A stretch of DNA of 64,000 nucleotides from Nitrosospira multiformis (GTDB lineage Bacteria > Pseudomonadota > Gammaproteobacteria > Burkholderiales > Nitrosomonadaceae): assembly GCF_003050865.1 (NCBI RefSeq), contig NZ_QAOK01000012.1, positions 28,833 to 92,832 on the forward strand, written 5' to 3'. The notes beneath the pieces are model-generated. The model searched no databases and had not been told where the DNA came from. It worked only from the letters and a program-made list of their open reading frames with translations. Every line of letters begins with the position of its first letter. Within the stretch, counting starts at the first letter, position 1. Below are positions 1 through 64,000 of the stretch, piece by piece. The position numbers were made by a program, and so were the translations under genes.

Positions 1-118
1 CAGTAACGTTCAAAGCACGCCATTATTGGTTTGGCCCGGAATGACGGGATTCATAGTATTTTCTGACCGGATCAATTACGAAACACATCCTCCAGGCGGA
101 TCGGACAACGAGGCACCC

Positions 119-1831
119 ATGTATCTTGATCATTTCGGTTTATCCAGGCAGCCATTTTCTCAATCGTCAGGCACTGATGGTGACTGTTTCTATGAAGGAG
201 GAGGGCGAGGCGCAACTCTGGATGCCCTTATCTATGTATTGACGCACGGCGAAGGTGAAGAGGGCATGATTGCTCTCACAGGCGAATCGGGTAGCGGGAA
301 AACGGTACTATGCCAGGCGTTGATGAAATGGCTGTCTGATAGCACGCGGGTTATTTATTCTGCAAAGAAAGATTCGTCGAAGAAAGCTTTAATGAATTCC
401 ATAATGGACGAATTGAAGTTTCAATCGGAGAAAGAAGGCCTGGTCCTTCCACCAGCGCCCGCTGATGCCGATGAGTTTCAGGAAATTCTCGCCGCCGTGC
501 AGGCTGGCGACAGACAAGTCGTGTTGCTGATAGATGAGGCGCATACTCTGCCAACAGAAACGCTGGAAGCACTGTGGCTGCTATACGAGCAGGCATCGTC
601 CCACCATAAATTGCTGCAGATCGTTCTGGTGGGTGAGCCGGAATTGGAGCGCACACTGGCTTCACAGCAGTTTACCCAGATCAGAAAAACGGTTCGCCAT
701 CGATATGTTTTGCAGCTACTGGATTGCGAAGCCGCGAGTGAATATCTGCTCTATCGGATGAGGACGATCACGGGCTATGAAGGGCCAGACATTTTTTCAC
801 CTGCTGCGCTGCGATTGATCGACGTTGCCGCCGGTGGACTGTTGCGCCAGCTGAATATGATCGCCGAGAAGTCGCTGATAGCAGCGTTTCTTGCGCAAGC
901 TTCGAGCGTGGAGGCGGTTCATGTCAGAAAAGTGATAACGGATCTCGGGCTCAAACCGCATCTCGATTGGAGGGACAAGCGCAATCGCCCCGATTTCGTG
1001 GGACATCTGATAGCCGGCGCGGGCGCCGCATCCTGTGCGGCAGTCGTAATAGTGCTGGGTGTCGCGGGTTGGCAGGTCTCGCACCCTCAACTGGCACGCA
1101 TCGGCAATGCCTCTGCTTCCTTGCCGCTTGAAGCGGCGGCGCCGGGGACATTGTCTGCTCCCGCTGCCACGATTTATCCCACAACGATCGCGACCACTCC
1201 CCCAAGCGTTCTCGCGAATGCTCCATCTTCCTCTTCCATTTCCGCCGTCACTCCGCTTCCCCCCGGCGGGAGCAACAAGGAGGCCGGGGGAAAGATGCCA
1301 CCTGCCAGCAACACCACCGCCAAGACCGCTACGGATAAGACTGCTGCGGACAAGGCAAATAAGGAAACTGCCGCCAAGATCGGAACTGATAAAACACCCT
1401 CCGGAAGCGGAAAGGCAGCGGCGACAGACACGGCTGCACGAAGCGGGCTTTCTGCCGAAGGCCAGCCCCCCGGAGATGCAGCAAACACTATTGCAGGAGT
1501 CGATCTGGCGGAGTACAAGTTGCTGAAACAACGGGTTGAGGCGACCCTTGGAGCTTTCTCCAAGGCAGATCGGAATCTGTACACCATCCTCCTATACATC
1601 ACCAGCAATGCTCAGCCCGATCGCATGGAACGGTTTCTGGGGCGAGCCCGCGCGCTCGTCGATTTGTCGAATATTTATGTTTATCCCTTCCCCAGGGACA
1701 AGACCAGGTTTGTCGTCACCTACGGCCTATATCCGGACGAGTACGAAGCGAGCATGGCGGTGGCTGGACTTCCCGAGAAATACCAGACCGCTTTCGATCC
1801 GGAGTTGCGTACCCTGGGTGAACTGAAATAA
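119..1831 (+). CDS. ExeA/MshM-like AAA ATPase with C-terminal SPOR-like domain
   Basis: Membrane-anchored ATPase of the GspA/ExeA family, which in secretion and polysaccharide systems couples ATP binding to envelope assembly. The start at 119 is chosen because MYLDHFGLSRQPF is the classic family N-terminus and is preceded by GAGG; an upstream ATG at 26 only adds unrelated residues. The AAA domain fills roughly residues 1-270, with Walker A GESGSGKT and Walker B VVLLIDEAH. A single membrane segment near residues 297-320 is followed by a low-complexity Ala/Thr/Lys/Pro linker of about 150 residues. The last 85 residues resemble a SPOR peptidoglycan-binding fold (FVVTYGLYPDEYEAS). It stands alone before gshA, with no secretion genes nearby, so the partner machine is unknown. 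Confidence 0.8.
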   Translation: MYLDHFGLSRQPFSQSSGTDGDCFYEGGGRGATLDALIYVLTHGEGEEGMIALTGESGSGKTVLCQALMKWLSDSTRVIYSAKKDSSKKALMNSIMDELKFQSEKEGLVLPPAPADADEFQEILAAVQAGDRQVVLLIDEAHTLPTETLEALWLLYEQASSHHKLLQIVLVGEPELERTLASQQFTQIRKTVRHRYVLQLLDCEAASEYLLYRMRTITGYEGPDIFSPAALRLIDVAAGGLLRQLNMIAEKSLIAAFLAQASSVEAVHVRKVITDLGLKPHLDWRDKRNRPDFVGHLIAGAGAASCAAVVIVLGVAGWQVSHPQLARIGNASASLPLEAAAPGTLSAPAATIYPTTIATTPPSVLANAPSSSSISAVTPLPPGGSNKEAGGKMPPASNTTAKTATDKTAADKANKETAAKIGTDKTPSGSGKAAATDTAARSGLSAEGQPPGDAANTIAGVDLAEYKLLKQRVEATLGAFSKADRNLYTILLYITSNAQPDRMERFLGRARALVDLSNIYVYPFPRDKTRFVVTYGLYPDEYEASMAVAGLPEKYQTAFDPELRTLGELK

Positions 1832-1945
1832 TTTGCGCCAAACATTGCCCCATTGTCCAGACGCCGCAGCTTTGTGGGAGGAGCGGCTTATTCCCTGCTT
1901 TCCTGATGTTACAATCGCCGTTTCCTGTTGATACCCGCTTTCTTC

Positions 1946-3241
1946 ATGCCTACGCCCCATCTTGATACTGCCCTGAGCGGTCCCATTCTTGATCTTGAAA
2001 AATGCATCCTCAATGCCATGCCTTCGATCGAGCAATGGTTGCGCAATGAATGGCAGACGCATGCGGCGCCTTTTTACTGCTCCGTGGATTTGCGCAATAG
2101 CGGGTTCAAGCTGGCGCCCGTCGATACCAACCTGTTCCCCGGAGGCTTCAATAATCTCAACCGCGAATTCATGCCTTTATGCGTCCAGGCGATGATGGCG
2201 GCCATCGATAAAATCTGTACTGGCGCACGCAGCGTGCTGCTGATTCCAGAAAGTCACACGCGCAATATTTTTTATTTGCAAAATCTGGCGACCTTGCACG
2301 CAATCATGCGGCACGCCGGCATTCACGTCCGTATCGGTACGCTGCTTCCTGAGATCACCGCACCCACTGCGCTCGATCTCCCAGATGGAAACAAACTCAC
2401 GCTCGAACCGATCCAGCGGAAGGGCAATCGGGTCGTTCTGGAAGATTTCGATCCCTGCGTCGTGCTTCTCAACAACGACCTTTCCACCGGCACACCGGCT
2501 ATCCTGCGGAATCTTGAGCAGACGGTCATTCCTCCCCTGTATGCGGGATGGACCAGCCGGCGGAAATCACATCACTTCACCGCCTATGATAATGTCTCGC
2601 AGCAGTTTGCGAGCCTGATCGGTATTGACCCGTGGCTTATCAATCCTTATTTCGCTTCCTGCGGAAAAATCAACTTTCGCGAAAAAAAGGGTGAAGACTG
2701 CGTGGCCAATACAGTGGATGAGATCCTGGGCCAGATCCGGGAGAAATATGCCGAGTATGGAGTCAGAAAAGATCCCTTCGTGATTGTGAAGGCCAATGCC
2801 GGTACATACGGAATGGGGATAATGACCGTAAAAGATGGCGCAGAAGTGCGCACGCTCAGCCGGAAACAGCGCAACAAGATGGCGGTCGTAAAAGAAGGAT
2901 TGCAGGTGACCGACATCATGGTGCAGGAAGGGGTTTATACGTTTGAGAATGTCAGCGACGCCGTAGCGGAGCCCGTCATCTATATGATCGACCGCTATGT
3001 CGTCGGTGGTTTCTATCGGGTGCATACCGAGCGGGGCGTCGACGAGAACCTCAATGCTCCCGGTATGCACTTTGTACCGCTGGCATTCGAAGATACCTGC
3101 CTTCTGCCGGACCGGGAAGCGCAGCCGGGTTGCAGCGCCAACCGGTTTTATGCTTATGGCGTCATAGCCCGGCTGGCCTTGCTGGCTGCTGCACAAGAAC
3201 TGGAAAAAAGTGAGGTGAGAACCGAAGCCATCGTGGCTTAG
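1946..3241 (+). CDS. gshA: glutamate-cysteine ligase, Acidithiobacillus/Nitrosomonas type
   Basis: Catalyses ATP-dependent joining of L-glutamate and L-cysteine, the first step of glutathione synthesis, in the cytoplasm. It belongs to the small family typified by Acidithiobacillus ferrooxidans GshA, not to the enterobacterial GshA; the length of about 431 residues fits. A glycine-rich nucleotide-binding segment VKANAGTYGMGIMTV lies near residue 279. The ATG at 1946 (MPTPHLDTALSGP) is preferred over a TTG at 1928 that would add six residues; neither has a strong ribosome-binding site. gshB follows 264 bp downstream on the same strand, completing the pathway. Confidence 0.88.
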   Translation: MPTPHLDTALSGPILDLEKCILNAMPSIEQWLRNEWQTHAAPFYCSVDLRNSGFKLAPVDTNLFPGGFNNLNREFMPLCVQAMMAAIDKICTGARSVLLIPESHTRNIFYLQNLATLHAIMRHAGIHVRIGTLLPEITAPTALDLPDGNKLTLEPIQRKGNRVVLEDFDPCVVLLNNDLSTGTPAILRNLEQTVIPPLYAGWTSRRKSHHFTAYDNVSQQFASLIGIDPWLINPYFASCGKINFREKKGEDCVANTVDEILGQIREKYAEYGVRKDPFVIVKANAGTYGMGIMTVKDGAEVRTLSRKQRNKMAVVKEGLQVTDIMVQEGVYTFENVSDAVAEPVIYMIDRYVVGGFYRVHTERGVDENLNAPGMHFVPLAFEDTCLLPDREAQPGCSANRFYAYGVIARLALLAAAQELEKSEVRTEAIVA

Positions 3242-3505
3242 TGCAGCTTCATCCATTTATTCTCTCCGGATTTTCCTTGGGAAGTTTCCCTTAAAACGAA
3301 TCCCGAAAATGGACAGCGGCTCATCTGCAGGGGTGAGCCCGTTAAAAACCACACGGCTTGATGAAAGAGGCAAGCAATCTGCCCCAGATGCTATGCTGAT
3401 AACAGCCTCCCGCACATTTTGGATTGATAACGCGCGTTTTGTTCACTCTCCCACCTCTGATGCCTCATCTTCATTCCATTCTCCATATAATCCCCCTGAT
3501 AACTC

Positions 3506-4456
3506 ATGAGACTTGCCTTTGTTCTTGATCACCTCGATTCAATCAAAACGCGCAAGGATTCGAGCGTTGCCATCATGCGCGAGGCGGCAGCAAGGGGTCA
3601 CACGTTATTCTCTATGCAACAGGGAGACCTGGCCTGGCAGCGAGGGGATACGGTCGGTTTCGCGCGCACACTCGAATTGACCGGCGAGGATCCTCAGGGA
3701 CGGCTGTGGTACCGGGTGGACGAGCCGGAAGAAATGCCACTACAGGAATTCGATGCCGTACTGATGCGCAAAGATCCGCCGTTTGATATGGAGTATATCT
3801 ACAGCACTTACTTGCTGGAACTGGCTGAAACGCGCGGTGCCCGTGTCATCAACAGCGCGAGCGCAATCCGGGACCATAACGAGAAGCTCGCGGTGGCGAA
3901 GTTTCCCGAATATGCCGTGGAAACGCTGGTGACGCGAAGCGAAAGCCTGCTTCGTCATTTTCTTGCAGAGCACGACGACATCATTCTCAAGCCGCTTGAC
4001 GGCATGGGCGGAGCAAGCGTGTTTCGCGTTCACCAGGGGGACCACAATATCGGGGTGATAATAGAAACATTGACGCACTATGGCACAAAGACCATCATGG
4101 CTCAACGGTATATCCACGAAATCACCGAGGGGGACAAGCGCATCCTGTTGATCGCGGGGGAGCCAGTCCCTTATACACTTGCCCGCATCCCGCGGCCCGG
4201 AGAATTCCGGGGTAATCTGAATGTGGGTGCTACCGGCATCGCTCAGTCACTCAGCCCGCGGGATCGTGAAATTGCCGAAGCACTCGGTCCCACATTGTTC
4301 AATGAAGGTTTGATGCTGGTGGGACTGGATGTCATCGGGGATTATCTTACCGAGATTAATGTCACCAGTCCTACTGGTATGAGGGAAATTTCAGACCAGA
4401 CCGGCTTCAATGTGGCGGGAATGATGGTGGATGCCCTTGAAAAGATGCCGCGTTGA
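3506..4456 (+). CDS. gshB: glutathione synthetase
   Basis: ATP-grasp enzyme that adds glycine to gamma-glutamylcysteine to make glutathione. The 316-residue length is normal for proteobacterial GshB. The N-terminus MRLAFVLDHLDSIKTRKDSS is typical. The glycine-rich ATP-binding loop LKPLDGMGGASVFR lies at about 162-175, and the metal/substrate segment EINVTSPTGMREIS is near the C-terminus. The ribosome-binding site is weak, but the ATG follows the last stop in the 5' region and matches the family start. It lies between gshA and the PTS genes; the gshB-PTS neighbourhood is common in betaproteobacteria. Confidence 0.93.
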   Translation: MRLAFVLDHLDSIKTRKDSSVAIMREAAARGHTLFSMQQGDLAWQRGDTVGFARTLELTGEDPQGRLWYRVDEPEEMPLQEFDAVLMRKDPPFDMEYIYSTYLLELAETRGARVINSASAIRDHNEKLAVAKFPEYAVETLVTRSESLLRHFLAEHDDIILKPLDGMGGASVFRVHQGDHNIGVIIETLTHYGTKTIMAQRYIHEITEGDKRILLIAGEPVPYTLARIPRPGEFRGNLNVGATGIAQSLSPRDREIAEALGPTLFNEGLMLVGLDVIGDYLTEINVTSPTGMREISDQTGFNVAGMMVDALEKMPR

Positions 4457-4510
4457 TCCATTCCATTGCCTTCTTGTTGCCTTCTTTGTTGTCTGGGTGC
4501 TGACAATACC

Positions 4511-4903
4511 ATGATCGGGATTTTGATTATTTCTCACGGCAATCTGGGCGAAAGCCTCGTCGAGAGCGCCAACCACGTGATGGGAAAGAAATTGCCGGAT
4601 CTGGCACACATTGCCATTCACCCTCAGGATGATCCTGACGTTATCCTTTCAAAAGCAGTGGAATCGGTAAGAGAGCTGGATAGCGGCGAGGGTGCGCTGG
4701 TATTGAGCGACATCTGCGGCGCAACCCCGTGCAATATAGCCACCCGGCTCGCTGTTTCCAGAGAACGGGTGATATGCCTTGCGGGAGTGAATCTGCCCAT
4801 GCTGGTGCGGGCGCTTACTTATCGCGCCGAGCCGTTGGAATCGGTGGCGGAGAAGGCGCTGGCAGGCGGACGGGACGGCGTTTTTCGTATAAGCCCAGGT
4901 TGA
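4511..4903 (+). CDS. PTS EIIA component, mannose/fructose (EIIA-Man) family
   Basis: Phosphocarrier of the PTS with the EIIA-Man fold, 130 residues. The phosphorylatable His9 lies in MIGILIISHGN, and the conserved loop LSDICGATPCN corresponds to the usual LTDLxGGTPxN. The start at 4511 is chosen because it places this motif at the N-terminus; an in-frame TTG at 4466 would add an unrelated stretch. It lies directly upstream of HPr and EI but with no EIIB/EIIC permease in the window. This arrangement is known from proteobacterial regulatory PTSs, where phosphorylation state signals nitrogen or carbon status and sugar is not transported. Confidence 0.85.
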   Translation: MIGILIISHGNLGESLVESANHVMGKKLPDLAHIAIHPQDDPDVILSKAVESVRELDSGEGALVLSDICGATPCNIATRLAVSRERVICLAGVNLPMLVRALTYRAEPLESVAEKALAGGRDGVFRISPG

Positions 4904-4906
4904 TAA

Positions 4907-5176
4907 ATGCAATATAAAGAGATCAAGATCCTGAACAAACTGGGGATGCACGCTCGTGCCTCCGCCAAATTCACCCAGTTGGCCAGTCGATACCGGAGCG
5001 ACGTATGGTTGACCCGAAACGATCGCAAAGTCAACGCAAAAAGTATCATGGGCGTCATGATGCTGGCGGCGAACCAGGGTGCGACCCTGGTCATCGAAAC
5101 CACGGGTGAGGACGAGATGGAGGCAATGCAGGCCTTGATACAACTGATCGAGGATCGCTTCGGAGAAAGCGAATGA
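4907..5176 (+). CDS. ptsH: phosphocarrier protein HPr
   Basis: Small PTS phosphocarrier of 89 residues that takes phosphate from EI and passes it to EIIA. The active His15 lies in LGMHARAS and the regulatory serine Ser46 in AKSIMGV, both at the standard positions, so control by an HPr kinase/phosphorylase is possible. The gene starts 3 bp after the EIIA stop and its own stop overlaps the ptsI start (ATGA), so EIIA, HPr and EI are almost certainly one translationally coupled operon. Confidence 0.93.
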   Translation: MQYKEIKILNKLGMHARASAKFTQLASRYRSDVWLTRNDRKVNAKSIMGVMMLAANQGATLVIETTGEDEMEAMQALIQLIEDRFGESE

Positions 5177-6900
5177 GCTTTGTACTGCATGGCGTGGGCG
5201 TTTCGGAAGGTATCGCCATAGGCCATGCTCATCTTGCGTCTCATGCCGCGCTCGAGGTCGCCCATCACGTCGTGCCCGAGGATCAGGTCACCCATGAAAT
5301 CTCCCGGCTAGACACCGCTTTCACAACCGTTCGCGAAGAGCTTCAGGCATTGCACGACACGATCGTCAGCGGACCTGCGTCCGCCGAATATGAAGCGTTC
5401 CTCGATCTGCACCGGATGATTCTGGATGATCCCACGCTCTCGACTGCGGCAAAAGCGTCCATTGCTCAGAATCAGTGCAATGCCGAATGGGCCATTACCC
5501 AGCAGATGGGGGTATTGATGGCGCAGTTCGAGGAAATAGAAGATCCCTATCTGCGCGAACGTAAAACGGACGTCATCCAGGTGGTGGAGCGCGTTCTCAA
5601 GGTATTGCTGGGGCATCCCGGATATATCCCCCCTTCGCAAAAGCTGGATGGCAACAGTGTCCTGGTAGCGCACGACTTGAGTCCGGCCGATGTGCTTCAA
5701 TACAAACAGCATTCGTTTACTGCATTCCTGACGGATCTTGGCGGCCTGACTTCGCATACGGCCATTGTCGCCCGCAGCCTGAACATCCCCTCTGTCGTCG
5801 CGCTTCACCATGCCCGCCGAATTATCCGGGAAAATGACGTTCTGATCGTGGATGGCAAACAGGGTGTGGTCATCGTGGATCCGGACGAGCATGTGCTTGC
5901 GGAATATCGACTGCGCCAGAGCGAACTGGAACTGGAAAAACAGAAGCTCAAACGCTTGAGGACGACGATAGCGGCGACGCTGGATGGTACGGTAGTGGAG
6001 TTGTATGCAAATATCGAGTTGCCGCAGGACGTCGATCAGGTAAAAGAAAATGGAGCGACCGGCGTCGGCCTGTTTCGGAGCGAATTCCTGTTCCTCAATC
6101 GGGATAGCTTGCCCGACGAGGAAGAGCAATTCGAAGCTTATCGAACCGTGGCGCGAAAAATGCGGGGAATGCCGGTAACGGTGCGCACGTTCGATCTTGG
6201 CGCGGACAAGAACCTGGATCATGCCAAACGGGTAGCCGCAAATCCCGCTCTGGGACTGCGCGCCATCCGGCTGAGCCTAGCCGAACCCCAGATGTTCAAT
6301 ATCCAGCTGCGCGCTATTCTACGCGCCTCGCGCTATGGGCAGATCCGGATTCTGGTGCCGATGCTTTCCAACGTGGCTGAAATAACGCAGACGCTGCATT
6401 TGATCGAGAGTGCCAAACAAAGCCTGCGCAATGAAAAAATTCCTTTTGACGAAAAAGTGCAGGTGGGAGGAATGATAGAAATTCCAGCCGCTGCGCTGAG
6501 TCTTGACATTTTCATGCGCAAGCTCGATTTCCTGTCAATCGGCACCAATGATCTCATTCAGTATACGCTGGCGATAGATCGCGCCGATGACAGTGTTGCG
6601 CATCTCTATGACTCGCTGCATCCTGCAGTGCTGCGGTTGGTAGCGCATGTCATACGCAGTGCCAACCGGGTGGGCATACCCGTGTCCGTGTGCGGCGAGA
6701 TCGCAGGGGATGTGGTATTTACCCGTCTGCTGCTCGGTTTCGGCTTACGGGTATTTTCCATGCACCCCGCCCAACTGCTGACCGTAAAACGTGAAGTCTT
6801 GCGCGCAAATCTGCCCGACCTCATTCCGATCACGCAAAAAATACTGAAAACCGCTGATCCGGAGAAAATTCACGTACTGCTGGCGAAGCTCAACGGTTGA
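5173..6900 (+). CDS. ptsI: phosphoenolpyruvate-protein phosphotransferase (Enzyme I)
   Basis: Autophosphorylates with PEP and transfers phosphate to HPr. The 575-residue length is normal. The N-terminal HPr-binding and swivelling domains carry the active His195 in GGLTSHTAIVARSL. The C-terminal TIM barrel binds PEP, with GVGLFRSEFLF, the SIGTNDLIQYTLAIDR block and the catalytic cysteine region VCGEIAGD. The start codon overlaps the ptsH stop by 4 bp. With only EIIA-Man and HPr beside it, it most likely feeds a regulatory phosphorelay. Confidence 0.94.
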   Translation: MSFVLHGVGVSEGIAIGHAHLASHAALEVAHHVVPEDQVTHEISRLDTAFTTVREELQALHDTIVSGPASAEYEAFLDLHRMILDDPTLSTAAKASIAQNQCNAEWAITQQMGVLMAQFEEIEDPYLRERKTDVIQVVERVLKVLLGHPGYIPPSQKLDGNSVLVAHDLSPADVLQYKQHSFTAFLTDLGGLTSHTAIVARSLNIPSVVALHHARRIIRENDVLIVDGKQGVVIVDPDEHVLAEYRLRQSELELEKQKLKRLRTTIAATLDGTVVELYANIELPQDVDQVKENGATGVGLFRSEFLFLNRDSLPDEEEQFEAYRTVARKMRGMPVTVRTFDLGADKNLDHAKRVAANPALGLRAIRLSLAEPQMFNIQLRAILRASRYGQIRILVPMLSNVAEITQTLHLIESAKQSLRNEKIPFDEKVQVGGMIEIPAAALSLDIFMRKLDFLSIGTNDLIQYTLAIDRADDSVAHLYDSLHPAVLRLVAHVIRSANRVGIPVSVCGEIAGDVVFTRLLLGFGLRVFSMHPAQLLTVKREVLRANLPDLIPITQKILKTADPEKIHVLLAKLNG

Positions 6901-6936
6901 ACGATCGGTTCCCTGCGCCATTTCACAGAATGCCAA

Positions 6937-6965
6937 TGCATATGAGCAGCGTGTACGACTATAAT
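6937..6965 (+). promoter_or_regulatory. possible sigma-70 promoter for metX-metW
   Basis: A perfect TATAAT lies at 6960-6965, with a weak -35 (TGCATA, 6937-6942) 17 bp upstream. It lies 127 bp before the metX start, in the 192-bp gap after ptsI. The -35 match is poor, so this rests mainly on the -10. Confidence 0.35.
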
Positions 6966-7092
6966 TGCCGGTTACAATCAGGCGATGCAATTATTTGGCA
7001 GAATGGGAATTCCTGCACAAAGCCGGTTTTAATTTTCTGGAGACCGGGCTCGGGAAGGAACCAATCGTGACATCAGCCTCCTGACCTTTTTC

Positions 7093-8226
7093 ATGCTCAT
7101 GCAAGATTCGAATTCATTCAGTACTGTTACTCCGCAGGTGGTGCGTTTTGACACGCCTTTGCATTTGAAGAGCGGTGCGGTGCTCGACAGCTACGAGCTG
7201 GTGTACGAAACATACGGGGAGCTCAACGCGGCGCGGTCGAATGCCGTACTGGTATGTCACGCCCTATCCGGGAACCATCATCTGGCAGGTCTTTACGACG
7301 ATAACCCCAAGAGTGCCGGCTGGTGGAACAATATGATCGGGCCGGGCAAATCGATCGATACCCAGAAATTTTTCGTAATCGGGGTAAACAATCTGGGCGG
7401 TTGTCATGGATCCACCGGTCCGGCGAGTATCGATGCCAGGGGCGGAAAGTGTTACGGCCCGAATTTTCCGGTTGTGACAGTGGAAGACTGGATACAGACA
7501 CAGGTCCGCCTTGCGGATTATCTGGGCATCGACCAGTTTGCCGCTGTGGCCGGCGGCAGTCTTGGCGGAATGCAGGCTTTGCAGTGGACACTTGATTTTC
7601 CCGAGAGGGTGCGCCACGCGCTGGTCATCGCCGCGGCTGCAAAATTGACTGCGCAGAACATCGCATTCAATGACGTGGCCCGCCAGGCTATCATTACCGA
7701 TCCTGATTTTCACGGCGGCGACTATTATTCACACGGCGTCATTCCGCGGAGAGGATTACGTCTGGCGCGAATGCTGGGACATATCACCTACCTTTCGGAC
7801 GACTCGATGGCCGCCAAATTCGGCCGGGAACTGCGGAACGGGGCACTTGCCTTCGGCTACGAGGTGGAGTTCGAAATCGAATCGTATCTTCGTTATCAGG
7901 GAGATAAATTCGCCAGCCAGTTCGATGCAAATACCTATCTGCTGATGACGAAGGCATTGGACTATTTTGACCCGGCCTTCCCGCACAACAACGACCTGAG
8001 CGCCGCGTTCCGATTCGCCAAGGCGAATTTCCTGGTACTGTCCTTTACTACCGACTGGCGTTTTTCCCCGGAGCGTTCGCGCGCCATCGTAAGGGCACTG
8101 CTGGACAACGAACTGAACGTCAGTTATGCCGAAATTACATCCAGCCACGGCCACGACTCGTTCCTCATGGAGGATCGCCATTATCACAGGTTGGTGCGGG
8201 CTTACATGGATAACATTGTCGTATGA
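7093..8226 (+). CDS. metX: homoserine O-acyltransferase MetX
   Basis: Alpha/beta-hydrolase-fold enzyme that acylates homoserine at the start of methionine synthesis. The nucleophile Ser156 sits in [12 protein letters not shown]; the catalytic Asp is in [10 protein letters not shown] and the His in [10 protein letters not shown]. The 377-residue length fits. Whether it uses acetyl-CoA or succinyl-CoA cannot be told by eye, as several proteobacterial MetX proteins are succinyltransferases. The ATG at 7093 is used; an ATG at 7099 is equally possible. Its stop overlaps the metW start (ATGA), the usual metXW coupling. Confidence 0.93.
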
Positions 8227-8843
8227 CGAAATCCCCTGGCATGAATTCATCGTTTAAGGTTGCCCGGCCCGATTTTGCCCTGATTGCAGCATGGGTCAAA
8301 CCGGGGTCCAAGGTGCTCGATCTGGGTTGCGGCGACGGTTCGCTTATACGTTTTTTGCGGGATTCCCGGGGGTCGCGTGGCTACGGGGTGGAAATTGATG
8401 ATGTCAACGTCCTGGCCTGTTTCAATAATGGTGTGAATGTGATCCAGAGCGACCTGGAGTCCGGTTTGCAGAGTTTTGAATCGGGATCGTTTGATTACGT
8501 GGTGCTCTCGCAAACCCTGCAGGCTGTAAAAAATACCGAGAATATCATCAAGGAAATGCTTCGTGTAAGCAAGGAAGGCATCGTGTCATTTCCCAATTTC
8601 GGTTACTGGAAGAACCGTTTGCAGGTGCTTTCCGGCCATATGCCGGTTTCCGAAGCCCTGCCTTACCAATGGTTCGATACTCCCAATATTCATAACTGCA
8701 CTCTGGGCGATTTCGAGGAATTCTGCGGCCAGCACGGGGCACGTATTCTCGAACGCAGGGTAATGAGTGGAAATTACCAGATCACGTTCATGCCCAATTT
8801 GCTGGGAATGCTAGCCTTTTACCGGTTTGAGCAGCAGAAATAG
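8223..8843 (+). CDS. metW: methionine biosynthesis protein MetW
   Basis: Class I SAM-dependent methyltransferase-fold protein, 206 residues. Known MetW proteins act with MetX in homoserine acylation. The SAM-binding motif I is [11 protein letters not shown] near residue 32; an acidic motif GVEIDD follows. The start at 8223 overlaps the metX stop by 4 bp, so the pair is translated together. It converges with ampG, whose stop lies 35 bp further on the other strand. Confidence 0.92.
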
Positions 8844-8877
8844 CTATTTTTGCGAGAGCTGTTTCCCCGGAAAAGCC

Positions 8878-10257
8878 TCAATCTTCTGGTTCTGCGCGCT
8901 CGAATCTTGCACGGCCAGCCAGCCAGACCAGAACCAGCACCGGGAGGCCGAGCAGCGCCGTGCCGGTAAAGAAGCTGGCATAACCGTACGCATCCACGAA
9001 GTCTCCGCTGAATCCGGCGATAAATTTCGGTAACAACAGCATTACTGAACTGAATAGCGCATATTGAGTAGCGGAATAGGCGGAATTGGTCAGGCCGGAA
9101 AGATAAGCGATAAAAGCGGAGGACGCTATCCCGGCTGAGAGATTGTCCGCCGATACCGTGAAGATCAGGCCCGTCAAGTCATGCCCGCGTCCTGCCAGCC
9201 AGACAAACAGCAGGTTGGTTACCGCGGACAAAACCGCTCCCAGAAACAGCGTGCGCATAATGCCGATTTTGGCTGTCAGAATGCCCCCCAGCGCTGCGCC
9301 TGCGATCGTCATGAGGACGCCATAGACCTTGGAAACCGTTGCCACTTCATCTTTCGTATAACCCATGTCGACGTAGAAAGGATTGCTCATGACACCCATT
9401 ACTACGTCGGAAATGCGGTAGACCGCGATCAGGGCGAGAATCAGCAAGGCTTGTCCACCATAACGGACAATGAAGTCGCGGAAAGGGGCGATTACGGCTC
9501 CATACAGCCACGCCAGCATCTGCTTGAGCGTCGTGCTGATTGGCCAATGTGCAATGGCGGCCCTCGCGCGATCCTCATTTTCTGAAATCAGGCGGGTGAG
9601 AGGAACCTCCGGTTCGCGGATGATGAGCGTAGTAATGATCCCTACAGACATGCAGGCAGCCATGCTCAGGTAAGCGATACGCCAGGTCACGTAGTCGTAG
9701 ATATCTGCTGATGAGCCTGCGGCGGCGGCTATCCACAGCGCACCTGCGGAAGCCAGAATCATCGCCAGACGATATCCTGCCTGATAGGTGGCGGCCATCG
9801 CCCCCTGGAGCCTGGGCGCGACCGCCTCGATCCGGTATGCATCCAGAGCGATGTCCTGGGTTGCGGAAGCGAAGGCCGCTGCCAGGGCAAAAAAGACTGT
9901 ATGCGAAAGATTCTGGAGTGGATCGGTAAACGCGATGCCGACGAGGGCAAGCGCGATAACGATTTGTGACAGTAAAAGCCATGAGCGGCGCCGGCCCAGC
10001 CATCGTGTCAATAATGGCAGAGGCAGGCGATCCACCAGGGGAGACCACATCCATTTGAACCCGTAAGCCAGGCCGATCCAGCTCAGGTGGCCTATGGTGG
10101 AACGGTCGATTCCCGCTTCCCGCAGCCAGAAGGAAAGTGTGCCCATCACCAGGAGCAGGGGCAATCCCGCCGAGAAGCCAAGAGACAGCATGCCCAGCAC
10201 TCTTGGATGGGTATAAATGCGAAAAGCGTGCAGCCAACTCGAAAGGATAGCTGGCAT
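8878..10257 (-). CDS. ampG: AmpG-family muropeptide MFS permease
   Basis: Inner-membrane major facilitator of 459 residues with at least twelve hydrophobic segments. The family imports GlcNAc-anhydromuropeptides from the periplasm for cell-wall recycling, and can influence beta-lactamase induction. Family features are the N-terminal SLGFSAGLPLLLVMGTLSFW segment and the loop GLAYGFKWMWSPLVDR. The start lies 68 bp downstream of the xth stop on the same strand, so the two may be co-transcribed. No ampC or ampR is seen. Confidence 0.88.
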   Translation of the reverse strand: MPAILSSWLHAFRIYTHPRVLGMLSLGFSAGLPLLLVMGTLSFWLREAGIDRSTIGHLSWIGLAYGFKWMWSPLVDRLPLPLLTRWLGRRRSWLLLSQIVIALALVGIAFTDPLQNLSHTVFFALAAAFASATQDIALDAYRIEAVAPRLQGAMAATYQAGYRLAMILASAGALWIAAAAGSSADIYDYVTWRIAYLSMAACMSVGIITTLIIREPEVPLTRLISENEDRARAAIAHWPISTTLKQMLAWLYGAVIAPFRDFIVRYGGQALLILALIAVYRISDVVMGVMSNPFYVDMGYTKDEVATVSKVYGVLMTIAGAALGGILTAKIGIMRTLFLGAVLSAVTNLLFVWLAGRGHDLTGLIFTVSADNLSAGIASSAFIAYLSGLTNSAYSATQYALFSSVMLLLPKFIAGFSGDFVDAYGYASFFTGTALLGLPVLVLVWLAGRARFERAEPED

Positions 10258-10325
10258 TATTCTGGATCAGTCATTCTGGCGGGCCATTTCCGGACATTAT
10301 CGGCGGTTCGCGGCAAATTACCGGA

Positions 10326-11105
10326 TCAGGCGGATAAGCTGTAATCGTAGTCAATGATAAGTGGGGAATGATCAGAAAAACGCTCGGTCTTGTAAATCGA
10401 AACCGCCTTGGCCTTGGCTGCGATACCGGGGGTGGCGATCTGATAATCGATGCGCCAGCCGACGTTCTTCGCCCAGGCCTGCCCGCGATTGGACCACCAG
10501 GTATACTGGTCCGGGTCCGGATTTATCTGGCGGAAGACATCTACGAATCCAAGCTCCTGAAATACATCGGTAAGCCAGGCGCGCTCCTGCGGCAGGAAGC
10601 CGGAATTCTTCTGGTTGGAACGCCAGTTTCTGAGATCGATTTCCTTGTGGGCGATGTTCCAGTCTCCGCACAAAATAATCTCGCTGCCGCATGCTGCCAA
10701 TTTCTTAAGCATGGGAAAAAATTGCTCCATGAAGAAATATTTGACGGCCTGCCGATGTTCACCCGCGGAACCGGATGGAAAATAGATCGATATGACGCTC
10801 AGTTGCCCGAAATCGAGGCGCAGGTAACGTCCCTCCGCATCGATCTCCGGCATGCCGACGCCCTCGGTCACGTTGTCCGGCTCATGCCGTGTGTAAATGC
10901 CTACTCCACTGTATCCTCTTTTTTCAGCGCAGTGGAAGTGGCCGTGGTAGTCATCAGGGGAGAGCACTTCCCCGGTAATATCGCTCACCTGAGCCTTGAG
11001 TTCCTGTACACAGACGATATCTGCATCCTGCAAAGGCAGCCAGCGGAAAAAACCCTTGCTGGCAGCGGAGCGTATTCCGTTGAGGTTAAGCGTTATAATT
11101 CGCAC
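10326..11105 (-). CDS. xth: exodeoxyribonuclease III
   Basis: AP endonuclease and 3'-5' exonuclease of base-excision repair, 259 residues. The exonuclease III motifs appear in order: [15 protein letters not shown] at the N-terminus, VCVQELKA with the metal-binding Glu, the [13 protein letters not shown] block, and the C-terminal [10 protein letters not shown] with the catalytic Asp-His. It is divergent from pyrE with only 23 bp between the two starts, so the promoters must overlap the coding ends. Confidence 0.92.
11094..11099 (+). promoter_or_regulatory. possible -10 element for pyrE
   Basis: A perfect TATAAT lies 30 bp before the pyrE ATG and overlaps the start region of the divergent xth gene. 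No convincing -35 is present at 16-18 bp, so this is a weak call. Confidence 0.3.
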
Positions 11106-11128
11106 GTCAATTTCCCGAAGCCATTATC

Positions 11129-11815
11129 ATGCCCGATTTCCGAAAGGAGTTCATCGAGTTCGCCATCAGCCGGAATGTCCTGTGCTTTGGCGAATTCCAG
11201 ACCAAAGCAGGACGTCTTTCACCCTACTTTTTTAATGCGGGACTGTTCAACGATGGGGAATCTCTCGGAAAGCTGGGGCAATTTTACGCCAAAGCCATTC
11301 TTGCTGCCCAGCTTCCGTTTGACATGCTTTTCGGTCCCGCCTACAAAGGTATTCCGCTCGTAAGTTCCATTGCCATTGCCCTGGCTGCCGAGGGCAACAA
11401 CTACCCTTTCTGTTTCAACCGCAAAGAGGCGAAAGACCATGGAGAAGGAGGGAATCTCGTGGGCGCGCCTCTTGCCGGGCGCGTGCTGATTGTGGATGAT
11501 GTGATTTCCGCCGGCACGTCGGTGCGGGAATCGGTCGAGTATATTCATGCTGCAGGTGCCACTCCCGCGGGGGTGGCCATCGCCCTGGACCGCATGGAGC
11601 GGGGTAAGGGCGAGCTTTCCGCCGTGCAGGAAGTGCGCCGCATGTATGGAATTCCTGTCATGAGCATCGTCAACCTGGAAAGCATCGTCGATTACCTGCG
11701 CCAGAGTCAGGATCTGGCAAATCACCTCCTGGCAGTGGAAGAATATCGCACCCGGTATTCGGCCAGAATGATAGAACCGATTGAACGCGGCGGCGGCATT
11801 CATCGCGTTGGCTGA
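11129..11815 (+). CDS. pyrE: orotate phosphoribosyltransferase
   Basis: Converts orotate and PRPP to orotidine 5'-phosphate in pyrimidine synthesis. The 228-residue length is typical of the proteobacterial form. The PRPP-binding motif [17 protein letters not shown] is clear at about residues 120-135, and the lysine-rich catalytic loop ([13 protein letters not shown]) precedes it. It converges with the lipoprotein gene, only 6 bp away at the 3' ends. Confidence 0.94.
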
Positions 11816-11821
11816 AGTGTT

Positions 11822-12295
11822 TTACCGGGCCTCCTCCGCCGGCAGGTTGGGGAGTGTGATTTCACCCTTTGCATCAAAATAGCGCCCAATGGCAAAGCCT
11901 GGGGCACCCAGCTGACCACGCAGTTCGTAGTCGGTCCTTCCATGATCCCCCGTGGTCAGGCGGAATACATGCCGGATGATTGCGCTGGCAGGAACCGTTA
12001 CCGGAACAATGATGACCGTTTCGCCAAAGCGGGGAATCGTGCCTTGCTGATCGCTCACTCCGCTGGCAAAGCTCATTCCACGCAGGTCCAGGTCGAGCGC
12101 AACGCCATCATAGTCCAGCGGAATCGGGCCATGGTTCTGGATTCTCAGGCTGACTGCAAAACGGGCCTCCATGCCTTTTCCTTCAAGCGGCTCAAGCCCG
12201 GCAACGGAAATTCGCAACGGCTCCTGCGGCCTGAGAGCCGCACACGCGGAAAGGAAAAAAATCAGGGCGGATATGACCAGTACGCTTCGTCTCAT
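11822..12295 (-). CDS. LEA14-type (water-stress/hypersensitive-response) lipoprotein
   Basis: Predicted outer- or inner-membrane lipoprotein of 157 residues. The start at 12295 gives a short signal peptide ending in a lipobox, FLSAC, with Cys18 as the lipidated residue; a further upstream in-frame start would put the signal peptide internally. The remaining domain has the LEA14/WHy beta-sandwich pattern (RIQNHGPIPLDYDGVALDLDL, then two valine-rich strands). Such proteins are common in proteobacteria, and their function is poorly defined. It is convergent with pyrE. Confidence 0.78.
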   Translation of the reverse strand: MRRSVLVISALIFFLSACAALRPQEPLRISVAGLEPLEGKGMEARFAVSLRIQNHGPIPLDYDGVALDLDLRGMSFASGVSDQQGTIPRFGETVIIVPVTVPASAIIRHVFRLTTGDHGRTDYELRGQLGAPGFAIGRYFDAKGEITLPNLPAEEAR

Positions 12296-12417
12296 GATTT
12301 CACCGGTGGCAACGGGGAGATCATACCCGAATATTTCATTTTGCGAGTTCACTGCCTGCATCCATTTTTATTCTGTTTTGTTGAGCGTGGTCATTGGTGG
12401 TAGGGGAGTGCGGAGGT

Positions 12418-12447
12418 TTGCGGTGCAGCCGGGCTTTAGGCTATCAT
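12418..12447 (+). promoter_or_regulatory. sigma-70 promoter of rnpB
   Basis: TTGCGG (12418-12423) and TATCAT (12442-12447) are separated by 18 bp, and the RNase P RNA 5' end (12454) falls 6-7 bp after the -10, the expected start distance. Confidence 0.6.
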
Positions 12448-12453
12448 TGGGCC

Positions 12454-12757
12454 GAAGCTGGCCAGGCAGTCGCTGCCTGTCCTCGATGACGAGGGCAGGG
12501 AGAGGAAAGTCCGGGCTCCGCAGAGCAGGATGCCGGTTAACGGCCGGCCGCCGTAAGGCGAGGAACAGGGCCACAGAGACGAGCGTATTAAGTTACGGTG
12601 AAACGCGGTAACCTCCATCCGGAGCAAGACCAAATAGGCAGGCGATGATGCTGCTCGCTGAGCCTGCGGGTAGGTTGCTTGAGCGTGCGGGTGACTGCAC
12701 GCCTAGAGGAATGACTGTCCTTGACAGAACCCGGCTTATCGGCCAGCTTCTTCTCTT
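12454..12757 (+). ncRNA. rnpB: RNase P RNA, bacterial class A
   Basis: Catalytic RNA that matures tRNA 5' ends. The 5' end GAAGCTGGCCAGGCAGTCGC pairs with the 3' segment TTATCGGCCAGCTTC. The universally conserved blocks are present in order: GAGGAAAGTCCGGGCTCC, ACAGAGA, GGTAACCTCC, GGAGCAAGACCAAATAGG, GGGTAGG and GAATGACTG, ending in GACAGAACCCGGCTTATCGG. The RNA is about 300 nt, shorter than the E. coli form (377 nt). The missing length lies between ACAGAGA and GGTAACCTCC, the P12-P14 part of the specificity domain. The exact 3' end is uncertain by a few bases. Confidence 0.95.
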
Positions 12758-12982
12758 CTGAATTATGATTCCATAAAGGTGAAAGCGACGCCATGCCGAT
12801 CGCAGCCGTCCGCACTCTCGGAACAGGATAAAGCGCAAAAATAGACCTCTTGCTGCTCTTCCGTAGCCTGTTGCATGAATATTCTCTGTTTCCTTTTCCA
12901 GACAGGTTTGTTATACAATCGAAAATTGTTCCCGCTCGCGCGGGGCGACAGATTAAATTGCGGACACAAAACCGGAGATATT

Positions 12983-13579
12983 ATGAAGAAAATTTTTGAG
13001 TGGGTTGCCGGGCTGGCAACGGCTGCGTTGATAGCTTTCGCGGCTGCCCCCATCCATGCACAACTCATGCTTGCGCATGAAGGCCACCATTCAGGCGACT
13101 GCGCCATCAAATCGGGCGCCTTTCCTGTATCCTTCACTGCCTATGAGAAGCCCAAGGGCGAGCTTCCACCCACTCATGCCTATTGCGACCATGTTCCTGA
13201 GACCGGCGAGCTGTATTTCACGGTGGATCTGACCGATCCTGAATCCCGCGAAATTCCCATCGCGATGCGTCTGGTGATGGAAGGTCATGGAGAGGGAGAG
13301 CATGAAATCATGTCAATACCCGCCAAACCCTATCCTTCCGGAAGCATTACATTTGCCGTAAATTTGGAAGAACTGGGGCAGTACGCGTTGCTGCTGGAAA
13401 CCGAGAAGGACGGCAAGATGACTCCGGCGGTACGCATTCCGGTACACGTAGGCGGAGGTGGCGGCCATGATGGACACGGTGGTGGTATCGGCATGACAGA
13501 GATTGCGCTGATACTGGGTGTAGGTGGCGTAGCAGCCTTCTTTCTGCTGCGTCGGCGGACGAGCGCCAAAATGTCCTGA
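12983..13579 (+). CDS. exported His/Gly-rich protein with C-terminal membrane anchor, function unknown
   Basis: I do not recognise a family. The ATG at 12983 follows CGGAG and begins a clean signal peptide (MKKIFEWVAGLATAALIAFA, cleavage near PIHA-Q). The mature part starts with a His cluster (HEGHHSGDC) and contains a beta-rich domain of about 120 residues. It ends with a Gly/His stretch (GGGGGHDGHGGG) and one membrane helix followed by Arg residues, near 171-192. The histidines suggest metal binding at the periplasmic face; this is only an inference. It follows rnpB by about 225 bp and is closed by a strong terminator, so it is probably monocistronic. Confidence 0.7.
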   Translation: MKKIFEWVAGLATAALIAFAAAPIHAQLMLAHEGHHSGDCAIKSGAFPVSFTAYEKPKGELPPTHAYCDHVPETGELYFTVDLTDPESREIPIAMRLVMEGHGEGEHEIMSIPAKPYPSGSITFAVNLEELGQYALLLETEKDGKMTPAVRIPVHVGGGGGHDGHGGGIGMTEIALILGVGGVAAFFLLRRRTSAKMS

Positions 13580-13661
13580 CCAACGTCTGAGCAGAATCAG
13601 CGCTATTCAACTCTCGATTCGCGAAATCAAAAGCACGCACTTCCGCGAATCCTCCTGAACG

Positions 13662-13722
13662 AACGGCGCCGGGTTTTAAGGGATTGTCCATTTTCCCTTC
13701 TTGACCCGGCGCCGTTTCTTTT
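13662..13722 (+). terminator. rho-independent terminator with nested hairpins
   Basis: A perfect 13-bp inverted repeat, AACGGCGCCGGGT (13662-13674) and ACCCGGCGCCGTT (13704-13716), is followed by TTCTTTTATT. Inside the loop a second perfect stem AAGGGA/TCCCTT (13678-13683, 13694-13699) is nested. It lies between the exported protein gene and the convergent spt gene and may serve both. Confidence 0.8.
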
Positions 13723-13868
13723 ATTCGTCATTGGGTCTGCTCCGGACCTTACAGTATACTCCTGTGACTACCGTAACGTGGAGTGGGCGATGTAAGGCAG
13801 GGTAGCAAGGCGAGAATCCTCCTCTCCAGGCCGGCTTTCAACGCGAATGCGTCAGAGAAACGAAATCC

Positions 13869-15056
13869 TTACTGGAAAATAATCTCGCGCAACTTGGCGA
13901 AAGTTTTGCCGACATGATTCATCTGTTCGCTCGTATGAACAGCGCTTACACTGCAACGCACCAACGAATGGCCCTCCGGCGTTGCGGGTGGCAAAACCAG
14001 ATTCACATAGATACCATGTTCAAGCAGTCCTTTCCACAGTGCCAGCGCCTGTTGCGGCGTTTCAAGGATTGTTGCGATAACAGGGCTGGGCTCCGGTCCC
14101 AGTCGATAACCCAGTTCCTTGAGTTGCGAGTAGAGCTGGTGCACATTCTTCCAGAGCTGCCGGCGTAATTCGACCCCCTCCCTCAGCAGCCTGAGAGCTG
14201 CACGGGTTGAGGCGATGGTGGCAGGCGTAGGTGAGGCAGTAAAAATATAAGGCCGGCTCACGTAGCGCAACTGATCCAGTTGTGGATGATTGCTCACACA
14301 GTAGCCGCCGATCCCGCCCAGGCTTTTACTGAAGGTGCCTGTGATGAAGTCTACTCTATCGAGGAGGCCGGTTTCTTCTACCAGACCTTGTCCGGTTTCA
14401 CCCAGCACCCCCAGGGAATGCGCTTCATCAAGAAGAAGCATGCTGTTATACGCATCCTTTACCTTGACGATATCCGCCAGCGGCGCGCGGTCTCCAAGCA
14501 TACTGTAGATGCCCTCGGCAATGATGAGGGTGGAGCGCGATCGTTCTCCCAGGCGGCGGAGACGTTTCTCCAGATCTGCTGCATCATTATGTCTGAAGCG
14601 GATTATTTCGGCGCCGCTCAAACGGCAGCCATCGTAGATGCTTGCGTGGGAATCGCCATCAATAAGAACGATGTCGCCGGGCCCGGCCAGGCCTGAGATG
14701 GTCGCAAGGTTGGCCTGATACCCTGTGGTAAATACGATGCAGGACCGGTATTGATAAAACTCGGCAAACTCGCGCTCGAGGGCACGATGACCACTGTAAC
14801 TGCCATTGGCCATGCGCGAGCCGGTTGTACCCGTACCTTCGCTGTGAATCGCTTCCTGCGCTGCATCCCGGCACTCCTGCGCGAAGGTAAGTCCCAGATA
14901 ATTATTTGTTCCCAGAAACAATATCCGGTGATCCCCGATCCTGGCCTCGGTCGAGGAATAAACTTCTTCTATGGGCGTTCCAAAAACCTCAACGCCCTCA
15001 GGCAGCAAGGCTTTTCTCGCTGCCGCCACGGCATCCAGCTTATCTAGCAAACTCAT
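13869..15056 (-). CDS. spt: serine palmitoyltransferase-like alpha-oxoamine synthase
   Basis: PLP-dependent enzyme of the 2-oxoamine synthase family (BioF, Kbl, HemA, SPT), 395 residues. The PLP lysine is Lys244 in GTFSKSLGG and the cofactor aspartate block is DEAHSLGVLG (Asp210, His213). The neighbours, a dedicated ACP, an NAD epimerase and an acyl-ligase, match the bacterial ceramide module, where Spt condenses serine with a fatty acyl-ACP to 3-oxo-sphinganine. BioF is unlikely because no biotin genes are near. A CqsA-type autoinducer synthase is a lesser alternative. The start overlaps the acp stop by 4 bp, so it is translationally coupled and the last gene of the operon. Confidence 0.75.
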   Translation of the reverse strand: MSLLDKLDAVAAARKALLPEGVEVFGTPIEEVYSSTEARIGDHRILFLGTNNYLGLTFAQECRDAAQEAIHSEGTGTTGSRMANGSYSGHRALEREFAEFYQYRSCIVFTTGYQANLATISGLAGPGDIVLIDGDSHASIYDGCRLSGAEIIRFRHNDAADLEKRLRRLGERSRSTLIIAEGIYSMLGDRAPLADIVKVKDAYNSMLLLDEAHSLGVLGETGQGLVEETGLLDRVDFITGTFSKSLGGIGGYCVSNHPQLDQLRYVSRPYIFTASPTPATIASTRAALRLLREGVELRRQLWKNVHQLYSQLKELGYRLGPEPSPVIATILETPQQALALWKGLLEHGIYVNLVLPPATPEGHSLVRCSVSAVHTSEQMNHVGKTFAKLREIIFQ

Positions 15057-15307
15057 TGTTTTTGAGACTTTATCTGGTGGATCAAGTTGGCGAGCTCATG
15101 AACGGTCTGTACATCCGCAAGAGCATTGATTGGTACGGAAATGTCGAACTCGTCCTCGATTTCCATGATCAGGTTCAGCAATTTTACAGAATCGATTGCC
15201 AGCTCATTAATAAGATCGGTCTGCGGTGTGATTTCCACCTCCGCACCGGCAAGCTGTTTGAGGTGATGGCAAAGTTTTTGCAGAACGTCGTTATAATCGT
15301 TCAACAT
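15053..15307 (-). CDS. acpR: dedicated acyl carrier protein of the sphingolipid-type operon
   Basis: Acyl carrier protein of 84 residues. The phosphopantetheine attachment serine is Ser40 in ELAIDSVKLLNL; the rest is a typical acidic four-helix ACP. Its position between the acyl-ligase/epimerase and the spt gene, with a 4-bp overlap into spt, suggests it carries the acyl chain that is condensed with serine, as AcpR does in Caulobacter. It is not the housekeeping AcpP, which normally has the DSL motif and sits in the fab cluster. Confidence 0.8.
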   Translation of the reverse strand: MLNDYNDVLQKLCHHLKQLAGAEVEITPQTDLINELAIDSVKLLNLIMEIEDEFDISVPINALADVQTVHELANLIHQIKSQKQ

Positions 15308-15336
15308 CTGGATTCAAAATGATTCGATGATTGAAA

Positions 15337-16251
15337 TTAGACCGCTTGTGGCAAAGCGTCGCGAAGGTGGATGCAGGGTCGCCAATCAGGGAGCGCCCGG
15401 GTCAGGGGATCAATATCACAAACCCAGTCGGGGTGGCGCAATTCTCTCACTTTTCCCGGTGTCAGCATAGGTGAATAGCTTAGCAATCTGGCAGACCACA
15501 AGTTGACGTTTGCGATCAATGAAACCAGTGGCGCGGGGAAAAAGACGCAGTGTACGGGGCGTTTCCACACTTCCTGCGCAATAGTGGCTACCGCCCGGCT
15601 GTCGTAACCTCCCGGCCTGCCATCATCAAGCTCGTAGGTGCCTTGTACAGGCACCGCAGTTGAAAGCCAGCAGATGATGGCTGCTACCAGATCAGCGACA
15701 TGCAGTAATCCAAACCGCATGTCAGGTTGTCCCACCATTGGCAAGATACCGCGGCGCGTTATCCTGAAAAGGGGGCTCATTTCCTTATCTCCGGGGCCAT
15801 AAACGGCCGTTGGGCGAAAAATGGCACAGGCCATACCAGCCGAACGCTCATTTATCACCCGTTCAGCCCTGTGCTTGCTCATGGCATACCAGGAAAGCTG
15901 GGGTTGCCGGGCGGCCAGAGAAGAAATCAGCAGGAAACGTGGAGGCGGGTTTTGTTCCAGAGAAGCCTGCATCAGGTTGCTCGTACCTTCCACATTGGTA
16001 CGGACAAAGCTCTCGAGAGAACTTCCCCGAACCTGACCGGCGCAATGTACAACAGCGGAGACGCCGATTACGAGCTTTCGCAATGCATCGAGGTTATGTA
16101 AATCGCCTTCTATCCATTGCGTGGACTCGTCATCGACTCGCCTGCGTCTTGTCAGAGCCCTGACTTTCCATCCTTCCTTTATCAGGGACTGTAACAACGC
16201 CTTCCCGATAAAGCCAGTGGCGCCGGTAACGGCGACCCAGGACTCCGACAT
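15337..16251 (-). CDS. cerR: NAD(P)-dependent epimerase/reductase, CerR-like
   Basis: Extended short-chain dehydrogenase of 304 residues. The nucleotide-binding motif VTGATGFIGKALL is at the N-terminus and the catalytic Tyr-x3-Lys is in SWYAMSKHRAER. In Caulobacter the homologous gene of the ceramide cluster (CerR) reduces the 3-oxo group of the sphingoid product. Context (7 bp after the acyl-ligase, 29 bp before the ACP) supports that role here. Sequence alone says only extended SDR, so the substrate is inferred from the neighbourhood. Confidence 0.72.
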   Translation of the reverse strand: MSESWVAVTGATGFIGKALLQSLIKEGWKVRALTRRRRVDDESTQWIEGDLHNLDALRKLVIGVSAVVHCAGQVRGSSLESFVRTNVEGTSNLMQASLEQNPPPRFLLISSLAARQPQLSWYAMSKHRAERVINERSAGMACAIFRPTAVYGPGDKEMSPLFRITRRGILPMVGQPDMRFGLLHVADLVAAIICWLSTAVPVQGTYELDDGRPGGYDSRAVATIAQEVWKRPVHCVFFPAPLVSLIANVNLWSARLLSYSPMLTPGKVRELRHPDWVCDIDPLTRALPDWRPCIHLRDALPQAV

Positions 16252-16258
16252 ACGCCGA

Positions 16259-18121
16259 TTATTTGTCCCCGGACTCGGCAGATAACTGGTCTGTCAACTG
16301 TGTTCGCTGGATGAAGCCTTGGCGTGCAGCAAAACGGGACAGTTTTCCAGAGGAAGTACGCGGCAGGGTGTGCGGTGGAACCAGCTCCACCAGACAATTC
16401 ACGCCAAACGCCATGTAGACCAGCCGTTGCAGGCGACTGGTAAGGGACTGGCGATCCGTGACCGAGGTAAGTCGGCATTCGATGACCAGGACAATGGTCG
16501 TAACGTCATTGGCGTCAGTAATCCCGAAGGCAGACGCTTCACGCGTTCTCACCTCGGGTTGCTGTTCGGCAAGCTCCTCGATATCTTGGGCGCGGATATT
16601 ACGCCCATTGACGATGATTACATCGGTGCGACGCCCGGTGATGTATAGATCACCTTCAAAGAGGAATCCCAGGTCACCTGTGTCCAGCCAGTTTCCAGGT
16701 TTGAGCGTCTTGCAGGTATCTTCCGGATTGTTGAAATAACCTGTCATGATACTGCTGCCCTGCACGAGTACGCTGCCTACGCGCAAATCAGGGAGTTGCT
16801 GGCCGGCCTCGTCGACCACCTTGACGGTATGCCCCGGCAACGGGCGGCCGCAGTTGACGAATTCACTGTACTTCCGGCCTTCCACCTGTAGCCGTACTGC
16901 CATTTTCCTGTCAACGAGGGTTGCCGCGTCGACTCGCAAACTCTGAAAGCCTTCGCCAACCTGGGAGAAAGTAACGGCGAGCGTCGACTCAGCCAGCCCA
17001 TAGCAGGGGAGGAATGCGCGCGCGTCAAAACCGGCGGGCGCAAATTTTTCCGCAAAATTCCTCAAAGTATCCGGGCGGATCATTTCCGCGCCGACTCCCG
17101 CTGCACGCCAACTGCTGAGATCAAGATCCTCCAGGTCGGAATCGCGTACGCGAAGCGTGCAGAGCTTGAGCCCGAAGGGTTGACTGAACGCGACGGTGGC
17201 GCGATTTCTGCTGATCAGGCGCAGCCATTGCAACGGCCTGATTGCAAAATCACGGGTAGCCAGATAATCGACGGAAACCTGCGCCACCATGGGTGCCATT
17301 ACCATGCCGACCAGACCCATGTCATGATAAAACGGCAGCCAGGACGCACAGCGGTCTCCTGTCCGAATATTCAGGCCGTGACGGACAATGCCCTGGAGAT
17401 TGCTCATCAGTGCGCCTTCGGTAATTACCACTCCACGTGGCATGCGCGTGCTTCCCGAAGTAAATTGCAGGTACGCGATTTCATCCGGACTATTTGCCGC
17501 GAGCTCGGTGTTCAGCGCCGGCAGTTCCCCGAGCTGCTCCGGCGTTCCCACCCAGCGCAGATATTGCGACCCCTCGGCTGCCTCTTTCAAAAACCCGACA
17601 TAGTCAACGTTCGCCAGGGCAGCGCTTGCCTGACCCGCCTCCAGCATTCCGCGCAGCTGCCGAACATAAACCGCATGGCTGCCGAGGTTGACAGGGACAG
17701 GCATTGCATAAGGTACCAGTCCTGCGTAGCGGCATGCATAAAAGATTTCCACGAACTCCGGCGTCGTGTCGGCAATAACCGCAACACGGTCCCCTCTCGC
17801 CAATCCAAGCCCGAGCAACTGACGCGCCGCTGCTTGGGCATTTTGCCTTAATGCCTGATAGGAAAGAACGGAGCGGAGATTACCCTTGGCATCATAAAAG
17901 TTATACCCGGCTGTACCGGCCGCGGCATACTCGAGTGCAGCGATCAAGGTGTCGAAGTCGGCTAATCTCTGAGCTTGAGTGTTATACGTGGGTGTGGGGA
18001 TCGCAGTTGCCGGCTGCTCGCTTGATAATAATTGAGGGTTAAACGCTTGCGTTAGCGGAGCGTTCAACTTCGCTATTGTTGAACTCAAGGTCTTCCCCTC
18101 CAAATTAATCGTACTAGTCAT
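16259..18121 (-). CDS. aasR: fatty acyl-AMP ligase / acyl-ACP synthetase
   Basis: Adenylate-forming enzyme of about 620 residues, first gene of the operon. The P-loop-like motif LQFTSGSTRMPRGVV, the motif ACYGLAEST-type block (LPCYGLAESTLAV) and the hinge DTGDLGFLFEGDLYITGR are present, as in the FAAL family that loads acyl-adenylates onto carrier proteins. It probably activates a fatty acid for the adjacent ACP. The ATG at 18121 (MTSTINLEGK) is preferred; an upstream TTG at 18154 would add eleven residues. An AT-rich stretch just upstream (TATATTATAA) may be part of the promoter. Confidence 0.8.
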   Translation of the reverse strand: MTSTINLEGKTLSSTIAKLNAPLTQAFNPQLLSSEQPATAIPTPTYNTQAQRLADFDTLIAALEYAAAGTAGYNFYDAKGNLRSVLSYQALRQNAQAAARQLLGLGLARGDRVAVIADTTPEFVEIFYACRYAGLVPYAMPVPVNLGSHAVYVRQLRGMLEAGQASAALANVDYVGFLKEAAEGSQYLRWVGTPEQLGELPALNTELAANSPDEIAYLQFTSGSTRMPRGVVITEGALMSNLQGIVRHGLNIRTGDRCASWLPFYHDMGLVGMVMAPMVAQVSVDYLATRDFAIRPLQWLRLISRNRATVAFSQPFGLKLCTLRVRDSDLEDLDLSSWRAAGVGAEMIRPDTLRNFAEKFAPAGFDARAFLPCYGLAESTLAVTFSQVGEGFQSLRVDAATLVDRKMAVRLQVEGRKYSEFVNCGRPLPGHTVKVVDEAGQQLPDLRVGSVLVQGSSIMTGYFNNPEDTCKTLKPGNWLDTGDLGFLFEGDLYITGRRTDVIIVNGRNIRAQDIEELAEQQPEVRTREASAFGITDANDVTTIVLVIECRLTSVTDRQSLTSRLQRLVYMAFGVNCLVELVPPHTLPRTSSGKLSRFAARQGFIQRTQLTDQLSAESGDK

Positions 18122-18761
18122 CTTTTTATAATATAAAGGATTCCAGTCGGGCAATCGTTGTTTTGGCCGTCATCCGCTGTCGCGTCGTTCGAGTTGCTGC
18201 TTGAAAATATCGACTCTACCTGGCTCCCGGTAAAGGCAGTAGCTCGAAAAACAAAAAATAAATGCGCTAATCCGTGAAATTAACGAACCTTCTTATATTC
18301 AGCTCTCATTATCGTAACAGGGCATGTACTTCGGCATTACCGGATCACGCTCCTTTCACGTGCAAGAGGCTGTTTCTCGCGCTTGCAGTCTGCTTTCGAT
18401 ACTTACAGGATAGGCGATAAGCTCCATTCTGTACGAGTTGGCAGACGATATAAAGAGGTTTTGGAGAATGGAAGGGAAATGTGTGTCTTTTTTGCAACAC
18501 TTGCCGGAACCGGACCCTTCAGCTTTGCGTTAGATCTGGTCTCAATCTCTTTCGCAGCCGCGCGACATTTTACAGGAATCCCTCTCTCGAGGGATCAACT
18601 CTTCTTTTATTTTCGAAGCAGATTATTGCAGGGCCCGAGCGCTCTTCCGGAATCACACTATACACCATACGGAATCCTTGAAAAAATTCCTCCCCTGGAA
18701 TGGGGCTTCCGCTGACGTCGAAGGCGCAAGGCCCGATTTACACTCACTCAGTACCGTCACT
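18122..18761. other. intergenic region upstream of the sphingolipid-type operon
   Basis: About 640 bp with no convincing gene. An open frame at 18383-18715 (+) has no recognisable domain, no ribosome-binding site and unlikely composition, so I do not call it. The promoter of the minus-strand operon must lie at its left end. Confidence 0.6.
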
Positions 18762-19106
18762 TCATGCCTCGAGCCATGCCGTTGCCTCAGCATAATCCCG
18801 AAATACCCGTATATCGGCATTGACAAATAGATTGGATACCCAGGCCGCCCAGGCGCGCCACTGGTTTTCAGTGATTATCGCGATGCGGTTGAATTCGCTG
18901 CCGTGTTCCCGCACGAATTTGATGTCCTCCCAAGCGACATCGATGGTGTAGCTCAGCATATCCCGCCAATCGAACAGTACGTTCACCTTGCCGCCGGGGG
19001 CAGCCTTGCGAAGTACCTTGTCCTCGAATTCGCGGTAATCGGCCAATGTGAATTCACCGAAAACAGCGATACTGATCAGATTTTCTGTTTCCTCAATGGT
19101 TATCAT
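18762..19106 (-). CDS. SpoIIAA-like (STAS-fold) protein
   Basis: Small cytoplasmic protein of 114 residues resembling the SpoIIAA-like family found widely in proteobacteria. It shows the pattern of alternating strands and helices (ISIAVFGEFTLADYREFE, VNVLFDWRDM, RIAIITENQWRAWAAW, IRVFRDYAEATAWL). The family is linked to STAS domains and may bind lipids or nucleotides; no definite function is known. It lies downstream of the Rieske oxygenase gene on the same strand but is separated from it by a terminator, so it is probably transcribed on its own. Confidence 0.7.
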   Translation of the reverse strand: MITIEETENLISIAVFGEFTLADYREFEDKVLRKAAPGGKVNVLFDWRDMLSYTIDVAWEDIKFVREHGSEFNRIAIITENQWRAWAAWVSNLFVNADIRVFRDYAEATAWLEA

Positions 19107-19137
19107 GTGTTACCCACAATATAAAATTGCGCGGGCA

Positions 19138-19178
19138 GGGAAAAAATCCGGGTAGCCCAAAAAATTCGGGCTACCGAA
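19138..19178 (-). terminator. rho-independent terminator after the Rieske oxygenase gene
   Basis: Read on the minus strand, the perfect 8-bp stem GGTAGCCC/GGGCTACC with a 9-base loop is followed by CGGATTTTTT. It lies 36 bp past the stop of the oxygenase gene. Confidence 0.75.
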
Positions 19179-19213
19179 GAAAATACGTTCAGCAAAAGGA
19201 TATCACTTATCGC

Positions 19214-20311
19214 TCAGATGTGCGGTTCAATTTCTCGCCGCAGAAACTTGTGGAAGTGCACCATGCCATCTTCCATCGGTGATTGGTACGGTCCGGCCTC
19301 GCTCACGCCTTGTCTGCACAGCGCACGCCGCCCTTCTGTCATCAGCTTGCAGATTTCATCATCCTCAGCAGCGGTTTCACGATAGGCGGCCTGTTCCGCT
19401 TCAATGAATTCACGCTCAAACAAAGCGATATCTTCAGGATAATAGAACTCCACTACGTTGGTGCAACGCTCCGCTCCGGCAGGAAGCACCGTGCTGATGA
19501 CCAATACATGGGGGTACCATTCCATCATGATGTTGGGATAGTACAGCATCCAGATTGCACCATGCCTCGGTATTTCGCCCGCCGTCTGCAGCAACAGTTG
19601 CTCGTGCCATTTTGCATAGACGGGCGTCCCCGGGCGGGTCAGGGCGTTATTGATCCCCACAGTCTGAACGTTGTACCACTCCCCGAACTCCCATTCTAGC
19701 GCAGCCGTGTCAACGAAGTTGCCCAGGCCCGGATGGTACGGCTCGACGTGGTAGTCCTCCAGATAAACCTCTATGAAGGTTTTCCAGTTGCAGGCGTATT
19801 CATCTATCTGAAGGCGTTCCAGCACATGACCCGAGAAGTCGAAATTCTTCAGGATTTGCAAGTTGCCCAGATCGCGGGCAACATTCCGCCTGCCTTGAAA
19901 CAGGAGTCCGTTCCAGCTCTGCAAAGGCGTATTGGAAAGATTGAGGCAAGGGTTTTCGGGGAAATGGGGCGCACCGAGCAGCGTGCCCTTCAAGTCATAC
20001 GTCCAGCGATGTACGGGACAAACGATGTTTCTGGTGTTGCCACTCCCTTTGAGCAGCAGCGACTGCCTGTGGCGGCAGACGTTGGACAGCAGCTCGATAC
20101 CATCCTTATTGCGCACCAGCATTTTCGCGTTATCCATCCATTCAGGCACATAATAGTCGCCAATGTTTGGCACCATGATCTCATGGCCGACATAGCCCGG
20201 TCCCTGGTCGAACAGAATGCGTTTTTCCAGTTCAAGGATTTGAGAGTCGAGATACCAGTCAACCGGCAGTTGCGTTGGAGCCGATTGGCAAACATCAATC
20301 AGATCGACCAT
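19214..20311 (-). CDS. Rieske [2Fe-2S] ring-hydroxylating-type oxygenase, alpha subunit
   Basis: Oxygenase of 365 residues with an N-terminal Rieske domain: Cys79 and His81 in VCRHR, Cys98 and His101 in CPVHRW. The C-terminal domain has the mononuclear-iron site, with histidines in EDYHVEPYHPG and a later carboxylate. It resembles the family that includes aromatic dioxygenase alpha subunits and quaternary-amine demethylases (carnitine, glycine betaine). No beta subunit, ferredoxin or reductase gene is adjacent, so the electron donor and substrate are unknown. It is divergent from xseB across about 230 bp. Confidence 0.85.
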   Translation of the reverse strand: MVDLIDVCQSAPTQLPVDWYLDSQILELEKRILFDQGPGYVGHEIMVPNIGDYYVPEWMDNAKMLVRNKDGIELLSNVCRHRQSLLLKGSGNTRNIVCPVHRWTYDLKGTLLGAPHFPENPCLNLSNTPLQSWNGLLFQGRRNVARDLGNLQILKNFDFSGHVLERLQIDEYACNWKTFIEVYLEDYHVEPYHPGLGNFVDTAALEWEFGEWYNVQTVGINNALTRPGTPVYAKWHEQLLLQTAGEIPRHGAIWMLYYPNIMMEWYPHVLVISTVLPAGAERCTNVVEFYYPEDIALFEREFIEAEQAAYRETAAEDDEICKLMTEGRRALCRQGVSEAGPYQSPMEDGMVHFHKFLRREIEPHI

Positions 20312-20421
20312 ATGCTACTTTTCACCTTTCAAATAAAGATGGCTGGATTATCAAAACCGGGAACGGCAGTCAAGACAAGGAAGAGAATAAGCATGTCCTC
20401 ATGTCCTTGCCCTGAAACGCT

Positions 20422-20427
20422 TATAAT
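20422..20427 (+). promoter_or_regulatory. possible -10 element for xseB-ispA-dxs
   Basis: A perfect TATAAT lies 117 bp before xseB in the divergent spacer. No good -35 is seen at the right distance. Confidence 0.3.
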
Positions 20428-20543
20428 CCGACTAAGAAACCTCTTTCGTGAGAAAGTTTCGTGGATTTAATTGACCTGACACCACTTATTGCGTTATTTT
20501 TGCCGTTTGTCCGCAATACACCCATTCTGACAGCGTGTTTATC

Positions 20544-20798
20544 ATGACAAAGCCCGCCGATCCCGTCAAATTTTCCCCTCCGGAAGGTTTTGAAGCTGCG
20601 CTGGCTGAGCTGGAAAGCATCGTTCTGGAAATGGAAACAGGGCAGATGCCGCTTGAAGAATCCCTCGAGGCTCACAAACGTGGGACGGAATTGCTACAAT
20701 ATTGCCACTCCAAGCTGCAGGATGCGCAGCAACAGGTACGCCTCCTTGAAGCCAGCACGCTGAAAAATTTCTCCCCCTCCGGTATTGATGACCGCTGA
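20544..20798 (+). CDS. xseB: exodeoxyribonuclease VII small subunit
   Basis: 84-residue helical subunit of exonuclease VII, a single-strand DNA exonuclease. The pattern FEAALAELESIVLEMETGQM followed by LEESLEAHKRGTELLQYC is diagnostic of the family. The ATG at 20544 is preferred to a GTG at 20535. It overlaps the ispA start by 11 bp; the order xseB-ispA-dxs is the standard proteobacterial operon for isoprenoid precursor synthesis. Confidence 0.92.
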   Translation: MTKPADPVKFSPPEGFEAALAELESIVLEMETGQMPLEESLEAHKRGTELLQYCHSKLQDAQQQVRLLEASTLKNFSPSGIDDR

Positions 20799-21681
20799 TT
20801 TCCAGGATTGGGCGAGAAGCCACCAGGTACGCATCGAAAATTCTCTGCAGACCCTGCTTCCCGTCACAGACATCGCGCCTGAGCGCTTGCATGAAGCGAT
20901 GCGCTACACCGTTCTGGGTGGGGGCAAGCGCGTACGGCCTTTGCTCGCTTTTGCGGCCGGCGAGCTGAACAATGCGAATGAGGAGAGGGTAACGATTGCT
21001 GCTGTCGCAGTGGAACTCATTCATGCCTATTCACTCGTGCACGATGATTTGCCCTGCATGGATGACGATGTATTGCGTCGGGGAAAACCCACCTGTCATA
21101 TCGAGTATGGAGAGGCAATCGCGCTACTGACGGGCGACAGCTTGCAGAGCCTCGCTTTTCAGTTGCTGGCCGAATATTCCCTCGCTGACACTCCGAAGAT
21201 GCAACTCGAAATGATCAGGCGTCTGGCGCAAGCGGCCGGTTCACGCGGCATGGCGGGAGGGCAGGCTGTCGATCTTGCTAGTGTCGGCAGGGCATTAAGT
21301 CTCCCCGAACTGGAATTCATGCATATTCACAAGACGGGCGCGCTTATTCGAGCCGCGGTAATGCTGGGTGCCTATTGTGGCAGCAGGTTGGGCGAAGCCC
21401 AGTTGGCAGCCCTTGATCATTTTGCCAAATGCATCGGTCTTGCATTTCAGGTTGTCGATGACGTTCTCGACGCCGAGGCAACCACTGCCACCCTCGGCAA
21501 GACCGCCGGCAAGGATGCCGAAAACAATAAGCCTACCTATGTGAGTATTCTGGGGAGCAAACGGGCGCGCGAGCTCGCGGAGGAGTTGCGGCGGGAGGCA
21601 TATGCATCCCTGAAGATGTTTGAGGCAGCCGCGGGACGATTGAGGCAGGTAACTGATTTTATCATTCACCGGGAATTTTGA
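20788..21681 (+). CDS. ispA: farnesyl diphosphate synthase (polyprenyl synthetase)
   Basis: Condenses IPP with DMAPP and GPP to farnesyl diphosphate. The 297-residue length fits IspA. The first aspartate-rich motif is HDDLPCMDDD, with two residues between aspartates as in the bacterial short-chain type, and the second is VVDDVLDAEA. The GGKRVRPLL motif is near the N-terminus. The start is inside the xseB 3' end, and dxs follows 49 bp downstream. The product feeds undecaprenyl phosphate, the carrier for the polysaccharide locus later in the window. Confidence 0.93.
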   Translation: MTADFQDWARSHQVRIENSLQTLLPVTDIAPERLHEAMRYTVLGGGKRVRPLLAFAAGELNNANEERVTIAAVAVELIHAYSLVHDDLPCMDDDVLRRGKPTCHIEYGEAIALLTGDSLQSLAFQLLAEYSLADTPKMQLEMIRRLAQAAGSRGMAGGQAVDLASVGRALSLPELEFMHIHKTGALIRAAVMLGAYCGSRLGEAQLAALDHFAKCIGLAFQVVDDVLDAEATTATLGKTAGKDAENNKPTYVSILGSKRARELAEELRREAYASLKMFEAAAGRLRQVTDFIIHREF

Positions 21682-21730
21682 AGGCCGGCGTGTTTCCCGG
21701 AAAAAGGATTTTGTAATTTTCAAGGTTTAA

Positions 21731-23575
21731 ATGCACCCATTGCTCAATACCATTACCGATCCTGCCAAGCTGCGGACACTGGAACGCAAGTTGCTGCCAC
21801 AGCTTGCAGACGAGTTGCGCCAATTCCTGGTTGAATCGGTAGCCAAGACCGGCGGTCATCTGTCCTCCAATCTGGGCACGGTCGAACTGACCATCGCATT
21901 GCACTACGTTTTCAATACACCCTACGACCGCCTGGTTTGGGATGTGGGCCACCAGACCTATGTCCATAAGATTCTGACCGGACGGCGCGAAGGCATGGGC
22001 AAATTGCGCATGCGCGGCGGTATCGCCGGCTTTCCGCGCCGGGATGAAAGTGAATATGACGCTTTCGGCACCGCCCACTCCAGCACCTCCATCAGCGCTG
22101 CGCTTGGGATGGCAGTAGCATCGCAGCGGGAGGGCAAGAAGCGGTCCGTGGTCGCAGTGATCGGTGATGGCGCGATGAGCGCCGGCATGGCGTTCGAGGC
22201 CTTGAATAATGCCGGTGCCATGGATACCAACCTGCTGGTCATTCTGAACGACAACGATATGTCGATTTCCCGGCCAGTGGGAGCGCTCAACAATTATCTG
22301 GCGCGGCTCATGTCCGGCCAGTTCTATGCGACCGCGCGCCGCGCCGGCGAGAAAATGCTGGGAGTGGTTCCACATGTGCTGGAACTTGCCAAGCGTGCCG
22401 AGGAGCATGTAAAAGGCATGGTGACGCCAAGCACGCTGTTTGAAGAATTCGGTTTCAATTATATCGGGCCTATTGATGGCCATGATCTTGACGTGCTTGT
22501 CAGCACGCTCAACAACATCAGGCATCTTCCCGGTCCCCAGTTTCTGCACGTGGTCACCCGTAAAGGAGCGGGATACAAGGCGGCGGAAGACGATCCGATT
22601 CTTTATCACGGCGTAACCAGGTTCAATCCCGATGCGGGCATCATTCCCAAAGCTTCAGCCAAACCGTCCTATACCCAGATTTTCGGGGACTGGTTGTGCG
22701 ATATGGCGGCCTTGGACCAGCGTCTGGTAGGGATCACTCCAGCCATGCGGGAGGGATCTGGTATGGTGAGGTTTTCCCACGAGTATCCCGATCGTTATTT
22801 TGACGTGGGTATCGCCGAGCAGCATGCCGTCACCTTTGCAGCCGGCCTCGCGTGCGACGGGCTGAAGCCGGTGGTGGCGATCTATTCGACCTTTCTCCAA
22901 CGCGCATATGACCAGCTGATTCATGACGTCGCCATTCAGAATCTTCCTGTCGTGTTTGCCATAGACCGTGCCGGACTGGTGGGAGCAGACGGACCTACCC
23001 ATGCGGGTAGTTTCGATCTGACTTACCTGCGCTGTATTCCGAACATTACCGTAATGGCCCCTGCGGATGAGAACGAGTGCCGCCAGATGCTGTACACCGC
23101 TTTTCAGATGAATACACCTGCCGCTGTGCGCTACCCTCGGGGTTCAGGTAGCGGTGGGGCGCCGCAGAAAGAGATGCAGATGCTGCCGATCGGGCGTGGT
23201 GAAATACGGCGGGAGGGAGCAAAAATTGCACTGCTCGCGTTCGGCAGCATGCTCCAGCCTTGCCTTGAGGCAGCGGAAGAATTGAATGCGACAGTTGCCA
23301 ATATGCGTTTTGTCAAACCGCTGGACGATGATCTCATCGCATCGCTGGCAGCCAATCACGAATTGCTCGTTACGGTGGAGGAAAACACTGTCATGGGCGG
23401 CGCAGGCAGCGCGGTTCTGGAATCGCTATCTGCACGAGGTCGCGCAGTTCCAGTATTGCAGCTGGGCCTGCCGGACACTTTTCTCGACCAGGGCGACCCC
23501 TCTCAGATGTTGAGCGAGTGCGGACTGGATAGGGAAGGTATCGTACGCTCCGTAAGAGCGAGATTCCCGAAGTAA
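21731..23575 (+). CDS. dxs: 1-deoxy-D-xylulose-5-phosphate synthase
   Basis: Thiamine-diphosphate enzyme that joins pyruvate and glyceraldehyde 3-phosphate in the first step of the MEP isoprenoid pathway. The 614-residue length is typical. The TPP-binding motif runs from [18 protein letters not shown] to NDNDMSIS. The pyrimidine-domain glutamate is in [15 protein letters not shown], and the C-terminal transketolase domain ends normally. It completes the xseB-ispA-dxs operon; folE2 follows on the same strand. Confidence 0.95.
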
Positions 23576-23589
23576 ACCGCTCACTTTTG

Positions 23590-23614
23590 CATTGCATGCC
23601 TTTGATATGCAATG
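23590..23614. repeat. inverted repeat between dxs and folE2
   Basis: CATTGCAT (23590-23597) and ATGCAATG (23607-23614) form a perfect 8-bp inverted repeat around a 9-base spacer. It starts 15 bp after the dxs stop and ends 22 bp before the chosen folE2 ATG. It could be an operator or an RNA hairpin; it does not match the Zur box I know. Confidence 0.5.
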
Positions 23615-23636
23615 TTCTTCCTTGCAACGGTACACA

Positions 23637-24431
23637 ATGAACGAAACGCTCATTGCAGATGTGCAAAGTGTGGCCGATACGCGACGCATTGCCATCGACA
23701 AGGCGGGAATCAGGGCAATCCGCCATCCGGTAAGGGTAATGGATAAGGCTCGCGTTGTTCAGCATACAGTTGCCGTGTCCAACATGTATGTAAACCTGCC
23801 GCATCACCTCAAAGGCGTGCACATGTCCCGTTTTGTCGAGATGCTGAATGAGCATGATTTGGAGATCTCTGTTGAAACGTTTGAAAAGCTGCTGGTTTCG
23901 ATGGTGAAGAAGCTCGAGGCGGAATCCGGCGATATCGAAATGCGCTTTCCGTATTTCATCGGTAAAACCGCGCCGGTTTCCGGAATAAAGAGTCTGATGG
24001 ACTATGATGTTACGTTCATCGGGCAAATCAGAAACGGAGAATACCGCTTCACTTTGAAAGTGGTCGTGCCCGTAACGAGTCTTTGCCCATGCTCCAAACA
24101 GGTATCGGACTATGGGGCACACAACCAGCGATCCCATATGTCCATATCAATCCGGATAAATCATTTTGTATGGATAGAAGATCTGATCCGCATCGCGGAA
24201 GACCAGGCATCCTGTGAGCTCTATGGATTGCTTAAACGCTCAGATGAAAAGTATGTCACCGAGAAGGCTTACGGTAATCCCAAGTTCGTCGAGGATGCAG
24301 TGCGGGATATCGCATCAGTGCTCAATCGTGACGAGCGGATAGATGCTTACACGGTGGAAGCGGAGAATTTCGAGTCCATTCATAATCATTCCGCATATGC
24401 ACTGATCGAGTGCGACAAATTGAAGAATTGA
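23637..24431 (+). CDS. folE2: GTP cyclohydrolase I, FolE2 type
   Basis: Converts GTP to 7,8-dihydroneopterin triphosphate for folate synthesis. It belongs to the FolE2/MptA family, which is unrelated in sequence to zinc-dependent FolE. The conserved metal/cysteine block [20 protein letters not shown] is clear near residues 148-167, and the C-terminal [13 protein letters not shown] is typical. The ATG at 23637 ([10 protein letters not shown]) gives 264 residues; an in-frame start at 23592 falls inside the inverted repeat. In many bacteria folE2 is used under zinc shortage; whether that holds here is not shown. Confidence 0.92.
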
Positions 24432-24555
24432 GCTCCCTCCCGTCTCGATCTGTTTCCTGCGCCCGGCTCCTTGATCCAGTGTCCCCGCTTCGGGGATAAG
24501 GTACAGTAATAAGCGCAATCCTACGCTCGATCTGATTTTTCCCAGGGAACCAAAA

Positions 24556-24584
24556 TTGACCTTTTAGCGGCGGAAAGGTATATT
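24556..24584 (+). promoter_or_regulatory. sigma-70 promoter of the tRNA cluster
   Basis: TTGACC (24556-24561) and TATATT (24579-24584) with a 17-bp spacer lie 11 bp before the first tRNA; an excellent stable-RNA promoter. Confidence 0.7.
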
Positions 24585-24595
24585 ATCGCCCTTTC

Positions 24596-24672
24596 CGGGG
24601 TGTAGCGTAGCCTGGTAGCGCGCCTGGTTTGGGACCAGGATGTCGGGAGTTCAAATCTCTCCACCCCGACCA
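24596..24672 (+). tRNA. tRNA-Pro (anticodon TGG)
   Basis: 77-nt cloverleaf with encoded CCA. Acceptor stem CGGGGTG pairs with CACCCCG; the anticodon stem CCTGG/CCAGG holds loop TTTGGGA, giving anticodon TGG. The T-arm has GTTCAAATC. Confidence 0.95.
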
Positions 24673-24707
24673 TTCATGCTAATTCGAGGCGAAATCCGAT
24701 TTGAGTG

Positions 24708-24784
24708 GTGCCCGTAGCTCAACCGGATAGAGCACCAGCCTTCTAAGCTGGGGGTTACAGGTTCGATTCCTGTCGGGCACGCCA
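24708..24784 (+). tRNA. tRNA-Arg (anticodon TCT)
   Basis: 77-nt cloverleaf with encoded CCA. Acceptor GTGCCCG pairs with CGGGCAC; anticodon stem CCAGC/GCTGG with loop CTTCTAA gives TCT, which reads AGA and AGG. Confidence 0.95.
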
Positions 24785-24848
24785 CAAGCTACCTCTCATC
24801 GTAGCCTTGCGGCAGGTTTCGGAATTGTGTATTGCGATTTTCTCGGAT

Positions 24849-24924
24849 GGTGGCTGTAGCTCAGTGGTAGAGTCCCGGATTGTGATTCCGGTTGTCGTGG
24901 GTTCGATCCCCATCAGCCACCCCA
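24849..24924 (+). tRNA. tRNA-His (anticodon GTG)
   Basis: 76-nt cloverleaf with encoded CCA. Acceptor GTGGCTG pairs with CAGCCAC, with the extra 5' G (24849) that is the histidine identity element. Anticodon stem CCGGA/TCCGG holds loop TTGTGAT. Confidence 0.95.
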
Positions 24925-25284
24925 AAACATCTACCCATCTATTTCATTCAGTGCGAGACTTTGCGCACCGCGAGATCCTCGCTATTTGAACTTACCCTGC
25001 GCAGCGTGAAGTAAACGGCATAACCCATATGTCCACCAGTTGTGCACAGCATGACGTACACAATCTTTCAGTTTGAAATCTTTTGTAGTAGAGTTTTAAA
25101 AGCGGGTGGGCTATGGGTAAAGTGCGACGAAACAAGGAACTTTATCAGAGTCAGGATTCACCCTTTTTCTGCTTGGGAGTCAAAAGCCTCCTCTCCTATG
25201 CTACCTCCCCGTAAATTCACATCATGATTCCTTCACAACTGCCGGGTCTGCTTCTATTGTCAGCAATTTTGCATAACAGGCTTA

Positions 25285-25422
25285 TGTCCGCGGCAGCGCA
25301 AGAGGGTCCGTCCTTAGCCGGTACGCCTGGTTTTTACCCGGCTGCCAGCCTGCACGCTTGAGAAGCATATGGATTTGCCGGTAGCAGCCCATAAAACGGT
25401 CCTCTGTCCGGGAAATCTCCCG
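25285..25422 (-). pseudogene. fragment of IS3-family transposase (OrfB N-terminal part)
   Basis: About 46 residues read on the minus strand (EDRFMGCYRQIHMLLKRAGW, then KNQAYRL) match the helix-turn region of IS3-family OrfB, normally of the form GYRRIHVLLRREGW then KRVYRLYREEGL. No catalytic core or ends are present, so this is debris of an old insertion. Confidence 0.6.
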
Positions 25423-25538
25423 CATATGCTCTTCGTCATACCTGTTTCGGGTCTTGACGTTCCGATTATCAAATTCCCTCCCGAGCGGCAAATTCATATT
25501 TATTGAAGTTATGTGAATTAGCGAACAGACAGCATTTT

Positions 25539-25552
25539 TATTACCGGTAATA
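25539..25552. promoter_or_regulatory. 14-bp perfect palindrome upstream of epsA
   Basis: TATTACCGGTAATA is a perfect palindrome 416 bp before epsA in otherwise non-coding DNA. It could be a protein-binding site for control of the locus; no known operator is matched. Confidence 0.3.
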
Positions 25553-25968
25553 TTTGGTCCTTAGCCTATTGTGTTGTTCTCGTTCTCGTTTTTGCTCTTT
25601 TGCAGGTAGCAGTCGTTAGCAGGGAAGACTTTTCACCTGTTATCCCTAATATTGATGGTAGCGGTCGAAATACTTTGGTAACAGTAGTAAGCCATTATTT
25701 GTAGTGAGTGTAGTGAGTCATTATTTCAAATACTCCCGATAAAGCTAAAGCGGAAGCCAAAATGAAGCACAGTGTCGAGCAGAACTCACAGCGTCCAACA
25801 TTGGAAAGACTGAGGGGGAAACCAGGGGCGTTTGGGCTGTATCAGAGAAAGAACAATCAACTACGGAATGTAACGGCAGCCTCCGCCCACAATTTACATA
25901 CGTTTTATCGCTAGTATCAAAGCCTGAGTTATTTAACCCATTCAATAAACCAATTACTCACAAATAAA

Positions 25969-26772
25969 ATGGGTTTCTTCCCTCCGTTCACTGATGATCA
26001 TCTTCAGCGTTACTTTCGCATCATTCAGGAAGGAACAGCAGTTCGTCGCCATTTTGATCTACTAAAATGGCTGCAAGGGGAGGTGCAGCATTATTTGCCC
26101 CATGAGATCCTGCTTGCGGCTTGGGGCGATTTCGGCTCGAACAATATTCGATACGACATCATTTCCCCGCTACCCGGTCTCAGAACGGCGCAATTGCAGT
26201 TGGACCGGCTTTCTCCATTGCTGAGCGTATCCTACAACCGGTGGATTGAGAGGGGACGCATTCCTTGTGCATCCAGGGTTTGCGAGGCGCAGTTAGGCGT
26301 GTCGGAGATTCTTCAGGGGGATGGGGCGGCGCACTGCTCTTTCGGAAGAGCGTTACGCAACATGCGCTCGTCACTGTTCCATGGTATCAGTGATGAGCGC
26401 GGACACCATGACTGCCTTTATGTTGTCTTCAGTTCGAAGGATAAGCTTGACGATTCAACATTGATCGCAATGGAAATTCTGCTGCCCTACCTTGATACGG
26501 CTTTGCGCCGCGTAACACCCTTGCCGCAGCACTCCTGCAGGCCCTCCCTCCTCACAGATGCGCCGGAGTTCGATATCCGTGGGTTGAGCGAGCGAGAGGC
26601 CGAAATAATGACCTGGGTAAGAAAGGGCAAAACAAATGCCGAAATCGGCAGTATCCTGCGCATCAGTTCTTACACTGTCAAAAACCACCTGCACCAGATA
26701 TTCCGGAAACTCGATGTCTACAACCGGGTGCAAGCCATTTCCAAAATTGAGCAACGTGTTGGTCATGGCTGA
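25969..26772 (+). CDS. epsA: LuxR-type transcriptional regulator EpsA of the exosortase-B polysaccharide locus
   Basis: Regulator of 267 residues. The C-terminal LuxR helix-turn-helix runs from GLSEREAEIMTWVRKGKTNA to SYTVKNHLHQIFRKLDV at about 203-260. The N-terminal 200 residues are the less conserved domain of the EpsA family, first named in the Methylobacillus methanolan cluster. There is no receiver aspartate motif, so it is not an ordinary response regulator. Its last 8 bp overlap the epsB start, so it is the first gene of the eps operon and may control it. Confidence 0.82.
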   Translation: MGFFPPFTDDHLQRYFRIIQEGTAVRRHFDLLKWLQGEVQHYLPHEILLAAWGDFGSNNIRYDIISPLPGLRTAQLQLDRLSPLLSVSYNRWIERGRIPCASRVCEAQLGVSEILQGDGAAHCSFGRALRNMRSSLFHGISDERGHHDCLYVVFSSKDKLDDSTLIAMEILLPYLDTALRRVTPLPQHSCRPSLLTDAPEFDIRGLSEREAEIMTWVRKGKTNAEIGSILRISSYTVKNHLHQIFRKLDVYNRVQAISKIEQRVGHG

Positions 26773-28183
26773 GGCAAATCCCACATTTTCCGCTTCAACT
26801 GTTACCACGCGCCAGACGAAAGGCCCGCTGGCTAACAATATGCTGAGCGCGGTCGAGTCAGTGCTTGATCCGGCAATACTGACACTTTCGTTATGGCTGA
26901 TAAGCACCAGTTTTGAAGGCGAGTTGCTCCCGCCTTACTTGATCCTGTCGGTGATCGTATTCTCTATCTCCTTTCCAGGTGCGTCACATCTCCGGTCATC
27001 CGTCAAAGTCCTTATCTTCGACGTGCTCTACACCTGGTTCTGGATGGCTTTACTACTGTTTTTTCTCGGTTTTGCCACCGGTTATATCGCACAATTCTCC
27101 AGCCAGGTGCTCATCACATGGCTATGGGCTGCGCCCTTAAGTCAAATCGGCGTCCATCTGCTGTTCCGTATCGCTGCACCCTATCTCCTCATGCTCCAGG
27201 GTCCGCCACAGCGCGCCATCATCGTTGGCATGAACGAGCAGGGGGCAGCGTTCGCCAGTCGTATCCATGAAACGCGTTATTCCAATATGGAACTGGCCGG
27301 TTTTTTTGATGATCGGAATGAGAGCCGACTTCCACACACGCGCCATAATCCCTTGCTCGGAAGACTTCGAGAACTCCCTGAATTTGTCAAGGAGCACCGC
27401 ATTCAGTTCATTTATCTGTCGTTGCCGATGGCCTCGCAGCCACGCATTCTGCATGTTCTCGACGAGCTGAAGGATACGACTGCTTCAATCTATTTCGTGC
27501 CTGACATGTTTATTACTGATCTTATCCAGGCGCGAAGCGGGACGGTGTGCGGTACGCCGGTTATCGCCGTCTGCGAATCCCCCTTTGCGGGTTCCAATGG
27601 GATCATTAAGCGGGCCAGCGACATTATCCTCTCGCTGCTGATCCTTCTACTCATATCGCCACTTCTGCTGCTCATCGCGACTGCCATCCGCTTGGATTCG
27701 CCAGGCCCCATTATTTTCAAGCAGCGACGCTATGGGCTGGACGGCGAGGAAATTCTCGTTTACAAGTTTCGATCGATGAGCGTCTGCGAAGATGGGAATA
27801 CCATCCGGCAAGCACAAAGGGATGATTCCCGCATAACCCGCATCGGCGCTTTCCTGCGGAAGAATTCCCTGGACGAATTGCCGCAGTTCATCAATGTATT
27901 GCAGGGGCGCATGAGCATTGTCGGTCCCAGGCCTCATGCAGTGGCGCACAACGAGATATATCGCAATCTTATAAAAGGCTACATGATCCGGCACAAGGTA
28001 AAGCCGGGAATTACGGGTTGGGCGCAGGTCAATGGCTACCGCGGAGAGACAAGGACTCTGGACAAGATGCAGGCGCGCATCGATCATGATCTCGATTATT
28101 TACGCAACTGGTCGTTGCGGCTCGATTTGCACATCATCTGCAAGACTATTCTGGTAGTACTGAAAGATCGGGCTGCATATTAA
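26765..28183 (+). CDS. epsB: undecaprenyl-phosphate glucose phosphotransferase (priming transferase)
   Basis: Inner-membrane polyisoprenyl-phosphate hexose-1-phosphate transferase that starts repeat-unit assembly on undecaprenyl phosphate. The 472-residue form has four N-terminal membrane helices, a CoA-binding-like Rossmann region (AIIVGMNEQGAAFASR) and a C-terminal bacterial sugar transferase domain. That domain begins at KRASDIILSLL and carries FKQRRYGLDGEEILVYKFRSM, the DELPQFINVLQGRMSIVGPR block and RHKVKPGITGWAQVNGYRG. The start at 26765 overlaps epsA (ATGGCTGA). The sugar is probably glucose, but galactose cannot be excluded. Confidence 0.88.
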   Translation: MAEANPTFSASTVTTRQTKGPLANNMLSAVESVLDPAILTLSLWLISTSFEGELLPPYLILSVIVFSISFPGASHLRSSVKVLIFDVLYTWFWMALLLFFLGFATGYIAQFSSQVLITWLWAAPLSQIGVHLLFRIAAPYLLMLQGPPQRAIIVGMNEQGAAFASRIHETRYSNMELAGFFDDRNESRLPHTRHNPLLGRLRELPEFVKEHRIQFIYLSLPMASQPRILHVLDELKDTTASIYFVPDMFITDLIQARSGTVCGTPVIAVCESPFAGSNGIIKRASDIILSLLILLLISPLLLLIATAIRLDSPGPIIFKQRRYGLDGEEILVYKFRSMSVCEDGNTIRQAQRDDSRITRIGAFLRKNSLDELPQFINVLQGRMSIVGPRPHAVAHNEIYRNLIKGYMIRHKVKPGITGWAQVNGYRGETRTLDKMQARIDHDLDYLRNWSLRLDLHIICKTILVVLKDRAAY

Positions 28184-28312
28184 ATGCTTCCCTCCATGCG
28201 CCGCAAAGCCTCTCAGCACCCGTTAACACGAATACCACTTCCGCTATCCTCCCGTTAGTCAAGGTGATACTCTTGCAGCCTTCTTTGTATCGGAAAGATA
28301 GAGATATCTAAA

Positions 28313-29635
28313 ATGAAAAAAAGATTGCCGTTAAATCTTTCCCTTGGTCGCCGTCGTTGGATCGCAGTAATTGCTCCTTTATTAGGTTTTTTTTTGTTGG
28401 ATGCGCAACAGGTAATGGCTCAACAGTCGATACCGCATCCCCCTAGGATGGTTCCCGACAAGACTTTCAGTGTGACCGCAGGCACCACGTTTACGTACGA
28501 CAGCAATGTCTTTCGTTTGTCTTCCCTTGTTGACCCGGTTGCTTTTACCGGCCAACCACGTAGAGCCGATCAGATCATTATCACGTCTGCAACTCTGGGG
28601 TTTAATAAAAGATATTCCATGCAACGCTTCGAGGTAACCGGCACCTTGATTGATAATCGTTACATGAACTTTGATTTTCTTGATTTTCTCGGAAAAAATT
28701 ACAGCGCGGCCTGGTATTGGTATGTAACCCCTTATCTGTATGGCAGATTGACTAGCCGTCACAGTGAAGCGCTTAACAATTTTGCAAACCTCTCCGGTTT
28801 TGTGAATGCTACGAACCGCAACCTGCGCACCAATGACAACTATCATTTCGACGGGGTTCTTGAGCTTAACAGGGCTTGGCATCTCATTGGGGGCCTGGAC
28901 CATAGCGTCATGAAGAACAGCCGCCTGACCATTCAGGATTTTAATAATAAGGTTTCCTCGGTGGAGGGGGGAATACGCTATGTCTCAAGTTCCGGTGGCT
29001 CGCTTACTTACAAAGTGAGAAGCGGGCGCGGAGAGTTCATCGATCGACCGGAGCCCCGTGCCGACGTTCTCTTTGATACCCGTTTCGATGAAATGGAGCA
29101 CGAGCTCCGCATGCGTTGGCCCATCACGGTCAAGACCTCCATAGAGGGACGAGTTGGCTACCTCGATCGTCAGCATGCTCATTTTCCCCAGCGCGACTTC
29201 GCCGGCTTCGTGGGCGATCTCAATATAAGTTGGATGCCGACCAGCAAAGTGCAAGTGGTGGGGGGATGGTCCAGACAATTATCCAATTATCAGACTGCAC
29301 CATTTGCCTTTCAGCATTCTATCTTTGAGCGTTTCTCGAGTAGTTACATTGCCACCAATCGCTTCTCGATTGCCCCGACGTGGCAAATCACGGAAAAGAC
29401 TGCATTGCGGGTGCGCTATGATTATGTTCTAAGTGATTTTCATGGCGCTGTTATTCCCCTTCCTACAGAGAGTCGGAGCGATCAAATGCATTCCGGTTTG
29501 GTTGCTCTTGATTGGCGGCCACTTAACACACTCTATTTAAGCGCCGCTTTTCATCGGGATCATCGCAGTTCCAACCATCGCGGCTTTGATTTTGACAGCA
29601 CCGCAGGAAGTGTTTCGGCCACGCTTAATTTCTGA
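28313..29635 (+). CDS. epsL: outer-membrane beta-barrel EpsL, exosortase-B-associated polysaccharide transporter
   Basis: Predicted outer-membrane protein of 440 residues. A signal peptide (ends near QVMAQQ) is followed by repeated amphipathic strands with alternating aromatic residues, and the final residues SVSATLNF have the C-terminal phenylalanine signature of barrel insertion. It fits the EpsL family found only with exosortase B loci and thought to export the polysaccharide. It lies 129 bp after epsB. Confidence 0.78.
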   Translation: MKKRLPLNLSLGRRRWIAVIAPLLGFFLLDAQQVMAQQSIPHPPRMVPDKTFSVTAGTTFTYDSNVFRLSSLVDPVAFTGQPRRADQIIITSATLGFNKRYSMQRFEVTGTLIDNRYMNFDFLDFLGKNYSAAWYWYVTPYLYGRLTSRHSEALNNFANLSGFVNATNRNLRTNDNYHFDGVLELNRAWHLIGGLDHSVMKNSRLTIQDFNNKVSSVEGGIRYVSSSGGSLTYKVRSGRGEFIDRPEPRADVLFDTRFDEMEHELRMRWPITVKTSIEGRVGYLDRQHAHFPQRDFAGFVGDLNISWMPTSKVQVVGGWSRQLSNYQTAPFAFQHSIFERFSSSYIATNRFSIAPTWQITEKTALRVRYDYVLSDFHGAVIPLPTESRSDQMHSGLVALDWRPLNTLYLSAAFHRDHRSSNHRGFDFDSTAGSVSATLNF

Positions 29636-29896
29636 TGATCAAGCAACCATGTTTCGCTATTATTACTACTGAGGAGTGGGGAGAAGGTGATTTACAATGA
29701 GAGTCTGATAGTACGAACGGACTATTGCGGCCAAATACCACCTCGGCTACCGTGGTTGTCAAGTACCTGAATTACACGACCGTATTGATGAGAATCTGTA
29801 CTGACGGGAAGTTTAAAATACTTGAAACACCGAATTGTTTTAAATTATTTGTCCTATTCTTTAACCGAAAGCCAATGGCTCAACAAATTTGATCAT

Positions 29897-30868
29897 ATGA
29901 AAATGAATCGTCAGAAATTCATAACGCCACTATTACTCCCGTTGCTTGCTTTAGGATTCGTGGCCTGCGACAAAAAAGAATCACAACAACCGGCCAGTCA
30001 GGTAGCGGCCAAAGTAAATTCCGGCGAAATCTCCGTGCATCAGCTCAATTATGTTCTGGCTAGAGCTACGCGCAATAGCGCAAGTTCTCCGGAAAACGCA
30101 TCCAGAATTCGGCAGGAAGTTCTTGACCGCCTGGTCGATCAGGAGCTTGCGGTAGAACAGGCTATCAATAAAAAACTTGACCGTTCACCGGAGGTTCTCA
30201 TGGCCCTGGATAACGCTCGTAGAGAGATTCTTGCACGTGCCTATCTCGAGCAGATCACTGCGGCCACCCCAAAGCCAACCGTCGAAGAAGCAGAAACCTA
30301 CTATTCGGAGCATCCTCAGCTTTTCGCGGAACGCCGCATTTATAACATACAGGAAATTGTCCTTCCTTCATCAGCCGGTATCACGGACGAACTGCGGCAA
30401 ATGCTCGACTCGGGCAAGCCCATGGAAGACATTGCAAAGTGGCTGAAAGGCAAGGAGATAAAGTTTGCCGCTGGCAGCGCAACACGTTCTGCCGAGCAGA
30501 TTCCTCTCGAGCTCCTGCCCAAGATACATCCACTGAAACCCGGCCAGGGCTTGCTCATCCAGGGTCCGCAATCGATTACCCTCATGCGCATTGCCGCCGC
30601 ACAAACAGTGCCGATTACCGAAGCAGCGGCGTTACCGCGTATCCAGCAGTTTCTTGGAAATCAGCGTGCAACAGAAGCTGCGAGGGGGGAAATAAAAGCT
30701 CTCAAGGCAAAAGCCAATATCACCTATATGGGCGAATTCGCTGCTCCGGATAAAAATGTATCCGGCGGAGAACATTCCGCTCCGTCAGTCGCCAGTACTA
30801 CGGATACGAATTCACCGCAAGTCGATAATACCGGCCTTGAAAAGGGTGCGGCTGGTTTGTTGAGATAA
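29897..30868 (+). CDS. epsD: EpsD-family peptidyl-prolyl cis-trans isomerase lipoprotein
   Basis: Periplasmic SurA-like protein of 323 residues; the family is tied to exosortase-linked polysaccharide loci. The ATG at 29897 gives a short signal peptide with lipobox FVAC and Cys24. An N-terminal chaperone domain (LDRLVDQELAVEQAINKKLD) precedes a weakly conserved parvulin region near residues 125-235. A TTG at 29822 would put the signal peptide too far inside. The 3' end lies 28 bp before epsE. The 261-bp gap before this start holds no gene. Confidence 0.8.
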   Translation: MKMNRQKFITPLLLPLLALGFVACDKKESQQPASQVAAKVNSGEISVHQLNYVLARATRNSASSPENASRIRQEVLDRLVDQELAVEQAINKKLDRSPEVLMALDNARREILARAYLEQITAATPKPTVEEAETYYSEHPQLFAERRIYNIQEIVLPSSAGITDELRQMLDSGKPMEDIAKWLKGKEIKFAAGSATRSAEQIPLELLPKIHPLKPGQGLLIQGPQSITLMRIAAAQTVPITEAAALPRIQQFLGNQRATEAARGEIKALKAKANITYMGEFAAPDKNVSGGEHSAPSVASTTDTNSPQVDNTGLEKGAAGLLR

Positions 30869-30896
30869 CGCAATTATCAAGAGGAAGTTCGACAAT

Positions 30897-31691
30897 ATGT
30901 TCCAAATTTTGGTTCGTACCTTGATCCTTTTATCAATGTTGTCTTCGGCTAAGGCTTTTGCCGAGAGCCCTGACTACCCGCTGGGTCCGGGTGATATCCT
31001 GCGCGTTCAGGTTTTTCAAAACCCCGACCTTACTACTGAAACCCGAGTTTCCGAAAGTGGTTCCATCACGTTTCCACTGGTTGGCGCTCTCGAGGTCGGA
31101 GGGCTTTCTGTTGCTTCTGCCGAAAATAAGCTTGCAGCCGCCCTTAAAAAGGGTGGTTTCATAAAGCAACCCCAGGTAACCATTGTCCTCCTGCAGATGC
31201 GAGGCAATCAGGTGAGTGTGCTTGGCCAGGTCAACCGGCCGGGCCGTTTTCCCTTGGAAACACTCAGCAGGGTGAGTGATATGCTAGCTGCCGCCGGTGG
31301 TACTACCGCGCTTGGTGATGACTACGCCATTGTTACCGGTACACGCAACGGACAGGCCTTCCGAAAGGTGATCGATATTCCTGCTCTCTATCTGGACGAA
31401 AGATCAGAGGAGGATATCATTCTTGCCGGAGGGGATACGATTTATGTCCATCGCGCGCCGGTTTTTTACATTTATGGGGAGGCGCAACGACCTGGGGCCT
31501 ATCGTATCGAACGGGGCATGACTGTTATGCAGGCCTTGGCTCAGGGTGGCGGTCCTACTCCCCGAGGTAGCGAATGGTGGCTGCGTCTTCATCGGAGAAA
31601 CGCGGAAGGAGTCGTAGAGAAGCTTTCACCCGAAATGACCGACGCTGTCCAGCCCAATGACATAATCTATGTGCGTGAAAGCATTTTCTGA
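30897..31691 (+). CDS. epsE: polysaccharide export protein EpsE (Wza-like)
   Basis: Outer-membrane polysaccharide export protein of 264 residues. It has a signal peptide (cleavage near AKAFA-E), the polysaccharide-export domain starting YPLGPGDILRVQVFQNPDL, and two SLBB domains (VSVLGQVNRPGRFPLE and FYIYGEAQRPGAYRIERG). There is no clear lipobox. A good ribosome-binding site (GAGGAAG) precedes the ATG. Next to EpsF and EpsG it forms the Wza-Wzz-Wzc-type trans-envelope set. Confidence 0.88.
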   Translation: MFQILVRTLILLSMLSSAKAFAESPDYPLGPGDILRVQVFQNPDLTTETRVSESGSITFPLVGALEVGGLSVASAENKLAAALKKGGFIKQPQVTIVLLQMRGNQVSVLGQVNRPGRFPLETLSRVSDMLAAAGGTTALGDDYAIVTGTRNGQAFRKVIDIPALYLDERSEEDIILAGGDTIYVHRAPVFYIYGEAQRPGAYRIERGMTVMQALAQGGGPTPRGSEWWLRLHRRNAEGVVEKLSPEMTDAVQPNDIIYVRESIF

Positions 31692-31703
31692 CGCTGACAT
31701 AAT

Positions 31704-33092
31704 ATGACCTTTCATCAATTCCTGCTTATCCTTCGAGCGCGTCACAAAGTGGTGTTCTTCACTTTGCTGTTTGTCGTTCTAGCGACACTCCTGGTCAGCT
31801 TGCTGCTGCCGAAGCAATATACAGCAACTGCCGCAGTAGTGGTGGATATCAAATCCCCTGATCCGGTCGCCGGCATGGTTCTGCCGGCTTTGGCTGCTCC
31901 TGCATACATGGCCACCCAGGTCGACATCATTAATAGCGACCGTGTAGCCCGACGTGTTGTGAAAATGCTGCGAATGGATGAGAACCCGCTTATCAAAGAG
32001 CAATGGGTCGAGGATGGTGAAAAGGGCGATCTCGTAGCCGGGTTGGCAGACTTGCTTAAACAGAAACTGGACGTTAAACCGTCACGCGAAAGCAACGTCA
32101 TACAAATAGAGTACACCGGAAACGAACCAAACTTTGCGGCAGCTGTTGCAAACGCCTTCGCTCAGGCATATATCGACGTCAACCTCGATCTGAAAGTTGC
32201 TCCCGCTCGCCAATATGCCGAGTGGTTTAAAGATCAGACCCGGGCGATGCGTGACAGACTCGAGAAAGCCAAGGGAGCGCTCTCGGCTTATCAGCAGAAT
32301 ACCGGTCTGGTTGGTACCGATGAACGTCTTGATTATGAAATTGCGAAGCTCAACGATCTTTCTACCCAACTTACCCTCATCCAGGCACAGACATCCGACA
32401 GCAGCAGCAAACGGAAAGGGAGAGAGGATCCGGAAACGTTAGCGGAGGTAATCCAGAATCCGCTCGTAAATGGTCTCAAGGCAGACATTGCCCGGCTCGA
32501 GGCCAAACTTCAGGAAGCCAGTGTTAACCTCGGAGCAAATCACCCCCAGACGAAGCGCTCTCAGACCGAACTCGCATCGCTAAGGAACAAGTTGGCAGCT
32601 GAGATAAGCAAAATACACGGCAGTATTGGTACATCCTATGAGGTGGGGAAGAGAAAAGAAGAAGAATTGCTGGAAGCAATGGAGAAGCAGAAAGAGCGGG
32701 TGCTTGAACTCAACAGGCAACGTGACCAGTTGAGTGTTCTTAAGGGCGATGTCGAAGCCGCCCAGCGTGATTTCGAGGGCGTGAGCCAACGCTCGGCTCT
32801 AACCCGGCTCGAGAGCCTCTCAGTGCAAACCAACATTGCCACACTAAATCCCGCTACGATACCGATAAGCCACTCCAAGCCCAAGATACTGCTCAATATG
32901 TTGATTGCTACTTTTCTTGGCACGCTGCTCGGTGTCGGAGTAGCTTTGATGCTGGAAATCATGAATCGCCGGGTGCGCTCTGCGGATGATTTACTTGAGG
33001 TTATGGAGGTACCCGTCCTCGCAGTTCTATCAGGCCCACCTCGAAAACTTCCCAAGCGGATTCCGAAGCTACTCAAAGCGGAATCGAGCTGA
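31704..33092 (+). CDS. epsF: chain-length determinant protein EpsF (Wzz/PCP family)
   Basis: Inner-membrane polysaccharide co-polymerase of 462 residues. It has a first membrane helix at about 17-37, a long periplasmic part with coiled-coil stretches (DRLEKAKGALSAYQQNTGL; KRKEEELLEAMEKQKERVLE), and a second helix at about 395-420 preceded by the proline-rich NPATIPISHSKPK segment typical of Wzz proteins. The kinase domain is not fused but is encoded next door (epsG). Confidence 0.88.
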   Translation: MTFHQFLLILRARHKVVFFTLLFVVLATLLVSLLLPKQYTATAAVVVDIKSPDPVAGMVLPALAAPAYMATQVDIINSDRVARRVVKMLRMDENPLIKEQWVEDGEKGDLVAGLADLLKQKLDVKPSRESNVIQIEYTGNEPNFAAAVANAFAQAYIDVNLDLKVAPARQYAEWFKDQTRAMRDRLEKAKGALSAYQQNTGLVGTDERLDYEIAKLNDLSTQLTLIQAQTSDSSSKRKGREDPETLAEVIQNPLVNGLKADIARLEAKLQEASVNLGANHPQTKRSQTELASLRNKLAAEISKIHGSIGTSYEVGKRKEEELLEAMEKQKERVLELNRQRDQLSVLKGDVEAAQRDFEGVSQRSALTRLESLSVQTNIATLNPATIPISHSKPKILLNMLIATFLGTLLGVGVALMLEIMNRRVRSADDLLEVMEVPVLAVLSGPPRKLPKRIPKLLKAESS

Positions 33093-33114
33093 TATCTCAA
33101 ACGGAAATTAAGCC

Positions 33115-34044
33115 ATGAATCCTGTCAGCGCAAGTCTACCCACTATTAAACGCAGTCATACCTCAAACCCGCGGGAACCATTCCTGACCGGACGAACCCA
33201 AACTGTGGGGAACGGCAGTTCGATTGGAGCGATTCTCATAGGTGCGGGGAGGTTATCCGAAGAAAATATAAGCCGCATATTGGAGGTCCAGGCGGAGCAG
33301 GGGCAACGCTTTGGAGAAGTTGCCGTTAACCTCGGTTTTCTTACGGAGGATGATGTACGTTTTGCTCTCTCTCGTCAGTTTAACAATCTCTATCTCCCCG
33401 CAGGAGACGAGAGTCTCAGTCATCATTTACTCGCGGCCTACAAGCCATTCAGTCCTGTCGTTGAGCACCTGCGGGGTCTGCGTAGCCAACTTATGCTACG
33501 CTGGTTTCATCCTGATGCTGATCAGAACGTGCTTGCCATCGTAAGCCCGGGTGCTGGCGAAGGCCGCAGCTTTATAGCTGCGAATCTGGCCATTATTTTT
33601 TCGCAGTTGGGCAAGAGCACCCTCCTTATTGACGCAAATCTTCGTGCCCCTCGTCAACAGGAGTTTTTTAAGACACGTGCCGGAACGGGTTTATCCGGCT
33701 TTCTCGCAGGCCGGGGTGGCCTGGATTGTATTATCAGGATTCCATCATTACTCGGGCTTTCCCTATTGCCAGCGGGTGCAGTGCCGCCAAACCCGCAGGA
33801 ACTGATCGGCCGTCCCGTTTTCTCTAATTTATTGCAATCGCTCGGTGCTGAGTTCGATATTGTTATTTTGGATACACCGGCAGCAGGCGCATATGCAGAA
33901 GCGCAAATCATAGCAACCGAAGCTTCCACTGCTTTGATCGTAGTTCGCAAAGACCATACACCGGTATCGCGAGCAGCCGAACTTGCGGGGCGCTTCCAGC
34001 AGACAGGTGTTTCAATGGTGGGATCAGTGTTGAATGAATTCTGA
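33115..34044 (+). CDS. epsG: EpsG, BY-kinase-like ATPase partner of EpsF, with MshE-type N-terminal domain
   Basis: Protein of 309 residues. Residues about 35-95 resemble the MshE/GspE N-terminal domain (ILIGAGRLSEENISRILEVQ), a fold that in some proteins binds c-di-GMP. The rest is a ParA/BY-kinase domain with Walker A-like SPGAGEGRSFIAANLA, A' motif TLLIDANLRAPRQQ and Walker B VILDTPAA. The usual Walker A lysine is Arg151 (GEGRS), and the tail has no tyrosine cluster, so kinase activity is doubtful. It sits 22 bp after epsF. It would be expected to work with EpsF in chain-length control. Confidence 0.83.
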   Translation: MNPVSASLPTIKRSHTSNPREPFLTGRTQTVGNGSSIGAILIGAGRLSEENISRILEVQAEQGQRFGEVAVNLGFLTEDDVRFALSRQFNNLYLPAGDESLSHHLLAAYKPFSPVVEHLRGLRSQLMLRWFHPDADQNVLAIVSPGAGEGRSFIAANLAIIFSQLGKSTLLIDANLRAPRQQEFFKTRAGTGLSGFLAGRGGLDCIIRIPSLLGLSLLPAGAVPPNPQELIGRPVFSNLLQSLGAEFDIVILDTPAAGAYAEAQIIATEASTALIVVRKDHTPVSRAAELAGRFQQTGVSMVGSVLNEF

Positions 34045-34273
34045 TAATTAAAGCACTGATATGCACTTGGTAGTACTACGATAACTGAGCGCGACTCTAA
34101 TTCAATGGAGGGTCCGTAAACGTAAAAACTGCGTCGGAACGCGTGGCGCTGGTATCTATTCGAAGATTGATCTCGAATTCACGAAAAAAGAACGGTTTGG
34201 GGTAATCTATTCAAGCAAAATCCCAGCATTAGCGACATCTCTCTAGTGCAAAAGATGCGAAATAATCCGCAAG

Positions 34274-35188
34274 ATGGCTATTAATTCTTCAATTATCTTA
34301 ACTAAAAAGAACCTGCTTGGGGGATCGCGTGACCCTCTGCTCTTGTGGCTGCCTATCATTATCGGGTTAACCGTACTTTATCTACCTAGCCTGGTTGACC
34401 TATTTCGAGGTATCTGGTCTACTGATCAGCAAGCTCATGGCCCGATTGTTCTCAGCATCGCCTGTTGGCTTATTTACCGGAAGTGGCCACTAATGTGGCA
34501 ACGAAGTGCGAACCAGTCCTCGGCCCCTGCCGGGTGGCTGATCTTTATAATTGGACTAGTGCTCTACGTCATCGGGCGCTCTCAAGAAATCCTATTGCTC
34601 GAGATAGGCTCGGTAATCTGGCTGCTTGCCTCTATCCTCTTGCTTGTGTGTGGAACAACTGCGCTCAGGATGCAGTGGTTTCCGCTCTTTTTCATGTTAT
34701 TCATGATTCCTCTTCCGTCGGCTCTCGTTGATGCCGTGACAATGCCGATGAAAATGGCAGTTTCCTATGTGGCGGAAACTATTCTTTTCTGGTTCAACTA
34801 TCCTATCGCCCGTACCGGCGTTATCCTGCAAATCGGGCAATACAAGCTACTCGTCGCCGATGCGTGTGCCGGGCTGCACACCCTCTTTACACTCGAAGCA
34901 CTGGGACTGCTCTACCTTAATCTGATTCGTCACGACTCGTTATTCAGAAATATCGCCTTGGCAATTTTTATTGTTCCGATATCCTTTACCGCCAACGTTA
35001 TTCGCGTAATGGTATTAACGCTTATCACTTATCATTTTGGGGACGAGGCTGGCCAGGGCTTCTTACACGGATTTGCGGGTATGGTACTTTTCCTTAGTGC
35101 CCTGCTTCTGATCATAGGTACCGATTCCCTGCTACAACTGCTGGTCAAGCTGCGGGGTGTTCGGAGTAGCGCGTTAGGCGAAGCATGA
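34274..35188 (+). CDS. xrtB: exosortase B
   Basis: Polytopic inner-membrane cysteine transpeptidase of 304 residues that processes PEP-CTERM proteins. The catalytic triad is visible: Cys198 in VADACAGLHTLF, Arg244 in TANVIRVMVL and His265 in LHGFAGMVLF. About eight membrane helices surround these residues. The gene belongs to the B subfamily by its neighbours (EpsL, EpsI, EpsA). It is preceded by a 229-bp gap without a gene and is followed immediately by epsI. Its likely substrate in this window is the PEP-CTERM protein at 62932. Confidence 0.88.
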   Translation: MAINSSIILTKKNLLGGSRDPLLLWLPIIIGLTVLYLPSLVDLFRGIWSTDQQAHGPIVLSIACWLIYRKWPLMWQRSANQSSAPAGWLIFIIGLVLYVIGRSQEILLLEIGSVIWLLASILLLVCGTTALRMQWFPLFFMLFMIPLPSALVDAVTMPMKMAVSYVAETILFWFNYPIARTGVILQIGQYKLLVADACAGLHTLFTLEALGLLYLNLIRHDSLFRNIALAIFIVPISFTANVIRVMVLTLITYHFGDEAGQGFLHGFAGMVLFLSALLLIIGTDSLLQLLVKLRGVRSSALGEA

Positions 35189-35189
35189 A

Positions 35190-35867
35190 ATGAACCCGTT
35201 GCTAAGAAATTGCTTGCTTCTAGTGCTTATGCTCTCAGCCTCGGCCTTGGCGCTGAGTATGCGTCCTACTCAAAAAATCGCCGCCTTGGGACCCGCCATC
35301 GACTTGGGCACAATAATCCCGAGAGAATTCGGAGATTGGCGGGAAGAGCAGCATAATTTTGTACAAATGGTCGATCCACAGCAGAAAGAGTTGATCGACA
35401 GCATTTATACACAAACGTTGAGTCGCACTTACGTGAATTCCAAGGGCTATCGCATTATGCTTGCTATAGCATATGGAGACGATCAGAGAGATTCCATGCA
35501 GATCCATTATCCAGAGGTATGTTACCCAGCTCAGGGATTCCTACTGAAAAACAAGGAAAAGGGAGATATTATTACGGAAGGTGGCATTATACCCGTAGTT
35601 CGTATCCTTACCAGTCTCGGTCAGCGAGACGAGCCTGTTACGTACTGGACAGTGGTTGGCAACACCGTGTTTCAGGGAGGATTGCAGAAGAAGCTTGCAG
35701 AAATGAGGTACGGGTTGAATGGAAAAATACCGGATGGGATGCTCATTCGCATATCTTCCATTGATCCCGATAGTGAAGCTGCATATGAGATACAGGCGAG
35801 ATTTGCCAATCAGATGTTGGCAGCATTAGCACCTGAGTATCGGTACAAGATAAACGGCAACCTTTAG
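35190..35867 (+). CDS. epsI: exosortase-associated protein EpsI
   Basis: Protein of 225 residues in the EpsI family, always found beside or fused to exosortases. It has an N-terminal membrane/signal segment (LLRNCLLLVLMLSASALAL), then a periplasmic domain with the conserved REFGDWRE and HYPEVCYPAQGFLL motifs. Its molecular role is not known; it is thought to help exosortase or polysaccharide export. The ATG starts one base after the xrtB stop. Confidence 0.87.
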   Translation: MNPLLRNCLLLVLMLSASALALSMRPTQKIAALGPAIDLGTIIPREFGDWREEQHNFVQMVDPQQKELIDSIYTQTLSRTYVNSKGYRIMLAIAYGDDQRDSMQIHYPEVCYPAQGFLLKNKEKGDIITEGGIIPVVRILTSLGQRDEPVTYWTVVGNTVFQGGLQKKLAEMRYGLNGKIPDGMLIRISSIDPDSEAAYEIQARFANQMLAALAPEYRYKINGNL

Positions 35868-35876
35868 TTTGTAACA

Positions 35877-36038
35877 ATGAGGCAGGGGACTACACTGATC
35901 CAGCATGATTTTCGCGCAATGGAAGCGGAAGCACTTAATATTGAGCGACTCCTTGAGGAAGAAAGCCTCATAGCCGCGGAAAACGACCTCCACAAAATCA
36001 GTCAGCAGAGGTATACCGAAAATCGCGAAACGGAATAA
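35877..36038 (+). CDS. possible small acidic coiled-coil peptide downstream of epsI
   Basis: An open frame of 53 codons starts 9 bp after the epsI stop (MRQGTTLIQHDFRAMEAEAL onward) and is rich in Glu, Leu and Ala with heptad-like spacing (NIERLLEEESLIAAENDL). It has no clear ribosome-binding site and no family I recognise. It may be a real small protein of the eps operon or chance. Confidence 0.3.
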   Translation: MRQGTTLIQHDFRAMEAEALNIERLLEEESLIAAENDLHKISQQRYTENRETE

Positions 36039-36347
36039 TCTCGTGAGGAGATTCGATTAGGTAGTTTTGAAGATACCTTGAACGAATAACACATTGGAAT
36101 TCTCCCGTCTCTTTCTTCTGCTCCCATCAAAACTAGGTCCCTACAAGTTAAAATCGACTTCCTGGGAAGAAGAATCTTTATTCCGGTCCCCGCAAGTTAT
36201 CTGCCATTTGTGCTGGGCGCTTTCAGATTAAATTGTTCAGTAAATGGCTTAAAAACTTTTACCCGATGAAAGGCCCTATTTCTTGTCAATCTTTAGTCTT
36301 ATTGGCAGCAATAGATTTGTTCCTCTAAATACTAAATAAGTTAATAA
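36039..36347. other. spacer between the conserved eps block and the variable block
   Basis: 309 bp, AT-rich, with no gene, repeat or terminator that I can support. It marks the boundary where the conserved epsA-epsI genes give way to strain-specific sugar genes. Confidence 0.5.
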
Positions 36348-37280
36348 ATGAGCATCCAAGTTTCAGTGGTCGTTCCATTGTATAACAAAGAAACCTATGT
36401 GCTGAATGCGGTCAAGTCAGCCGTGTCTCAAGGTGATGCGGTAATGGAAGTCCTCGTAGTGGACGACGGTTCCACTGACTCAGGCGCAGAACGCGTGGAA
36501 GCATTGAACCACTCGAAGGTACGAGTTATAAGAAAAAAAAATGGGGGAGTTTCATCTGCCAGAAATAGGGGGATTCAAGAAGCTCGCGGGGAATATATTA
36601 CTTTTCTCGATGCCGATGATATCTATCTCGACGGTTATATAGCAGAAATTGTCGAACTCATCAAAGACTTTCCAAGCACCGAGGTCTACGCAACCAGTTT
36701 TTATAAACAGTGGCCAAACGGAAGAAGGGAGCCTGCATATATCCCGATGACTTTCGATAGTGGGAAAGCCCAATTAGTGCAGGATCCATTTACTGCCTGG
36801 TCACGCGGTTCCTTCATTCATACAGGGTCATTTTGCGTGCGAAAGGATACTCTCTTTCGAGAAAATATCTATTTCCCCCTGGGCGAGAATATTGGTGAGG
36901 ATCAGGACGTTATTTTCCGACTAATGGAATCCACCTTGGTCGCCTTCTCTCCCAGGCCGCTTATGTGTTACTCACAGGAAATCGCAAATAGCCTGTACAG
37001 TTCCCTACCCGATTATCTCCTCCCTTGCTATGCAAGGCTTGCCCAACGGGCTCGCACGCCCAACTATCCTTCACAGTTAAGATCGGGAGCGTATCGTATG
37101 GCGTCAGTAGGGTATCTGAGTGCAGTTCGCATATTGATTACTAAAGCGCGACGCTTCGATGCGGCGAGACTGATTTTTCAGACCCCCTCAATGTACCATT
37201 TTACCTATTGGCTTCGCACTCTTATTCGCTTGTGTCTGCCGATCAGACTTATGAAGTTGCAATGGTTGAAGTGGGTATGA
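36348..37280 (+). CDS. family 2 glycosyltransferase
   Basis: Cytoplasmic GT-A transferase of 310 residues. The N-terminus VSVVVPLYNKETYVLNAVKS, the nucleotide-binding VVDDGSTDSGAE and the metal-binding DADD (ITFLDADDIYLDG) are clear. It most likely adds a sugar to the lipid-linked repeat unit. Donor and acceptor cannot be inferred. The only membrane-like part is the amphipathic C-terminal stretch, so it is probably peripheral. Confidence 0.85.
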   Translation: MSIQVSVVVPLYNKETYVLNAVKSAVSQGDAVMEVLVVDDGSTDSGAERVEALNHSKVRVIRKKNGGVSSARNRGIQEARGEYITFLDADDIYLDGYIAEIVELIKDFPSTEVYATSFYKQWPNGRREPAYIPMTFDSGKAQLVQDPFTAWSRGSFIHTGSFCVRKDTLFRENIYFPLGENIGEDQDVIFRLMESTLVAFSPRPLMCYSQEIANSLYSSLPDYLLPCYARLAQRARTPNYPSQLRSGAYRMASVGYLSAVRILITKARRFDAARLIFQTPSMYHFTYWLRTLIRLCLPIRLMKLQWLKWV

Positions 37281-37588
37281 GGCGCTGTACACGTTTTGTA
37301 CACCGAACTTGATTTGAGCTGTTGCTCCTTGAATAACATAGGGAAGGATTCATGCTTTATGTTACTGCTAATGGATTCGGATCCAATATCAAACAGGGAT
37401 AAAGTGCAAAACTTTGTGTCGCCGCACATACTGGCCTTCGATTCCCACACTCGAGATTTCGAGCAGAGGTTTCACGGCTACGTTCTCGAGCAGAAAGGGT
37501 ATGTTCAGTGCGGCAGTGATATGGGCACACGTTGGTGCAATCAGAATAGAATCAGCCGAAGATATTGTGAGTTCAGCAGGCATGGGAG
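37281..37588. other. spacer with possible decayed acetyltransferase-like sequence
   Basis: 308 bp before the flippase. A frame at 37414-37599 (+) has an Ile/Ala/Gly pattern (IWAHVGAIRIESAEDIV) that faintly recalls hexapeptide acetyltransferases, but it has no good start and overlaps the next gene. I treat it as non-coding or decayed. Confidence 0.3.
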
Positions 37589-39127
37589 ATGAGCGCTAAA
37601 GCTGCTATCACCCCTCAGAAGGACTTGGCGGTACAAAGCTTCAAGGCTTTTTTTTGGGGTGCCGGCGGTTCCATACTTAAAATCGTTCTCCAGTTCGTAA
37701 CGCAGGTTATTTTGGCGCGGCTGCTTGGACCAGCAGAATACGGTATTTTTTCTCTTGGTGTGATCGTTGTCGGTCTTACCGCGATCTTTTATGACGTTGG
37801 CTTGGCATACAGCCTGATCCAAAAGAAATCGATCTCCGCTGACGACATACGCTTCGTCTGGACATGGCAATGCATTCTCGGATTGTCTGTAGCCACAAGT
37901 ATTTTTTTTGCAAGTGACTTGATCGCGAATTTCTTTTCTAAGCCAAAAGCTGAGTTTTTATTCCAGTCGCTTTCTCTGGTCATCCTGATAAATTCCCTGA
38001 CCGCCCTTTCTTTCAACTTGTTAAAAAAGTCCTTGAATTACAAGGTGATACAAATATCCCAACTAATCAGCTATTTTCTAGGCTTTGCCTGTGTCGGTAT
38101 TCCGTTAGCCTTCGCTGGATATGGACATAATGCTTTGGCTGTTGCATGGCTGATTCAGGCAGCTATGCATTTCACAATTTTATATACAAAAGTGCGACAT
38201 CCAGTTTCTCTTCGCTTGCAGACGCAGGATGGTAACCACATGCTACGTTATAGTCTTACGGCCTTCGGGACCAATCTCGTGAATTGGATACTGAATGGAG
38301 TTGACAAAATATGGGTGGGGAAGATTTATTCTGCTTATATAGTAGGACTTTATACAACAGCATATAATCTGGTCAACACGCCGGCTTTTACAATATTTGT
38401 AAATTTGCAAGCAGTCTTCTTCTCGGCAGGCGCCCGCCTCCAGGAGGACCATGAGGCATTGCGCACGATTTTTTTGCGATTACTCTCGCTAATAACCCTG
38501 ACGGCTTTTCCGTTTTTTATCGTCATCGGGTGGGGAAGTGATTTTATTATAGAGACAGTGTATGGAGTAAAATGGGCTGAGGCCTCTCCATTCCTGGTTC
38601 CGTTCGCTTTCGCAACGCCTTTCCTGCTGCTTTGGGGCATATCTACTCCGGTGCTGTGGAATTCCGGGCACACGAAGCTTGAGTTGCGCTTACAGTTGCC
38701 CCTGGTGTTTCTATGGCTGGCGGTGCTTTATTTCATAACTGATTTGCCGCCGCTAACACTGGCCATTGCAGCAGCGTCGTTATTTGCCTTTCGGTCGATT
38801 GCGATGGCGGCAGCCGCTTTATATGTCCTGAAAATTCCCATATCCTCTTTTCTCAGAGCGATAGCCGCAGGTGTTGTCCTTAGTTTGCTCCTCGGTGTCG
38901 TTTCTGCTGCTGTAAAGCCCATCATTGCTGGGCTCGATATCGATGTAGGATTGCAACTCCTCCTTCTGCTGGGGGCAGCGTCTGTTTCATATTTATTGAG
39001 TTTGTACTTTCTGGTTCCCAGATTGTTGGCTCAGGATCTGCGGGCCTATCTAATGAGAGAAGGAGAGCGACTCCCGGGGTGGGCCAGGAGCGCATCCAGA
39101 TTTTTATTGCGGCACCCAAAACCATGA
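37589..39127 (+). CDS. wzx: oligosaccharide flippase (Wzx family)
   Basis: Inner-membrane MATE/Wzx-type flippase of 512 residues with about fourteen hydrophobic helices, which moves undecaprenyl-linked repeat units to the periplasm. The N-terminal pattern FFWGAGGSILKIVLQFVTQV followed by LGPAEYGIFSLGVIVVG is characteristic of the polysaccharide transport family. The stop overlaps the start of the polymerase gene (ATGA), giving a coupled wzx-wzy pair. Confidence 0.88.
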   Translation: MSAKAAITPQKDLAVQSFKAFFWGAGGSILKIVLQFVTQVILARLLGPAEYGIFSLGVIVVGLTAIFYDVGLAYSLIQKKSISADDIRFVWTWQCILGLSVATSIFFASDLIANFFSKPKAEFLFQSLSLVILINSLTALSFNLLKKSLNYKVIQISQLISYFLGFACVGIPLAFAGYGHNALAVAWLIQAAMHFTILYTKVRHPVSLRLQTQDGNHMLRYSLTAFGTNLVNWILNGVDKIWVGKIYSAYIVGLYTTAYNLVNTPAFTIFVNLQAVFFSAGARLQEDHEALRTIFLRLLSLITLTAFPFFIVIGWGSDFIIETVYGVKWAEASPFLVPFAFATPFLLLWGISTPVLWNSGHTKLELRLQLPLVFLWLAVLYFITDLPPLTLAIAAASLFAFRSIAMAAAALYVLKIPISSFLRAIAAGVVLSLLLGVVSAAVKPIIAGLDIDVGLQLLLLLGAASVSYLLSLYFLVPRLLAQDLRAYLMREGERLPGWARSASRFLLRHPKP

Positions 39128-40602
39128 CTGCTCAAATTGTATGGGGCACCGCGTATCTTACTACTGCCTTGACTCTAGCTTTGACGTGCGTCGTTGCTCT
39201 AGGGTTCTTGCTGCATCTGGGCTCTAGTGTACGTCGTGAATTGCTCCCGCTCACGCTTCTCGCAATACTCGTCGCTACCATGGTTGCGCCCCTTGTGACA
39301 GGCCGGGTCATTGACAGAGGTACCTTGATGCTGGGCGATGTAGTTGAGAATGTTTATTCCTCTTTCTGGGTCAATCGTTTGATTACACTCGGTGTGCTTG
39401 CCCTGTGCGTTGAACGTATTCTGCGTTTCCTTATTCGGCACGAATGGGCGAGTGTTCGCGGTTGGGGCCTTTTCTGGGCGTTCGTTGTTTTCATTTTATC
39501 GAACCAGATTGCGAATGGGATATTCGGCTCTCATCCATTCTTTGATCACAAGTACTTATATGCCTTTCCCGTTTACTTCGGCTTTTTTCTGGTTGCACAG
39601 ACCCAGGCGGAATTTTGTCTCCGCTTTGCGCGCGACAGTCTTTTATTATTTTTCGTGTGCAGTGTGCTAGGGGCAGTGATAATGCCACAAGCAGTGATTG
39701 AAACAGGATATTCCGGATTTTTACCAGGGATACCAGTGCGCTATCATGGACTTGGAACTCATGCCAACGGTATTGGCCCGCTGGCAGTAGCCTTGGTGAT
39801 TTGCCTCTGGCGTTTTCCCTATCATTCTTGCAAACTAAATCGCTTTTCCTGGTTTCTTGTGTTGATTTCACTGCTTTTATCTCAATCCAAAACCAGCATC
39901 ATCACTGCCGGAGTTGTAGGAATACTGCTCGCGCTATATAACTATGAGGGCCGTAAGAATTCTTCGCCAAGATCCAGTCTGTTCATAGCTATCACAGGTT
40001 CTTTTTGCCTTTTGCTATCGGGTGTTATTGCAATGGTATGGCTGGGTATTGACGCTGGGCAAAAATTCATTGATCAATTGGATGTTCATGATGGGCATAG
40101 CGTCGCAACGCTGACAGGCCGAACCTGGATCTGGCTTCTTTCTTGGCAGGAATTTATGGCCAGCCCCATATTCGGTTACGGGCCTTCCATATGGGGTCCC
40201 GCCTATCGCGAGAGCGTTGGCATGTTGATCGCACCTCACGCTCATAATCAACTCATGCAATCTTTAAGCAGCGGCGGCCTTGTAGGTGCGTTAGGTTTGT
40301 CCTTCTACACCGTCACACTAACGATGTATGCGATCAGGGCGGCCAAACGTTCGAAAGGCATGTCTCTTGCGTTTGTCGCTCTGATGCTTATCAGAAGTAT
40401 AACCGAAACCCCCTTCAACTCATTAAGTGTTATTCAACTGGAATTTTTTGTCCAGCTTCTGGCCATGGTCGCATGTATCGGCTTTTTGCCAGAGAAAGAA
40501 ACAGGGCATCTCTCCAGCATTCAGCCAGAAAACAGGAGAAAAGCTGGTACAACGATGCGAACTCAGCGCGGTGGCGCGGACGGCACAACAAGTGCTGCAT
40601 AA
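39124..40602 (+). CDS. wzy: O-antigen ligase/polymerase-like protein (Wzy candidate)
   Basis: Integral membrane protein of 492 residues with about twelve helices and a large periplasmic loop near residues 300-370 (GRTWIWLLSWQEFMASPIFG, then HAHNQLMQSLSSGG). The HNxxxQ-like loop and Arg-containing motif TGRTWIW are those of the O-antigen ligase superfamily. In this context it is the probable repeat-unit polymerase. The ATG at 39124 overlaps the wzx stop; an upstream GTG is less likely. Confidence 0.83.
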   Translation: MTAQIVWGTAYLTTALTLALTCVVALGFLLHLGSSVRRELLPLTLLAILVATMVAPLVTGRVIDRGTLMLGDVVENVYSSFWVNRLITLGVLALCVERILRFLIRHEWASVRGWGLFWAFVVFILSNQIANGIFGSHPFFDHKYLYAFPVYFGFFLVAQTQAEFCLRFARDSLLLFFVCSVLGAVIMPQAVIETGYSGFLPGIPVRYHGLGTHANGIGPLAVALVICLWRFPYHSCKLNRFSWFLVLISLLLSQSKTSIITAGVVGILLALYNYEGRKNSSPRSSLFIAITGSFCLLLSGVIAMVWLGIDAGQKFIDQLDVHDGHSVATLTGRTWIWLLSWQEFMASPIFGYGPSIWGPAYRESVGMLIAPHAHNQLMQSLSSGGLVGALGLSFYTVTLTMYAIRAAKRSKGMSLAFVALMLIRSITETPFNSLSVIQLEFFVQLLAMVACIGFLPEKETGHLSSIQPENRRKAGTTMRTQRGGADGTTSAA

Positions 40603-40682
40603 TTTGGCAGATAAAGTGTCAAGCCTCTTCCAGCCTTTTTACTGTTTTTAACTTGAATTCGATTTCCAGTTCATCTTTCAGG

Positions 40683-41603
40683 GTGAAAACAAACCTTGAT
40701 GACCGGAAGACACCTGTGGTCAGCGTATGTTTGTGCACCTACCGCAGGCCTGACCTATTGATTGCACTTCTGAATAGTTTGGCAAGACAAAGCTTCTCCA
40801 AGTCCTTTGAAATAATCGTTGTGGATAACGATCCGGCCGGATTTGCGGCGGAGGTTGTGGAGAAGGCACAAGGACATTATGGAGGATTAAATATCCGCTT
40901 TGCGATTGAACCGAGGAAAGGCATTTCATTCGCGCGAAACACGGCAGTATCGCTTGCTTGCGGAGATTTCATTGCATGGATCGACGATGACGAAACCGCT
41001 ACGGAGAACTGGCTAGCTTCGCTCTACGCGACTTGCGCCGAAAGCGATGCCGACGGGGTATTCGGTCCGGTCATTCCCGTTTTTCCTGAAGGCTCGCGTG
41101 CGTGGCCCAGGCGTAGCGGGGTATTCGAGCGCGCTCGATACCCAACTGGAACACAAATAGATGCACGAGAAGCTCGTACAGGTAATGCGCTTGTTAAAGC
41201 AGAATGGTTTCGAACTGACGTTCCACCTTTCGACATACGGTTTGCTAACACTGGGGGTGAAGATTACAATTTTTTTGCTCGCATTGAGGCTCGTGGAGCG
41301 CGATTTGCGTGGTGTGACGAGGCTGAGGTGTTCGAACTGGTACCACTTGAGCGCCAGCGTGTCTCATGGGTTCTGGAGAGACGCCTTCGAGGAGCGACAA
41401 ATTATTGGTCTGAGCATCCTGCAACTCGATTGCAACTTACAATTCGAGCAATGGTCGGTGGGGGAATGTTCGCTGTTTTCGGAGTTGCTGGAGTCATCAT
41501 GGCACCCTTCGGCCTGCATTACGCAATAAAGCTATGGCGGCGTGCGATAGGTGGTTTAGGGCGAATAGTTGCATTAAGCGGAGTCCGTTGGAACGGATAT
41601 TAG
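40683..41603 (+). CDS. family 2 glycosyltransferase
   Basis: GT-A transferase. The donor-binding start VSVCLCTYRRPDLLIALLNS, IVVDNDPAG and the metal motif WIDDDE are clear, and a C-terminal hydrophobic segment (MFAVFGVAGVIMAPFGLH) may anchor it. The open frame runs back into wzy, but the conserved domain begins just after the GTG at 40683 (306 residues), which I take as start; a TTG at about 40653 is also possible. The gene ends 91 bp before the manC remnant. Confidence 0.78.
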   Translation: MKTNLDDRKTPVVSVCLCTYRRPDLLIALLNSLARQSFSKSFEIIVVDNDPAGFAAEVVEKAQGHYGGLNIRFAIEPRKGISFARNTAVSLACGDFIAWIDDDETATENWLASLYATCAESDADGVFGPVIPVFPEGSRAWPRRSGVFERARYPTGTQIDAREARTGNALVKAEWFRTDVPPFDIRFANTGGEDYNFFARIEARGARFAWCDEAEVFELVPLERQRVSWVLERRLRGATNYWSEHPATRLQLTIRAMVGGGMFAVFGVAGVIMAPFGLHYAIKLWRRAIGGLGRIVALSGVRWNGY

Positions 41604-41694
41604 TACGAAAATACGTATCGCACATGAAGAAGACAAAACATTTCATTTAGCCAATTATTATCTGCGCCCCTGTTTAATTGATAGGGACAACTCC

Positions 41695-42206
41695 CGACGA
41701 CCACGCCTGGGCGGTACACCCTACATCGTCAGCAACGAAGAGCAACGCTTCCTGGCCCAGAAGCAACTGCGTGAGGTGGAAACACCGGACGCGGTGCTGG
41801 TGGTTGACAAAACACGCAGCCAGGACGTGAAGCACATCGTCAACGCCCTGAGCCAGCAACAGCGCGAGGAACACAACCCGCACCGCCAGGTACACCGCCC
41901 CGGGAGCTGGTACGACAGTATTGACGAAGGCGGCCGCTTCAAAGTCAAACGCATTCAGGTTAAACCCAAAGCCAGCCTAGGCCTGCAAAAGCACCATCAC
42001 AGGGTTGAACACTGGATTGTCGTCAAGGACACCGCCGAAATCACCAATGGCGACAAAGCATTCACCCTGACAGAAAACCAGTCCACCTACATCCCACTGG
42101 GCGAAGTACATCGTCTAGCCAACCCACCATTCCGTTGGAAATCATCAAGGTGCAGTCGGGTAGGTGCTTAGGCGAAGATACATTGTTAGATTTTCAGGCA
42201 ACTACG
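41695..42206 (+). pseudogene. manC: decayed manC (mannose-1-phosphate guanylyltransferase) with internal deletion and frameshift
   Basis: The reading frame first encodes GGTPYIVSNEEQRFLAQKQL, the piece that lies near residue 65-85 of ManC, then jumps directly to VETPDAVLVVDKTRSQDVK, normally near residue 330. About 250 residues of the guanylyltransferase domain are therefore missing. The cupin isomerase part follows (KHHHRVEHWIVV, STYIPLGEVHRLANP), but after that the frame is broken; the natural ending PLEIIKVQSG continues in another frame. Compare the intact manC at 61270, which has the same blocks. It cannot make GDP-mannose. A cupin-only product is possible but unlikely to be stable. It immediately precedes gmd, the usual partner of manC. 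Confidence 0.82.
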
Positions 42207-42216
42207 GAAGAGCGAA

Positions 42217-43302
42217 ATGACAAAGAAAGCATTGATTACAGGTGTAACAGGACAGGACGGCGCATATCTTGCGGAATTTCTCCTAAACAAAGGATATGAA
42301 GTACATGGAATAAAGAGGCGCAGTTCGCTTTTTAATAGCGCGCGTATCGATCATTTATTTCACGATATGCACGAAAAAGGAGACGCCTTTTATTTACACC
42401 ATGGTGACATGACAGACTCCTCAAGTCTGACGCACATCATTCAGAAAATACAGCCGGATGAAATATACAACCTCGCAGCACAAAGTCATGTCGCTGTTTC
42501 ATTTGAAGAGCCGGAGTACACGGCCAACTCCGACGCACTTGGTGCATTACGCGTTCTTGAAGCAATTCGTATTTTGGGATTAACCCAAAAGACGCGTTTT
42601 TATCAGGCTTCAACCTCTGAGCTTTACGGATTGGTTCAAGAGATTCCTCAAAAAGAAACCACGCCATTTTACCCCCGCAGCCCTTATGCGGTGGCCAAGC
42701 TCTATGCCTACTGGATCACCGTCAACTATCGCGAGGCCTACGGCATCTACGCCTGCAACGGTATCCTGTTCAACCACGAAAGCCCGATCCGAGGTGAAAC
42801 TTTTGTCACCCGCAAGATAACCCGCGCCTTGGCACGCATCAAACTTGGGCTGCAAGAGTGCTTGTATCTGGGAAATCTAAGTGCTAAGCGAGATTGGGGC
42901 CATGCCAAGGATTATGTCGAAATGCAATGGTTGATGCTGCAACAAGATAAACCTGAGGATTTTGTCATCGCCACTGGGGTTCAATACAGTGTGCGTGATT
43001 TCGTCAACGCTGCAGCAAAAGAGCTTGGCATGAGCATTACCTGGAAGGGTGATGGTGTTGACGAGAAAGGCTACGACAAAGCCGGTAAGTGTCTCGTTGC
43101 AGTTGATCCGCGTTATTTCCGTCCCACCGAAGTTGAAACGTTACTTGGCGATGCTAGCAAAGCAAAAAATAAACTAGCGTGGACACCCAAGATCAGCTTT
43201 GATGAGCTCGTTAGCGAGATGGTACGCGAAGATCTTAAAAGCGCTCAGCGTGACGAAATAGTGAAAAAACACGGTTACGCTGCGTTCATCCCAAACGAAT
43301 AA
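42217..43302 (+). CDS. gmd: GDP-mannose 4,6-dehydratase
   Basis: Extended SDR of 361 residues that converts GDP-D-mannose to GDP-4-keto-6-deoxy-D-mannose. Features are the NADP-binding motif [16 protein letters not shown], the RRSS segment ([19 protein letters not shown]), the STSELYG motif and the catalytic [10 protein letters not shown]. It opens the gmd-colC-colD set. The GDP-mannose it needs must come from the intact manC further downstream or elsewhere, because the adjacent manC copy is broken. Confidence 0.94.
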
Positions 43303-43385
43303 TAGGGGTAATAGGATAAACAAAATGCGAATTCTTCTCTCAGGAATAATAGGGGTAATAGGATGAACAAAATGCGAATTCTTCT
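43297..43385 (+). repeat. 42-bp direct repeat duplicating the colC translation start region
   Basis: Two copies of a 42-bp unit (43297-43338 and 43344-43385) differ at a single base and are separated by 5 bp (period 47 bp). Each contains AATAATAGGGGTAATAGGAT and the beginning of the reading frame, ATGCGAATTCTTCT. The first copy carries the gmd stop and a decoy ATG that reaches a stop after about 13 codons; in it the upstream ATGAAC of the real gene reads ATAAAC. Confidence 0.9.
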
Positions 43386-44295
43386 AACAGGAGGTGGCGG
43401 TATGGTCGGGCGCAATCTGCTCGAACATCCGGACATTGGCGAATTTGAGATGCTCGCTCCGCGCAGCAGTGAACTAGATCTACGGGACTACAAAGCTGTT
43501 GAGCGCTATCTGAACACACATCAACCGGACATGGTGATTCACTCCGCCGGTAAAGTCGGCGGCATCCAGGCAAACATGCGCGAGCCTGTAGCTTTCTTAC
43601 TGGAAAACCTCGACATTGGACGTAACATTGTTTGGGCTTCACGACAAGCGGGGATAAAGCGCCTAATTAACCTGGGTAGCTCCTGCATGTACCCGCGGAA
43701 CCACAATGAGCCCTTGCGCGAAGAATTAGTACTCAAAGGTGAATTCGAGCCGACAAACGAGGGATATGCTCTCGCAAAAGTCGTTACAGCACGGCTATGC
43801 GAATATATAACTCGGGAAAATGCCGATTATCAATACAAGTCATTGATTCCATGCAATATTTACGGCAAGCATGACAAATTCGATCCAGTCCACTCACACC
43901 TGATTCCAGCAATCATTTACAAAGTGCATTTAGCCAAACAAAGGGGTGATGAAACCGTGGAAATCTGGGGAGATGGCACTGCACGTCGAGAATTCATGTA
44001 TGCAGGGGACTTGGCAGATGCACTCGTACAGGCTGTAAAAAGATTTGATTCCATGCCTGCCCTCATGAACATAGGTCTCGGGCATGACTGCTCCATCAAT
44101 GAGTATTACCAAGCCGCTGCAGATGTAATGAATTATTCAGGTTCATTTGTACACGACTTAAGCAAACCTGTTGGCATGACGCGCAAACTGGTTAGCGTAG
44201 AACGCCAACAGGAATGGGGATGGCATGCCAAGCAGAAATTAAAGACTGGTATCAGAGAAACATATCAATTTTTTTTGATGGAGAAATTTCAATGA
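43363..44295 (+). CDS. colC: GDP-L-colitose synthase / GDP-L-fucose synthase family epimerase-reductase
   Basis: Extended SDR of 310 residues with the NADP motif LLTGGGGMVGRNLLEH, the catalytic GSSCMYPRNH and Tyr-Lys in YALAKV. The family contains both Fcl (WcaG), which makes GDP-L-fucose, and ColC, which makes GDP-L-colitose. The next gene is a ColD-type 3-dehydratase, and the stop/start overlap (ATGA) couples the two. I therefore favour ColC, whose substrate is the ColD product. Fcl activity remains possible. Starts at 43363 (MNKMRIL) or 43372 are both plausible. Confidence 0.75.
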   Translation: MNKMRILLTGGGGMVGRNLLEHPDIGEFEMLAPRSSELDLRDYKAVERYLNTHQPDMVIHSAGKVGGIQANMREPVAFLLENLDIGRNIVWASRQAGIKRLINLGSSCMYPRNHNEPLREELVLKGEFEPTNEGYALAKVVTARLCEYITRENADYQYKSLIPCNIYGKHDKFDPVHSHLIPAIIYKVHLAKQRGDETVEIWGDGTARREFMYAGDLADALVQAVKRFDSMPALMNIGLGHDCSINEYYQAAADVMNYSGSFVHDLSKPVGMTRKLVSVERQQEWGWHAKQKLKTGIRETYQFFLMEKFQ

Positions 44296-45458
44296 ACTAC
44301 AAGTTCCCTTTGGCTACTGCAACCTGGGGCCAAGAAGAAATTGACGCAATGCAGCGAGTCATTGCGTCAGGAATGTTTACCATGGGAGCAAACGTTCGAG
44401 CATTTGAACGCGATTTCGCTGACTACATAGGCAGCAAATACTGTGTGATGGTGAATTCAGGTTCCTCATCTAACTTGTTGATAGTAGCAGCGTTGTTCTA
44501 TACCAAGAACCCAAGGCTTAAGCTGAAACGTGAGGATGAGGTCATAGTGCCAGCGGTATCTTGGAGTACCACTTACTACCCTCTTTACCAGTACGGGTTA
44601 AAGATTAAATTTGTCGATATTGATCTAAACACACTAAATTTTGATCTTGACCAGCTAGAGTCAGCGGTGACAGATAAAACCCGGATGATTTTTGCTGTAA
44701 ATCTTCTCGGAAATCCGAATGATTTTGACCGCATCAATCAAATCATAGGTGATCGTGAGATCATGCTTATGGAAGACAACTGTGAATCCATGGGCGCAAA
44801 ACTAAACGGAAAACACGCAGGAACTTTTGGTGTAATGGGTAGCTTCAGTTCCTTCTTTAGCCACCACATTTCAACAATGGAAGGGGGATTGGTCGTAACT
44901 GACGATGAAGAGCTGTACCATATTCTATTGTCATTGCGAGCCCATGGCTGGACCAGAAACTTGCCAAAACACAACCACGTATGCGGTACTAAAAGCGATG
45001 ACCCGTTCGAGGAGTCATTTCGTTTTGTCCTGCCTGGATACAACGTTCGGCCTCTAGAGTTGGAGGGAGCACTGGGTGTGGAGCAGGTAAGGCGCCTGCC
45101 AAATTTAGTAGATGAGAGGCGCAAGAATGGCAAACTGTGGCAAGAAACTTTGGACAAACATCCCGACATAATCATCCAGCAAGAGATTGGAGAGAGTAGC
45201 TGGTTTGGTTTCAGTTTGGTGATCCGACCTGGCAGCAGTCTTACGCGCAAACAACTGCTGACTCGACTGAATGATCTCGGTTTTGAGTGTCGACCAATTG
45301 TTGCAGGCAACTTCGCAAAAAACGAGGTGGTAAAACTATTTGATTCAGAAACGCACGGAATTTTGCAAAATGCAAATCACATCGATAAGAATGGCCTATT
45401 TATTGGGAATCAACACTTTCCTATGCCCGAAGCAATGACGGCGATAGCCGAACTTTGA
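44292..45458 (+). CDS. colD: GDP-4-keto-6-deoxy-D-mannose 3-dehydratase (ColD)
   Basis: PLP enzyme of the DegT/DnrJ/EryC1 fold, 388 residues. At the position of the usual internal-aldimine lysine it has histidine (His191, in FFSHHISTMEGG). This is the hallmark of ColD, which removes the C3 hydroxyl with PLP/PMP instead of transferring an amine. Other ColD-like blocks are SGMFTMGANV, VSWSTTYYPLYQYGL and LLGNPNDFDRINQIIG. An ordinary perosamine synthase would keep the lysine. The start overlaps the colC stop by 4 bp. Confidence 0.86.
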   Translation: MNYKFPLATATWGQEEIDAMQRVIASGMFTMGANVRAFERDFADYIGSKYCVMVNSGSSSNLLIVAALFYTKNPRLKLKREDEVIVPAVSWSTTYYPLYQYGLKIKFVDIDLNTLNFDLDQLESAVTDKTRMIFAVNLLGNPNDFDRINQIIGDREIMLMEDNCESMGAKLNGKHAGTFGVMGSFSSFFSHHISTMEGGLVVTDDEELYHILLSLRAHGWTRNLPKHNHVCGTKSDDPFEESFRFVLPGYNVRPLELEGALGVEQVRRLPNLVDERRKNGKLWQETLDKHPDIIIQQEIGESSWFGFSLVIRPGSSLTRKQLLTRLNDLGFECRPIVAGNFAKNEVVKLFDSETHGILQNANHIDKNGLFIGNQHFPMPEAMTAIAEL

Positions 45459-45992
45459 ATCAGGCAAGAAATAGTCAAAATTTGGATTGACACTTTGAGT
45501 ATTCAGGGGAAAGTGTCTTGATCTTGCCACTGTCGAACTCATTAATTTTCCATCTCAAGGGGGTTTTCCCCCGATTTCACGGACACATCTAAAAAGGCTG
45601 ATAATGAGTCGGGAGGGTGTGTCATGGATTATAGGGGCGAGAAGCCTGGTGGATCTCACAGTCCGCGACCTATTAATAAGACTCGGATTTGAAATTGTTC
45701 TGGTTAAAAAGTATCCTTTTATGTCTTTCTCTGCTGGAACAGTAGCGAAAGAACTCTTTAAGATTTTTCTATCTGGCTATAGATCGCGACTTCCCAGCAC
45801 TTGTTACTGGAGTAAAAAATTGTCGTTTACGGATACGTATATCAGAGCGAGAAACTATAGGGAAACTTGACAGTTCTTCGCCTGTGATTTAGAAGCAAAA
45901 AATAGAGCTTTCTGGCAGGATTTTGTCTTGAGGTTTCAAATGAAGGAAGCGCGATTTACAGAAAGCCCAGTCGTCTAAGGGGCTTAACAAAA
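45459..45992. other. non-coding or decayed stretch after colD
   Basis: 534 bp. It contains a GGGGGTTTTCCCCC hairpin at 45559-45572, perhaps a weak terminator. A short frame at 45604-45870 (+) contains VRDLLIRLGFEIVLVKKYPF, a pattern like the C-terminal part of SAM methyltransferases, so it could be a gene remnant. I cannot confirm either. Confidence 0.4.
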
Positions 45993-47126
45993 ATGACCCA
46001 GGTAATTATTTTTCAATACCGCCTTCTACACTATAGGCTTGCTTTCTTCAATCTTTTGCGTCAGTCGTGTGCGCTGCGTGGTATTAATCTATGTCTAGTT
46101 CACGGGGGAGCGACCCGACGTGAAGCGGTTAAAAAAGATGAGGGATCGTTACCGTGGGCGTATAAAGTCCAAAATCGAGTGTGGGAGCTTGGGGAGCGCG
46201 ACATCATATGGCAGCCTTTTCCAGCTGCGCTCGGAGACCCGGACTTGGTTATAGTAATGCAGGAGAATCGTATTCTCTCCAATTATCCGTTGCTGCTGCG
46301 TCGCAAGTTGGGTGGCCCAAAGGTGGCCTACTGGGGTCACGGAGCAAATTTCCAGAGCAATGCCTCGAGGGGGTTGCGCGAACAATGGAAGCGATTCACA
46401 CTTACGCGGGTAGATTGGTGGTTCGCATACACAGAATTGAGTGCAAATATTGTTGAGCGAAATGGGTATCCAAGGAACCGTATAACGTGCGTTAACAACG
46501 CGATCGATAACGAGGGTTTCAGATCAGACCTAATGGCAGTCACGGATGATTGTGTAGAACGGCTGCGTGCGGACATCGGGGGATCATCAATAGGTTTGTT
46601 TTGCGGTTCACTCTATCCGGACAAAAGGCTCGATTTCATGATTGCTGCCGCCGATTATGTGCATGCTGAGCTACCCGATTTCCGCTTGATCGTGATCGGT
46701 GACGGGCCAAGTGCAGGGGAGATTCGATCGGCAGTACGATCTCGGCCTTGGATCAAATACCTAGGAGCGCTCAGGGGTCTGGAAAAAGCCCCTTATTTTC
46801 GACTGGCAGACGTGATTTTTAATCCCGGTGCTGTTGGCCTACATGTACTGGATGCTTTCTATGCGGGCCTTCCCATGGCGACGACACTAGATGCAAAGCA
46901 CGGCCCGGAAATTGCCTACCTAAAGGACGGGCATAATGGCATCATTTCTCCGGATAATGTGGAAATTTACAGCCAGAGAGTCATTCGGGTGTTGAAAGAC
47001 CGTCCCGAACATGCGCGATTACGTTTAGCAGCAACAGAGGGTGCCAGGTTGTACACGCTTAACAACATGGTGGAACGATTCGTAGACGGAATTGAGAGAT
47101 GTCTGCAATCGCCAGGCCATCGTTAG
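45993..47126 (+). CDS. family 4 (GT-B) glycosyltransferase
   Basis: GT-B transferase of 377 residues. The C-terminal nucleotide-sugar domain shows LFCGSLYPDKRLDFMIAAA, the FRLIVIGDGPS strand, and the donor-binding region ADVIFNPGAVGLHVLDAFYA with the conserved glutamate partly replaced. The N-terminal half has the acceptor domain and no membrane helix. It probably adds a sugar (donor unknown) to the growing repeat unit. Confidence 0.8.
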   Translation: MTQVIIFQYRLLHYRLAFFNLLRQSCALRGINLCLVHGGATRREAVKKDEGSLPWAYKVQNRVWELGERDIIWQPFPAALGDPDLVIVMQENRILSNYPLLLRRKLGGPKVAYWGHGANFQSNASRGLREQWKRFTLTRVDWWFAYTELSANIVERNGYPRNRITCVNNAIDNEGFRSDLMAVTDDCVERLRADIGGSSIGLFCGSLYPDKRLDFMIAAADYVHAELPDFRLIVIGDGPSAGEIRSAVRSRPWIKYLGALRGLEKAPYFRLADVIFNPGAVGLHVLDAFYAGLPMATTLDAKHGPEIAYLKDGHNGIISPDNVEIYSQRVIRVLKDRPEHARLRLAATEGARLYTLNNMVERFVDGIERCLQSPGHR

Positions 47127-47601
47127 TATTATCAACCCAGAATCTAGCAAATCTTTTCTTATAACCGCGGGCCTGCGACGGCTCATAAAGGAGGGTATCA
47201 CTGGCGAAAAAAGAGCTTGTATTTGTCTTCAAGGTTCAAGTTGTTCCCGCCTCACTTTGGAGATTCGATCTGCTCGATGTTCCCTCAACACATTCCCAAC
47301 CTGATCAGTGTTCGCTTGAGGTGCCGACAACTTTAAAAAAGATTACGAGCAGTATGAGTCCTGCCAGTTATTCCGCCTGTGGAAGCAGGGGAGTGTTGAG
47401 GGGAGAAATTCTCTAGAAGCACTGATGTGGTGAGAGCCGGGATGCAATGTCAGATGATGTGTAATATTCGGGATGAGCACTTGTTCAAGACTACTATGCT
47501 CAAGATCTCCCGAGGGGAGAAGAATACAAGCAATCAGCCAAATGATCGGGAGCGAACTTTAAACAAGAGTTCTTTTAGGACGATGAACGGTGGAGGTTGA
47601 G
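47127..47601. other. intergenic region before the glycoside hydrolase
   Basis: 475 bp without a recognisable gene, repeat or RNA. A good ribosome-binding site (GGAGG) for the next gene lies at its right end, at 47592-47596. Confidence 0.5.
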
Positions 47602-48882
47602 ATGATGAAGGTTCTAAGTGCTTTATTGATGATAAGCTCGATAACCATTCCGTCTGCACTTGAGGCTGCTGCGGAAATCAATCAGCCTATTCCTAAAGAA
47701 TACTTTGGCTTGCATATTCAGAATACCGGAAAAGCCCCCTACTGGAATCCCAGCGCTGCCAAGACACCTTGGCCTTCCGTCAAATTCGGCTCATGGCGCT
47801 TATGGGATGCTTATGTGGGTTGGCCAAGCCTTGAGCCGTCCAAAGGTAAATGGGATTTTGAACTTTTGGACAAGTACGTAGCTTTAGCAGAAAATGCTGG
47901 GGTTGAGCTTTTGTTGCCTTTGGGTTTGTCCCCCGCTTGGGCGTCAGCTCGCCCCACTGAACCTTCCAACTATCGTCCGGGTAACGCCGCCGAACCTTCC
48001 GATCTTCAGGATTGGCGCACGTATGTACATACCGTTGCTACACGCTACAAGGGGCGAATCAAAAATTACGAGCTTTGGAACGAGGTGAACCTGCCCGGAT
48101 TCTACTCAGGAAGTAAAGATAAGCTGGTAGAACTGGCACGTGAAGCTTATAGAACACTCAAGGAGGTAGACCCTGATATTGTTTTCGTATCTCCTTCAGT
48201 AACTGGAGGTCAACCTGCTTACATCTGGCTAGACGAGTATTTTGCCAAAGGCGGAGCGTCGTATCTGGACGTCGTGGGTAGTCATTTCTATGCACCCACG
48301 CATCCCCCTGAAGCCATGCTACCGCTTATTAAGCAGGCACAGGCCGTGATGGCGAAGCATGGCCTTGATCAGAAGCCCCTCTGGAATACGGAAGCAGGCT
48401 GGCAGATGGAGAGCAGACAGAAAAAAAAGGTGCCGCTTGGCTTGATAGAGCAAAAATGGAAGAAGCTGGATGATAGGGGGGGCGCGGCCTATGTGGCACG
48501 AGCCCTAGTATTGAACTGGGTTAGGGGCGTTTCCCGTTTCTATTGGTATTCCTGGGATAATGTCCATATGGGATTGATAGAACTTGACACTTTTAAGCTG
48601 AAGCCTGCTGCTGCCGCTTATGACAGGATGGCTAGGCTACTTGCTGGAGGAATACTGAAAGACTGCAGTCAGAGCAAGTCCATATGGACTTGCTCTATTA
48701 CTCAAGCGGATGGTAAGCGACTATGGATGGTATGGACAGAAGACGATAACGCGCAGGATTGGCAGGTACCGGGAGAATGGAATATCAATCGGGTCGAAGC
48801 CCTTGATGGAGGTACGCTCGAGATAAAGAACAGTTTTGTTCGGATTGGTCCCGACCCTATCTTCTTATCAATAAAAAAGTAG
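47602..48882 (+). CDS. secreted glycoside hydrolase, clan-A TIM barrel (GH39-like)
   Basis: Exported protein of about 426 residues with a signal peptide (cleavage near ALEAAAE). The catalytic acid/base is Glu161 in YELWNEVN and the likely nucleophile is Glu264 in WNTEAGW, the two-glutamate pattern of clan GH-A. The strand segments VVGSHFYAPTHPP and WYSWDNVHMG are also typical. GH39, GH5 and related groups share these features, so the substrate is uncertain. Its placement in the locus suggests it trims or degrades the polysaccharide in the periplasm or outside. The start is 47602 or 47605 after GGAGG; a GTG at 47590 overlaps the ribosome-binding site. Confidence 0.78.
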   Translation: MMKVLSALLMISSITIPSALEAAAEINQPIPKEYFGLHIQNTGKAPYWNPSAAKTPWPSVKFGSWRLWDAYVGWPSLEPSKGKWDFELLDKYVALAENAGVELLLPLGLSPAWASARPTEPSNYRPGNAAEPSDLQDWRTYVHTVATRYKGRIKNYELWNEVNLPGFYSGSKDKLVELAREAYRTLKEVDPDIVFVSPSVTGGQPAYIWLDEYFAKGGASYLDVVGSHFYAPTHPPEAMLPLIKQAQAVMAKHGLDQKPLWNTEAGWQMESRQKKKVPLGLIEQKWKKLDDRGGAAYVARALVLNWVRGVSRFYWYSWDNVHMGLIELDTFKLKPAAAAYDRMARLLAGGILKDCSQSKSIWTCSITQADGKRLWMVWTEDDNAQDWQVPGEWNINRVEALDGGTLEIKNSFVRIGPDPIFLSIKK

Positions 48883-48974
48883 CGATATTCAACATTACGA
48901 TACCAATTTTGAAAAATTACTCTATAAAATACTTTGTTTGGGCATCTCATTTTCAATCGTACTTTACTGTACTA

Positions 48975-49087
48975 GGGCCTGTTAACACTTCAAAGTAACT
49001 CATTGAACTCAAAGTATTACCCAGAATCCTTTCATCTAAAGAAAAATTTTATAAACAATGACATGTGTAATATGTGTTAACAGACCT
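48975..49087. mobile_element. 113-bp MITE-like element with terminal inverted repeats
   Basis: GGGCCTGTTAACAC (48975-48988) and the inverse of GTGTTAACAGACCT (49074-49087) match at 12 of 14 positions. The element is flanked by TA on both sides in a C-TA / TA-G context, the target pattern of the IS427 group of the IS5 family. It is AT-rich and has no coding capacity. A related end (AGGACCTGTTCACAC) occurs at 57377 beside an IS5 transposase fragment. Confidence 0.55.
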
Positions 49088-49253
49088 TAGATGGTTTACG
49101 AGAACTTGCGAATTCGAGAGGTTGCGTTTCTTCGCTGCTTGCTCGGACAATGCCATCTGCTGTACTAAGCTTTCGCACTTTCCTTTTGGAACTATGACAG
49201 ATTTTAAATATTAGTGTTCGCACTCCTCATTCACCGTGAAGTAAAAGTGAAAC

Positions 49254-50018
49254 ATGAATCAAAAAGCTGAACGACTTACTACAACGGTTTTACACACACC
49301 GATAGACGTATTGACTTGGGTAACAGCAATTGGACGAATTCAACATTGGGCGGCATTAAGGGAGAGTCGATATGTTTGTATCTGCAATGTTCATTCGGTC
49401 GTCACCGCAACACAGGATACTTTCTTCCAAAAAGTTTTATATGCAGCCGATATGGCTACTGCGGATGGTGCCCCTATTGCATGGATGCTGCGTCATCGCG
49501 GCTTCCTGCAGCAACAACGCATAAATGGTCCGGATTTAATGTGGCGTTATTGTGAGGAGGCGGCCAGACGTGGCGAATCTATTTACCTTTACGGTAGCTC
49601 ACCCGAAACGCTGAATGCCTTGCAAGACAGACTAATAAAGACCTTTCCCCGCCTAAAAATAGCAGGGGCCGTATCCCCTCCTTTTCGCCCTCTCACGGAC
49701 GAGGAGGATCAAGCCGAAGTAGCGCGCATAAATAATTCCGGGGCCGGGACAGTATGGGTTAGCTTAGGTTGTCCAAAGCAGGAAAAATGGATGGCCTCTC
49801 ACAAGGGGCGGGTTAATGCGGTAATGATAGGCGTTGGTGCAGCCTTTGATTATCATGCTGGAACGATAACTCGTGCACCCTTATGGATGCAAAAGGCTGG
49901 TCTTGAGTGGCTCGTCCGTCTGATTCACGAGCCACGTAGACTTTGGAAGCGCTACCTTATTACGAACACCCTCTTTATCTGGTTCACCCTGCATCAACTA
50001 TTTTTTAAAGAGCGGTAG
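49254..50018 (+). CDS. WecG/TagA/CpsF family glycosyltransferase (GT26)
   Basis: Transferase of 254 residues, typical family length. Motifs include NVHSVVTATQD, the ADGAPIAWMLR and RINGPDLMWRYCE blocks, VSLGCPKQEKWM and the C-terminal basic helix EWLVRLIHEPRRLWKRY for membrane association. Family members transfer N-acetylmannosamine or glucose to lipid-linked acceptors. The wecB gene in the same locus makes UDP-ManNAc, so ManNAc is a reasonable donor guess. Confidence 0.87.
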   Translation: MNQKAERLTTTVLHTPIDVLTWVTAIGRIQHWAALRESRYVCICNVHSVVTATQDTFFQKVLYAADMATADGAPIAWMLRHRGFLQQQRINGPDLMWRYCEEAARRGESIYLYGSSPETLNALQDRLIKTFPRLKIAGAVSPPFRPLTDEEDQAEVARINNSGAGTVWVSLGCPKQEKWMASHKGRVNAVMIGVGAAFDYHAGTITRAPLWMQKAGLEWLVRLIHEPRRLWKRYLITNTLFIWFTLHQLFFKER

Positions 50019-50031
50019 CGCTTTGAGAAAA

Positions 50032-53000
50032 TTAATCATCTAACGCGCAGCCCTGTGCGTTAACTGCCTTGTTTTGCTGAGTATTGGGACAAACATCTTC
50101 CACACTTGCTACACCGTCACCGTCTTCATCCTGAAGGGAGATATCACGGGTATAAGCAGGCTCCCCCGATAGTGGCTCAACGGAAGATGACCAATTTACC
50201 AGTTGCCCATCCTTTAAATGAACGAACTTGCCACAGAGGTCCGCTGCTTCATCTTCCTGCGCGCAGGGCACCGTTTCCTTTTGTTTAGAGGAGTTGAGGC
50301 GAAGCCAAAGCTGCAACGCGGCTTCCGACCGCCTGACGGGAACTGCTTCTATTTTTCCAATCATCAAAGAGGTTCCTGGCTGGACGCCGCCAAAATCAGC
50401 GCGCGCCCCAGATTCGCCCGTAGCGGGATCATTGGCAATAACTGTTTTTGCCGCCCGGAACAAGAATGAATACCGGCGCCAAGCTGGAGTAATTGAGAAC
50501 GTCTCGGCTGCCGGCATCAGCAGTTCATAAGGCGCAGTTCCCCCCCCACCGCGGAGAACCACTACATTTATGGGTTGATCTGAGCCTGTAGTGGCAGCAT
50601 CGAAGGTGACACGATACCATTGTTCTCCGATTACAGAAAAATTGGGTGAAGAGAGCGACGCGGGGGCGCTGTTAGCAGTGATTTGCAGGCATGGCCCAAA
50701 GCTGCAGCTGAGGATTTGAGTTTGAGGACGAGATGCCGTTTTAGTCCACCACGTCCACCCCTGACTACTACCATTTCCAAAATCTCCGTTCGGGATGATA
50801 TTGGATCCAATGGAAAGGAAAGCTGCGTAACCCGCCGGTTCAGTGCCTTGAGGTCCCTCCTCCCGGCCTTTTAGTTGCCATTCAGAGACAGTATAACCCC
50901 CACTGCCACCAGGCCAGAGCTCACTGATGGCACGGGGAGAGATCAACGTGGAATAATAGTTATTGTGGAATGTGGCAAAGTCGGCTGTATCTCCAATTTC
51001 TGATTCCATCACTATACTCGGTCCGCCGACCGTGGGTACGAAGGTATTTGACTCGATCCTGTTTTCAAAAATGTCGCCACTGGAACGTATGCTTGTCGTT
51101 CGTTCCTGCAACCAGAGCTGGTAGCGGCGATTTCCAAAGAAGAGATTGTCAGCGACTATGGAGCGACTTGCATTATGGATTTGAAGGCCATACTCTGCAT
51201 TGGTGACTGTATTTCGCCGTACCTCATGCCCGGTACCCACTTCGTCGAGATAAATTCCAACCGCGTGGTTAGGCCATCCTTCAGGTAGACCGTTTAAGTC
51301 CCCTACCACTGTCTCCACCACGTTTCCTATGATAGAGGAGTTATTGCCCCAGTTATTTGTATAAATGCCGCTACAATCATTAAACCGAAGGCAGGAATAT
51401 CCAAAATAATTATCCTTAATAACAGAATTCAAACCGGCAAAAACACCGTTATTTGCCGAGTTCAGAACCTTGTTGCCTAAAATTTTGCCGTTGGCATTTA
51501 CGTCTATGGATGCCTTGGCAGGTCCACGTGTCAGTCGCCGCCAGCCATCAGTTCTACGGCCACCGCCTGAGTTGATAATGCTGCTATCCGAAATACTGAA
51601 TCCCGTAGCTCCCTCCAATGCCCTTATCGCTTCGAGTCCAGTATTGGTAATACTGCTGCTTTCAACAGCACAGGAGCTGGAACGATCAGCTTCAACACCT
51701 TGAGAATCGAGCTCAGACAGTACCATGTATTTTAAATTTACTGACCTGGCCCGGTTCAACCGCACGCCCGTTGTCACATGCCGTATCGCCAGTCCAGCGA
51801 CATCAATATAAGCTTTGGAACTGAAGTCTCCTCCAACCGGAAGGGAGTTGATGGAAACTCGGCCGCCTGGAGCGGAATCATCCGGCATCCATATGTATAA
51901 GTCCCCTGTGGAAGAATCAAAGTGCCATTCTCCTGGCGAATCAACCATCCATAATGCCCCCGTTAAAAAGTAGCCGTATCCAGGTTTTATCGAGTATGTA
52001 GTCGGCTTATCAAGCGTCAGTTTGCTTCCTGATACAGAAGCAACTCGACGTTCTTCCAATATCCACGGTGCTGTACGGATGGATACGTTAAGTCCGGATG
52101 TGAGGCTTCCATCATTCGGTAGTTCGAGGTTTCGTGTATCAAGTGTTGTTTTTCCACCGTCTGAAGCGATGGGGGCATAAGCTGAGTCTGGATTCGTATC
52201 TTTCCAGCCAAAATTAGGATGATGTGCCCTGCGGACAGCGGCTCCGTCTACGAACACTTCGTTTACGCCCTCAAACGGTAGCATGCGTCGGACACTCACC
52301 TCCCGCAGGTAGATTTTGACCTTTCCCCCCGGCTCTTCAATATCCAGACGAGCTTTGGGAGTCGACGAGGAGGCGCGAAAGGTAAGTTTCATGGTTTGCC
52401 ATACCCCTGATGCTGTCATGGACTGGTCAGGTGCAAGAGATTCATAGCTTGAGCCAGCGCGGCGAATGGCAAAGCGAAGACGTGTTCCTGCTGGCGCTTT
52501 GACGCGCAGGCTCGCAGAATAATTTACCCCTCCTGCAACCGCGAAGCTGCTACTGATTGCAACGCTCGGAGAGGTGCCGGACATGAACGCGAGACAAGGT
52601 TCCGATAAGCCGCTGCAGTCCGTATCCAGGCCTATTGAAGCGTCATTGCGGGCGGACCAGATGTTCCACCCGTTGATACCTTCGCTGAAGGCAGTGTTAG
52701 CAATATGCTCGACTGGCAGGCGAGCCCGATAGATGTGCCCTGCATGTTGTTTCCACATATGCGGGGGAATCGTTACGGCACCGTCAATAGTAGGACGGAC
52801 ATCGCATTGGCCCGGTCCCGCGGAAATGACAACAGGCGCTGTTGCAGTACCTGAGGACGCGATGCGAAGCGTTTCATTCCAGACAGAACCGCAAGCGAGG
52901 TAAACAGTGTCGCCGGGAAGCAGAGACGCGCTGGCAAGTCTACCCAACGTCTGCCAGGGGCCATCCTTTGACGAGCCACTGGCAACAGGCTGTTTGCCAG

Positions 53001-53199
53001 TCGAAGAATCATCACCGAGCTCGGAATTAATGTAGTATGTAGTTGCGAAAACGGAGGGAAGGAATCCCAGGAAACAGACAAGGAAGGCACCGATTGCCTT
53101 GATGTTGAAAGTTGCTCTGGAAGCCGCTACCTTTAAGATTTTAGCTGTCGATTGCGCCCTTGAACGGGTGGTTTCTTGTCCTTTCTCGTAAATTTGCAT
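50032..53199 (-). CDS. large secreted right-handed beta-helix protein with carbohydrate-binding-like domains
   Basis: Exported protein of 1055 residues. A long N-region (about 50 residues) ends in a signal peptide (FLVCFLGFLPSVFA). Residues about 160-310 and 770-960 look like CBM4_9-type jelly rolls (NTAFSEGINGWNIW; IIPNGDFGNGSSQGWTWW). Between them lies a long parallel beta-helix with repeated short Asn/Gly/Ile strands (NGVFAGLNSVIKDNYFGYS, GLQIHNASRSIVADNLFFGN). The C-terminus has thrombospondin type-3 calcium repeats (DEDGDGVASVEDVCP). Polysaccharide lyases and epimerases use such folds, but catalytic residues cannot be assigned. It is encoded opposite to all neighbours and has a c-di-GMP riboswitch in its leader. 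The ATG follows GGGAG by about 9 bases. Confidence 0.82.
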   Translation of the reverse strand: MQIYEKGQETTRSRAQSTAKILKVAASRATFNIKAIGAFLVCFLGFLPSVFATTYYINSELGDDSSTGKQPVASGSSKDGPWQTLGRLASASLLPGDTVYLACGSVWNETLRIASSGTATAPVVISAGPGQCDVRPTIDGAVTIPPHMWKQHAGHIYRARLPVEHIANTAFSEGINGWNIWSARNDASIGLDTDCSGLSEPCLAFMSGTSPSVAISSSFAVAGGVNYSASLRVKAPAGTRLRFAIRRAGSSYESLAPDQSMTASGVWQTMKLTFRASSSTPKARLDIEEPGGKVKIYLREVSVRRMLPFEGVNEVFVDGAAVRRAHHPNFGWKDTNPDSAYAPIASDGGKTTLDTRNLELPNDGSLTSGLNVSIRTAPWILEERRVASVSGSKLTLDKPTTYSIKPGYGYFLTGALWMVDSPGEWHFDSSTGDLYIWMPDDSAPGGRVSINSLPVGGDFSSKAYIDVAGLAIRHVTTGVRLNRARSVNLKYMVLSELDSQGVEADRSSSCAVESSSITNTGLEAIRALEGATGFSISDSSIINSGGGRRTDGWRRLTRGPAKASIDVNANGKILGNKVLNSANNGVFAGLNSVIKDNYFGYSCLRFNDCSGIYTNNWGNNSSIIGNVVETVVGDLNGLPEGWPNHAVGIYLDEVGTGHEVRRNTVTNAEYGLQIHNASRSIVADNLFFGNRRYQLWLQERTTSIRSSGDIFENRIESNTFVPTVGGPSIVMESEIGDTADFATFHNNYYSTLISPRAISELWPGGSGGYTVSEWQLKGREEGPQGTEPAGYAAFLSIGSNIIPNGDFGNGSSQGWTWWTKTASRPQTQILSCSFGPCLQITANSAPASLSSPNFSVIGEQWYRVTFDAATTGSDQPINVVVLRGGGGTAPYELLMPAAETFSITPAWRRYSFLFRAAKTVIANDPATGESGARADFGGVQPGTSLMIGKIEAVPVRRSEAALQLWLRLNSSKQKETVPCAQEDEAADLCGKFVHLKDGQLVNWSSSVEPLSGEPAYTRDISLQDEDGDGVASVEDVCPNTQQNKAVNAQGCALDD

Positions 53200-53201
53200 C
53201 T

Positions 53202-53255
53202 TGCAGTTCTCCCTTTTTGTGATTCAGGCGAAACTGCAGGAGACAGCGCTCTCCC
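53202..53255 (-). promoter_or_regulatory. expression platform that can mask the ribosome-binding site
   Basis: On the minus strand, GGGAGA (53255-53250) can pair with TCTCC (53243-53239), forming a local hairpin. TCTCC can instead pair with the ribosome-binding site GGGAGA (53213-53208). TGCAGTT (53238-53232) can pair with AACTGCA (53208-53202), also closing over the site. These mutually exclusive pairings fit translational switching by the upstream aptamer. Confidence 0.5.
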
Positions 53256-53289
53256 TTCCGAGGAAATATTTTCTACCTGGTAGAGTGAG

Positions 53290-53385
53290 CCGTACTTCTG
53301 GCAGTCTCGCTATCCTGGGGCTTAGCCCTTTAGACCGATGACTTTGCGTCCCACGCTTTCGCATGGTTTGCCTTTTACAAATTCT
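53290..53385 (-). promoter_or_regulatory. cyclic di-GMP-I (GEMM-I) riboswitch aptamer
   Basis: Read on the minus strand, the diagnostic GEMM-I core is present. GGCAAACC (53372-53365) opens a perfect 6-bp stem CCATGC/GCGTGG capped by a GAAA tetraloop (53366-53351). It is followed by GACGCAAAG (53350-53342) and then CGGTCTAAAGG and the second stem-loop, with AGGATAGCGAGACTGCC as its 3' side (to about 53297). This is the conserved layout of the c-di-GMP-I aptamer, including the tetraloop that docks into the second helix. The outer P1 helix is not clear, so the borders are approximate. It lies about 100 bases before the beta-helix gene start. Confidence 0.85.
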
Positions 53386-53621
53386 TCAGATGAGAATTTT
53401 AGCTCAGGGAGCAGGAATGAAGAGAACAAATAGAATTGTAAACGTCCTGCTTTTCTTGCTAATGGAGATTAGACTACCTACAATATCGCCTTGAGTATAA
53501 AAATATTAGTTTTATCAGTGCCTTATAATTGTTTTATGTAATGTAGTCTCCTCAAGTAAACATCGAATTTTAATCTTTGGAGTTCGCCATAAACGTCTTT
53601 GTTGCCGGGTGGAATATAACG

Positions 53622-55397
53622 ATGGAGATGCAGAACTCTGCGCTTCTATCATTACGACGCATGACCTCCATCTATCCGTCTCTTGATCTTCAATCGCTGA
53701 ACGAGTTGACAGGACCTGGTATCTTTGTCGCCGTCATGCAACTCAGTAATTCCGATCAAAGCGCTTCCTCATTGCGAATGCAAATACATGGCACCGCCAC
53801 CGAACTTTGTTTTTACGATGGATGCCTTGTCCAGCCGTCGGGAAGATTTAACCCTATGAATGCACGAGATTTATTCTATCACTGGGATGAGGTTGAGGCA
53901 AGTGAAGGTCAATTCTGGACAGTTCGAGCCCAACTAGAGGGTCCTCGCCTTGAGGTCCGGAATGACTTTCTCGGCATTGGGCAGGTGTATTTCTGGACAG
54001 AGCACGGTCGCTGGTTGCTCAGCAACAGCGTGGAACTTCTTGCCACGATAATCCGGTCTGCAGAACTCGATCCCTTAGGTATGAGTTTGGCCATTTCACT
54101 TGGCTGGGTGTCCGGAGATCGGACGCTTCATCGTACAATCAGAGTCTTGCCAGCGGCCGCTCATTGGAAATGGGAAGGAATCAGAAACGATCCCGTAAAG
54201 TCATGCGATTATCCTTTGAGCCGTTTGTGGAGCCATCCCCGAGTTTCGCGCTTCGGTTATTCAGAGGCAGTAGAGCTGGCGGCGAAGCTGGCGGGCATCT
54301 GTGCTGAGCTATCGAAACACCAGGGGGTTTTGAAATGTCCCCTTACAGGCGGGAGGGATAGTCGGGCTCTTGTCTTGCTGATGATGCATGCAGATATCCC
54401 GGCCCAATACTACACAGATGTATTTCCAGGCAGCGAAGCCGATGTGGTTACAGGACAACAAATAGCCCAAAGATTCGGGCTCTCGTATGACCTTATCACG
54501 AAAGACGTTGATGATCTCATCTGCGACTGGTCTCGTGCTATGGATCAACTGATACGCCAGAACGACGGGATGGTCAGTCTTTGGCAGATGGTGGATGTCC
54601 TGGGGCGATCCGAACCGGAGCGATCACCGTCCATTTTGATTTGGGGTATTGGGGGCGAAATCGGGCGGGCGAACTTTGATCATCCTAAATGGCATTACGG
54701 ATTGAAGAGCGCCAGGTTCGCTAAACACTTTCTCGCCGACAGACTTTTACAAAAGTCCGAACTGATCAATGATGAGCTGATCACTATAGCGGGCGAATTT
54801 CTCAACCAGTGGGTGGAGCAAAAGCTGGATTCCGGATGTCCTGTCGCAGACATTCCCGATCTTTTCTATACGTTCGAGCGCGTGCGCCGCTGGGGGGGGT
54901 CTAATGCACGAAAAATACATCCTCGTGTTAATCTGTTTGCACCACTTTGTACCCGTCCCTTTGTAGAAGCGGCCTTCCGACTCACTCCATCATTTCGCTT
55001 CTCCGAACCGCTTCATTATCAGTTGATAGGGCTTAATCCAAAACTTCATCGAATTCCATTTTCAACCGAGCCTTGGCGAAATCAGAATCCTAACCTTGCC
55101 ATGTTCAAAATGATTTGGGAGAAGAAAATACGTCGAGCGCATCCTGCTGACACTTCGTGTATTTCTACGCAAGCAATAATTCTCGAGAAAAAACTTGGCG
55201 AAGTACGGAATTTCTGTATGGAGACGAGAAACTCCCATGTTTGGAACTACATTAGACGGCCGCAGTTTGACTCACTTCTGAGTAAAACTACGTCGTCCGA
55301 AGCCCGGCAGCGGCACCTTCCTCTTCTGCTACAAGTCTTAACCCTGCTCCGTTATGAACAACTTCTTCGCGGAACTGTGGAGAAGTACGTCGAGTAA
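53622..55397 (+). CDS. asparagine synthase-like amidotransferase/ligase without glutaminase cysteine
   Basis: Protein of about 591 residues. The N-terminal half has the class-II amidotransferase-like beta fold (LRMQIHGTATELCFYDG, then FLGIGQVYFWTEHGRWLLSN), but it lacks the N-terminal catalytic cysteine. The C-terminal half is an ATP-pyrophosphatase synthase domain with the P-loop CPLTGGRDSRALVLL, a variant of SGGxDS. Such genes recur in polysaccharide and peptide clusters, where they are thought to form amides or adenylates. Whether this one amidates uronic acids of the polymer is inference. The ATG at 53622 is used (an upstream TTG is poor). Confidence 0.72.
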   Translation: MEMQNSALLSLRRMTSIYPSLDLQSLNELTGPGIFVAVMQLSNSDQSASSLRMQIHGTATELCFYDGCLVQPSGRFNPMNARDLFYHWDEVEASEGQFWTVRAQLEGPRLEVRNDFLGIGQVYFWTEHGRWLLSNSVELLATIIRSAELDPLGMSLAISLGWVSGDRTLHRTIRVLPAAAHWKWEGIRNDPVKSCDYPLSRLWSHPRVSRFGYSEAVELAAKLAGICAELSKHQGVLKCPLTGGRDSRALVLLMMHADIPAQYYTDVFPGSEADVVTGQQIAQRFGLSYDLITKDVDDLICDWSRAMDQLIRQNDGMVSLWQMVDVLGRSEPERSPSILIWGIGGEIGRANFDHPKWHYGLKSARFAKHFLADRLLQKSELINDELITIAGEFLNQWVEQKLDSGCPVADIPDLFYTFERVRRWGGSNARKIHPRVNLFAPLCTRPFVEAAFRLTPSFRFSEPLHYQLIGLNPKLHRIPFSTEPWRNQNPNLAMFKMIWEKKIRRAHPADTSCISTQAIILEKKLGEVRNFCMETRNSHVWNYIRRPQFDSLLSKTTSSEARQRHLPLLLQVLTLLRYEQLLRGTVEKYVE

Positions 55398-55758
55398 TTG
55401 CTGCTAAAAAATAATCCGCGATGAGCATGGCAGACCAGCGGCAGGCCCTTCAGGTTGAAAATGTTCTGTATCATATGAACTCCACCCGATTGCTTAATAG
55501 CGCATTTTTGCGAGTATTTATCAGGAATCTTGAAATCGACGTCAGTATATTGCTTCCAGTAGCGTGTCATCTAAAAGGGTTAATATAAAATAAAAGAAGA
55601 CATTCTTATTCCTGATTTCCGCTCGCGCAAATCTTATGCAAATAGGATTTTACGCTGCGGGTTTTTTTCTTAATGCCAGAGAGAAAATTTCTTGTTTCGT
55701 TTGTCTCCGTGATAAAGGACGCGAAGCATTTCCTATTAATAACTTGGAGTTTCTAAAA
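55398..55758. other. intergenic region
   Basis: 361 bp with nothing I can support. An in-frame upstream ATG at 55636 would extend the next gene by 41 residues that look unlike a methyltransferase N-terminus. Confidence 0.4.
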
Positions 55759-56778
55759 ATGCCAGCCGGCCTAAAAAGTGTTGTAAATAATTTTTTAATT
55801 AAGAGTGGCTACAGCGTTAAGCGCATTAGGGAACACGAATTAAAGTATTTTCTAAGCAGTTACGATAAGAGTCGTGAACTGCCCCTCGGAGCACAATCTT
55901 TTCTGAATTCCGAAAATCCACGCTTGCAATCTCTCCGAGCTGCTTATCGTGGTCTACAGTTACCGGTGCTGCAACATACTGTCTGGAGGGAGCAACAACT
56001 TGATCGTCAACTCTCTTTGGCTTGGTTTCGCGGCGATAATCTGTACGTCTGGCAGTATCGCCAGCTTAAAAGTGATGCACGTCTTCGCTTTTATCTTGCT
56101 GTACTGGATGTCGAGAATAGAGACAAGCTGGGTTTGCTTGAACGGCTGAAGGAAGACGGATTATTTGGATGTTGGACCTTTTCTTTTACGGGGCGCACTG
56201 ACCTTTTAAGCCGGGATCTTCTGGATTCAGTAAACGAAATAAATTACCTCGATGAGCATCTCCATCTTTCTGAACGCAGCGAATTTAAAGTTCTTGATAT
56301 AGGGGCTGGCTACGGACGTTTTGCACACAGGATGTGTGAGGCTTTTCCAAACTTGAGTGCGTATGACTGTATAGATGCTGTTCCGGAGTCTACATTCCTT
56401 TGTGACTATTATCTCCAATTCAGAGGAATCGGGGATCGCGCCCGTTCTGTCCCATTGACTGAATATCAAACATTGAGTCAACGTTACGATTTGGCAGTCA
56501 ATATCCATAGCTTTTCCGAATGTTCTTATGTCGCTGTACGCTGGTGGCTGGAGCAGATTCGGAGCCGGGAGATAGAGTGGTTACTGATAGTGCCGAACGA
56601 CCCCACCGAACTGTTGACCACCGAAGCTGACGGAACGAAGAAAGAATTCCTGTCTGATGTACTTAATTGCGGCTATGAGTTATGGGATCGAAGGCCGGCA
56701 TACATGAATCCGGATCTTCGTGAATTCATCGGGGTTAATGACCATTTTTTCCTCTTCCGGAGGAAAGTTGCCATCTAG
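55759..56778 (+). CDS. putative sugar O-methyltransferase
   Basis: SAM-dependent methyltransferase of about 339 residues. Motif I is VLDIGAGYGRFAHRM near residue 180, followed by YDCIDAVPES and NIHSFSECSY. The pattern matches putative sugar O-methyltransferases in polysaccharide clusters, which decorate a sugar hydroxyl. A GGAG lies about 10 bases before the ATG at 55759; the longer frame from 55636 is less likely. The gene is the last intact one before the IS debris. Confidence 0.72.
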   Translation: MPAGLKSVVNNFLIKSGYSVKRIREHELKYFLSSYDKSRELPLGAQSFLNSENPRLQSLRAAYRGLQLPVLQHTVWREQQLDRQLSLAWFRGDNLYVWQYRQLKSDARLRFYLAVLDVENRDKLGLLERLKEDGLFGCWTFSFTGRTDLLSRDLLDSVNEINYLDEHLHLSERSEFKVLDIGAGYGRFAHRMCEAFPNLSAYDCIDAVPESTFLCDYYLQFRGIGDRARSVPLTEYQTLSQRYDLAVNIHSFSECSYVAVRWWLEQIRSREIEWLLIVPNDPTELLTTEADGTKKEFLSDVLNCGYELWDRRPAYMNPDLREFIGVNDHFFLFRRKVAI

Positions 56779-56849
56779 CTAGAGAAAGTCGAAAAGCAGC
56801 ACTTAACGAGGACTGAGGGGTGAAAGCTGACGGTGCTGGGAGTGGCGAG

Positions 56850-57365
56850 TGTAGTGTCAAGTAATTCGGACACTGGAATAGGTGGTATTGCTGCCATTTT
56901 CCATTCATAGACGGTGGGTGACAGATAGTCCAATTTCGAATGTAATCTGATCCGTTGTAGAAGCTCACGATGTATCCGTGATATCACGCCGAGCTTCGCC
57001 AAGGTTTGCATAATCACGTTGCCACACGCGTTCCATTTTCAGGTTCAGAAAGAAACGCTCCATCATGGCATTACCCAGCAGTTGTCCTTGCGGCTCATGC
57101 TGCAGCGGATGCTGTGCTGATCGAGCAAGCTCTGGTACTCCAGGCTTGCATACTGGCTGCCCCGCTCGGGATACAACAACAATTCCGGCGCAAGCTTGCG
57201 CTGCCAGATTTGACATGCGCAATGCCGCGGCCACCAGTTCGGCAGGCATGGCAAGGGCAATTGCCCAGCCCACGATTTTGCGTGAGAATAGATCCGGACT
57301 GCAAGATAAAGTCAGCCTGCTCGTATACGCACGTAGGGGTGAGTAGGCCGCAGGGATTTCATCGA
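56850..57365 (-). mobile_element. remnant of an IS3-family insertion sequence (transposase C-terminal part)
   Basis: On the minus strand three frames join to give the end of an IS3-family OrfB: LFSRKIVGWAIALAMPAEL, YASLEYQSLLDQHSIRCSMS, MMERFFLNLKMERVWQRDYA and RIRLHSKLDYLSPTVYEWK. At least two frameshifts break it. The downstream end TGTAGTGTCAAGTAATTCGG (from 56850) looks like an IS terminus beginning TG. The N-terminal half and the other end are missing, so it cannot move. Confidence 0.78.
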
Positions 57366-57374
57366 GGGCCCCTC

Positions 57375-57530
57375 TAAGGACCTGTTCACACAGCGGCTAT
57401 ACGGGAAAATCATTCGCCCAAGGCGGGCGAGATCTCTTGGGAGAAGAAGTCTCGGTGCAGATCGCCAGGCGCAGCGAACTGCACACTTTCAAGGTAATGC
57501 CCAAGCGCTGGATCGTCGAGTGTCAACGGC
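57375..57530 (+). mobile_element. remnant of an IS5-family element (terminal repeat plus transposase C-terminal piece)
   Basis: AGGACCTGTTCACAC at 57377 resembles an IS427-group end, preceded by C-TA. Shortly after it, the plus strand encodes VQIARRSELHTFKVMPKRWI, which matches the final catalytic-region segment of IS5-family transposases (RRxxxxGFxVLPRRWVVERT). Almost the whole element is deleted. Confidence 0.55.
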
Positions 57531-57627
57531 AATTTAAAACTGATACAGTTTTTGGGGATGACGTCAGAACCTGCAGGAGTATTCAGTTTTTTCGGAAGAC
57601 CCTGAAGTCCGGCAGGTGCAAGAACAA

Positions 57628-58362
57628 TCACTGCTTGTCAAGTTGCAGGATGTAGAGAAGATTTGTGTGCCTGTCGGAAAATTTCCCGAGCGATATAGTT
57701 TTGACAGTTCGCTTGATCGCACTAATCACCCTTTGAACCGCCCCTTGCCCAGGTCGATAGTATGCATCCCCGAGCTCCACTTTTATCGTGACGTTATTTT
57801 TTTCACAAAATCTGCGAAGACCAGCACGAGAAACTACTGGGTCATAGTAGGTAGGATACGGCGCGTATCCTGGTCGACCGGCGTTTTTGTATCCGAGTAT
57901 AGCGATAATAAAATATATGAAACCAGTGGGGGGTGATTCGCGTGATAAAGCCTTGAACGGAATCAGGATCAGGTATTCTGATAATTATTATCCCCCCGGT
58001 TTCAACCAACGCACGAATGACTCCAATACACCTTCTGCTCCTTGGATATGCTCTAGCACGAAGGAGCTATAAATAACATCAAATTTTCCAGGATCAAGCC
58101 TCACTGTTCGTAAATCTCCTACCACTGCTTGATCTAGGTCCTGTCGGATGTTTTTGCGAATATCGAGTGCATGGGGATCAGAATCCACTCCTGTTAAAAA
58201 ATATCTGATTCCATCGAGGCGTAGTGTCCATCTTTGACCACAACCTGCTTCAAGGATCCAGATCGGATCCTCTGTGGTTACCTGCTGAGCAATGTAATGC
58301 TCTATTAACTCTACTTCTCGTTCAAGGCTGGGTGAAAATTCAAGCGCGCTTAAATGATTCAT
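57628..58362 (-). pseudogene. class I SAM methyltransferase disrupted by two frameshifts
   Basis: Frame 1 (58362 to 57988) encodes a SAM-binding domain: WILEAGCG, VDSDPHAL, and FDVIYSSFVLEHIQG ending LKPGG, then stop. In the next frame translation resumes as IIIIRIPDPDSVQGFITRI. After an A-run, in the third frame, it resumes as GYAPYPTYYDPVVSRAGLR and then KVELGDAYYRPGQGAVQRVI, with a natural stop at 57628. Repaired, the protein would have about 245 residues. The breaks are at a G6 run (about 57992) and an A5 run (about 57885). This could be true decay or sequencing error. Confidence 0.8.
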
Positions 58363-58835
58363 CTTTGACCTTTCTAGTCGCTGTATTTCCTGATAGTGTT
58401 ACTACATTCGATAAGTATTGTCAGGAGTTGTAGGAGTTGTTAAAGGGCCAAGATCGGCATATGTTCCTCTTAAAAAATCGGAACAATTACATTATAGGAC
58501 CTTCGAGTCTTTTGCTTAACGTTGCTTCTGGAGCATCTTCCTTTGCATTGCGAATTTATTAAGGACAATAGTTCATCGTGCATTGAAGCGACTAGTAGAG
58601 ACGTATTACGTTTCCAGAAATTAAGTCGTTTAATAGAAAGCTTCTGCGTCGCCAGTTTTTATATTCTCGTACTATTTCAGTTCATAATGCATTGGAACTC
58701 TTCAGGCTTACTCAAATTATGCAGTTTACCGTCGTTTACCTTTATTCGCTATCAGTCGCTTCTTCATAAGCTTCTTTTCTGGAAAAGCAATTCCTTACAG
58801 ATAAGTGGAGCCGGGAAAGGATCGGGATAGGGAGC
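58363..58835. other. intergenic region between methyltransferase remnant and wecB
   Basis: 473 bp, AT-rich. An open frame at 58522-58830 (+) has no recognisable domain and no ribosome-binding site and is not called. Promoters for the divergent flanking genes must lie here, but I cannot place them. Confidence 0.5.
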
Positions 58836-59951
58836 ATGATCTATTTAGTGGCCGGTGCGCGCCCAAACTTCATGAAGATCGCACCTATTGTGCGTGCTCT
58901 TCAAACTCTAGGTGGTCTTATCTTTCGTATCATTCATACTGGTCAGCATTATGACAGGGAAATGAATGATGTATTTTTCGAGGAATTGGGCATTCCAGCA
59001 CCTGATGTTTTCATGGGAGCGGGCGGTGGCAGTCATTCTCAACAGACGAGCAGGATCATGATCGCATTTGAGGAACTCTGTCTCCGCGAGCGGCCACATA
59101 TTGTGGTGGTGGTAGGTGATGTGAACTCGACGCTCGCATGTTCGATCGTCGCCAAAAAGCTGGATATTCCGGTCGCTCATGTTGAAGCTGGACTACGCAG
59201 TGGCGATATGAGGATGCCCGAGGAAATCAACCGGCTGGTTACGGACAGTATTTCAGATTTCTTTTTTGTCACCGAACCAAGTGGTGTTGCGCATTTAAGG
59301 CACGAGGGCAAGGAAGATGCTGCCATTCACTATGTCGGGCATGTAATGGTCGATAATTTGCTCTACCAGGTGGAAAAACTGACCCATGCTGATACCTCTG
59401 TATATGAAACAAGCCTATTCAAGACTGCTCATCTGACGAATGAGCGCGGGTACGGGGTGGTTACGTTACACCGGCCGAGTAATGTAGATGATCCTGAAAC
59501 GTTGGGAGGTATCAGTTCAGCCCTGAATGATATTGCGAGTGAGCTTCCCCTGATTTTTCCCGTGCATCCTCGCACTCGTGTAAACCTGGATAAATTCGAC
59601 ATTCATCTGGGACCAAACGTAACGCTAGTGGGACCGCAGGCCTACATGCCTTTCCTTAATCTGTGGAAAGACGCTACTGTAGTACTCACCGACAGCGGCG
59701 GCTTGCAGGAAGAAACTACTGCTCTGGGCGTGCCCTGTATCACGATCCGCGACAACACCGAACGTCCTGTTACAGTGGAAGAGGGCACGAATGTGCTGGC
59801 CGGAACGGACCCGCTTCGTATCATTGCAGAGGTACGGAGGGTGCTACGGGGGGAGGGTAAGAAGGGACGCCGGCCACATTTGTGGGATGGCAAGGCGGCA
59901 CAGCGAATCGTACAAATACTTGCAACGGAGTATGCGCGGGGTGAGCCCTAA
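58836..59951 (+). CDS. wecB: UDP-N-acetylglucosamine 2-epimerase (non-hydrolysing)
   Basis: Interconverts UDP-GlcNAc and UDP-ManNAc. The 371-residue length is typical. The family blocks are HTGQHYDREMNDVFFEELGI, GDVNSTLAC, HVEAGLRSGDMRMPEEINR and TDSGGLQEETTALGVPC. It probably supplies UDP-ManNAc for the WecG/TagA-like transferase at 49254. No wecC dehydrogenase gene is present, so ManNAcA is not predicted from this window. Confidence 0.93.
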   Translation: MIYLVAGARPNFMKIAPIVRALQTLGGLIFRIIHTGQHYDREMNDVFFEELGIPAPDVFMGAGGGSHSQQTSRIMIAFEELCLRERPHIVVVVGDVNSTLACSIVAKKLDIPVAHVEAGLRSGDMRMPEEINRLVTDSISDFFFVTEPSGVAHLRHEGKEDAAIHYVGHVMVDNLLYQVEKLTHADTSVYETSLFKTAHLTNERGYGVVTLHRPSNVDDPETLGGISSALNDIASELPLIFPVHPRTRVNLDKFDIHLGPNVTLVGPQAYMPFLNLWKDATVVLTDSGGLQEETTALGVPCITIRDNTERPVTVEEGTNVLAGTDPLRIIAEVRRVLRGEGKKGRRPHLWDGKAAQRIVQILATEYARGEP

Positions 59952-60118
59952 TACATACTGTTTTTATCCGTTGAGAGCCGGCAGCGCGGATCTCCATAAG
60001 CAGATATGGGATATTGTCTATGATTGCTGAGGAAGTTGCAGCAGGGCGTTCCTTGAATAGCATGCTTAACTGGAGGCCTAAAGATTGTTAATAGTTAATT
60101 TTTAATCCGGATAGAATC

Positions 60119-61174
60119 ATGATCCTTGTCACCGGTGGCGCAGGCTATATAGGTTCACACACCTGTGTGGAACTGCTGAATGCAGGTCTTGATGTCACCG
60201 TATTCGACAATTTTTGTAACAGTCATCCCGAGGCATTAAGACGGGTTGAGCATATCACCGGAAAGAAGCTACGCGTTGTGCAAGGCGACTGCCGTGACCG
60301 CTCCTCCGTGACCAAGGCTCTCCAGGAGAGCCAAGCAATCGCTGTCATCCACTTCGCCGGCCTCAAAGCCGTGGGAGAGTCGGTGCAGCAGCCGCTGGCT
60401 TACTACGATAATAATGTTGCCGGTACCCTTCGTTTGTTGGAGGCGATGAATGAGTGCGGAGTGAAAACTCTGGTATTCAGTTCTTCCGCCACTGTTTATG
60501 GTGAGCCGAAGTGGCTACCGTTAACCGAAGACCATCCGCTCTCTGCCACGAATCCCTACGGGCGGAGCAAACTAGTGATCGAAGAAATCCTGCGCGATCT
60601 GTATCGCAGTGATTCTTCCTGGCGTTGCGCCATCCTCAGGTATTTCAATCCTGTTGGAGCGCATTCTAGCGGGCTGATCGGTGAAGACCCCAGAGGAACT
60701 CCTGATAATCTCATGCCCTTTGTGGCCCAGGTTGCCATCGGCCGTCGGGAGTATCTGAATGTGTGGGGCAATGACTATCCAACGCCGGATGGAACGGGCG
60801 TACGCGACTATATTCACGTCGTGGATTTGGCATCAGGCCATCTCAAAGCCCTCGAAGCCCTGGAGAATCCTGGAGTACGCAATGCAGAAGCCGTTAACAG
60901 GCAAGGAGGATGCTTGACGGTAAACCTCGGAACCGGGACGGGCTATAGTGTGCTGGAAATGGTAAGGGCTTTTGAAAAGGCGAGCGGCCATAAGGTACCA
61001 CACAGAATTGCTTCCCGCCGGCCGGGGGATATCGCCTCATGCTATGCCGATCCCGCGCTCGCATCCGATCTGCTTGGCTGGCGGGCAAAGGAGGGGCTGG
61101 AAGAAATGTGCGTTGACACATGGCGCTGGCAGAGCCAGAATCCCGAGGGATATGGAGGCGAGAAATCACACTAA
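60119..61174 (+). CDS. galE: UDP-glucose 4-epimerase
   Basis: Extended SDR of 351 residues that interconverts UDP-glucose and UDP-galactose. It shows the NAD motif [28 protein letters not shown], the catalytic serine in [11 protein letters not shown] and Tyr-Lys in YGRSKLVIE. The C-terminal segment is normal ([13 protein letters not shown]). It supplies UDP-Gal, or perhaps UDP-GalNAc, for the repeat unit. manC follows 95 bp downstream, likely the same operon. Confidence 0.93.
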
Positions 61175-61269
61175 GTGGTTCGATTTCTTTGTCGCCATCA
61201 ATTCCTTGCTGAGCCGGGATACCTGGTAAACCCGCTCGAGTAGCGGCGATCCGTTTTCGTAAAAACTTT

Positions 61270-62715
61270 ATGCAACCATTAGTTCCCATTGTTCTCTCCG
61301 GCGGGTCCGGAACCCGCCTGTGGCCCCTTTCACGCCAGAAATATCCGAAACAGCTCCTGTCTTTTATCGGTGAAGACTCGCTGTTGCAAGCTACCCTCCG
61401 CCGCATGGAAGGGCTTGCCAATGTCGAGCTTGGAGCGCCTCTCGTCGTTTGCAACGAGGAGTACCGCTTTGTTATCGCCGAGCAACTGCGGCTCATGGGA
61501 ACAAAAGGGAATATTCTGCTCGAACCGGTGGGACGTAATACTGCTCCCGCACTTACACTGGCTGCACTCGCCGCCATGCGGGATGGAAGCGATCCAGTTC
61601 TGCTGGTGATGCCGGCAGATCATGTGATCGTTGATGTGCCCCGTTTTCAAATGGCCATTCGTGCAGGCATGACACTGGCTGCGGACGGTGCGGTAATAAC
61701 ATTTGGAATCACGCCGGATTCGCCGGAAACAGGCTATGGCTACATTGAAGCCGGCGAGTCACTGGAAACAGGTGGGGCAAGCAGGATAGCGCGCTTTGTT
61801 GAAAAACCCGACCGTGCCACCGCGCAAACATATCTCGAAGCCGGTTCTTATTTCTGGAACAGCGGGTTATTCATGATGAAGGCTTCCGTATGGCTTGCTG
61901 CCATTGACATCTGTCGCCTCGATATTTCAACTGCTTGTCGTGCCGCCTGGGAGAAAGGCGTAGTCGACGGCGATTTTTTACGTGTCAATAAAGAAGAATT
62001 TCTGCACTGTCCGAGCGATTCGATTGATTATGCGGTAATGGAGCGCCTCGCTCACGATGACTCGCTGCCGGCTGGCCTATTCATTCCTCTCTCCGCCGGA
62101 TGGTCCGATGTAGGGTCGTGGGATTCCTTGTGGCAGGTTTTGCCCAAGGATCATCAAGGCAATGTGTCTCAAGGCGATGTGCTGTTGAATGATTGCCGCA
62201 ACGTATTGGCCTTGTCCGAGCATCGGCTGGTGGCCTGCGTCGGGATTGAGGATATGGTGGTGATTGAAACCCCTGATGCCATCCTCGTGGCTCACATGAG
62301 TAAAACGCAGCATGTAAAGAAAATCGTGGACGATCTCAAGCGCAGGGGCCGACCGGAGAGCGAATTGCACCGAAAGGTATTCCGTCCCTGGGGCTGGTAT
62401 GACGGAGTCGATTCGGGCGAGCGTTTCCAGGTAAAGCGGATCGTTGTCAAGCCAGGCGCTTCGTTGTCTCTTCAGATGCACCATCATCGCGCCGAGCATT
62501 GGATCGTCGTACACGGGACTGCACAGGTAACCCGTGGCGATACGACTTATCTCGTGTCGGAAAATGAGTCCACTTTCATACCGTTGGGCACTCGTCATCG
62601 TTTGCAGAACCCTGGCTGCGTTCCATTGGAGATGATAGAGGTTCAGTCCGGTTCATATCTGGGAGAAGATGACATCGTGCGATTCGAGGATGTTTATGGA
62701 AGAAAGGAAAGCTGA
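61270..62715 (+). CDS. manC: mannose-1-phosphate guanylyltransferase / mannose-6-phosphate isomerase
   Basis: Bifunctional enzyme of 481 residues. The N-terminal nucleotidyltransferase has the signature LSGGSGTRLWPLSRQKYPKQ and the PVGRNTAPALTL block. The C-terminal type II isomerase cupin has metal ligands in MHHHRAEHWIVV and the ending IPLGTRHRLQNPG. It makes GDP-mannose for gmd and mannosyltransferases. It is the intact counterpart of the broken copy at 41695. No phosphomannomutase (manB) gene is in the window. Confidence 0.94.
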   Translation: MQPLVPIVLSGGSGTRLWPLSRQKYPKQLLSFIGEDSLLQATLRRMEGLANVELGAPLVVCNEEYRFVIAEQLRLMGTKGNILLEPVGRNTAPALTLAALAAMRDGSDPVLLVMPADHVIVDVPRFQMAIRAGMTLAADGAVITFGITPDSPETGYGYIEAGESLETGGASRIARFVEKPDRATAQTYLEAGSYFWNSGLFMMKASVWLAAIDICRLDISTACRAAWEKGVVDGDFLRVNKEEFLHCPSDSIDYAVMERLAHDDSLPAGLFIPLSAGWSDVGSWDSLWQVLPKDHQGNVSQGDVLLNDCRNVLALSEHRLVACVGIEDMVVIETPDAILVAHMSKTQHVKKIVDDLKRRGRPESELHRKVFRPWGWYDGVDSGERFQVKRIVVKPGASLSLQMHHHRAEHWIVVHGTAQVTRGDTTYLVSENESTFIPLGTRHRLQNPGCVPLEMIEVQSGSYLGEDDIVRFEDVYGRKES

Positions 62716-62931
62716 AGACGCAATCAATTTTCCTGCTAGTCCTATCGGTCTATTGATCATTTTCCCATGGAGTGTAATCTTTCACTATCGAGGCTCGCGG
62801 ATTGATTTCGCACCTCGGTGTAGCAGGTAGCAAGTACTACCAACAAAAATTACCAGCCTTCTTCTGCATGGTAAAAATAACAGGATGGTTGGCTTTAATT
62901 TTCCAAGTACATGATCATTAGGAGGTATAAG

Positions 62932-63504
62932 ATGACAAAATTTTCATTGAAACAAGCTGTTGCAATCGCGGTTCTCGCGGGAGCGAGCGCGGGTGCTTAT
63001 GCAGATACGGAACAGAGTCTGGGTACGATATCGACCTCTTTCCCTACGACTTTCAGCAGTGTTGTGGCACCTACCACCACTGGTTTTAGCGACATCTTCA
63101 CGTTTACAGTCGCGGAGCCCAATCTCGGTGTTGGAGCGTCGGTGGTAAACATTCCACTTAACGTTAGTGGATTTACTTTCGATACGGTACTTGCCACTAT
63201 GTCGCTCGTTTCTGCCGGCGCTGATAACGCCATTGGTGGTGGCGATGATACGGTTCTCCAGTCAGTCGTGCTCCCCTCATCGGGCAACAGTACAGACCAT
63301 CTTAGTCTGAACTGGGATACCCCGGTTTCCGGAGGATTACACTACCTCAACATTACAGGGGTGACTGGTGGGAGCGAGGGTGGTATATATTCTGGTGCAA
63401 TTGCTTCCGCTGTACCTGAACCCGAGACATATGCGATGCTTCTGGCTGGTTTGGGGCTCATGGGTGCCGTCGTTCGTCGCCGGGGAATGCGCAAAACCTC
63501 ATAA
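62932..63504 (+). CDS. PEP-CTERM protein, FxDxF type (exosortase substrate)
   Basis: Secreted protein of 190 residues. The ATG at 62932 follows a perfect AGGAGG; a frame start at 62911 overlaps that site. The signal peptide is about 24 residues (cleavage near GAYA-D). The mature part is rich in Ser, Thr, Gly and Val with the FSDIFTF motif, and the C-terminus is a PEP-CTERM sorting signal: VPEPETYAMLLAGLGLMG followed by Arg residues. Exosortase B at 34274 would be expected to cut it at the PEP motif. Function in the extracellular matrix is inferred. Confidence 0.88.
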   Translation: MTKFSLKQAVAIAVLAGASAGAYADTEQSLGTISTSFPTTFSSVVAPTTTGFSDIFTFTVAEPNLGVGASVVNIPLNVSGFTFDTVLATMSLVSAGADNAIGGGDDTVLQSVVLPSSGNSTDHLSLNWDTPVSGGLHYLNITGVTGGSEGGIYSGAIASAVPEPETYAMLLAGLGLMGAVVRRRGMRKTS

Positions 63505-63535
63505 GCGAAGATCCGCAGTCCTTCGCTCTTTTACG

Positions 63536-63560
63536 CGGCCCCCTCGGGGGCCGTTCTCAT
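63536..63560 (+). terminator. terminator after the PEP-CTERM gene
   Basis: CGGCCCCC and GGGGGCCG form a stem (63536-63553) with a tiny loop, followed by TTCTCATTT, 31 bp after the stop. Confidence 0.6.
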
Positions 63561-63836
63561 TTCCTAGCTGGGATGTTCTTTTCATTCCGGCGGATTTCTG
63601 AGGTTTTCGTCTGTCTGCTTTCCCTTTTTGAGTAAGGGGTCTTTCTTCCCTCAAAGGAATACTTTAAACGCTTTCCTGGTCTTGGGCGTTTTGCTCGTAA
63701 CCCGCGTGTAATCGAAACTTCTTTCGATGGTTTAAATGATCGGACGCGGCAGAGAGAAAGTATGGCAGGGGAGCGTGCAGCAAAAAGCAAGATAAAGACC
63801 AAGCGCGCTATCCTGTTTATTGGAGGAAACAGGATA

Positions 63837-64000
63837 GGCTCTTCATCATTAACGGGGGACAAGGGTATTCATTAGACTTGTTTTTACGAAGAACACGTTT
63901 AATGGAGGCAATACCGATGTCCCCAATCGATTCTATCCTAGGGATCGATGGCTTGGTGGTGCAAAGCGTAAAGCGCGCCCAGGGCATTCACGTCTGGGCC
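63837..64000 (+). mobile_element. left end of an ISL3-family insertion sequence
   Basis: GGCTCTTCATCATTAACGGG at 63837 matches the typical ISL3 terminal repeat that starts GGCTCTT. It is preceded by ACAGGATA (63829-63836), which would be the 8-bp target duplication if repeated beyond the window. The transposase gene begins 80 bp inside. The element runs off the window. The 276 bp between the PEP-CTERM terminator and this end contain no gene I can support. Confidence 0.7.
63917..64000 (+). CDS. ISL3-family transposase, N-terminal part only
   Basis: An ATG at 63917, with GGAGG 12 bp upstream, opens a frame that continues to the window edge: MSPIDSILGIDGLVVQSVKR. This resembles the N-terminus of ISL3 transposases that precedes the zinc-ribbon domain. 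Only 28 codons are visible, so the assignment depends partly on the adjacent terminal repeat. Confidence 0.65.
   Translation, partial: MSPIDSILGIDGLVVQSVKRAQGIHVWA

Follow-up and report, generated by a model that had tools for sequence, protein, structure and literature searches.

The systems described closest to the leader analysed here are c-di-GMP-I (class I) riboswitches and enzymes that act at the cell surface or in the matrix. V. cholerae Vc2 is described, in the portions of the literature consulted, as a translational OFF switch. The same partial sources report that a class I OFF switch at C. difficile zmpI/PPEP-1 represses, at high c-di-GMP, a secreted enzyme that frees the cell's own surface adhesins, a precedent for the release of a matrix enzyme when c-di-GMP falls. 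They also report that RbmB, a Vibrio polysaccharide lyase, is needed for dispersal, showing that a matrix polysaccharide enzyme can be required; the text consulted does not mention riboswitch control of RbmB.

Here we analyse a c-di-GMP-I leader in the window, the whole 64,000-nucleotide stretch of Nitrosospira multiformis DNA that was examined. On balance, and with modest confidence, we favour the reading that c-di-GMP switches off translation of a likely secreted beta-helix protein, which likely hydrolyses the polysaccharide of the XrtB eps locus. The leader shares the aptamer family and selectivity base of Vc2, and control of access to the ribosome-binding site is predicted here; the targets differ, and the likeness rests on aptamer and control type, not on a base-by-base comparison of platforms. 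As far as the account consulted goes, the zmpI/PPEP-1 enzyme is a metalloprotease under transcription-terminating class I switches, whereas the protein here is glycosidase-like and its predicted control translational. If the favoured reading is true, c-di-GMP is linked directly to an enzyme that cuts the same cell's exopolysaccharide and is encoded in the synthesis locus. Biofilm exit of nitrifying bacteria matters for soils and wastewater plants. Judged by title and abstract opening, none of the matches listed by a literature search with subscription journals mostly outside its scope connected these targets in ammonia oxidisers with a c-di-GMP riboswitch, a weak sign of novelty.

A c-di-GMP-I riboswitch precedes the beta-helix gene

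The riboswitch is securely identified from its sequence and, by class, ordinary in kind. cmscan matched RF01051 at full length (53382-53297, minus strand, model positions 1-87) and scored 85.2 bits (E 2.2e-15; gathering score 35). This Rfam covariance search bears out the first-pass annotation of a GEMM-I aptamer on the minus strand, and the motifs quoted in that annotation (GGCAAACC, CCATGC-GAAA-GCGTGG and GACGCAAAG) are all found in the leader. The ATG at 53199 lies 183 nt downstream of the aptamer start and 97 nt downstream of its end. About 50 nt upstream of the aptamer is a weak promoter candidate, TTAGCA-16-TACAAT (the consensus scan gave 2 on both strands against 0.7 expected), and a terminator scan of the window leader found no intrinsic terminator.

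53297..53382, minus strand: c-di-GMP-I (GEMM-I) aptamer (cmscan RF01051; model position 11 is the G at 53372)
53435..53462, minus strand: weak sigma-70-like promoter candidate (consensus scan)

The selectivity base points to c-di-GMP as ligand. In the partial account consulted, Cd1 G11 is the equivalent of Vc2 G20, and the Cd1 tetraloop lies at A24-26. The RF01051 model has the same spacing, which places the base that selects c-di-GMP versus cGAMP at model position 11; the RF01051 alignment gives G there in the window aptamer. The predicted ligand therefore holds up by sequence.

In the window genome 14 GGDEF matches exceed the cut-off, as do 15 of its 16 EAL matches. Its GEMM-I aptamers number three: that of the window, L002 (S8 protease) and L003 (GGC variant, PEP-CTERM protein). 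An ammonia monooxygenase gene is present, followed by a reading frame that we take to be amoB. Elsewhere in the window lie an RNase P RNA (12454-12754, plus strand, 252.8 bits) and a tRNA-Pro/Arg/His cluster (24596-24924, plus strand).

The target resembles a GH141 glycosidase and lies opposite an eps cluster

An open frame of 1055 codons (53199-50032, minus strand) lies directly behind the leader. A hydrophobic N-terminal stretch makes secretion of its product likely; both this stretch and the calcium-repeat label were read by eye.

50032..53199, minus strand: target gene, 1055-residue protein with right-handed beta-helix, CBM4/9-like domain and C-terminal DxDxDG-type repeat
52333..52707, minus strand: CBM_4_9 module, residues 165-289 (PF02018 36.0 bits, cut-off 25.9)
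51376..51378, minus strand: codon of Asp608, aligned with catalytic Asp523 of BT1002 (GH141; HMMER profile alignment to 5mqp)
51244..51246, minus strand: codon of Asp652, aligned with catalytic Asp564 of BT1002 (GH141; HMMER profile alignment to 5mqp)

Its fold, and the residues that align with the catalytic pair, make a GH141-like glycosidase a likelier prediction for this protein than an adhesin. It has a parallel beta-helix fold like that of BT1002, and its profile match to 5mqp reached E 4.4e-7, behind 9rx2 at E 9.9e-15. Asp608 and Asp652 are invariant in 48 sequences; their alignment with D523 and D564 is a weak local HMMER match (13.0 bits for that stretch), a sequence alignment and not a coordinate superposition. 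Neither the Pfam nor the NCBIfam matches included a profile named for GH141. Compared with GH141 (BT1002 fucosidase, Xyn141E xylanase, Wf141 endo-fucanases), the window protein has 18% identity in structural alignment and is longer, with its CBM4/9-like module and a C-terminal extension, and its glycosidase role is a prediction. An adhesin or structural protein was considered: the fold alone leaves room for one, and structural matches include AlgE-type epimerases and the adhesin PfbA, but a hydrolase is favoured by the best structural match and by the two invariant aspartates. The protein had earlier been called polysaccharide-active or adhesive; the first half of that description gains from the same two observations, and the second is not favoured.

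The setting is an exopolysaccharide locus, as first annotated. EpsL, EpsD, EpsE, EpsF, EpsG and the exosortase XrtB occupy 28313-35188, all above NCBIfam cut-offs, and are followed up to 50018 by sugar-nucleotide genes, glycosyltransferases and a WecG-type transferase; the beta-helix gene is on the opposite strand. Among seven related loci, a WecG-like gene lies nearby in all seven, a UDP-GlcNAc 2-epimerase gene in six, and XrtB within the retrieved stretch in two.

34274..35188, plus strand: exosortase XrtB of the eps cluster (TIGR03113 456.2 bits, cut-off 275)
33115..34044, plus strand: EpsG chain-length kinase with an MshEN-type c-di-GMP-binding motif at N-terminal residues 37-88 (TIGR03029 429.4 bits; NF053729 44.9 bits, cut-off 38)
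42217..44295, plus strand: GDP-mannose 4,6-dehydratase and GDP-L-fucose-synthase-like gene (TIGR01472 597.7 bits, over cut-off; NF047922 308.5 bits, below cut-off 500)

EpsG is likely a second, protein-level c-di-GMP input to the locus. If the favoured reading is true, one signal would push synthesis and restrain degradation. The dehydratase and synthase-like genes suggest that L-fucose or another GDP-6-deoxy sugar may be part of the polysaccharide. Near the beta-helix gene, a putative NanM-like sugar O-methyltransferase (55636-56778, plus strand; 57.0 bits, cut-off 44) suggests that it may also be O-methylated. The eps cluster further holds a GH39-like gene (47590-48882, plus strand), present in four of the seven related loci (L068, L069, L073, L074), with weak BLAST matches (E 8e-4 to 0.03) to riboswitch-controlled GH35/42-like proteins of a sister genus.

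The aptamer recurs at related beta-helix loci

The beta-helix protein was matched in 12 of 121 genomes, its own included; 11 of the 12 are among the 23 genomes of the genus. An aptamer lies at nine of the 12 loci, or nine of 11 in Nitrosospira, again counting the window. None was found at L043 and L044 (Nitrosospira) or L042 (another family), and a pattern search of these three loci found no platform or aptamer-end motifs. The L040 and L041 leaders are identical, leaving eight distinct ones. L038 scored 43.2 bits with RF01051, over the cut-off, and 39.3 with RF03167, below its gathering score of 59. The link first drawn between the riboswitch and this protein family is thus recurrent, though it is not unique, since similar leaders precede several unrelated families.

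Leaders differ in the frame that begins at the controlled start codon. This is the beta-helix frame itself in L039, L040/L041 and the window. In the other five distinct leaders (L035, L036, L037, L038, L045) the codon opens a separate ORF of 78-112 codons before the beta-helix gene, and in L038 the stop of this ORF overlaps the beta-helix start as ATGA.

The predicted platform couples the aptamer to the Shine-Dalgarno sequence

Folding predictions and comparison together indicate mutually exclusive helices that follow the aptamer fold in exposing or hiding the Shine-Dalgarno (SD) sequence.

53376..53384, minus strand: aptamer 5' flank and first aptamer bases, predicted partner of 53198-53190 in both states
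53301..53310, minus strand: aptamer 3' strand GCGAGACUGC, potential anti-anti-SD (free minimum-energy structure; duplex with linker -17.4 kcal/mol)
53226..53238, minus strand: anti-SD strand UGCAGUUUCGCCU, predicted partner of the aptamer 3' strand (free) or the SD strand (locked)
53202..53214, minus strand: SD segment AGGGAGAACUGCA, core GGGAG at 53213-53209, 9 nt before the ATG; predicted to be covered with the aptamer locked

In the free minimum-energy structure, 53310-53301 pairs with 53237-53228 (GCAGUUUCGC) and leaves the SD free. The strand 53301-53310 contains model position 83, which we take to be the ligand-contact C equivalent to Vc2 C92. The structure predicted for the locked aptamer covers the SD by pairing 53238-53231 with 53209-53202 and 53228-53226 with 53214-53212. 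The SD core AAAGG of the window is predicted to be open at about 0.2-0.3 without ligand; on locking, its open chance falls from 0.30 to 0.0002 and its opening cost rises from 0.7 to 5.4 kcal/mol. Three alternative pairings had been claimed for this leader, two of them masking the ribosome-binding site. The predicted structures contain three, of which two mask the translation start (one the SD, one the start codon) and one leaves the SD free; the agreement is by count, as the earlier pairings were not spelled out.

Relatives share this arrangement. Downstream of their aptamers come an anti-SD strand (GCAGUUUC, GCAGUUCC, GGCGGUUCC and similar), then an SD strand, then the start codon. Locking the aptamer is predicted to raise the SD opening cost in all 18 Nitrosospira leaders before beta-helix or S8 genes, least in L038 (0.3), where the aptamer mapping is out of register. 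Predicted anti-SD/SD pairing in the locked state is 0.65-1.00 in 17 of the 18 and 0.03 in L054. In transcripts ended just before the SD, the anti-SD core pairs with the aptamer 3' strand in all 18 (P 0.84-1.00). In full-length free transcripts this pairing wins (P >0.5) in only five of 18, the window included, so the other leaders would have to switch during transcription.

Shuffles and swaps probed how specific the coupling is. Linker shuffles in eight of the 18 leaders, 30 each, reached the native rise once in 240. Three foreign GEMM-I aptamers were also swapped in, giving 24 combinations: 14 kept half or more of the native rise, and three matched or exceeded it (L035 and L036 with L031; L053 with L016, a tie). 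The platform is thus predicted to use a strand conserved across the class, without being tailored to any single aptamer. A less stringent test, in which the aptamer 3' strand could pair with anything downstream, was matched by 52 of 1080 shuffles.

Comparison across leaders places the pairing consistently. Anchoring on GUU[CU] in 36 leaders (8 beta-helix, 10 S8, 18 of a sister genus) gave standard pairs in 253 of 288 cells, including 250 of the 252 cells for model positions 77-83; with the register slid by 1 to 3 the share was 24-51%. The anchored percentage is overstated because the GUU[CU] and aptamer 3'-end anchors fix several letters. A motif-free search for the best duplex of the aptamer 3' strand with the linker, weaker per leader, found the same place, at most 26 nt from the SD region, in 37 of 43 leaders (18 Nitrosospira and 25 others). 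None of 200 shuffles reached the -17.4 kcal/mol duplex of the window; over the 43 leaders the number ranged from 0 to 136. The anchored count dropped L030, which has no anchor, and did not enter L005, L016, L024, L025, L026, L031, L032 and L033 (L024-L026 belong to the sister genus). The window has A-U at model position 77, where the other 35 leaders have G-C; position 81 is U-A, U-G or, in L027, C-G. At both positions the double change is confined to a single leader, and the leaders are relatives of one another.

The predicted effect extends to other taxa. Of 27 leaders drawn from the sister genus and from other families, 25 have a start codon and SD, and in 22 of these, energies for which no shuffle control was run, the SD cost rises by more than 0.1 kcal/mol; L024, L025 and L027 show no such rise. 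Several leaders' genes share an N-terminal M/V-x-x-N-x-Q right after the platform.

Direction of control

Prediction and comparison support an OFF switch over an ON switch. Without ligand, 53310-53301 would capture the anti-SD stretch 53237-53228 before the SD is transcribed. Ligand binding would keep the aptamer 3' strand in P3 and the ligand pocket, leaving the anti-SD strand to fold onto the ribosome-binding site. If the protein acts on the cell's own exopolysaccharide, as its context suggests, falling c-di-GMP would set free an enzyme that degrades the matrix and so promote dispersal. The first-pass annotation had left the role between polysaccharide-active and adhesive and had given no direction; its riboswitch class, ligand (by sequence), target gene and polysaccharide setting all stand.

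A c-di-GMP ON switch, with a beta-helix protein that builds, modifies or tethers matrix (an epimerase or adhesin, for example), is unlikely but a real contender. Class I switches act as ON or OFF by context in the sources partly consulted, and the AlgE-type epimerases and PfbA among the structural matches would suit such a role. The start codon also bears on it: 53384-53376 pairs with 53198-53190, the start codon and next codons, in both free and locked predicted structures, and a strong P1 could in principle release it. Start-codon opening was computed with 3 to 40 nt of coding sequence, with and without P1 imposed. With 10 to 40 nt it is predicted at 0.006-0.011 in all states, so that even imposing P1 fails to free the window start codon, which counts against an ON switch. 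So do three further points: locking the aptamer makes the SD less open in all 18 leaders, invariant residues correspond to both GH141 catalytic aspartates, and proteases and glycosidase-like proteins are among the co-targets.

The start-codon helix nevertheless weighs on the OFF explanation. In the window, the predicted chance that SD (GGGAG) and start codon are open together is about 0.001 in the ligand-free state and drops below 0.00001 once the aptamer is locked. A start codon mostly closed in both states lowers confidence in OFF and raises it in ON. The predicted direction is still OFF, yet the free state would be poorly translated unless the helix yields to ribosomes or never forms during transcription.

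Control could instead run mainly through Rho-dependent or coupling effects, c-di-GMP halting the first leader ORF and transcription ending before the main gene. The separate ORF in five of eight distinct leaders, the ATGA overlap in L038 and the lack of a detected intrinsic terminator in the window leader are consistent with this, but in the window the controlled start is the beta-helix gene's own, for which plain translational control is enough, and we regard the Rho-dependent account as quite improbable. That the aptamer senses cyclic GMP-AMP (GEMM-Ib) is scarcely credible: many Geobacter GEMM-I members are cGAMP-selective, but the deciding position is G in the window and in 25 further scored leaders of the sister genus and other families, and an A-to-G change at nucleotide 20 turns a Geobacter GEMM-Ib switch to c-di-GMP, as far as the partial sources go. 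A cGAMP ligand had been suggested by the A just before GGC, as in several relatives, and was dropped with the assignment of selectivity to model position 11.

Similar leaders precede several unrelated protein families

The GEMM-I target set fits a switch that releases matrix-degrading enzymes as c-di-GMP falls. Targets were assigned for 58 loci by tblastn with queries from the same set, the loci being best-scoring or chosen ones and not all matches. Nitrosospira targets comprise 9 beta-helix proteins, 10 S8 proteases and 12 PEP-CTERM proteins (GGC variant); elsewhere they are 13 weakly GH35/42-like, 6 concanavalin-like, 4 S8, 1 metzincin (a below-cut-off match to Mep72) and 3 DUF1631. Of all 58, 43 are hydrolases or possibly so and 15 are not; several of the domain names fall below curated cut-offs, and "concanavalin-like" was read from sequence.

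More tentatively, and with rather more doubt than belief, we suggest that a matrix-dismantling regulon, family-wide in extent, is present in Nitrosospira and its sister genus. Under this reading a portable leader, consisting of the c-di-GMP-I aptamer, the anti-SD platform and the first few codons, would precede unrelated secreted proteins, so that a fall in c-di-GMP switches on a whole dispersal set. Members would include the GH141-like glycosidase in its own EPS locus, S8 proteases, and GH35/42-like and concanavalin-like proteins, translated all at once via RNA alone. If true, one leader design has been recruited before several unrelated secreted proteins.

Other GEMM-I arrangements appeared among the same loci. 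A GGC-variant aptamer (RF03167) precedes a PEP-CTERM protein in 12 Nitrosospira loci (L003, L057-L067). Three of the 12 leaders (L003, L064, L065) have a hairpin followed by seven U, although the terminator scan of L003 found none by its rule; the PEP-CTERM protein might be under control opposite to that of the hydrolases. Tandem c-di-GMP-I aptamers about 240 nt apart precede one GH35/42-like gene in L011 (1258-1344 and 1501-1587) and L020 (1261-1347 and 1501-1587), the first aptamer having a platform of its own and a very short ORF behind it. In L005, L032 and L033, which belong to other families of the order, DUF1631 genes have a c-di-GMP-I aptamer upstream.
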